The notes beneath the pieces were generated by a model. It saw only the letters and a program-made list of their open reading frames with translations. It was not told the origin of the DNA and ran no database searches. This document shows positions 1-34,095 of a stretch of DNA of 34,095 bases, one piece after another; the first letter of the stretch is position 1, and each line of letters opens with the position of its first letter. A program made the position numbers and the translations under genes. Origin of the DNA: Spirogloea muscicola (lineage: Eukaryota; Streptophyta; Zygnematophyceae; Spirogloeales; Spirogloeaceae); contig WELB01000003.1 of NCBI GenBank assembly GCA_009602725.1, positions 960,064 to 994,158 on the forward strand, in the 5' to 3' direction.

Positions 1-88
1 CGCCGCCGCCGCGCCGCCGCCGTCGCGGCGGCTCGGCGAGGCCGAGCCGCAGGTGGCGGAGGCCGTCCACCACCTCCTGTGGGACTGA
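1..88 (+). CDS. 3' terminal coding end of an unidentified gene (partial)
   Basis: Reading from base 2, the frame is open and ends at a TGA at 86-88. The visible C-terminus is an Ala/Pro-rich stretch followed by a short helix-like tail, EAEPQVAEAVHHLLWD. The other two forward frames look compositionally random, and the extreme GC content drops sharply right after this stop, as it does at the edges of other exons in this window. Too little is visible (about 28 residues) to name a family. The 5' part lies outside the window. It could also be read as a non-coding GC-rich flank, so confidence is moderate. Confidence 0.5.
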   Translation, partial: AAAAPPPSRRLGEAEPQVAEAVHHLLWD

Positions 89-3000
89 GCGCCGCATCGC
101 CGCCACCGTCTCGAGCCCCCGCAGCACGCTCCCACGGCGGCACTGCCGCCAGACTTGCTGCTCCGACCTCTGCCGCCGCTGAACGAGCGCCCGTCTCTAT
201 CGACTGCCTCCACCTGAACACGAAGTCCATCACGCTCGACTGGGCAAGCAGCCCCAGCCCGCCTCGCTGCCGTGGCCCGTCAATGGGCTCCCCGTTACTT
301 GCTGTACGTGGAGGACTGAGCTCCTCCTTTTGGGATTATTATCTCTCTTTTCATAGTTGACAGCCACCCCCGCGCCCATGCGGGCTGCTGTTTTTTCTCC
401 GGCGCCTGGCTGCTCAAAGCCGGGTGTCAGGACCGCTGTAGAACCACTGCCCCCTTTGGCGTGGCCCTAGCTGCCACCTCCCAGCCTGGTCACAGGGCCT
501 AGCATGACCACCTGCTTTGTGGGTGAAAGCCCCAGCAGCATGACCTTCTGCACCTGACGGCCACCCTCTAGTCCCCCTTGCCCAGTTGCCCAGTTGTTCT
601 CCTCCTCCCCCATTTTTAGAGCTGCAACAGCGCAGCTGCTGACAGCCGCCTGCTGCTTGCTGCTACACATCCATTTGTCCAGGCCCCGTGAACAAATGAG
701 TTCTCGGGGGTAGGTTTCCTTACATTCTGCTGATACTCTTTACAATCTTCATACGGCATTGCAGCCGTCACGACCACCTAGGCTCGTTCACTGTCTGACA
801 AGCATCAATGCAGCTTCCTGCTAGCTTGGTAATGAGTCAAGACCAGATCACCGGTTGCTGTGACAATGACAACCCATCATCTGCACTATGTACCTTGCAC
901 GTGTACCGCCACTTCTGTGATTGTCTTGTCTTTGACTGGTTGTCTGTCTTTGACTGGTATACCAGCAGACTGGTATGGTCGTGTGGCACTCCCAAGTCCA
1001 CTGTGCATATTAACCTCGTCTGTCTTGACGTCTCTGAGTAACTTAGATAGCAAGGTCTTTCCTATGCAAAGATCTCAACTTGGCAAGGCTCAGCATGTAG
1101 TTGCAATATGCTGCTTGATTGTCGTGCTTGCTTATTCTACTCGATGGCCTGCGGGCAGCTTTTGACTATTTGATACGGAGATGGCAAAACGTATCGCTCA
1201 GTGTTGGAGATGCTTGTAAAGAAGGCAGTGCCCATTGAAACAGACTCGCGCGACAATCTTTTGGCAACTCTTGCTTGGCAATCAGCTCAGCAACTTAGCA
1301 CAGCCAGCCAGCAAATGTGGTTAGAGTGAGGCAATGGCGCGCAGAATGGAAGCCGTGTCATGCATTACCATGTCGAGGCTTATGCATGTTGATCTGACTC
1401 AAAAGCCGATCTGACTAACACGAGAATGGTACTGGTAGGCTTACTCATACTGATCTTCTAGTCGCGTCGAGCGCGGAAGCCCCCTCCCTGAGAAGTTCAA
1501 GATGAAATGCTGAATAAAATCGTGTAGTAATGGCAGCACAGCGACAACGAAGGGCCACGTGTGCGCTTGATACTTTTAGCCAATGAAGACCTTCCAAGGT
1601 GCAACAACGAGGGAGCCCACAAAGAGGGCACCTCAGCCATCACGTACTGTGTAGGCGGGCGCTACAGAAGCGGTGGCAAGGAGATGGCGGAGCGACGCTG
1701 AAGCCAACAATCCATGGTCCAAGAAAGCACTGGGCTTGACGAAGGATCAAATAAGGGGCAACCGGCCATACCACGGCCTACTGAAAGATGCAAGTCACCT
1801 CGACGAGACCAGCAGTGCAAGGGAAGGGAACCCCACACCACGCAGTCTGCTTGGCAAGCCTCAGCCTCTAGCTGAAAGCCGCACCTGCGAAAGCGCCGCA
1901 CTTTGGTCGTCGAATTCGGGCACTGGGTGCACCTGCTAGTGAGCCTTCGCTGGACCTGCATGCGATGCGCAAATGGACACTTGCGGTGCGCAGCCTCAGC
2001 CTCGAGTGTTGTGCTCTCCTTGTGAGCTGCTACATTGTGAGTGCCAGTTTTCAGACCCGGTCAGAAATTCATGGGTCAGGGCTGAACATGGGTCGTGACC
2101 AGTTTGACAAGCGCCGATGTCGCACACAGGATCATTTTGTGGTCGGGTGCGTTGCATACACTGCTTGTGTGACGCCTTTCCATCTTTGTTGCATTGGGTC
2201 GCCAAGGGCTAGGTTGTCGTGCTTAGCCCGTGCAGACTTGGCCTATAAGGTAGTCTTCTTGGAAGATCTCTTTGGCTCAAATTTGAAAGGTCTGTTTTGC
2301 TCAGGTCACGCACTAAGTCTGTCTCTAATGGCTCTCTTTGGCTCTGATTGCGAGTATGATCTCCTCTGTGGAGCGTCTCTTCGGCTTGGATCCACTCACC
2401 AGCCTCTGTCTCCGCTTGTCTGCACCTGAATAAGCCTCAGCTTTGGTTCAGGCAGTCTACTCTCACTCTCTGCTGTCTGCTTTCTGCCCTCTTCCATACC
2501 TGCCATACTTGTAGGTACCGCGTTACTCTTTGCATGCATTTCAGACAGTCTCCTTAGTCGTCCGTCAATCTGACCCCTGGGATACACTTTTCCCTTTGGT
2601 TTCGTGGCCACGTCGTCTCTACACATCAGCATCAAAAGCCGAAGTGGCATATCAACACCACCTGGCAAGCAACTCCACTTGCTTGACACCGCATCTCCCA
2701 AATACTACCTCCAGGGCAAGAGTCCAGTACTGGAGTGCTGCACGCACCCCGTTGCAACTGGTCCTCTGAGCCGTCGGCCAGCAGATGGAAGACAGACTAA
2801 AGCCCGCCTGCTCTATAATGTGCAACTAGCGGTAGGCCTGACATAGTTGGCACCAGCTTCATTTTGCAGCCACTACAGGCGGAAGCATTAGGGAGAGCCC
2901 ATAACATGAGTCGTAGATCCAATCAGTACGCGAGGTCCTGTCGGTCAATATAGCCAAGTGGCGGCTCAGAGCTTGCACACAAGTCTTGGGGCCAACAGTC

Positions 3001-3486
3001 GTATGTACACATCAGCTTGAAGAAGGTCGGAATTGTTGCAGGATAATACAGATGCACACTGCTTCGAGCTCTCCGGAATGAACCACTGCATTGTGAACGA
3101 TAGGCTTCTCACTGGACCAAGTGAGCCAGAAGTACTGCGATTGACGCCTGAACAACACCGAACATGGTCGACTTGGCAAGTGTATACATGTCGCAGAGCG
3201 ACAAAAGTTGTAGTGTTGGGTGACATGCTGTACAGGAATGACCATTCCGAGGCCAAGTGCAAGCCACCGCGGGCCGCTGCCAAGGGTCACAAGCGTACTC
3301 GGACCGTACTTGGGCAGCCAGGAGTTGGCCAGCCGGCATGGTGCACTCTAATGGCACACATGACTCTTCCTACGGCAGGCACAGAGGGCCCGGCTGCTGC
3401 AGTGCGGCAAAGCTAAGCTGGAGAGAGCGAGGGGGCAGTGAAGCCAGAGCGGCTCACTGGAGCCCCGCCGAAGAAGGGTCTGCGCG
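89..3486. other. intergenic / 3' flank without a recognisable gene
   Basis: About 3.4 kb lies between the end of the left partial gene and the stop of the tubby-like gene, so two 3' flanks probably face each other here. The open frames are short, overlap on both strands, and none shows a recognisable domain or a consistent chain of exons. Base composition is near 50% GC, unlike the coding exons. No tRNA-like B-box or clear repeat family member was seen. Confidence 0.5.
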
Positions 3487-4443
3487 CTACGAGGAGGCTG
3501 CATTGGCGGCGGCCGCCGAGAGGCAAGCGGCGAGCGCCTGGAGGGGCGTGATGGGATGCCGGAACGTGAGCTCGACGCAGCCGCCGGCAGCCGGCGCGGC
3601 CCGCATGACCACGTCGTTGGCGCCGTCCTCCGAGTCGGGCTCGACGACCAGGAGCTCGAAGCCGGAGCCGGAGGCGGTGCGTGCGGAGCGGCCGAGGAGG
3701 GTGACCGTCTGCTCGTCCCTGGCGATGGCCGCCCACTGCAAGGGCCGCAGCGCGCCCCGGCCGCGGCCGCCCTTGCTGTCGCTCGGCGAGAAGCCAAAGG
3801 AGCCGAGGAGGCCGCCGCCGCCGCCGCAAGCTCTCGCTTCTTGCGCGGCCCCGGCCTCCGCCGTCAGCGCGTACGCGTTGCCCTTGGTGCGCGGCGCCAG
3901 CCGGGCCACGGCCAGGGCCTCGCCGCCGTCGTCGGCGCCGCCGCCGGGCTGCGCGATACAGAAGCCGCGGCCAGATGGGTCCCGCGCGGCCGTCAGGATG
4001 GGGTCCGCGTCGGCGTCGGCGCCGAGGACGAGGACGTAGCCGCCGTCGGGCTGCGGCAGCACGCAGGCCGCCATTGTTGTATCGATGCTGGAGGCGCTGG
4101 CTCCGCTGGGCTGGCAGCGGCCGGCGAGCTCGCAGGCGTCGCACAGCGAGCTCCGTCGGCTGCTGCTGCTGCCGCCGCCACTGCTGCGGGACGACGGGGA
4201 CGGCATCTCGACGTCCTTGTAGAGCCAGGCGTGGAGCGCGCCGTTGCTGCTGCGACGCGACGGCGAGCCGCTGGGCGACGCGGCGCCGGAGGAGCAGCAC
4301 GAGGAGCAGGGCTCCGAGGCGGCTGCCGACGGAGACTCCACGGCGATGGCGGCCATGTCGCCGGACGGCAGCTGGCTCCAGCTGAGCGAGCGCGCGAGCT
4401 CCGGGCGCCGCAGGCGCGCAGCGAGCTTGCGGACGAGGCCCAT
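3487..4443 (-). CDS. divergent tubby-like C-terminal domain protein, single exon
   Basis: One uninterrupted 318-codon frame runs from ATG at 4443 to TAG at 3489-3487. I chose this ATG because the longer in-frame extension upstream is a low-complexity Pro/Ala/Gly run inside a CpG-rich promoter. The N-terminus is basic with SLSW and Ser-rich stretches (residues 1-110). The second half resembles the tubby beta-barrel: a GGYVLVLGA strand, ILTAARDPSGRGF (compare the tubby segment around FLLAARKRR), a core strand LQWAAIARDE, and a final FRHPITPLQALAACLS. That last segment aligns with the conserved tubby C-terminal helix (typically YPLS-x-FQAFAICLSSFD). The barrel region is only about 160 residues against about 250 in classical tubby proteins, so this is a shortened or degenerate member. 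Tubby domains bind PI(4,5)P2 at membranes; whether this one does is unknown. It stands alone, with no introns in an otherwise intron-rich window. Confidence 0.65.
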   Translation of the reverse strand: MGLVRKLAARLRRPELARSLSWSQLPSGDMAAIAVESPSAAASEPCSSCCSSGAASPSGSPSRRSSNGALHAWLYKDVEMPSPSSRSSGGGSSSSRRSSLCDACELAGRCQPSGASASSIDTTMAACVLPQPDGGYVLVLGADADADPILTAARDPSGRGFCIAQPGGGADDGGEALAVARLAPRTKGNAYALTAEAGAAQEARACGGGGGLLGSFGFSPSDSKGGRGRGALRPLQWAAIARDEQTVTLLGRSARTASGSGFELLVVEPDSEDGANDVVMRAAPAAGGCVELTFRHPITPLQALAACLSAAAANAASS

Positions 4444-4871
4444 GGCGGCGGCGGCGGCGGCAGCGGGGCTAGCCCGGCGGGGGAGGGGGGAGGGGCTGCC
4501 CCCCTCCTCCCCCCCTCCTCGCGCCCCTTGGCGGGCCCCCCGGGCGGCGCTACGCGACAAGCCACGTGGCCCCGCCGCGGGCCCGACGTGCCGCGGGCGC
4601 CGGGCGTCGACCAATGAGCGCGCGCCGAGACGCGGCGAACCGACGCCGCTAAGCCGCCGGCCACGGCTGGCTGGCGGGGCGCGGGACGGACGGCTGCGAT
4701 GAGCGCCCTCCCCGCATCGGACGGCTCACAGAGGGGTGGACGGCAGGCCGGGGGGCGGGAAGCGGGGCGAGTGCGCGTGCGGCTCGTGCGGCAGGCTGTT
4801 GGCGCGGCGGCTCGAGTGCTCGAGCGCCCCCCCCGCCGGAGGGCGCCACGTGGCGTCTCCCCGTCACACTG
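4444..4871 (-). promoter_or_regulatory. CpG-rich probable promoter / 5' flank of the tubby-like gene
   Basis: This stretch immediately upstream of the minus-strand ATG at 4443 is extremely GC- and CpG-rich, with runs of G/C and CCGCC/GGCGG units. Many long frames are open here on both strands simply because stop codons are rare in such composition. The strongest case for a promoter is position and composition; no TATA box or specific operator could be pinned down. Confidence 0.35.
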
Positions 4872-5125
4872 ACTGACCGTTCTCTTGTGGGAACCACTGG
4901 AAGGCAGCCACGTGGACTGGAGGAGACGCGGCGCCCCGCCCCCGGGCTCTGCACGTGCGCGGGTGGCTGTCCACACGGATGGGGTGCCGCCCGTCGGGCC
5001 GCGGCGCGCCGCCGCCGCGTCGACCCCGGGAGAAATTTGTTTTTGTGTGGTCTAACCTTGTCTATTTATTGATTTCCGGCTGGCATTCAGCAACCCCCGG
5101 CCCCCCTTTACAAGAAGGAGATGTT
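4872..5125 (+). repeat. GC-rich dispersed element, copy 1 (plus orientation)
   Basis: From GACCGTT near 4875 through ACGTGGAC, GGAGGAGACGCGGCGCC, a CCCCGGG block, GAGAAATTT and TAACCTTGTC, to a closing GGCTGGCATTCAGCA hairpin-like end. The same ordered blocks recur as the reverse complement at 5126-5395 and again in plus orientation at 5960-6130, so this is a repeated element and not unique sequence. Blocks match closely but with many substitutions and small indels, so copies are not recent. Confidence 0.75.
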
Positions 5126-5395
5126 CCCAGGAGAGGGCGGTGGCTGTGAGAGGCCAACCCAGAAAAGAACAGACAAGGTTCGACCACAGCATCGCCAGGA
5201 AATTTCTCGGGGTAGTGCGGCGGCGAGGCGCCGCGGCCCGCCGGCCGGCACCATCTCCGTGTGGCCGGCGCCGGCGGACCGTCGCCACCTGCACGTGCAA
5301 GCCCCGGGGGCGAGGCGCCGCGTCTCCTCCAGTAGTGGAGGAGTCCACGTAGTGGCCTCCGAGTGGCTTCCCACAAGAAACGGTCGGGCCACAAC
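5126..5395 (-). repeat. GC-rich dispersed element, copy 2 (inverted, tail-to-tail with copy 1)
   Basis: Read on the minus strand it gives the same order of blocks as copy 1: GACCGTTTCTTGTGGG, ACGTGGACTCCTCC, GGAGGAGACGCGGCGCC, GCACGTGC, GGGCCGCGGCGCC, GAGAAATTT, CGAACCTTGTCTG, then the hairpin unit GGTTGGCCTCTCACAGCC. The two copies meet head-on near 5125, so transcription across them would yield a long imperfect foldback. Confidence 0.75.
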
Positions 5396-5580
5396 AGAGG
5401 GGGGCTGAGCCCAAAAACAATCCCAAAGTCCAAAGAGCCTGAGAAAACGGTGCCGAAAAGAAAGCTACACATCTATAGACACGAGACCTTTTTGGCTCAC
5501 CCGGGGGTATTGAGCTTCCTGTGATTTCGTCGTGTCTTCTTCTCTAGCTGCCTAGCTGTGTGTTTTTTGTTTTTGTGTTT

Positions 5581-5650
5581 TTTGGCTTTTGACATTGTCC
5601 ATTCTTTCTGGGCTGGCTTTGCTGGCCCCCTTTCTCTATGGGCGCGCTCT
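5581..5650 (+). repeat. short hairpin repeat unit (TTGTCCATTC...GGGCTGGC...)
   Basis: It carries the family landmarks ACATTGTCCATTC, TGGGCTGGC and GGGCGCGCTC in the usual order and spacing. The right half of the hairpin is altered to TGCTGGCC in place of CACAGCC. Confidence 0.5.
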
Positions 5651-5690
5651 TTCTTTCCTTCTTTTTGAAGAGCTGCTCCTATTCCTTTCT

Positions 5691-5830
5691 CCTTAGGGAT
5701 GGTTTACACCGGGTCGGTCGGTCGCAAATTGCCTCGTATTGGCCTTGACTTTGACCCCAAGTGTCCATACAATGCGCGACACGTTTTCCTCGGCCGCGTC
5801 CACCCGACCCGGTATAAACTGGCCCTAAGC
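5691..5830. repeat. 140-bp foldback (MITE-like) element with ~35-bp inverted ends
   Basis: The left arm (5691-5725) contains CCTTAGGG, GTTTACACCGGGTCGG and GGTCGC. The right arm (5794-5829), read as reverse complement, gives GCTTAGGG, GTTTATACCGGGTCGGG and GGACGC. The arms match with a few substitutions and enclose about 70 bp. Such long inverted ends around a short core are typical of MITEs or other non-autonomous DNA elements. No open frame or transposase is present. Confidence 0.65.
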
Positions 5831-5959
5831 TTAGTGGGTCGTTCGTCTTCCTCAGTCGCCTTAAGGCCGTTCCCGAAAAGCTTCTACCTGTCAACATTTC
5901 TAGGCTGGCCACACGAAGGATTTGAAGTGTGACAAAGTGATGACGGGCCAGAGTGGCCA

Positions 5960-6130
5960 AATACTAAGCCACACGGCCACACGAAGAGGTGCCGGCCGCG
6001 GCGCCGCGGCGCCCCGCCGCCGCGTCGACCTCGAGAGTTTTCGGGGCGCGATGCTGTAGTTGAAACCCAGGTTCATTCCATTTTCTCTTCTGGGCTGGCA
6101 TTCGGCAGCCCTCGCCACCTTTGAAAGAGC
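5960..6130 (+). repeat. GC-rich dispersed element, copy 3 (5'-truncated)
   Basis: It starts at GCCACACG and shares GTGCCGGCCG, GGCGCCGCGGCGCC, GCCGCCGCGTCGACC and the GAGA-TTT block with copies 1 and 2. It then runs into TTCATTCCATTTTC, a GGGCTGGCATTCGGCAGCC hairpin and TTTGAAAGAGCTC, the usual tail of the hairpin repeat. This shows that the hairpin unit is the downstream end of the larger element. Confidence 0.65.
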
Positions 6131-6207
6131 TCCTGATGATTCATCTTCGTTGGACGGCTGCTTCTTTCCGCAGCTCCGCTTCATCGCTTCGCCCACTTGC
6201 TTGTACT

Positions 6208-6275
6208 CTGCTCATTCTTCTATGGGCTGGCTGTTCCAGCCCCTATCCTCAATGGGCGAGCTCTTCTACTTGCTG
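6208..6275 (+). repeat. short hairpin repeat unit
   Basis: TGCTCATTCTTC, GGGCTGGCTGTTCCAGCC and AATGGGCGAGCTC occur in family order. The GGCTGG/CCAGCC arms are perfectly complementary around a short loop. Confidence 0.6.
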
Positions 6276-6284
6276 ACGCCTTTG

Positions 6285-6421
6285 GGGTCTGCTCTACAAT
6301 GGCCCGTGCGCTGCACCTGCGTGCCGGCCGAGCCCTCGCTGCTGCCTCTGGCTCTGGCCAGGGGACGTCCTTCCAGGAACATAGCCTCTCAGACCTGCGA
6401 CTGCTTAGCAGGGGTTACTGA
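6285..6421 (+). mobile_element. LINE ORF C-terminal tail remnant
   Basis: The frame ends at TGA 6419-6421 with ARALHLRAGRALAAAS ... SDLRLLSRGY-stop. The same ending (ALHxxAGRAL ... LLTRGY-stop) closes the retrotransposon copies at 26.6 and 29.1 kb, so this is a diverged 3' fragment of the same or a sister LINE family. Confidence 0.55.
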
Positions 6422-6566
6422 GTAGTTAGTAGCTGCTTTGTTTCTTCTTGTGTGCTTCTTTCTTAGTGCTTCGCCTTAGTGCTTCGCCTGGCCCCCCTTC
6501 TTCTTGGGCTTCTTGTACTCTGCTCATTCTACCATAGCCTCTTCAGTCCCCTTTGTAGCTGCTCCA

Positions 6567-6715
6567 CGCTTTTTCGGCCCCTTCGAACCTTTGTTAATTC
6601 CTTTTGGGCTGGCTTTTCGCATCCCTTGCTTTTCGCGCCTTCCGGCCCTCTCAGAAATTGTCCAATCCTTCGGGCCGGCCTCTCACAGCCACTGCTGTCG
6701 AGTCAAGAAGCTATT
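6567..6715 (+). repeat. two adjacent hairpin repeat units
   Basis: First unit: CGGCCCCTTCGAACCTTTGT, TTTGGGCTGGCTTTTCGCA. Second unit: TTGTCCAATCCTTCGGGC, GGCCGGCCTCTCACAGCCAC. The CCCCTTCGAACCTTTGT leader recurs at 28.93 kb before another hairpin, confirming one family. Confidence 0.55.
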
Positions 6716-7139
6716 CCCTTCCAGACTCACCAGCAGGAGGCTCACCAGCAGATCTGCTCAGATACTGCAGTGACCTTCCACAGCAGGTGGGCGCCGCCGC
6801 CAACATGCTAGCCAGCTCGCTAGGGACCATTATCCCCATAGACATGCGCCGCTGTAGCCACGCTGCCCTTCGTCTACACGAAGTTGTGTACCTACGAGGT
6901 ATTCCTGCAGCAGCGCCATATTGGCTATCAATTGCTGCGACGTCAACCCAAGAAGCGCGATGATGTGCTCACTTATGTCACCCAAGATATGGTCACAACA
7001 AGTACGACATGTTCGTAAGGGGGGAGGCTAATATTGGGGCCCTTTAAGACCTTGTACACTCCTTTGAGCTTGCTTCTCACCATTGCCGTCAATCGGACAA
7101 GCTATGCTTTGGAAGAGCTCACCTCCTCGCCCCCTCTGA

Positions 7140-7230
7140 CAGAAGAAAGTGGCTCTCCCAAAGCTCATCCAATTTACGTCAATGGCTGGAAAGAGGTCGA
7201 GGGATGTGAACAGCCCGAAAAGAAGTGACA
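7140..7230 (-). repeat. hairpin repeat unit, minus orientation, degenerate
   Basis: On the minus strand it reads CGGACCTTGTCACTTC, TTTTCGGGCTGTTCACATCC, keeping the leader and the GGGCTG left arm, with the right arm mutated (ACATCC for ACAGCC). Confidence 0.45.
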
Positions 7231-7270
7231 AGGTCCGAAGAGGCCCAAAAAGCGCTTTACTCAACGCTAA

Positions 7271-7332
7271 CAGAGAGAGAGGGCGCGCGGGGCGCATGAA
7301 TTGAAAGGGAGGCCAATTCAAGCCAATACATT
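7271..7332 (-). repeat. 62-bp repeat, copy 1
   Basis: It starts CAGAGAGAGAGGGCGCGCG and continues GCGCATGAATTGAAAGGG, GGCCAATTCAAGCC, AATACATT. It is almost identical to 26320-26381 some 19 kb away, and a diverged copy in opposite orientation lies at 8268-8323. Confidence 0.7.
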
Positions 7333-7381
7333 GTTCAGGCAGAGTCGAGTGCAGACTAAACAAGGCTACATAATACGGAGA

Positions 7382-7382
7382 C

Positions 7383-7418
<36 letters not shown>
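7382..7418. repeat. (GA)n microsatellite
   Basis: An almost pure AG dinucleotide run of about 30 bases, preceded by an imperfect ACAGAGATAG start. It produces a spurious Ser-Leu repeat frame on the minus strand, which is not a gene. Confidence 0.9.
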
Positions 7419-7420
<2 letters not shown>

Positions 7421-7427
7421 AAGAGCT

Positions 7428-7575
7428 CTGTCCATTGTTTTTGGGCTGGCATTACCAGCCCCTCTTCTCTTCTCTATGGGCGAGCACTTTCTTCTGAGAG
7501 AGCACTACTCTGTTCTTTCTTCTTTTCCATCTTTAGCTAGCCTATCACAGCCGTCGCCCTCATTCAGGAAGACCT
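7428..7575 (+). repeat. two hairpin repeat units
   Basis: Unit one has GTCCATTGTTTTTGGGCTGG, a CATTACCAGCCCC right half and ATGGGCGAGCAC. Unit two has TAGCCTATCACAGCCGTCGC with a worn left arm and then CATTCAGGAAGA. Confidence 0.5.
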
Positions 7576-7724
7576 TCTCCACCGAGCGTTTGGGACTCGG
7601 TGGCTCGACCTTCTCCAGCGACTTGCGCGGCGTGCAATGTCCCGCTGCCAAGGACAGCAGAGCGAGCAGCCCAGCTACCATGTCGCCGGGTCGCTTGCCT
7701 AAACGTACAGGACGCCTGGCAATC

Positions 7725-7853
7725 TCCTTGCAGAGATACATAGCCTTTGCCGTCCACTTGCATGCAGGCCGCGACTTGGCTGCTGCCTCAGCTGCTGCTT
7801 TCCGTCAGGGCGACGCTTTCCGCCCTCTATTGATTCTGACTTGCATTTACTGA
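7725..7853 (+). mobile_element. LINE ORF C-terminal tail remnant
   Basis: The frame ends at TGA 7851-7853 with AVHLHAGRDLAAAS ... LLILTCIY-stop. It aligns in order with the tails at 6285-6421 (ALHLRAGRALAAAS ... LLSRGY) and 19000-19140 (AVHTRAGRAMAAAS ... LLTRGY). It is a diverged retrotransposon 3' fragment. Confidence 0.5.
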
Positions 7854-7917
7854 CCAAAACTTATTGAGAGCCCACTTGCTGACGTCTTGAAGACTACTAT
7901 TCTGCTTCTTGCGCCAT

Positions 7918-7990
7918 CTGACCTTTTCAGACCTTGTCCATTCCTGTTGGGCTGGCTCCTCACAGCCGTTGCCGTCATTTTGGAAGAGCT
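7918..7990 (+). repeat. hairpin repeat unit, well preserved
   Basis: It carries AGACCTTGTCCATTCCTG, TTGGGCTGGCTCCTCACAGCC, GTTGCCGTCATTTTGGAAGAGCT, essentially the full consensus leader, hairpin and tail. Confidence 0.65.
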
Positions 7991-8267
7991 ATCTCTTTCT
8001 ATTCTACTCGCCGTGTAGAGCACTTGTTGTTGGCTGCGGCTCTAAGCGTTGCAGCGCACCCAAGCTCTAGCTATTCAACAACGTGCTGGGCGCGCTTCAA
8101 GTCCGGCCACCAGCTTCCGTGGCGGAGCTACGGCTCCTCAAAATTTAGCCTGTCGGAGTCATATGTGCACCCGTTGGTACTAATATCACACTATTACCTT
8201 CGCCACCAGAAATGGGCTACAGTTCATGCTGCCCCACTGTTTGCACTAGCTTTTACCTGAACAAGGT

Positions 8268-8323
8268 TTGGGCTTCAGATTGGCCACCCTTTCATTTCAA
8301 ATGCACGGCGTGCCTTCTCTCTT
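8268..8323 (+). repeat. 62-bp repeat, copy 2 (diverged, opposite orientation)
   Basis: GGGCTTCAGATTGGCCACCC, TTTCATTTCAAATGCACGGC and TTCTCTCTTTT match, in order, the reverse complement of the repeat at 7271-7332 with scattered substitutions. Confidence 0.5.
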
Positions 8324-8365
8324 TTCTGGCCACTTTCTTCTTCTTTTTGGCCACTTTCTTCTTCT

Positions 8366-8412
8366 TCTCTGGGCTCGCCAATCACAGCCATTGCCCTCTA
8401 CTGGACGAGTCT
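8366..8412 (+). repeat. hairpin repeat unit
   Basis: CTCTGGGCTCGCCAATCACAGCC is followed by ATTGCCCTCTACTGGACGAG, the usual post-hairpin tail. Confidence 0.5.
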
Positions 8413-8467
8413 CTCTCCCTTCCCTTCCTTTTCGGGTCAATTTGCAGTAGTGATGTACGTCACCAAT

Positions 8468-8551
8468 GTGCATGCCTTTGTGCTTGGCCATTTTGGCCTT
8501 CCTTTGACCTTCACTTTGGCCTTCCTTTTTTAAAGAAAGTATATACACGCA
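8468..8551 (+). mobile_element. LINE 3'-UTR remnant
   Basis: TGCATGCCTTTGTGCTTGGC followed by CATTTTGGCCTTCCTTTGAC and ATATACACGC follows the order of the LINE 3' end seen, inverted, at 9.08, 26.55 and 29.00 kb (GCCTTTGTACTTGGCCATTT, GGCCTTCGTTTGTTTC, AATACACG). Confidence 0.45.
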
Positions 8552-8611
8552 TATCCTTCCCTTCTCCCACCCGGGCCCGTAGGGCGGGGTGCGGGGTGAC
8601 TCGCATCACGT

Positions 8612-8698
8612 CGAAATTTATGGGGGAACTGTGACAAGTAAATTCCTTTGGGCTGGCCTCTCACAGCCATTGCCTTACATTGGAAGAGCTCTGTCGTT
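8612..8698 (+). repeat. hairpin repeat unit with part of the GC-rich element leader
   Basis: CGTCGAAATTTATGGGGG and GTGACAAGTAAATTCC precede TTTGGGCTGGCCTCTCACAGCC and CATTGCCTTACATTGGAAGAGCTC. The GTCG..AAATTT..TTGTC-like spacing before the hairpin is that of the larger element at 4.9-5.4 kb. Confidence 0.6.
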
Positions 8699-8794
8699 GT
8701 ATCGAGACGGAAGGGTAGTGAAAGCTTCACCCACCTTCGGACCCCTGGACCTTGCCCCGTGCAGTTGTCATCTTACTGTTGTAGCACCAGCCCA

Positions 8795-8852
8795 ATGCCT
8801 TTCAAAGAAAGGGCTCGCCCATTGAGGAGAGGGGCTGGACAAGCCAGCAACC
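8795..8852 (-). repeat. hairpin repeat unit, minus orientation
   Basis: On the minus strand it reads GGTTGCTGGCTTGTCCAGCC, CCTCTCCTCAATGGGCGAGC, CCTTTCTTTG, the same tail as the unit at 6.2 kb. Confidence 0.5.
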
Positions 8853-9078
8853 CTTACAGATTTGGTGAGGTGCTGCCCACAGTGTGACTTCATGGGCATA
8901 TAGTACGACCCTGTCTGGGGCAAAGACACTGCAAGAGCATAGAGGTGAGGCTGTGTGCGAGATGCAAGTCAACTCGGCTCTGGTGCAGGGGAAGGGAGGA
9001 CTCATGCCTGTTGGGTGCTTTTCTGCCCAATCATAAGACCCATGCTCGTCAGAGTAGGAAAGTACACCACGCATAAAT

Positions 9079-9398
9079 TTTCGTGTATTTGAAACAGACG
9101 AAGGCCAAATGGCCAAGTACAAAGGCAAACACATCTAAAGACCTACCTAAACTACAGCACGTAGACCCGCTCAGTGACCACGGGTCAAAACATGAAGGTC
9201 GCTAATCGATGCCTGAATACTAGATGTCAGATACGAAGCCCTTCTGCCACCAACTAGAAAGGGCTCGCCCAGCTTTCTGGTGCAAGGCATTAGCCTGAGC
9301 ATGCTGCAAACAGTCGTCGCAAGAACGACAGATATGCAGCTGGCAAGCCCATCTCAGCCGGAAACCCATCTGCACGACGTGTGTAGCCTAGATTGGTC
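9079..9398 (-). mobile_element. LINE copy a: 3'-terminal fragment, 5'-truncated
   Basis: On the minus strand it carries the LINE C-terminal tail (with damage around 9305-9330), the stop region, and the 3' UTR ending AAATACACGAAAA. It shares with copies at 26545-27437 and 29003-29430 the blocks AGCCTAGATTGG, GCAAGGCATTAGCC, AAGGTCGCTAATCGATGCC and GGCCAAGTACAAAGGCAA. It stops matching abruptly near 9398, as expected from 5' truncation during reverse transcription. Confidence 0.75.
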
Positions 9399-9439
9399 AT
9401 GTAAATACGCACACGCAGGTAAATAAGCGATAATCAAGA

Positions 9440-9478
9440 ATGGCCGCTTAGTAACCCCTAGTTAGCAGCCGCGTTCTT
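9440..9478 (-). mobile_element. short LINE tail remnant
   Basis: On the minus strand GCGGCTGCTAACTAGGGGTT followed by ACTAA mirrors the GCGACTGCTTAGCAGGGGTT-ACTGA end of the LINE frame at 6.42 kb. It is very short, so support is modest. Confidence 0.35.
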
Positions 9479-9870
9479 GTCATGGCCCCATGATGTCTCC
9501 AAGTCATTGCATGGCGCCTCTGAGCTGCTGCGCCCCGCACTGACGAGCCGGCTAGGGCGGCGTGCCGACAGAGCTCCACATCCAGATGCTGCCGCTACCG
9601 CTGTGCTGCGAAGTGAGCTGCCGTCAGCTGCCGCCGTCCGCCACGTTTGCCTCGTGTTGCTGCGCAGGCTGGCCGCTGGCGGCAGGCGGGGCCGGCTGCC
9701 GAGCCGGCGGCGAGAGGAGGAGGAGGAAGGGCCAAGTAGGCGGCGGCGGCTTCGCTTCAGTGGGAGGGCGGAGCTTGCGCAGACGGCCAGTGGTTGCTGC
9801 TGCTACAGGGCCGGAGCACGAGGATGCGGCCACTGCCAGGGGTCCCGGGAGGCCGCCATCAGCTAGCAGG

Positions 9871-11205
9871 ATGCAAAGCCAGGAGGCCATGGCAGGAGCC
9901 ACCAGCGACGACAGTGCGGGTGCTCAAGCTGACGGTCACGAGAGCAGCATGGACGGAGGCGAAGGTGGCGGCCGCAATGGCGGCACGGGGGGTGGTGGGT
10001 CGCCGGGGGACGGGCTCGGTGGTGATGCCGAGGCAGGGCCCCCCTGGCGCGGCTGGCGCCTCTGGGCGGGCTCCGTCCTCATGCAGAACCTCGTCCTCCT
10101 CGCGCACGTCGGCCTCGCGATGTTGTCGCCGCAACGGCGCGCCCGCATGCGCTCGCGATACGGCAATCTCTGGGTGCGTGCGTTCTGGAGCACTGATAAT
10201 AATTGGTGTTGCTCGGCTCCCTCTGAATCTTGAGACCGCCTTGAGCAGAATCAGCTTCGAGTGGCTCAGTCATGCAGGGGATGGCTCATGTACCACATGT
10301 TATATATCTGAACACCCATAGTCTAGACCCTGAACCCTCTCGCAGGACGGAGATGAGGGGGAGGACAGGCAGAGGAGGAAGCGCAGGGGGCGGCAGCAGC
10401 AGCAGCGCCGGCGACGACGTGCCGCTGCTAACGAGGCAGACCAAGAGGAGCAGTGGCGGGCACGGCGGAGGTACTGGCGGGCTTACCGGGAGATGCTGCG
10501 GCAGCGCGAGAGGGCGCAGCGGGCGCACGAGTGGCGTCAGGCAGAGCACGCTGCTGCGGATGGGGCCACAGGCAGCGAGGGGCAGCGAGGTATATCATCA
10601 ACCTCATCATACCTTTGCCTTTCCATGTCAGGCTCAAGGAGCTCAGTGCCAGTAGTAGAATCTGGACATTGGCCTCTACGGTATTAAATGCAGCTCCTAC
10701 CTCGAGCCTTGGTGCCATTTGGAGGCAGTGTGGCTGGGCTTAGGCCCCACACTGGCCGCCTGACTCCACTATGGTGCACCTTCTGAGTCGCACAGTAACA
10801 ACAGCATCTTGAGGCTTCCACTTGCTCAAGAGTCTGCTTGTGGCTCCGCATGCACGTGGGTGCTGACCAGGCAATGCTTTCCTCGTGACAGGAAAGACGG
10901 AGGGGCCAGAACTCACGTATCGACAATACGTGGCAAGGTGGGCGCGAATCACGAACTGCGACAGTGAGCAGCTGACGTTCTTGGACATCCCATGGCCGCC
11001 CGTCTGCAACCCATTGTTCTTGGAGTCTGGCGACTCAGCGGACATCAAGCGGGTCAAGCTGCGGCGTGCGCTGCTGATGTGGCACCCTGACAAATTTGCG
11101 GCGCGGTTTGCGGGCCGTCTCGACCAAGGTGAGCGTGACCGCATTGGTTGCGAGGTAATGCGGGTGGCACAGGAGGTAATTCGCCTCAAGGAGAGGCTGG
11201 CATAA
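9871..11205 (+). CDS. NFKBIL1-like protein with J-like HPD motif (3 exons)
   Basis: Exons 9871-10173, 10346-10589 and 10892-11205 join in phase (0, then 1) to give about 286 residues. Donors are gtgcgt and gtatat; acceptors are tctcgcag and cgtgacag. Exon 1 has an acidic Gly-rich start and a hydrophobic stretch LWAGSVLMQNLVLLAHVGLA (about residues 62-81). Exon 2 is an Arg/Gln-rich coiled-coil segment (RARRRYWRAYREMLRQRER). Exon 3 holds the family core: LTYRQYVARW, FLDIPWPP and RRALLMWHPDKFAARF. This matches the C-terminal half of NF-kappa-B inhibitor-like protein 1, including a J-domain-like HPD motif. The ankyrin repeats of animal NFKBIL1 are not visible. The start is uncertain: an in-frame ATG at 9586 would add 95 residues of low-complexity sequence. 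In animals the family is linked to NF-kappa-B control and mRNA processing; its role here is unknown. Confidence 0.75.
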
Positions 11206-12220
11206 GCCATGTCAGATGGGAGGCCGTTATTGTCTCGTCGTATCTTGAGATTGCTTCACTTGTCGTTGAGCTATATGAACGTGTTGGACGACCAGCGAAA
11301 AGACGTGACGGTAGCAGTGGCGCTCCTATCAGCGACTGGATGTCTGTGCACACTTGGTGTAACTCCAAGCCTTGAGCAAATACTAGCACACTTCACAGCA
11401 CTTTGAAGTGTCTCGATTTGCCGCAAGAATCTGGGTTGACTGGCTTGTGCAAGACATTGCCATTGCGCTGAACAGCCTTGGCACATATGGCCACTACCTG
11501 AGCGCAACATTACGACAACTGTTGAGTCTTTGAGTCTAGCAGAGGATGGACTCCTTCCCCACTGCAGCACTGCGCTTGCGCCAGAAAGTGTTTCCACGAA
11601 CTCAGCGCTCGACACTTCTTACTCAGATAGCAACCTCGAATGGTGGGCAGGCTCTTGAGCCTACGTCGGGCCACCCTACTCCAACAAGTCCACGACCAGC
11701 TCACTGATCCCTAGCATTGTACGTCAAGAAGTACGTAGGTATTGCCTTGGCTTGTGTCCTCAAGAAAGCAGAGTCTTACACTTAAAGCTTCATGGTATGT
11801 ATAGTACTATCCAGCTTCGTATCTGATGTTGAGGTTTCCGGGAAGTTCACCCTTGTTCACGCTTTTGGGGTGGCCTCTGCAGCTGTTGCCTTACACTGAA
11901 AGAGCTGTTTCTGTTTCTAATGGCTGGCATTTCACAGCCGATTCTTTCATATCAGCAGCCGCTTTCTTCTAATTGTCACTTGCATATCAAGCACTCCAGT
12001 CAAGCTGCAGTACTAACTCATTTGCTTGATTCCTCGAACAATAACTTTACTTAACTCGCAAGCGCAGCTTGCGATAGTGCTCATCGTCACGCACCCAAGT
12101 GCAGCATTTCGTTGCTGGCTGTCTGCTGCAGGCAGCAGCAATTTGACTGTGCCGTCGGCAGTCTGGCCGCAGCCGCCGCCGGCGCCGTTGCCATTGGCGC
12201 TGGTGCTGGCTACCCGCCCT
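11206..12220. other. intergenic, with hairpin repeat remnants
   Basis: This holds the 3' flank of the NFKBIL1-like gene and the 5' flank of the ABCD4-like gene. At 11864-11945 there are two hairpin-family remnants (TTGGGGTGGCCTCTGCAGC with CTTACACTGAAAGAGCTG, then GGCTGGCATTTCACAGCC). Apart from these I see no supported gene. Composition becomes GC-rich from about 12110 toward the next start codon. Confidence 0.5.
11864..11945 (+). repeat. two hairpin repeat units (one worn)
   Basis: The first unit keeps TTGTTCACGC, GGGGTGGCCTCTGCAGC, TTGCCTTACACTGAAAGAGC. The second is GGCTGGCATTTCACAGCC with intact complementary arms. Confidence 0.5.
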
Positions 12221-15200
12221 ATGTGCAGCTTGCAGCCTGCGGCAGCCGCGGCGAGCCTCCTCCGCAGCTGCCTGCGCCGGTGGTGGGCGCCCGCGGCGCC
12301 GCCCGAGAGCGCGCCGCTGCTCGGCCAGCGGGCTGCGAGACACATCGACGCCGCTGTCGGCCTGACGACTGGCGCCAAGGCGCCCTCGAGGAGGTCCGCA
12401 GCGTAGCCATGGAGGCTATCTCGCCAACCTCGCGTCTATGTGTTGGCGGTGGCCGTGCCTGACGTCCTGCACAGCATCGCCGCGCTCAGGGAGGAGGGAC
12501 AGCGGACTTCTGCTGCCGCCGCCGCCACAACCGCCGTCGACTGGTCGTTCGCCCTCCGCCTGCTGCGGCTCGCACGGCTGGCACGAGCTCGAGTGAGCAC
12601 TGCAGCTATCACGCTTAAGTCTGGGCTGTAATGGGCAGGACTTGGGCATCAGAGTCGAGGCCTGCAGTGTGAGGCCTAGTCTGGACCTCTTTGACATTGG
12701 CGTGTTTGCATGTGCGCACTGGCAATGGCTTCACCATGGCTCCGGCGCTGAGCTACCGCTGACCAGTATCGTGCAAGTCATATAAGTATATGCCAAGTTA
12801 CGTCGCGCTCTCAGCTCAGTCGCAGCAAGCCCTCATCTTGATCTCCTAGTCTTAGCCCCGCAGCCTAGGCCCTTAATTTGATAGCCGGAGTGCCATTGGC
12901 TGTTGCAGGGTGCTCTGCTCCTGGTGGCGCTGGCCCTTGCCCACGTGCTGGTGACAGCGCAGGTCGGCCAGCTGGCTGGCCTCTTCTACAAGGCGCTGGT
13001 TGATGGGAACGCTTCGGTAGCTGCCCCCGATTCCAAGTGTCAAGGGCCTCAACAAAATCCCATGTCTTTGTATCTACTATGACTAAGGCCAAATTGGTCG
13101 GGGAAGCCCTGTTTTGCACGTAGATTTCCAAGTTCGGGAGCACTTGCCTTGGTGTCACTTATTTTAAATGTTGCTCGAAGCACAACCCAATCCTACTCGA
13201 AACCTGTGCAGAAGCTGACATATAGGGGACTATATTTGGTCTTGTGGGTTACACTGCAATGTCTCAGCTTCAGCATCAATATTAAAAGCCACTTCCAGGC
13301 CCTTTTCTTCATCATTAGTAGTGATGTCTCCATGGTGCTCAAGCTACTGACATACCTATGCAAACTTTGTGCAGCTCTTCTGGCGGGCGGTCAAGTGCAA
13401 CGTGCTGTGGTATGGCCTGGCGACGCTTGGGAGCGCGGCGCAGCAATGGGCGGCGGAGTGGCTGAGTCTGGGGTGGCGCCGCAACCTTACGCGAGCTGCG
13501 CATGAGGCCTACTGCCGCAATGCCGCTTTTTACCGTGTCGGCCTGCACTTCCAGGAGCTGGACAATCCCGACCAGCGCATCGCGCAGGTAGTGACTTGCA
13601 TTGAGCAGCTGCAACTTGCCCCAAGTTGGCACTTCATGACACTCGGCTTCTGGTGGAGCCATCCTCTAATCATTGCCTAGACCTCTGCAGCATTTAGTTT
13701 ACATCCCAATCAAGTGGCTTTGTTGCTGAAGCACAAACACACACAAGCTTTGTAGGAGATCAGCAGCTTCTGCAGAGGGCTGGCTGATTTTCTGGCCAAG
13801 ACAGTGGCTGCCCCGTTCATGGTCCTATACTACGGATGGTGGACCTGGTCCCGTATGGGGTGGTATGCACCTGCCACTGGAGCCCTCTTCTTCCTCATGG
13901 CTGCAGCCTTGACGAGAAGGATCATCTCGCCCATCGCCGCGCTGGTGGCCAAGCAGGACCGGCTGGAAGCTGACTTCCGAATGTCCCACTTCAGGTAGCA
14001 CCATGGGCAGCGGTAATGACTAGATGACAGACTTGCCAGCTAGCTAAAGAGAACTGCAACTTCTTCCGGGCTACTTGTTGTCAACGTTGCTGGTAATTCC
14101 ATGTAACTGTGGGGCTTCATAGGTGCAATTGTCCTGTGGACCGCCATTGTTGACTGACGAGATCCTTCACAGGCTGAAGGACTACGCAGAAGAGGTGGCT
14201 CTCCATGGCAGTGGCCTCACGGAGGCGCACTACCTGGACGCGGACCTTACGAAGGTCCTGACTAACCAGAGGCTCCTTGCAGACCGCCACTTCCTGCTCA
14301 AGCTCGCCACCGGTGCCTGTGACTATTGTGGTCTGTAACCTGGCCTATCATGCTCTTCTACTCATAGAGTGTGAGAGATCTTGTTCTTAGACCTCCTTGA
14401 CAAAATGCCGCAGGTGTACTCCTTACTAAATGTGCAGCATCCTGGTAGTACAAAGAATGGAGATGCAGGCCACCAGTGATCTTATGCTTTTGCTACTTCT
14501 AGCTGACACACCCAGCCGGTGTTCTTGTGCGACCAGGGTCTCTGTCAAGTTACATGGTGCTGGCGCTGATGATCTTTGGAGGACAAGTTGATAGGACCAT
14601 GGACAAAGGCGCCATGGCTCAGCTAATCAGCAACTCTGCTTTTGCAATACTACAGCTCATTTACAGGTAAGAAGTAGTCTCGTGGCTCTGCTGTAATTGA
14701 ACAACTCGTCTTTCGCTAGAAATTCATATCAAAAAGTCGCTGGATGGTCGGCTTCCCCATGATGCTTGTCAACGTCCTTACCAGAGTTGCCTCGTGCTTA
14801 TGAAAGAGGACAGCTTACTTGCCTTTATGGTTTGCATATAATATCTCACTTCAAGCACTGAGCGAGAGCTTCCTTTCCAGCTTCTCTCAGGTCATTGACG
14901 CTTCCAAGGTTCTCTCAGAGGTGGCCGGCGCAGCCTCAAGAGTGGCAGAGCTACTGGAAGTGTTTGACACCGTGTCAACTGATATGAAGGAGCCGTCAAC
15001 TGCTGATCAAACACTGAATCAAGCCAGCTATCCAGCTAAATCAGATGGCAGTATTGGCAGCTACGCACTGGCAATTACGGAGAACCCAGAGCTCGCCTTC
15101 AAAGGACTTCTCATTGGCCCTGTGTCTGTGATCCTCCCCGGTGGTGACGATCTCGAGTTCTCCATCCACCGATGCCCAGTGGAGCTTCTGAGCTTGCTGG

Positions 15201-17467
15201 CTGCAGTCTTTCCCGGGGTCTGCCCAGATGACATGCTCATCGTCCCAACGTTCCAGCGCAGTGCGCTCGACCTCTGCGCTGGTAACGCTGACGACCAAGA
15301 CGAAGTTGCGGAGGAGATGGACCGGATGCTGGCCGCATTCCTGAGCTTCCAGATATCAATCTGTGAGTTTCTCAGAGGAAGGGGCCACTGGGCGGACGCA
15401 ATCGACCCCAAGTCTGGGCATGCGCTTGCGCCCAGTCCAGAGCGCCCAGTTCGGAGCGGCGAGGCCTCAATTGAGGATGGACAGGTGGCAGTCCTAGAAA
15501 GCCGGCTGCCGTACAGTGAAGCATATGCAGCGAGCGTCCTGCTGGGATACGCGACGGTGGAGGCTGGCGCGTGCATCGTGACACGCCACCCAGTATTTGG
15601 CACCCGCTGCTACCCGGCGTCGCTCTTCACTACGGCTCCACTGCAGGACCTGCTCCTTGCCATTGACAAAGTTGGACCATGTAAAAGTTGCACTGGCCAA
15701 GCTCGAGCGACAGGCAGTTATGGTAATGGCGGTGGAGGATGTCATAAGGAGCGGAGTAGAAGTCACAGCAAACCGGATATGTGCGACAGCGGATCTGCAT
15801 CTGAAGATCTGGCCCCTAAAGACCGTCCTCCAGATACAGAGCCACTTTTAGGAGAAGCAAGATGCAATCTGGAAGCCTCAAGTCAACCCATCCTCCTGGG
15901 GATTCATCGCTTGACCTTGTGTGCACCCAGGTCCGATCTAGTTCTCATTAAAGACTTATCTGTTACCGTGGCTGCTAGGAGATCCTTGCTTGTGATGGGA
16001 GACAGTGGGGCCGGCAAGTCCAGCCTCGTTCGCGCCATTTCCCGCCTGTGGCCGCTTGCGGCAGGTCCTATTTCTTACTTGCTCACCTGTTGCCCTTGAA
16101 GCACCACTGCAAGTTAAAACCCACCAGAATGACCCAACAAAATTAAGCATACCTAATTCATAAGCTATGCTTGTGCTATGGTGGCTGCATGACGTTATCG
16201 AGCTCTTTCTGTTTGAAATCTCACCTTCCATTCTGTGCAGCGCGCCAAGTCTAGTACCAATGTGCACCTCTGAATCGTCACAAGAGCTTATACTGCTTGT
16301 ACTGTGTAATTGCCATCAAACTGAGCTTCTTCTTGACAGGCACGGTAAAGAGCACCCCTGGCCTCCGGACCTTGTACGTCACGCAGAGGCCCCTGCTTTG
16401 CCGGGGCGGCCTTGCTGCTCAGATCCTGTACCCAAGGAAGCCTGACTCAATGTCATTCAATGAGGGTACTGCTTTGTGGTTGGAGCACCTCCTCGAGATG
16501 GTGGGCCTCCAGGACCTACTCCGCCTCACTGGCGGCGATTGGAATGTAAGACTCAGATAGGTGACAGCAAACTATGTCATTTGTTCAAGCATTTGCTCAC
16601 ATGTGAGCCACAGATTCTCTTCTGTTAGCATGGGACATAGTATGCATGCATAACCCATACACCATATATGAATGTTGTATGCACACAGATGTGCCAGGAC
16701 CTCAAAAGACCCGGCAAATTGCATGAATGCACAAACAAGTCCTTGCTGTGCTTTTTGCGGTGTCTTGCTTAATTGGGTTAGAGATTCATCTTGAAGCTTG
16801 CTGTGAGCTGATGTCATGATATACCTCAGGTACCTCTTGACTGGAGCCGGGAGCTGTCGCCAGGAGAGCAGCAGAGCCTGGTGCTTGCTCGGGTCCTGTG
16901 CCACCGCCCGCAGCTTGCCATACTGGACGAGGCAACGACCGCCATAAGCCAGCAGGCAGAGGTTGGCTGCTACCGTCTTAGATGCTTCCTGTTGAGAAAT
17001 AATATGTATACCATGATGTCCGGCGTCTTCTACTCACTCTGCTTCTACTTATTCTACTTCTCCTTCTTCTACTTTGAAAAGCATAACTCAGGAGCTGAAC
17101 AATACTCTTGCTTGTGGTAAGACAAAAGAATTCATCATATCGGTCCTTACTACACTACCTCGTAATGTCTGTATGAGCGACAATGACCAATGCCAGACTC
17201 TGTTGGCAGTTTTCTATTTCCTCGACAAGCTGTGGCCATGAGGGCTCTATTTGCTCATAGTCACAGCAATGTGGGCTCTCTTTGTGCTCACAGGCACAAT
17301 TCTATGGGCACCTCTTGGCAAGTGGTACGTGCTTCGTGAGCTTGTCTCATGGCAGCTCGCTGGAAAAGTGGCACCACACTGTGCTCACGGTGCTGGGCGA
17401 CGGGCGGGGTGGCTGGCGCCTTCGGCCATCGACCAACGCCCCTTCAGACAGCTTCCACGCCTCTTGA
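12221..17467 (+). CDS. ABCD4-type half ABC transporter with an embedded MMADHC (CblD)-like domain
   Basis: Eleven exons: 12221-12393 and 12475-12592 (tentative), then 12909-13016, 13375-13587, 13756-13994, 14173-14330, 14516-14666, 14881-16064, 16340-16545, 16830-16961 and 17294-17467 (TGA). Phases fit at every junction, giving about 951 residues against about 606 for human ABCD4. The membrane domain follows ABCD4 throughout: hydrophobic GALLLVALALAHVLV, the LDNPDQRIAQ loop motif, QDRLEADFRMSHFR, LADRHFLLKLATGA and SFSQVIDASKVLSEVAG. The ATPase domain has Walker A GDSGAGKSS (15998-16021), the ABCD4-style signature LSPGEQQ (16854-16874), Walker B LAILDEAT and the switch His in SLSHGSS (17348-17350). 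Human ABCD4 sits in the lysosomal membrane and, with LMBRD1, is needed for cobalamin release to the cytosol. Between the two domains, in one open frame, lies an MMADHC-like domain (15107-15679). The start ATG and first intron are the weakest part; the other exons are firm. Confidence 0.9.
15107..15679 (+). other. MMADHC/CblD-like domain inside the ABC transporter
   Basis: About 190 residues align in order with the C-terminal (nitroreductase-like fold) domain of MMADHC: LEFSIHRCPVELLSLL with a following VFPGV; MLIVPTFQRS (compare the T-x-x-TVTQKT strand); FLSFQISICEFLRGRGHWAD-AIDPKSG (compare GAKEIC-x-ALR-x-EG-x-WADFIDPSSG); PYSEAYAASVLLGYA; GACIVTRHPVFGTRCYPAS with LFTTAP (compare GCCKVIRH-x-LWGTH and IFTNA). 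It sits within exon 14881-16064, in frame with the membrane domain upstream and Walker A downstream. A Ser/Gly/Cys-rich linker of about 70 residues separates it from the ATPase. MMADHC is the adaptor that, with MMACHC, directs cytosolic cobalamin to its target enzymes. Of the two adjacent cysteines before the V-x-RH motif in the human protein only one is present here (15572-15574). Confidence 0.88.
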
Positions 17468-18265
17468 AATGATCCCAAGACCAGCACAGCTTCAGCTGCG
17501 CTACGACTGCGCTGCAACTCGCAGCTGACCAGGGAAAGGAGGTGCTGGCTTGCATGCAGCTGCCGGGTCAAGAGCAGTGGTTGTGAGCACCAACTTTGCT
17601 TTGCCAGGCTTCTCAGACCTACGACAGTGATGGAGTTGGACCAATCACTATGCCGTCTTGACAAGCAGTAGTCTCAAGGAGCTCGTTTCCTGCATCAGCT
17701 AGCCTAAGCCCTGCTGATTTGAAGCATATACACTTTCCATCATCCTCAACAAACTTTTTCGCCCCTCCTCTAACACCCCCCTCCCTCCACTTCCTAAAAC
17801 GGGTCCAATTACGTCTATTCTTCAGTCATAAGTAGCTGAAGTTGGACAAGCATAGCGCACAACTTATGATACAGAGTTGGTAAAGTGTCAAGCACAATAG
17901 GTGCCAGCAGATGAAACGATTCTAAGTTCCAAAGTGACAGAAGCTGAGCGCAAAGATGGCACGCTAGCTGGCCCCAAAGCTCCGCCAGCACAACCCAGTG
18001 CACATGCCAGCAGACGCAGGCAAGGCCTGACCACATTACCACCTGACTTGAGACCTCAACGGCCTTCAAAGAACTCCAATATACAAGAGTATTGTACAAA
18101 GGGGCCGACCAGTGAGCTGCCGGCTATGGTTCCACTGTACCTCTGCAACAAACCCTGCTAGCCGAGCTACAAAACCGACATGGGCTTGAGCAGCACCGCA
18201 GCAGGTGCCAGTTCTAAACACAGTGGCTGGACACCTCGGGTGCGCGCACACTCAGGTCGACGCTT
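17468..18265. other. intergenic between convergent genes, nothing recognised
   Basis: About 800 bp separates the stop of the ABCD4-MMADHC gene (+) from the stop of the small minus-strand gene. The two 3' ends face each other. A C-rich CCTCCTCTAACACCCCCCTC run lies at about 17763-17785. Short frames on both strands show no domain or splice-compatible chain. Confidence 0.5.
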
Positions 18266-18757
18266 TCAGGCCTCGTGCTTGAACGCCGTCTCCTTGGTGG
18301 CGTTGCGCGCGTGCTCCTTCTCGGCGACCTCCGAGCCCTGCTCTTGGTCGCGCTCCTTCGGCGGGTCCTTGGCGAGGACGTCGCCCGTCGACTCCTGCTC
18401 GCCCGTGTCCCACGACGCCGGCGCGTTGCCCGTCCTGAACGGCGCCACGGCAAGGACCTCAGCTGCAGACGATGGCCGCGACGGCCCAATTGCCGCCACG
18501 GCGGCGGCACGGGTGCTGCTGCAGTGCCGGCGCTCACTTGCCGACGGCGGTGCTGGTAACGGGCTCGCCATAGATCTGGCCGAAGCCCTCGTCGGCGGAG
18601 CGGCCCGCGTAGCCGTCGCCGTACGAGTCGTTCATGTCGTCCCTGCCACAACGACGACGGCCGCCATCACACGCCGCATTGCAGAGAGCCAACCAATTGG
18701 CGCGGAGTAGTGGCGGGGCAGAGACATGCACCTATACTCCTGGCGCTCGGCCGCCAT
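18266..18757 (-). CDS. small hydrophilic protein of unknown function (3 exons, likely GC-AG intron)
   Basis: Exons 18757-18732, 18642-18542 and 18462-18266 join in phase (2, then 1) to a 107-residue protein ending at TGA. Exon 1 encodes MAAERQEY and splits an Arg codon at a gtgcat donor. Exon 2 reads DDMNDSYGDGYAGRSADEG and ends at a gcaagt sequence: a GC-AG intron restores the frame, whereas the neighbouring GT gives a stop or frame clash. Exon 3 ends with EVAEKEHARNATKETAFKHEA. The protein is strongly hydrophilic, rich in Glu/Asp/Lys, lacks cysteine, and shows no signal peptide or membrane segment. Its composition resembles disordered or LEA-like proteins, but no family motif is recognised. 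If the GC donor is wrong, the protein would end at GK-stop right after exon 2. Confidence 0.65.
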
Positions 18758-18808
18758 GGCGGCCGGCGGGAAGGAGGCGGGGGCGGCGCGGGCGGCGCGG
18801 GCGGCGGC

Positions 18809-18809
18809 N
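18809..18809. other. ambiguous base (n) in a GGC-rich run
   Basis: A single unresolved base lies in a GCG/GGC-rich stretch 52 bp upstream of the small minus-strand gene's ATG. It marks a sequencing difficulty in its GC-rich 5' flank; a T homopolymer follows at 18846-18859. Confidence 0.95.
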
Positions 18810-18884
18810 AAGCTCCCGTTTGCCGTAGGCTCTTTTTGCGATACTTTTTTTTTTTTTTTGCATATGCTGTGTGGCTTGGGCGCC

Positions 18885-18925
18885 TATTGGCAAAGCCAGC
18901 CCAAAAAGAATGGACAATGTGTTAT
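18885..18925 (-). repeat. hairpin repeat unit, minus orientation, partial
   Basis: On the minus strand it reads ACATTGTCCATTCTTTTTGG followed by GCTGGCTTTGCCA, matching the leader and left arm of the family. Confidence 0.5.
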
Positions 18926-18999
18926 GCCAAAGACAGAGGAGCCGGAAAAGGACTACACTACAGAACACTGCAAAACACGTAGACGATGCAGAGGGAAGC

Positions 19000-19140
19000 T
19001 CAGTACCCACGAGTGAGCAACATCGGGTCTGAGTAGCTCGCTGCAGGGAAAGAGGCACTCCGCTGAGAGCCAGAGGCGGCGGCCATAGCACGGCCGGCTC
19101 GCGTGTGGACGGCGTGGGCAAGGGAGCGTTTGGCCCTTGT
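19000..19140 (-). mobile_element. LINE ORF C-terminal tail remnant
   Basis: The minus-strand frame ends at 19000 with AVHTRAGRAMAAASGSQ ... SYSDPMLLTRGY-stop, the shared end of the LINE copies in this window. Upstream (right) a GTTCGTTGTAACTGT unit is repeated twice, and the remnant has no 3'-UTR match to copies a-c. It probably belongs to an older sister family. Confidence 0.55.
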
Positions 19141-19728
19141 TCGTTGTAACTGTTGTTTTTTTCCTGTTCGTTGTAACTGTGCTGGCTTTTCACAGAAATA
19201 AAGAAGTGGCCTCTCCCAGCGAATCTGTGTGGAGACGCTTGTGTGGTGCACAATGGCGACCGAAGTTGGATGCCTGACCAATCGCCTCAAGCTGAACAAA
19301 GTGAAGTGGATGCCAATGATATCCACAAAGGCCTCACTGTGACTTGTATGCTTAAACACTACTCTCACCGGGCCTGACTAACTTTCCACTCACTGTGGTC
19401 ACTCTGCACGTGTGTAACATATTAATGGCAGGACAGACTTGTCATGGACGGAGCTATATGGCCTAACACCAAACATAATCTGCTCTGTGATTCAGCTCAA
19501 TTTCAGCACTATCACACCATGAAAAGGGTGCTGTTCTGTTAAGAGAGAGTCTGCTATTGTGCTGGTGACAAGTACTTTGTGTTGGAACAAGTATCTTGTA
19601 ACAAGCATGACGATGCATCACAAGTGAGTAGGGTGCCAATCTTGTAGCCAGGGTTGGAGGAAGGCCCATAGAATTTGGTGCAAAATGGTCTCTGCAGAAA
19701 CTAGCGCAGATATCTGGTGTCATCATTC

Positions 19729-22700
19729 TCAAATCGACTCGGGACAGGTTGCTCGTCCTCTCATTGAGACTCTGCTGACTTGTATGGGCACCTCCATCTG
19801 CATGACATTCCAGCCCTGGAGCACAAGCCTCGGCACCTGGCCATCCTTCACACGGAACGTCACCCTGACATCTCGCCGCTCTCCGGGCACAAGGGATAGG
19901 TAGTTGTCTGAGTAGCGCACGGGCAAAATCCTGCCGTCTCCCAAGGTGTCACTGCCGGCAGGTCCCCTGGCAAAAACGGCCAGCTGAAGCCAGAAGGCTA
20001 CGCAAGGCGAGCTGTCATCGTCAGCCTCCTCGGTGCTTACTCGTCCACTCGCTTCGGCAGGCGTGTACGGCGCCAAACGCTGCCTGTGATACTCAATAAA
20101 TCGAGCATGCTCATCCTCGATCGCTGCCTCAGTGGACGGACGTGTGCAGCCACCATGGCAGACCAGGGGCACCAATTCCTGCGATGCAGTGCGCCCCCTT
20201 TTTTCACATGTATTCTCGAGGGACACAGCAACCTCGTACTCATCAGCATTGACGCTCACAGTCGCGATAGCGGACACTTTGGCCTTTCTCTCTCTGAACA
20301 TGCCCTGCAGGGCAGTGTAATCAGCCCCCTCCTTGTGCAGCCAATAGAAGTTGCTCGACAGACTGTGGCCCTTGGAGGTCTCAAGAGCCAAGCTGAGGAA
20401 GTACACAGGGCTGACCCCAATACACGAGCAACTTGGCACCTGCACAAGGACAAAAGTGGACCGGGCAACCTTCATCATCTTCAGCACTCTGCAAGAGCTT
20501 GCAAAGTACACAGGCTATTGATGTGCATTACGCAGCCCAGCAAGCTGAGGGCTAGTCGACTAAGTCTGAAGCATCTCACAACTAATGGCAGGTGTCCATT
20601 CAATGCATTCTTCACATCAATTGACTAGCACATTATTGTGTATTGTAATACTAGTTCCACATGTGCTTGCTAAGGTGCAAGCTTCTGCGCAGTCATTTCT
20701 CCACCCCAATGTAACTCCACACATCTCCTGGGAGATCCTTGAGCTGGTGTAGGGTGGTAAATCAATGTCCTCGTACATTTCTCCGCTGGGGCAGGAACCA
20801 TCGAGATTGAATATGTTAGTCCGCACTTTGGCACTCCTCAGATGTTGTCGCGTTGTGTTGATGACCTGAACAGATACCCAAGTGACATTAGCTGGTGGCC
20901 CCTTTGCAGTATGATGCTCTTCAACCACAGGCCATTGGGCGGCTTTCCTTGTCATACATCCTGTCACAGACATCCTCTTCCAAATTAGAGTGACAGCTCT
21001 CCTTGTGACGCAAAGAAGACTTGAGTCATGAATAAAGAGTGGTAAAAGTGACAATCTTCATGGGCATAACATCAGACTAACATTGTACCTCTACAGCGCA
21101 GTTATGAGGGTTGTACTGGATATGAATGGGCTCCGCTGCAAGTTTGGTACCAAAGAAGCCACCAGTCACATCAAGAAGCGAGTCATAGAGCTGTCCTCTC
21201 AAACCTGGCCAAGGATTCTGGGTCTTCCAGATGAGTAGACCAGTGTACGAGGTCCACATGCGAGAATTCCATGACTCAATCAATGCTCGGTATTGTACAT
21301 AGTTCACCAACTGTGCCTGCACGTCAAATTAACACGATCTTTAGCCAAGAGGGACAAGCTGTAGCGCTACAGGTAAGAAACGTTTTGCAGAGGTTGCTTC
21401 TTTGTCCATAACAGGGTGCAAGAAAGTGTGAGGAGAGCAACAGATGTGATCTCCAATGTATACCCTCATACTGTACTGACAAACTTGAGATGCTCTTGCA
21501 TGCAAATTAGAGGAAAATCTCTAATGCTATACGACATAGAGCCATAGCAAATAAGGCAGGACTGACCTTCTCACAAAAATCATCAAGGTCTGCATAAGAA
21601 CCATACTGAGTTATCTGATTGGGCACCACATTTGGTTGTGAATAAGGAATATAAGTGTGTTGCGTCCATGTGTCGTTTGGCACCTCAATCTCTCCTCCTC
21701 CTGGCTGTGCCATGATGACAGGAGGGCTCCATGCTTCGATAGGCATGGTCGCTCTCACTGTGGCTGCTACTGGCACACCCACGGAGCCTACAGTGCATAC
21801 AAAACAAGGCAGCTTGTCAGCCCTCTCCAGACCTTGCGGGTGCACTAGTGCATGCGTGTCGTACATAACAACAATGTGAGTTACACATGGGTTTTGGATT
21901 CACCAATCTCGGGGTTAAAGGCATACGGGTAGAAGTTGTCCTTAAAATATGTTTCTGGTTCCTGGATTGTGTATGGCCCATCGCGGAAGTCCCCATTCCC
22001 CTTTGCAAAGCCTCCCCAAAGAGAGCCCTGGATGTAGATCCTGCTGCCATCCAAGCACCTGCTGGGGTCATCCTTCTCACCGTGCTGACTACCACAAATG
22101 GATGACGTGCCTGATGAGTGATCTGGTTGACGGTGTGCCAGATGGCAGCATGTCCATGTTGAGGAAGGTAAGGCAGAAGGTGGTGCTTCATTGGAGGTCA
22201 GCCCAGTGGTCCGATCTTGTGAAGAAACCGTTTCGTTTGAGGGCATCTCACTTTCTGCCTCTATATTCTTGTCCACGATTTTCTTGTGGGAGCTACCATG
22301 CAAGTGCAACCAGCTTAGCAGGGCGTCATTGATATTCTTTGCTGGATGCTGCTCATTCCCTCCGACCCACAGAGCAAGGCTGGCATGGTTTCTGAGCATC
22401 TTGATTGTGTCTTCGGGGAATTGGAGGAACATGGCGTGATCAAGTGGCCAACTTGACTCTGATGGCGGAATGCCTCTCCCATTGCAATCTCCGGTGATCC
22501 AGAACTCCTGCCACACCTGATGACCCGAAGCAGAGCAGGCAATTGAGAACCTACCCACAAGCAGACAGGATGGACAAGGTATAGCCTGCAACGATCACCT
22601 AGATCCACCTCATCGATCATTCATTTGTAGGCAACCAATGGGATGGACTGCTTGATGAAAAGTATGTCTCTGTCTCAATGGCAAGGAGCTTGTAACCCAA

Positions 22701-25700
22701 ATCGCTTCTGCAGGCCGAATGGCGACAAAAGTAGCATGGCCTCATTGCAGGTGCTTCTAAGTCCCATGTTGTCAGCATGACCTAGAACAGGGGTATTTGC
22801 TCACAAGGAGACCAAGCTCGTCACAAGCATTGTAGAAATCCGGACGCTCTGCGAGGGCGCCTCCCCAGATTCTCATCATGTTGAGGTTCATATCGGCATG
22901 GAACTGCAGCTCAGTTTTGTACCTGTCTTTGGACAGCCTTAGCATGCCATCTGACACTATCCAATTTGCACCTCGTATGAAAAGAGGCTCTCCATTCACA
23001 AAAAACTTCCTGTAACAATGTCCCACAATGATGACACAGTTATGACTGCTCACGACTGTCATGATGCAACAATAACAATGCCCATCTAGATTCCATGACC
23101 GTGATACCACCTTGGGTCTCCTAATAGATAGAATTTAGTGGCAAAAACCACTGACCACAGGAACATGAGGACAAGCAAGCGCAGCAGAAACAGCAGCTAC
23201 ATGTACTAATATATTGATTCAGCTGTCACCCGCAATAGGTGTCACCTGCTTGCTAGCCTGCCTTCAGGCCTGAGATGGCTTGAGCAGTATGCAAGAGACT
23301 AACCTTCCCCCAGTGTCGTCATCAATCACACTCTCAATGTGGCGGAAACCAAATCTGCCCATCCACGTGTCACTTTCTCCGTAATTCCTGATGTCTAAAA
23401 TGATCTGCACTGAGTAGAGCGATTGAGAGCCCATCCCATTGGGCCACCAAAGCCTAGGCTTCCTGAAGGTCAGCTGAAAAACAGGCATACAAGACAACAC
23501 AACTAAAGTGTAAGAATACTTTACACCACTCACTCTCTCTTGCCAATGTTGCTTCTCACGCATGATGCAGCAAATCCACAGAACAGCGACTACACGCATG
23601 CATACCATTCAGCTGAACTGGAATACTTGTCTGTCAGATTGTGGACCAATTATGCAGTCCCAAATGTGCGAGACTGAGGAAGGCAATCTCAGGAACCTTC
23701 AGAAAGCAAGAGCAAGACCTGAATGGGCATCCTCACAGGACTCACCGGTCGCAAAGTATGAAGAACAGACTCGTGGGCAGTCAATGTGATGTCCTCTGTA
23801 TAGACATGTTCAATGCACACCAGGCCGCCTCCTTCTGAATCATCCAAAGAAACCTCAACAGTGAGGGTCCCCTGACATGAATGAGGCAGATGGTTGACTA
23901 GCATCGCTGAGATGTGCAGCTTTGCTGTCTGGTAGGACCTCCTCGCTTGCCTCTCTTCCTCCTGAAATACCGCCACCAAGTGGGGATCTCGCAGAACCGC
24001 AGGCTGGAAGACAAGGGGTTGACATTGACAAGGTTGCTTGTCAATGTGTTTGACCAGACAATAATATTGTTTCTGAAGGGAAAGAGTATCTGTCTTAGTC
24101 AGGAGCTCAAGAGCTAGAATGCAAGGGAATTGAGCAGTCTGCGGGCCAGTGACCCAACTCACCCCTGAGACAGAGACCACAACCTTGTCCCAGATGCCAG
24201 TATTCCGGTCCCTGCGCAATGTCAAGGTGGCACTAGATACAATAAGGTCATGAACTCAGAAGCTTCTGCGTAGCCCTTTGGTAAGCACTAAACAAAAGCA
24301 CTAGATTTTGCCAGCAACCCCAGAAATGCCAGATTTAGCTGATGGACACATTGCTTCCAGCAACAATGAGGAACTGCTGCAATGGAACAGAGCAGCCTAG
24401 GATGGATGATTGCTACATCGTGAATGACATTCTGATGACGTGCTAAAAGTTACAATTCTCATGAAAACTCTCATGTCCAGCAAGAGATGCTAAGTTGCCG
24501 GTACAAGGTAAATGCGCAAAAGATGAATTTGCCAGATGGCTCGAACTCAGCTGACGTACTAGAGACCTTTGGATTATAGTGCTTTGAAGGACTGATTTGA
24601 CCAACATTTACCAAGGAAACAAGCATCACGATTTGCTGGTTGAGCAATTCCATCATCGTCGATAATCATTTCTCCCACATTGGCAACAGCTCAGAATGTT
24701 GAGACTTCCAACAACTCAGAATGGTCAGTCTGGAGGCTGACCTGATGGGAATGATCCAATCCCAACCCTCAACATACTGGGCAGTTACATCCTTGGCTAT
24801 CTGCAACTTGTCACACCACAGGACCAACGTGAACAATTGTTGCACACAATTGAAGCACAATGTAGCAACTTCGTAGGAATTAACCATTGAGCGAGCTTGA
24901 AAGAGCAGAGGAAACTCACGTCATGGTCACCACCCTGGCCCCAACCTTGGACATTGCCAGGGTGGTCAGGCGGGTGCACAAGTACAGCGAGTTGGTTGGT
25001 GCCCCCCCAGACGACATCGGTGATGTCAGCCTGGTGCCTGAGGAACATGCCCTTTGTCTGTGCCACCTTGAAGCCATTGACAAATATTTCTGCCGAATAG
25101 TTGACGCCCCAAAACTCCAACCATACCCTGGATGTGAGCTGCTCCAACATGCTTCAGAAAAGGAAGTCAGCCCATCTTGGCAACTGCAAGAGCTACTCCA
25201 ACTCAAGCAGACTACAGATTGAGATTACCGTGAGGTGGGAAATGGGCGCCCCTGGCAACTCAAAGGAGGTGCAGAACCAAAACGTGTAGAAGTCGCGACC
25301 AGCGGTGTGGATGTCAGGGATCTGCTGGTTGTTGAGACCGTAGAACGGGTCTGGAAATATTCCGTTGTGCACCAGGGTGGTCAAGACTCTGCAGGGTCTT
25401 GACTAGGACATGGTCAAGCGTGCTACACCCACGTGCATGCAGCGTGGCTTAGTTACAACATTATGCATGAGTAGGAGCAAAGGTCCTGCTGGGGCTCCAC
25501 ATCCGCTCTACTCTGCTTTCTATTTTCATTGAGCTGCCTCGTAAGATCCGACAGATAGTACAGAACGATAGGGAAGGTGGCATTGGCACTCACGTGCCAG
25601 GCACCACGGCTGCAAGCCAAGTGTCATCATTGGAAGTCGGAGCAAGTCGTGAGCTGAGTTCTGACCCATTGTGCCGCACCTCACTGAAACAAAACAGCAA

Positions 25701-26120
25701 TGAATGCCCAAGATGCCTCAATGAGGAGGTGCTCATTGTCGACAATCGCCGTCAATGTTGCAACTACAAAATCTCAGCCTGGCAACTTGATAAGCAGCAG
25801 CCGATCAAGCCAGAGACAGTAAGCAGTCATGGAAAAATACAACAAGTGTGCAGATGATAGTGCGTCACTAGCGGACTATGACACGGCAAGCTAAGGTGCT
25901 GGCGATGGTCCAGCCAGCCGTTCGCTAGCTTTGCAGTTTGACCACCAGCAGAGCCGCTGGCCACCAAAGGCCACGCAAGCTGCAGCTGAGGCTCCTCGTG
26001 GCCACGCTTCCCGCGTAGGCAAAGGAGCGATGGAATTCAAGCCTAGGGGCTGAGGGCGTCCCAGGGTCCGCGGCACCTGGCTCGCTTGGCCACCCAGCCG
26101 TGGTCGAGGTTGCGCCACAT
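19729..26120 (-). CDS. mannosylglycoprotein endo-beta-mannosidase, GH2, plant type (14 exons)
   Basis: Exons (minus strand): 26120-26077, 25683-25594, 25388-25229, 25138-24920, 24800-24742, 24211-24163, 24003-23746, 23473-23304, 23009-22805, 22516-21904, 21787-21567, 21316-21089, 20865-20723, 20410-19729. All phases agree, giving about 1046 residues against about 944 in Arabidopsis. It releases mannosyl units from the Man-beta1,4-GlcNAc core of N-glycans (EC 3.2.1.152). Landmarks: [17 protein letters not shown] start; [16 protein letters not shown] and [78 protein letters not shown]; the acid/base segment LWVGGNEQ (Glu codon at 22354-22352); [41 protein letters not shown]. There is no obvious signal peptide. 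A polar ~60-residue insertion lies in exon 22516-21904; exon 20865's donor and the C-terminal extension past LVLQGWN are less certain. Confidence 0.95.
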
Positions 26121-26319
26121 GGCGCCGCCGCCGCCGTTGCGGCGGCGGCGAAGCGAGCGAAGGCCCTGCCCTGGTTACTCCGCGGCCACCTGAAGGTTCC
26201 ACCTCGATTACAGGCAAGTGAAATGGACAGCGGCATGATGCCCGCTCCGGCGCGTTGGAATGAAGTGAGAGCCATCGCGGGCAAATCAGAAGCTAGCTTC
26301 TTCGATGAAGTAGCTCTTT
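26121..26319 (-). promoter_or_regulatory. GC-rich 5' flank of the endo-beta-mannosidase gene
   Basis: A CpG-rich block (CCGCCGCCGCCG/GGCGGCGGCG, 26121-26160) lies immediately upstream of the ATG at 26120, like the starts of other genes in this window. No TATA box or defined operator was recognised. The repeat cluster begins 200 bp upstream. Confidence 0.35.
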
Positions 26320-26381
26320 CAGAGAGAGAAGGCGCGCGGGGCGCATGAATTGAAAGGGAGGCCAATTCAAGCCAATACATT
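26320..26381 (-). repeat. 62-bp repeat, copy 3
   Basis: It matches 7271-7332 almost base for base through CAGAGAGAGAAGGCGCGCGG, CGCATGAATTGAAAGGGAGG and CCAATTCAAGCCAATACATT. The near identity over 19 kb contrasts with the diverged copy at 8268-8323. Confidence 0.75.
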
Positions 26382-26419
26382 CAGAGGAGAAAGGAAAGAG
26401 AAGGAAAAGGTGAAGTAAA

Positions 26420-26485
26420 AGGGCGCGAGGGCTGAGTAAAGCCAGCCCCAAAATAGATGGACAAGGTCCAGAAACAAGGGCCGAA
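26420..26485 (-). repeat. hairpin repeat unit, minus orientation
   Basis: On the minus strand it reads TCTGGACCTTGTCCATCTA, TTTTGGGGCTGGCTTTACTC, AGCCCTCGCGCCCTTTTAC. The leader and GGCTGGC left arm are intact. Confidence 0.55.
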
Positions 26486-26548
26486 AGGCGCAAGAACTAC
26501 ACAGCTATGCCAAGTGGCTACAGCACATGGCCACATCAGCTCGAAAAT

Positions 26549-27437
26549 TTCGTGTATTTGAAACAAACATAGGCCAATGGCCAAGTACAAAGGCAAGCAA
26601 GCACATCTAAATATCTACATAACCTACAGCAGGTTGACCCGCTCAATATCCACGGGTCAAAACATAAAGGTCGCTAACCGATGCATGAATACTAGATGTC
26701 AGGTACGAAGCCCTTTTGTCACCAACTAGAGCTCGCCCAGCTTTCTGATGCAAGGCATTAGCCTGAGCTCGCTGCAAACAGGCCGAAACTCGACGTCGCA
26801 AGAACGACAAATATGCAGCTGGCAAGCCCATTTCAGCCGGAAACACATCTGCACGTCGTGTGTAGCCTAGATTGGCAATGTTCTGGAGGAGGGTGTGAAA
26901 TCGAGGACCCAGACAGCCATAGATGTCGATTGCCGCTGGCAGGAGCTGGTCGCATCGAGGGTACTCGGAGTAGTGCTGCATCTTCCTTTGTTCTGCACTG
27001 CCCACTGCGTGACCAGCGATGTGTGTTGACGCTGGACCTTAATACGCCTCAGTGACAACCACGTCGACCAGGGCCCGTGGTCCTCCACCAGGTTGTACGC
27101 CCACAGTGTCAAGTGTGCGGCGATGATGACGTCCCTGTGCGTCCGTGGTGATGGGCATGATGTTGTTGACTTCCCCGACCGCCCGGTAGCCGGCGTCGCG
27201 CATCAAGCCCGCGAGGGCATCGCGAAGGAGGTTGTGGATGCCCACCACTTCTGGTCCAGTGGAACATCTCAGCATGTGAGTGGCGAGCTCAGCACCCTCT
27301 GCACGGAAGCCACACTCGCACTGGCGCACCCCAATCAGGCAGTTGGGTGGGAGGCCGAGGAAGAGTTGAAGCGACGTCCGAAAGGCCTCGGAGCTGATGC
27401 TGAAGGCGTTGGCGACGGCGTGAGAGGTAGGCCACAT
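26549..27437 (-). mobile_element. LINE copy b: endonuclease-like domain, C-terminal tail and 3' UTR
   Basis: This is the longest LINE copy here. The minus-strand frame 27437-27039 reads FRTSLQLFLGLPPNC, then a C-x-C...H-x4-C finger (QCECGFRAEGAELATHMLRC), NLLRDALAGLMRDAGYRAVG and RRTLDTVGVQPGGGPRALVD-VVVT. This finger plus D...D arrangement is that of the restriction-like endonuclease region C-terminal to the reverse transcriptase in R2-like and Dualen/RandI-type LINEs. The tail frame 27005-26643 (YPRCDQLLPAAIDIYGCLGP ... LHQKAGRALVG ... VLTRGY-stop) is shifted relative to it, so the copy is broken. The 3' end is AAATACACGAAATT. No reverse transcriptase remains. Confidence 0.75.
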
Positions 27438-27640
27438 CAGCTCAGTAACCCTGGTCAGCAGCCGCTAGTCAGGGGTAATTAGCAGCTGGAAAAGAGTCAC
27501 CCCCGACGAAAGCAGAAGCAGCTGCCAAAGTGCAGCCCGCAAGTGTCACTGCATGAACCTAGGAACGCTGGAGTGAGACAGAGAGCCGCATGCAGGACAG
27601 ACACGGCCGCATTGAAGCCGGGAGCTCACCTTGCTGTCCC
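27438..27640 (-). mobile_element. LINE ORF C-terminal tail remnant, diverged
   Basis: On the minus strand it reads HAVTLAGCTLAAASAFVGG, SFPAANYP-stop and then GCTGACCAGGGTTACTGA, following AVHTRAGRAMAAAS ... SFPAASYSDPMLLTRGY at 19.0 kb. It abuts the 5' end of copy b. It is a diverged duplicate of 28082-28260 at the DNA level (CAGCTGGAAAA-x-GTCACCC, CAGCAAGTGT/CCGCAAGTGT blocks). Confidence 0.5.
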
Positions 27641-27845
27641 TGATGACGATTAACTGCCCGCCGAGCAAGCAGCTGCAGGAGTCCCAGTCACCGCCTGCCA
27701 AACGCCCCGTGCACGTCCATTGTCAAAGCCACCAAACCATGCCAGCAGGGTGGTCGCGTACTTGCGCTCTCCATCGCCTGCAGCCTTCCCACCCGTGTAC
27801 CCTGGCTCCAACGCCGATCTGGTGGAAAAGAAGAAACAGTTCATA
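27641..27845. other. intergenic, nothing recognised
   Basis: Short overlapping frames without a domain or splice-compatible partners. It separates two LINE-derived fragments. Confidence 0.4.
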
Positions 27846-27905
27846 ATAATAGTAAGGCGATGGTTGTCAGAGGCCAGCCCAGAAGGAACAGACAAGATTG
27901 AAAAA
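27846..27905 (-). repeat. hairpin repeat unit, minus orientation
   Basis: On the minus strand it reads AATCTTGTCTGTTCCTTCTG, GGCTGGCCTCTGACAACC, ATCGCCTTAC, matching leader, hairpin and tail with two arm mismatches. Confidence 0.5.
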
Positions 27906-28081
27906 GAAAGAAGTCGCTCCGCCCAAGTCCAAAGCGGCAGCCAGGGCAGGACCAGCACGTGAATGCAAGGCATGTGCCAACAGTTGCTGCCTCTACATAC
28001 TTGACAGCAAACAAGGTCTGGAAAGGTTGGAAAGTGCTAAACCATACAGCTACGCAAATGCCTGCTTTGAATGGGCGAGCA

Positions 28082-28260
28082 ATTCCTTTGAATAGAAGCT
28101 CAGCCCTAGTCAGCAGCTGCAAATTAGAGTAGTTTGCAGCTGGAAAAATGTCACCCAGCGATTCTTAAAACCAGCAAAAGCGCGGTTTGCCAGCAAGTGT
28201 ACTGCACTGGGACGCTGAAGCAACACTGGCAGGCAGATGCGGAAAACCTGCATAGGCGAC
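28082..28260 (-). mobile_element. LINE ORF C-terminal tail remnant, diverged
   Basis: On the minus strand it reads AVHLLANRAFAGF, IFPAANYSNLQLLTRAE with frame breaks, the same ordered tail as 27438-27640 and 19000-19140. Confidence 0.5.
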
Positions 28261-28364
28261 ATCGAAGTCGGGCTGCTCAGCTCTCTGTCCTTGGGTCACG
28301 CAAGTTCACGCTCGACGGCCACCGAGCCCCGAGCCGGATCATTGCCAAGGCGGACGTCTGATCA

Positions 28365-28440
28365 GAAGAAAGTGCTCGCCCATTGAGAATAGGGGCTGGA
28401 ACAACCAGCCCGAAAAAGAATGAACAGAGTACGAGAAGGG
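28365..28440 (-). repeat. hairpin repeat unit, minus orientation
   Basis: On the minus strand it reads GTACTCTGTTCATTCTTTTT, CGGGCTGGTTGTTCCAGCCC, CTATTCTCAATGGGCGAGCA, with complementary GGCTGG/CCAGCC arms and the tail seen at 6.25 kb. Confidence 0.6.
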
Positions 28441-28559
28441 GGCCAGGGGAAGCGCTAAGTAACAAGCGTCTGATCGGGCTTCACTTTGCTGCCTGGCCGA
28501 CGTCCTTTGGCAGCCGTTTGGCCTCGGGGAGCGGGAAGGCCAACCGCCGGGCTGGGCAC

Positions 28560-28660
28560 CGGGCGAAGGGGGAAAAATTTTCGGCCCCTTCGGACCCTTT
28601 TTCCGGGCCGGCTGTTCACAGCCCCCACTTGCTTTTGGAAGAGCCACTTTCACGATCAAA
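28560..28660 (+). repeat. hairpin repeat unit with GC-rich element leader
   Basis: GGGGGAAAAATTTTCGGCCC, CTTCGGACCCTTTTTCCG, GGCCGGCTGTTCACAGCCCC, TTTTGGAAGAGCCAC. Leader, hairpin and tail are all in order. Confidence 0.6.
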
Positions 28661-28694
28661 AGGAGAAAGACTCTTAGTTCCTTAAGAGAGACTC

Positions 28695-28745
28695 GTCTTA
28701 GTCCTTGTCCATTCCTGTGGGCTGGCCTCTCCCAGCCACCAGTCA
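28695..28745 (+). repeat. hairpin repeat unit
   Basis: TAGTCCTTGTCCATTCCTGT is followed by GGGCTGGCCTCTCCCAGCC, with one change in the right arm against the consensus. Confidence 0.6.
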
Positions 28746-28795
28746 ATCTGGCAGCGCTTGCTTCTTCTTAGGTACTTAAGAAAGACTCGTCCAGT

Positions 28796-28862
28796 AGTGG
28801 GCGATGGCTGTGATTGGCAGCCCAGACAACAGAATGAACAAAGATCGAAGGGGACAGAAAAG
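28796..28862 (-). repeat. hairpin repeat unit, minus orientation
   Basis: On the minus strand it reads TTCGATCTTTGTTCATTCTG, TTGTCTGGGCTGCCAATCAC, AGCCATCGCCCACTACTGG. Confidence 0.5.
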
Positions 28863-28927
28863 CCTAAATTTCCTTACACCACATTGAGCAGCCGCAGATC
28901 AGTGAAAGATGTCTCCAACTAGCCTCG

Positions 28928-29000
28928 CTTTTGGCCCCTTCGAACCTTTGTCAATTCTTTTCTGGCTGGCTTTTCACAGCCCCTGCCCCCATTGTAAGGA
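28928..29000 (+). repeat. hairpin repeat unit abutting a LINE 3' end
   Basis: TTTTGGCCCCTTCGAACCTT, TGTCAATTCTTTTCTGGC, GGCTGGCTTTTCACAGCCCC, CATTGTAAGGAG. LINE copy c begins at once after this unit, so the LINE may have inserted into its tail. Confidence 0.6.
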
Positions 29001-29002
29001 GA

Positions 29003-29430
29003 TTCGTGTATTTGAAACAAACGAAGGCCAAATGGCCAAGTACAAAGGCAAGCACATCTGAGACCTATAAAACCTACAGCAGAATGACCCGCTCAGTAAC
29101 CGCGGGTCAAAACATGAAGGTCGCTAATCGATGCCTGAATACTAGATGTCGGATAAGAAGCCCTTCTGCCACCAACTAGAGCTCGCCCAGCTTTCTGGTG
29201 CAAGGCATTAGCCTGGGCACGCTGCAGACAGGCCGAAACTCGTCGTCGCAAGAAAGACAGATATGCAGCTTGCAAAAGCACATCTCAGCCGGGAACACAT
29301 CTGCTCGTCGTGTGTAGCCTAGATTGGCCATGTTGTGGAGGAGGGTGTGGAAACGCGGACCCAGACAGCCATAAGTGTCAACTGCAGCTGGCAGGAGCTG
29401 ATCGCACCGGGGGTAGTCGGAGTAGTGCAT
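29003..29430 (-). mobile_element. LINE copy c: C-terminal tail and 3' UTR, 5'-truncated
   Basis: The minus-strand frame from about 29427 reads HYSDYPRCDQLLPAAVDTYG, FHTLLHNMANLGYTRRADVF, LHICLSCDDE after a frameshift, and resumes as YLSFLRRRVSACLQRAQANA to LTRGY-stop near 29093. It matches copy b closely and has the same 3' end (AAATACACGAA). The match stops near 29430, just before the CpG-rich start of the next gene. Confidence 0.75.
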
Positions 29431-29530
29431 TGGGAATGCCACTTCTTCGCTTAATCAAGAGGACTTTCGAGAACGGCCTGCAAGCCCCCCTCCCCCGGGC
29501 CAGAGCCCCGGCTGCAGCTCCGCGAGCTCC

Positions 29531-31582
29531 ATGGCGGCCGCCGCGCCGCGCGCGCTCGCCGGCCCGCCGCCACCGCTGCTGCTGCTGCTGCTGCTGCTGG
29601 CTCCCGCGCCGCCCGGCCGCAGCTCGCCCGGTCGGTCGCCCATGGCCGGCTTCGTCTGGTGGCGCGAGCTGGGCTTCTGTGGCGCCGCCGGTGTGCGCGT
29701 CCCAAAGGTCGCAAGCTCGTCGCTGATGGCGCTGGCGTTCCATGCCCGACTGACTGCCTCCTCTGTCCTGCGGTCTGCAGCACCTGACTGCAGGTTGCCG
29801 AGCATCGCCGTGCGCCGTGGTGGCAGCGTCTACTGCCTCACCTGCACGGCTGATCAGATGCTCCAGGTACTACGGAAAACCCGTTCTATTGAGATGTCAG
29901 GCATGCTGCCAATGCGGGAACATGAGCTGATCCACATCTATGCAGGGCATGCCTCTTCTTTAAAGTCATGCATGACTATTAGCAACTTGACTCTGCTGCA
30001 GTGGACGCTTCTCAAGTCAGGCGCATGCGTACACATGCATCATAGTAGCTGGTATCGTGTGAGTGTGGGGAACGCTACAATCAACTAATTGCATTCATCG
30101 ATTATGCGCTTGCCCTGCACAGGTGGTGGATGACATCAGCTACTGCGCAGCCGTCGACTGCACAGCCAAGTACGGCAGCGCAAGGCCACGATGGGACGCA
30201 GTGGCGGGCCTGTGCCAGGCCTCGGAGCCGCCAACCGTGACCTGCCTTCCAGGCTTTGTGAGAGGCCAGCTCGGCTTGCACGTCTACGCACTCGACGCCT
30301 CACGCCAAGTCCTCTGCAACGACATGACAATACATCACAACACAACGGCAGTAATGCCATGTTCCCAAACGCTCCACTGATTATCATTATATACAGTATT
30401 AATATACGTGTATTTCATTACTTCGCAGGCATGCGAGACGCCGATGTGGCCGTCTCCACGGGCAGTGCAGCCAAGTAGCGCCCTCTTGCCCAAGCCGCCA
30501 GCTACACTTGGGCCGCCCGCGCCTCATCAATCCACGCCTGGTACACCGCAGCCACCGGCACGTCCTCAAGCAAACCCACGGCCAGAGCCAGCCGCGCACT
30601 CCCCACTCGTCGTGCCCAACTCTCAACAGCCACCGCAGTCGCCAGGACCAGACTGCAGCGGCCATGGGACAGCCAATGCCGATGGCGCAGGCTGCGACTG
30701 CAGCGCCGGCTGGTTAACTAACCCTGCACAAGTAAGCTCCCCGCCCAGAGGTAGCTGCAGCATCGGCACCACGCTCTGTGTACTATGTTAGCATGGAATT
30801 GTGCACAGCGCCAAGGCTGACGGAAGATAAGAGCGCCGCAAGGCAGGGCATGACGGGCGTCGTCTTCTGCAACGTTCCCGTCGGTACACTCGCAGACCCT
30901 CCCGGCACAAAATCGTATCCAGTAGCCCCCGCAGCTACAATGGGGAGCAACAGTCCAATAGCTGCACCCTCACCGACAGACACAAGCAGTTCCTCTGACC
31001 TCGCCGACTCATCGTCTCAGCCCTTCCTCTCAAGGGTAAACCCTGCCTTCGTGGTGCAAGAATCTCGCACCAGTATGCAGCGAGCCATCATCGCCTGGTC
31101 AATGATGCTTAGGACCCGCAACTGGCTTAAGACCTGCAACTACTGGCCTGTTGAATCTCTTCTAGGAAGGCATCACCTCGGGATTGTGGCTTGCATGTGA
31201 CAGTTGGCAGGGATCGTTGTGCTTGTCGCCATCCTCCTCTGCTGCTGCTGCTGCTGCCGCAGACTGTGTTGCCGCAGAAGCAAGCCCAGTCGTTCAGAGG
31301 TGACAACACGGCTTGTCTTTGAGGTTCGCTTCCTGAAGCCTGCTCTTAGCTCCATGGTGCAGCCAATGACTAGCAACATGTGTCTCGCACTTACACATAA
31401 AATCTGTGACCCCAGTCTTCTGCTGGCACATCGCAAGGCTGCCTGCCCAAGCCATGCACGTCCTTACCAGTGCTCCTCTTCCTTCTCTCATCCAGCCCAG
31501 CAGGGTCGCTCCAGCCCGGGACTTAGTGACCCCCCATGATGTCCCATGGCGAGCCTGGGCGCGAGAGAGGGCGGCCAACTGA
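29531..31582 (+). CDS. secreted/type I membrane protein with EGF-like module (6 exons)
   Basis: Exons 29531-29866, 30123-30257, 30429-30731, 30847-31035, 31204-31299 and 31496-31582 (TGA) all join in phase 0 and give about 381 residues. A signal peptide is clear: basic start then a ten-Leu core (PPPPLLLLLLLLAPAPP). A Cys-rich ectodomain follows (CLTCTADQMLQ, ISYCAAVDCTAKYG, WDAVAGLC), whose spacing faintly recalls CFEM domains. Next come a Pro-rich stalk (exon 3) and an EGF-like module DCSGHGTANADGAGCDCSAG completed by a Cys in exon 4 (MTGVVFCNVP), showing that the exon 3-4 join is real. A Ser/Thr/Pro-rich stretch leads to a membrane segment LAGIVVLVAILL followed by CCCCCCRRLCCRRSK, a juxtamembrane Cys cluster typical of palmitoylated sites. 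The short cytosolic tail is basic. The exon 2 donor is ambiguous (30236 or 30257), and exon 1 may hide a small phase-1 intron near 29690-29780. It is probably a cell-surface or wall-contact protein; the family is not recognised. Confidence 0.72.
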
Positions 31583-32170
31583 TGAAGGCCAGGAGATGAG
31601 CATTTGATGCCATTCATCCAGGGATGGCTAGACGAAAACGCCAGAGGAACTCTTCATTAGATATAGCGCGTCAAAGTATCACAAATCATGCTGCCCCTGC
31701 TTGGCTCTAGCAGCTGTGTTCACCCAGCATATTTTTATGTTAGAAGAAGTCCACAGATGTCAAGCGTGTTGATCCTCTTGTTGCATGACTTCTGCGACTG
31801 CTCTTACCACACCACTTGCGAATACGAAATCAAAGCTGTGATCTCACAGCCAGAGTCTATCATCAGGGTTACTCTTAGAACCAATCCAGGCGCACCTTCG
31901 AGCTACAGGGCTTGCGTAGCGTGCGCTCAAATCCAACTTACACGTTTCTAACTGCTGATTCTTGCCGCACATCAGCAAGCAAATGGGCCATGCTTTGCCA
32001 TGATAGCAATTGTCATGGAGCAACCAGGATAAGCTCCTTCAAATATGATGCCCTTATGCATGTCAGGTTGCAAGAGTAGAGCTTGACTGAGGTCTACTCA
32101 GTTGCTGCACAAAGCTAAAGCTCAAGCTCAGAAGCAAACCCTGCGCATTTGCCAAGCGTTCAAGTGCACT
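31583..32170. other. intergenic between convergent 3' ends
   Basis: About 590 bp separates the stop of the EGF-like gene (+) from the stop of the ureidoglycine aminohydrolase gene (-). No domain, repeat family member or RNA gene was recognised. Both 3' UTRs presumably lie here. Confidence 0.5.
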
Positions 32171-33915
32171 TCAGGTGCGATGGAGCGGGTCGCGATTGGT
32201 GTCCTTGTAAAGCAGATACCGAGACCTTGTTGCGCCCAGTGCGGCGTACCTGTGGCGGGGTACGGGCATGAGGTGGAACAAGCAGAGGGCATCAGAAGGC
32301 TTCCAGTGCCGGACACTTGCAAGGTGTCCTGAGCCGATAACGTGACTGGCTACAGATGCAATGGTGGCAGACATCTGCAGACTGAAGGACAATGCATTAT
32401 ACAGTTTCTGGCGACTAGGTTTTGCCGGCAAGCCCAGCTTTGCCATACATAAGTCGTGATCATCAGCATTGATGATGGCTGAGCAGCTCAAAGTGACCGC
32501 ATGCACGAGTACACAGAAGGCTGTGACGAGCAGGGCACACCACTGCGGCACAAACGGTGCCATCCAGATGACGTCCCCAGCCTGCACAGGGTACCTGATC
32601 ACAAGAAGAGTGGACTCGAAGTATCAGCTGGCAGGTAGTTCTCTGATGTAGTACTAGCTACAAGTGAGGAGAAGCTGTTGCTTAGATCGCGTCACGCTGC
32701 AGGACACTGCCTGAGTCTGCCATCTTACCACTGATTATCCAGCCGGTAGATGCCTCGTCCCTCGAGGAGCAAAAGGCCGTGCTGGTTGTAGTGCACTTCC
32801 TGAAGCACGGCGCGAATGCATGTGGTAAGTATGAGGATGGCAGAAAGCTGTGCGACACTATGAAGGATGGCACAGACGATCTCCATGTCTGGCGCTAGGT
32901 TGCCATAACATCTGGCAACATATCAGCAACAAGGAGGCCTCCGTCTGCTCAATGTTATGGACTGCAGCAGGTTGATGCAGAGCTTGCAGCTCGAACTAAC
33001 TGAAGATTGTCTTGAGCTTCGTACCCAGACTATATCCATCTTATGATTGCCCATTGCTTTTGCAAAGACGAGTAGAGCGCCTGTTTCTAGTGCGTCAGAC
33101 AATGAGGCAGCTGTTGGGGGAGGACGAGCACCTTGACATTCAGGTACTCGCCAGGCTCAAAGTCCATAATCTGTGCATGCCAGCAGGTGAAAAGCATGCC
33201 GCGGCCTGAGATGCTCACGCAGCTTGCAGGCTTAGTCGGCACAAAGGAAGCTGGCACTCACTGCCATCAACACTCGGGAGCTTCACAGTATCCAGATCTC
33301 TGGAAGAGCTCAGCGTCTCTGCAGCTGCCAAGCATGCTGCTACACTGGGTCCTGCCGCACGTGGATGTTGAAGTCGTAGGCGGGCCCTGTGGGAAGCAGC
33401 TTCCGAAGTACAAAAACCTGCAGACGAGCAGCAGACAGACTATACTGACCCAATCCTGCATCTGGACAAGAACTGGATGAAGGTGAAGAGACAAATTTCA
33501 AGATCAACAGGGTCCAAGTCGAAAGTGAGCTTCAGGCTGACCTCGCCTGGCACTGCGACTACGGGCTGCTCATCTGTCGAGCCAACAACGGCCTCAGGCA
33601 CGTCGTCTGTGCCGTAACCCGGCTGGTACCTGACGCAACGGCAGCCCATAAAATGCTGAGAGCTGCACTTGAAGCAGTCTAATTGAAGTACAAGGTGCAC
33701 GGCATGCTTAGGTAGAAGTTACTGCACTTGGGTCTCATCTTCGGACATCCTTTGCTGCTCGTGTGAAGAGCGTACTGGCTACATTAGCACGCGGCAAAGG
33801 CACGCGGTGCGCTTGCCATTCTCTCTTACAAGCGTTCGAAGACAGCAAGCACGGCTCCCGAGGGCGACGCCAGCGCGTGGGGCTGGCCAGCAGGGGCGTA
33901 AGCAAACGAGTCTAC
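32171..33915 (-). CDS. (S)-ureidoglycine aminohydrolase, C-terminal half (7 exons, 5' end outside window)
   Basis: Exons (minus strand): 33915-33830, 33629-33542, 33417-33361, 33170-33132, 32799-32729, 32594-32541 and 32249-32171 (TGA); phases agree throughout, giving 157 residues, about half of the roughly 300-residue plant enzyme. The product removes ammonia from (S)-ureidoglycine to give ureidoglycolate (EC 3.5.3.26), a late step of purine/allantoin catabolism, in the ER in plants. Landmarks in order: VDSFAYAPAGQPH, LAVFERLYQPGYG, VVGSTDEQPVVAVPGE, VLRKLLPTGPAYDFNIH, IMDFEPGEYLNVK, EVHYNQHGLLLLEGRGIYRL, WYPVQAGDVIWMAPFVPQWY, TRSRYLLYKDTNRDPL. The second cupin's metal ligands of the plant enzyme (Glu and His of EVH, His of NQH, Gln of PQW) are all kept, so the protein should bind Mn2+ and be active. 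Upstream exons encoding the first cupin and any signal peptide lie beyond the right edge. Agreement with the Arabidopsis enzyme is very high in exons 5-7. Confidence 0.95.
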
Positions 33916-34095
33916 CTGTCAAGGGCGACAGGAGCGCGAGCAGGTGGGTGATGAGAGCAGGGAGCTGGAAGTGCTGCGAGCGGCTGCAAACGACCGGCGT
34001 GCGACATACGGTCGCTGGCAGTTGCCATGGAGCTGAAGCATTGTCGGAGCAAGCCAAGGGGGGGGAGATGCAGAATGGAGGACCGGGGAGGGAGG
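33916..34095 (-). other. intron of the ureidoglycine aminohydrolase gene (partial)
   Basis: This lies directly upstream of the acceptor ttgacag at 33916-33922. No segment matching the preceding first-cupin exon of the enzyme is recognisable before the window ends. The sequence is G-rich on the plus strand (GGGGGGGGAG near 34060). Confidence 0.45.

Follow-up and report, generated by a model that had tools for sequence, protein, structure and literature searches.

The animal ABCD4 protein (CblJ) is an ATP-driven half-transporter which exports cobalamin (B12) from the lysosome to the cytosol. To our knowledge, how B12 passes from this lysosomal exporter on to chaperones in the cytosol is not well characterized. 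Natural fusions provide 'Rosetta stone' links, as the joining of two proteins hints at their coupling. ABCD4 reportedly has no accessory domains, and the lysosomal delivery of the human protein depends on LMBD1 (PMC4960490). In human MMADHC (CblD), Cys261 is the Co–S ligand to B12 and Cys262 the releasing thiolate (PMC12272874), and mutation of Thr182 and Trp189 severely decreases MMACHC binding (PMC4705923). Little is known about algal B12 uptake and intracellular transport, and LMBD1 is reported in algae almost exclusively from dinoflagellates (PMC11439496). For Chlamydomonas, another study reports putative homologues of ABCD4 and LMBD1 found by BLAST (PMC10828217).

Here, we analyze a stretch of 34,095 nucleotides from Spirogloea muscicola (the window, to which all coordinates refer). 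The predicted product of an 11-exon gene at positions 12221–17467 of the + strand is an ABCD4-type half-transporter of 942 residues, which holds an internal MMADHC domain. Among the matches listed, literature titles and abstract openings hold no description of an ABCD4–MMADHC fusion, most subscription papers being outside this scope, and the main text of PMC11439496 contains none of the terms 'chimer', 'domain architecture' or MMADHC.

Gene architecture

The start (12221) and the stop (17467) of the gene model come from the first-pass annotation; the 11 exons are separated by GT–AG introns and yield 942 amino acids free of stops. The same exon model applies at two further loci, with products of 943 and 944 amino acids. 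Exon 1 (12221–12402) encodes an N-terminal extension with PESAPLLGQ; its frame is open and its donor GT present in 3/3 copies, while the start codon at 12221 and the first intron are the least certain elements. The PE[SN]APLL stretch is presumably an acidic di-leucine-like motif. Exon 2 (12490–12592) has its acceptor AG and its donor GTGAGC in all three copies, and the preceding intron (12403–12489) is tentative. The ABCD4-type membrane domain begins with its first membrane segment in exon 3 (12909–13016), placed by the gene model and a structure match. It continues through exons 4 (13375–13587), 5 (13756–13994) and 6 (14173–14330), which match PF06472 (ABC_membrane_2) with E-values of 5.7e-14, 2e-13 and 2.7e-4, the last (20.9 bits) falling, when taken by itself, below the cut-off of 24.4. 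Exon 7 (14537–14666) lies inside the part of the membrane domain aligned to ABCD4 (query 73–409).

Exon 8 (14881–16064) was described in the first-pass annotation as one continuous exon of 395 codons. It is indeed continuous and in frame, but its 1184 nt correspond to 394.7 codons. Within this single uninterrupted exon, the end of the membrane domain is followed by linker 1 (33 codons, 14960–15058), the MMADHC (CblD) nitroreductase-like domain (203 codons, 15059–15667), linker 2 (74 codons, 15668–15889) and the Walker A region, where GDSGAGKSS (15998–16024) falls in the ABC_tran match. The MMADHC domain thus occupies the linker between the membrane domain and the ATPase, the position first claimed for it. 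Exon 9 (16340–16545) belongs to the ATPase domain according to the gene model and a structure match, and presumably holds the Q-loop region. Exon 10 (16830–16961) encodes LSPGEQ and LAILDEAT (PF00005, E 1.6e-6), and exon 11 (17294–17467), defined by the gene model, the H-loop region and the stop. By eye, GDSGAGKSS, LSPGEQ, LAILDEAT and SLSHG are intact in 3/3 copies; we take them to be Walker A, the signature, Walker B and the H-loop histidine.

Evidence for a natural fusion

The open frame 14804–16099 (431 amino acids) runs in one phase from the last part of the ABCD4 membrane domain through the MMADHC domain to the Walker A region. It matches Pfam PF10229 (MMADHC) in two stretches with an E-value of 5.6e-16 and 59.5 bits, above the curated cut-off of 27 for this folded domain, and PF00005 with 25 bits in the Walker A region. 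A further PF10229 search gave scores of 53.8 and 50.1 bits, likewise above 27. Against solved structures, it matches MMADHC (5a4r, E 1.1e-11) and ABCD4 (24ve, 2e-11) in separate, ordered stretches. For the MMADHC domain itself, the values are 5.6e-16 (PF10229), 5.5e-13 (5a4r) and 5e-10 (9mrs_D). The ABCD4 stretch ahead of the insert is short and weak alone (i-Evalue 8.2), but the whole membrane domain, once the exons are joined, shows a firm ABCD4 likeness in the solved-structure search. An NCBIfam search returned ABC-transporter models only, all below their own cut-off, and hydropathy gave no clean separation of membrane segments from buried strands.

Three loci, located on different contigs, preserve the fusion architecture in full, and their flanks are collinear, with long matches of 81–90% DNA identity. 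An assembly chimera is thereby ruled out. The E-values and the three conserved copies exclude a chance likeness. At the DNA level, the ABCD4–MMADHC fusion is confirmed.

Selection was estimated as pairwise dN/dS (NG86) among the three fused copies, with bootstrap 95% intervals and a permutation test. The membrane domain gives 0.07–0.09. The MMADHC domain (0.22–0.26, 95% bootstrap 0.11–0.49) is under purifying selection and resembles the ATPase (0.22–0.23). Linker 1 gives 0.25–0.70, the N-terminus is weakly constrained (0.65–0.85), and linker 2 evolves near neutrality (0.93–1.38), above the MMADHC domain in all three pairs (permutation P 0.008, 0.0005 and 0.023). Across the three copies, the 1184 nt of exon 8, linker 2 included, contain no indels, whereas 63 gap events fall in nine introns totalling 2331 nt. 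The MMADHC part also shows third-position bias in the exon 8 frame. Intact frames and dN/dS rule out a pseudogene or a decayed insert, and judged by their coding sequence all three copies look functional.

The transporter half

The half-size chain has an ABC_membrane_2 domain followed by the ABC ATPase. With the full-length protein as query against solved structures, the top-scoring single half-transporter is ABCD4 (24ve) at 299 bits, ahead of ABCD3 (183), ABCD1 (173) and 6tqe (114), the assignment being made by bit scores among the single half-transporters listed at E up to 1e-20. The 357 bits of plant ABCD1 are the sum of four stretches of a double transporter. By orthology, the compartment of the algal fused protein is presumably lysosomal and its substrate presumably cobalamin. 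A genome search with the membrane domain of the fused protein turned up no unfused ABCD4: of 25 matches with E ≤ 0.01, 21 fall within the three fused genes and the remaining four reach 21–25 bits.

The fused MMADHC domain

The insert, first called a full MMADHC-like domain, comprises the C-terminal folded domain and is without the N-terminal part. Its best Pfam stretch covers 123–211 of 272, and it matches human residues 146–233 and 252–284. At positions 15569–15574, a gapless alignment to 9mrs_D (252–284) places Ala-Cys opposite human Cys261-Cys262: position 261 is alanine and Cys262 is kept in 3/3 fused domains. This half of the hairpin is weak alone against the human protein (i-Evalue 0.35 to 29), and the register of position 261 rests on the gapless human alignment and a clearer match to the standalone MMADHC proteins. 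All three fused domains have Ser in place of Thr182 and Gly in place of Trp189. The standalone copies, with Ala and Phe at these sites, diverge as well, which together with a four-residue gap beside position 189 makes this a weak test. With Ser and Gly at these positions, MMACHC docking by the fused domain is not clearly conserved. Given Ala at 261 and Gly at 189, the domain is unlikely to carry B12 through the known Co–S chemistry.

Standalone MMADHC and partner genes

The first-pass annotation had called for a check that no separate MMADHC gene exists; two standalone loci are in fact present, on contigs C26 and C11. They match PF10229 with E-values of 6.9e-28 and 1.4e-22, have a dN/dS of 0.22 and retain the Cys-Cys pair in 2/2 copies. 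None of 46 genome matches to ABC_membrane_2 lies on C26 or C11, and these genes are unfused as far as seen.

Fused and standalone domains belong to the same PF10229 family and are 38–41% identical over the domain; each is 32–37% identical to human MMADHC, so the duplication looks old. At 38–41% identity, a recent retrocopy of standalone MMADHC is unsupported. The standalone domain is split by two phase-0 introns whereas the fused domain has none, which still leaves room for retroposition or loss of introns in the distant past. Compared with the standalone proteins, the fused domain has two insertions, one of four and the other of about twenty residues. Searches for relatives in other organisms, covering viral contigs, prokaryote genome contigs and phage records, had no matches.

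Four partner genes named at first pass had mixed outcomes. METH and MUT are encoded in the same genome. MMACHC found no match there, by family or by human protein, in searches run without a positive control, and we do not claim its absence. LMBR1-family genes are present and cannot be assigned to LMBRD1; a protein fragment of this family had no match among solved structures.

Proposed role

We propose that the algal gene encodes an ABCD4 orthologue whose inserted MMADHC domain serves as a tethered platform for docking or relay, with B12 loading left to the standalone MMADHC; we give this reading about an even chance. Should the protein form homodimers like human ABCD4, each pump would carry two MMADHC domains at its cytosolic exit. 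At the cytosolic mouth of the exporter, the platform could hold soluble B12-processing or B12-using machinery near the exit, be it an MMACHC-like protein, the standalone MMADHC or METH. B12 would not be carried by the fused domain itself through the known Co–S bond, and the loading chemistry would be done by the Cys-Cys standalone MMADHC. More tentatively, a chaperone module may be built into the exporter. A CblD without the Co–S ligand would then capture at the membrane the proteins which process B12 or are its clients, scarce B12 would pass from vacuole to enzyme while bypassing the bulk cytosol, and the recruiting or escort role of LMBD1 would be taken over.

It is rather unlikely that B12 handling was lost and that the domain serves targeting, dimer stability or transporter gating, for example as a substitute for the LMBD1 escort. 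Loss of Cys261 and Trp189 fits such a function, as do PE[SN]APLL in the N-terminus of 3/3 copies, the need of human ABCD4 for LMBD1 in lysosomal delivery (PMC4960490) and the reported near confinement of algal LMBD1 to dinoflagellates (PMC11439496). However, LMBD1 need not be missing, given the putative ABCD4 and LMBD1 homologues reported for Chlamydomonas (PMC10828217) and the unclassified LMBR1-family genes here. Moreover, codons conserved at a dN/dS of ~0.24 exceed the need of a mere spacer.

Direct capture of B12 by the fused domain, an idea raised at first pass, is weakened by the residues at the hairpin. A true hand-over would make the domain a working carrier which takes cobalamin from the exporter, via Cys262 or another ligand, to METH or MMACHC. 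Purifying selection on the domain, its place in the linker on the cytosolic side, the retention of Cys262 with its surrounding hairpin (VTRHPVFGT here, VIRHSLWGT in human) and the presence of METH in the genome are in its favor. We nevertheless consider it unlikely, as the human Co–S chemistry runs through Cys261 (PMC12272874), which is Ala in 3/3 fused copies, and the standalone paralogues retain Cys-Cys.

Least of all do we expect a gene-model artefact in which the mature transporter would lack the MMADHC segment, this being intronic or a gene in its own right: conserved GT/AG pairs could remove the domain in phase (30 pairs from 6 GT and 22 AG, as chance predicts) and open linkers are unsurprising under neutrality (P 0.54 and 0.15), but the frame is continuous and indel-free from the membrane domain through Walker A in three copies, the MMADHC part has third-position bias and a dN/dS of ~0.24 in that frame, a separate gene needs its own start and stop where the frame is stop-free, and a GTRNG donor shared by the three copies occurs at 0/6 GT sites (a weak test, since only 3/10 accepted donors of this gene fit GTRNG). 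Exon-skipped isoforms may occur alongside the fused form.

Comparison with known systems

The fusion joins a pump which presumably releases B12 into the cell with a chaperone domain which normally acts later in the pathway. It suggests that export and chaperone steps are physically coupled, and makes this coupling testable in one protein. If confirmed, a tethered CblD without the Co–S ligand and a free Cys-Cys CblD would amount to a split of MMADHC docking and loading across two genes.

The transporter half follows ABCD4: the membrane domain (query 73–409) aligns to ABCD4 12–354 and the ATPase domain aligns too. The difference lies between them, where the human linker (~355–387) is replaced by about 300 residues holding the MMADHC domain. 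The insert in turn shares the folded domain of MMADHC, according to its profile match and its alignments with 5a4r, 5cuz and 9mrs_D, and retains [IV]DPxSG and the GxCxVxxH hairpin. MMADHC is a cytosolic B12 chaperone, whereas the fused domain sits within a membrane transporter, has no N-terminal part and, in all three copies, shows Ala where human MMADHC has Cys261 and Gly where it has Trp189.

The fused reading frame and gene model

An open frame of 431 codons (14804-16099) holds, in order, the end of the membrane domain, a Pfam match to the MMADHC family PF10229 (E 5.6e-16; 59.5 bits, cut-off 27) and the beginning of the ATPase, the last matched by PF00005 (25 bits). The MMADHC structure 5a4r is matched at 1.1e-11 over frame stretches 117-208 and 247-281 and the ABCD4 structure 24ve at 2e-11 over positions 366-426; positions 23-57 also align with ABCD4, but weakly (i-Evalue 8.2). 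These matches bear out the first-pass annotation, which had read all three parts as continuous and in frame. The insert sits at the position of the linker 355-387 of human ABCD4. Furthermore, of the exon frames upstream, three give ABC_membrane_2 matches (E 5.7e-14, 2e-13 and 2.7e-4, the third below the cut-off when taken singly) and a downstream frame matches ABC_tran in Pfam (E 1.6e-6). The exon 9 frame, searched singly in Pfam, gave no match.

Joined at GT-AG borders, 11 exons (start codon at 12221, stop codon at 17467, forward strand) encode an uninterrupted protein of 942 aa. Transfer of the exon positions by alignment to contigs C315 and C100, which carry the other fused copies, yields 943 and 944 aa. 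The model is least secure at its start codon and in the first intron (87 nt), and several donors are non-textbook sites. Against solved structures, the 942-aa protein scores 299 bits with ABCD4, 183 with ABCD3, 173 with ABCD1 and 114 with 6tqe; against the plant double transporter ABCD1 the total is 357 bits, but spread over four stretches of 81-107 bits each. The ATPase motifs are present in all three fused copies. PE[SN]APLLGQ, which we take to resemble an acidic di-leucine sorting signal, also recurs in all three (window 12221-12402), although the N-terminus otherwise changes fast.

ABCD4 and MMADHC are known families. What appears to be new is that they are joined in one chain, with the CblD roles apparently divided, and no description of such a fusion was found in the part of the openly licensed literature that was surveyed.

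Fused and standalone copies

PF10229 matches occur at five places in the genome (153 Mb, 471 contigs). Three are long open frames (431, 445 and 459 aa), all of them fused, and the other two are frames of 75 aa, of which that on contig C11 reaches 25.8 bits, below the cut-off as a lone exon. The absence of a separate MMADHC gene, envisaged earlier, is contradicted by ordinary MMADHC genes on C26 and C11, whose spliced domains match PF10229 at 6.9e-28 and 1.4e-22. The standalone domain is split by two phase-0 introns, and the two genes share 84% DNA identity over their longest match. None of the 46 ABC_membrane_2 matches in the genome lies on either contig. Identity between fused and standalone domains is 38-41%, and each is 32-37% identical to human MMADHC over aligned blocks. 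Beside the standalone gene on C26, a frame at about 600-900 of the excerpt (forward strand) has, by eye, the look of an LptB-type ABC ATPase.

With the fused membrane domain as query, 21 of 25 matches fall in the three fused genes and the remaining four reach 21-25 bits, so no unfused ABCD4 was seen by this query, which gaps and weak matches may escape. Collinearity with the window holds for both flanks on C315 and on C100 (long matches 81-90% identical), so we read the three as homeologous segments and not dispersed copies. Most genes examined are present in two or three diverged copies which, together with the collinear flanks, suggests a triplicated or allopolyploid genome. Within these flanks, an exo-beta-D-glucosaminidase Ig-fold domain (PF18368, E 1e-15; 19729-20511, reverse strand) belongs to a neighbouring glycoside hydrolase gene on the opposite strand. 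Window stretches 26545-26974, 29003-29426 and 28363-28467 match the C315 and C100 flanks out of order and are probably dispersed repeats.

Selection on the parts

Pairwise dN/dS (NG86, three pairs of fused copies) is 0.07-0.09 for the membrane domain, 0.22-0.26 for the MMADHC domain (bootstrap ranges 0.11-0.49), 0.22-0.23 for the ATPase, 0.25-0.70 for linker 1, 0.93-1.38 for linker 2 and 0.65-0.85 for the N-terminus; the standalone MMADHC genes give 0.22 (bootstrap 0.09-0.49). Linker 2 exceeds the MMADHC domain in all three pairs (permutation P 0.008, 0.0005 and 0.023). Variable sites at codon positions 1, 2 and 3 number 14, 15 and 44 in the MMADHC part (P 6.6e-6) and 18, 18 and 10 in linker 2. 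Exon 8 (14881-16064) carries no indel in any of the three copies, against 63 gap events across nine introns (2331 nt). For linker 2 (15668-15889) six were expected and none observed (P 0.0025); linker 1 (14960-15058) also has none, which is not significant singly (P 0.07). Stop-free linkers would by themselves be no surprise if these stretches evolved neutrally (P 0.54 and 0.15); this and the linker 1 indel result count against the fusion reading.

An isoform from which the MMADHC domain (15059-15667) is skipped could arise through 30 conserved in-phase GT/AG pairs able to excise it. However, a GTRNG donor common to the three copies occurs in none of these pairs. Since only 3 of 10 accepted donors of the window gene fit GTRNG, this test is weak and a skipped isoform is possible.

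Key residues and role of the fused domain

In human MMADHC, cobalt takes its sulfur ligand from Cys261, and the neighbouring Cys262 initiates release to methionine synthase (PMC12272874). In a gapless alignment to 9mrs_D 252-284, the residues of the window domain at 261 and 262 are Ala and Cys; the stretch is weak singly (i-Evalue 0.35 to 29) but is also gapless against the standalone proteins. The pair is Ala-Cys in all three fused copies and Cys-Cys in both standalone copies. Mutation of Thr182 or Trp189 severely decreases MMACHC binding (PMC4705923); the three fused domains have Ser and Gly at these positions and the standalone domains Ala and Phe, position 189 lying beside a four-residue gap.

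Given Ala at 261 and Ser/Gly at 182/189, the simple picture of direct coordination of exiting B12 by the fused domain is weakened. The reading we prefer, and give about an even chance, is a tethered adaptor which recruits partners. A structural or escort role ranks below it and is unlikely; a B12 carrier using another ligand is marginally less likely.

The B12 pathway and known systems

By its genes, the genome resembles that of a green alga. Intron-split RuBisCO small-subunit genes lie on four contigs (8 exon matches), a small subunit encoded in the nucleus being characteristic of the green lineage. Chlorophyll-binding proteins are numerous, with 68 matches in the genome; a match at C393:12575-12685 (reverse strand) lies inside an unusually long open frame of 3889 codons. 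B12-dependent METH (2 matches) and methylmalonyl-CoA mutase (contigs C12, C30 and C95) are encoded in the same genome, and the PF01717 domain of B12-independent METE is present on two contigs. Because all three are encoded, B12 is usable by the alga but perhaps not essential for methionine. LMBR1-family genes, which may or may not include LMBRD1, are found on three contigs. MMACHC was not found in the genome searches, which carries little weight as those searches matched nothing anywhere.

In a survey covering 1666 strains of plants and algae (PMC11439496), hornwort CblC, CblD and CblJ cluster with other Viridiplantae, whereas CblF is nearly limited to dinoflagellates; its authors propose that the trafficking of B12 may vary among eukaryotic branches. 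In contrast, putative ABCD4 and LMBD1 homologues were reported by BLAST in Chlamydomonas (PMC10828217). The survey also describes chlorophytes as lacking methylmalonyl-CoA mutase save for sporadic occurrences, whereas this apparent green alga encodes it on three contigs. The human ABCD4 protein functions as a homodimer (PMC8113721) and is described without accessory domains and with LMBD1 as its escort (PMC4960490); the algal protein, in contrast, carries an MMADHC insert at the position of the human 355-387 linker.
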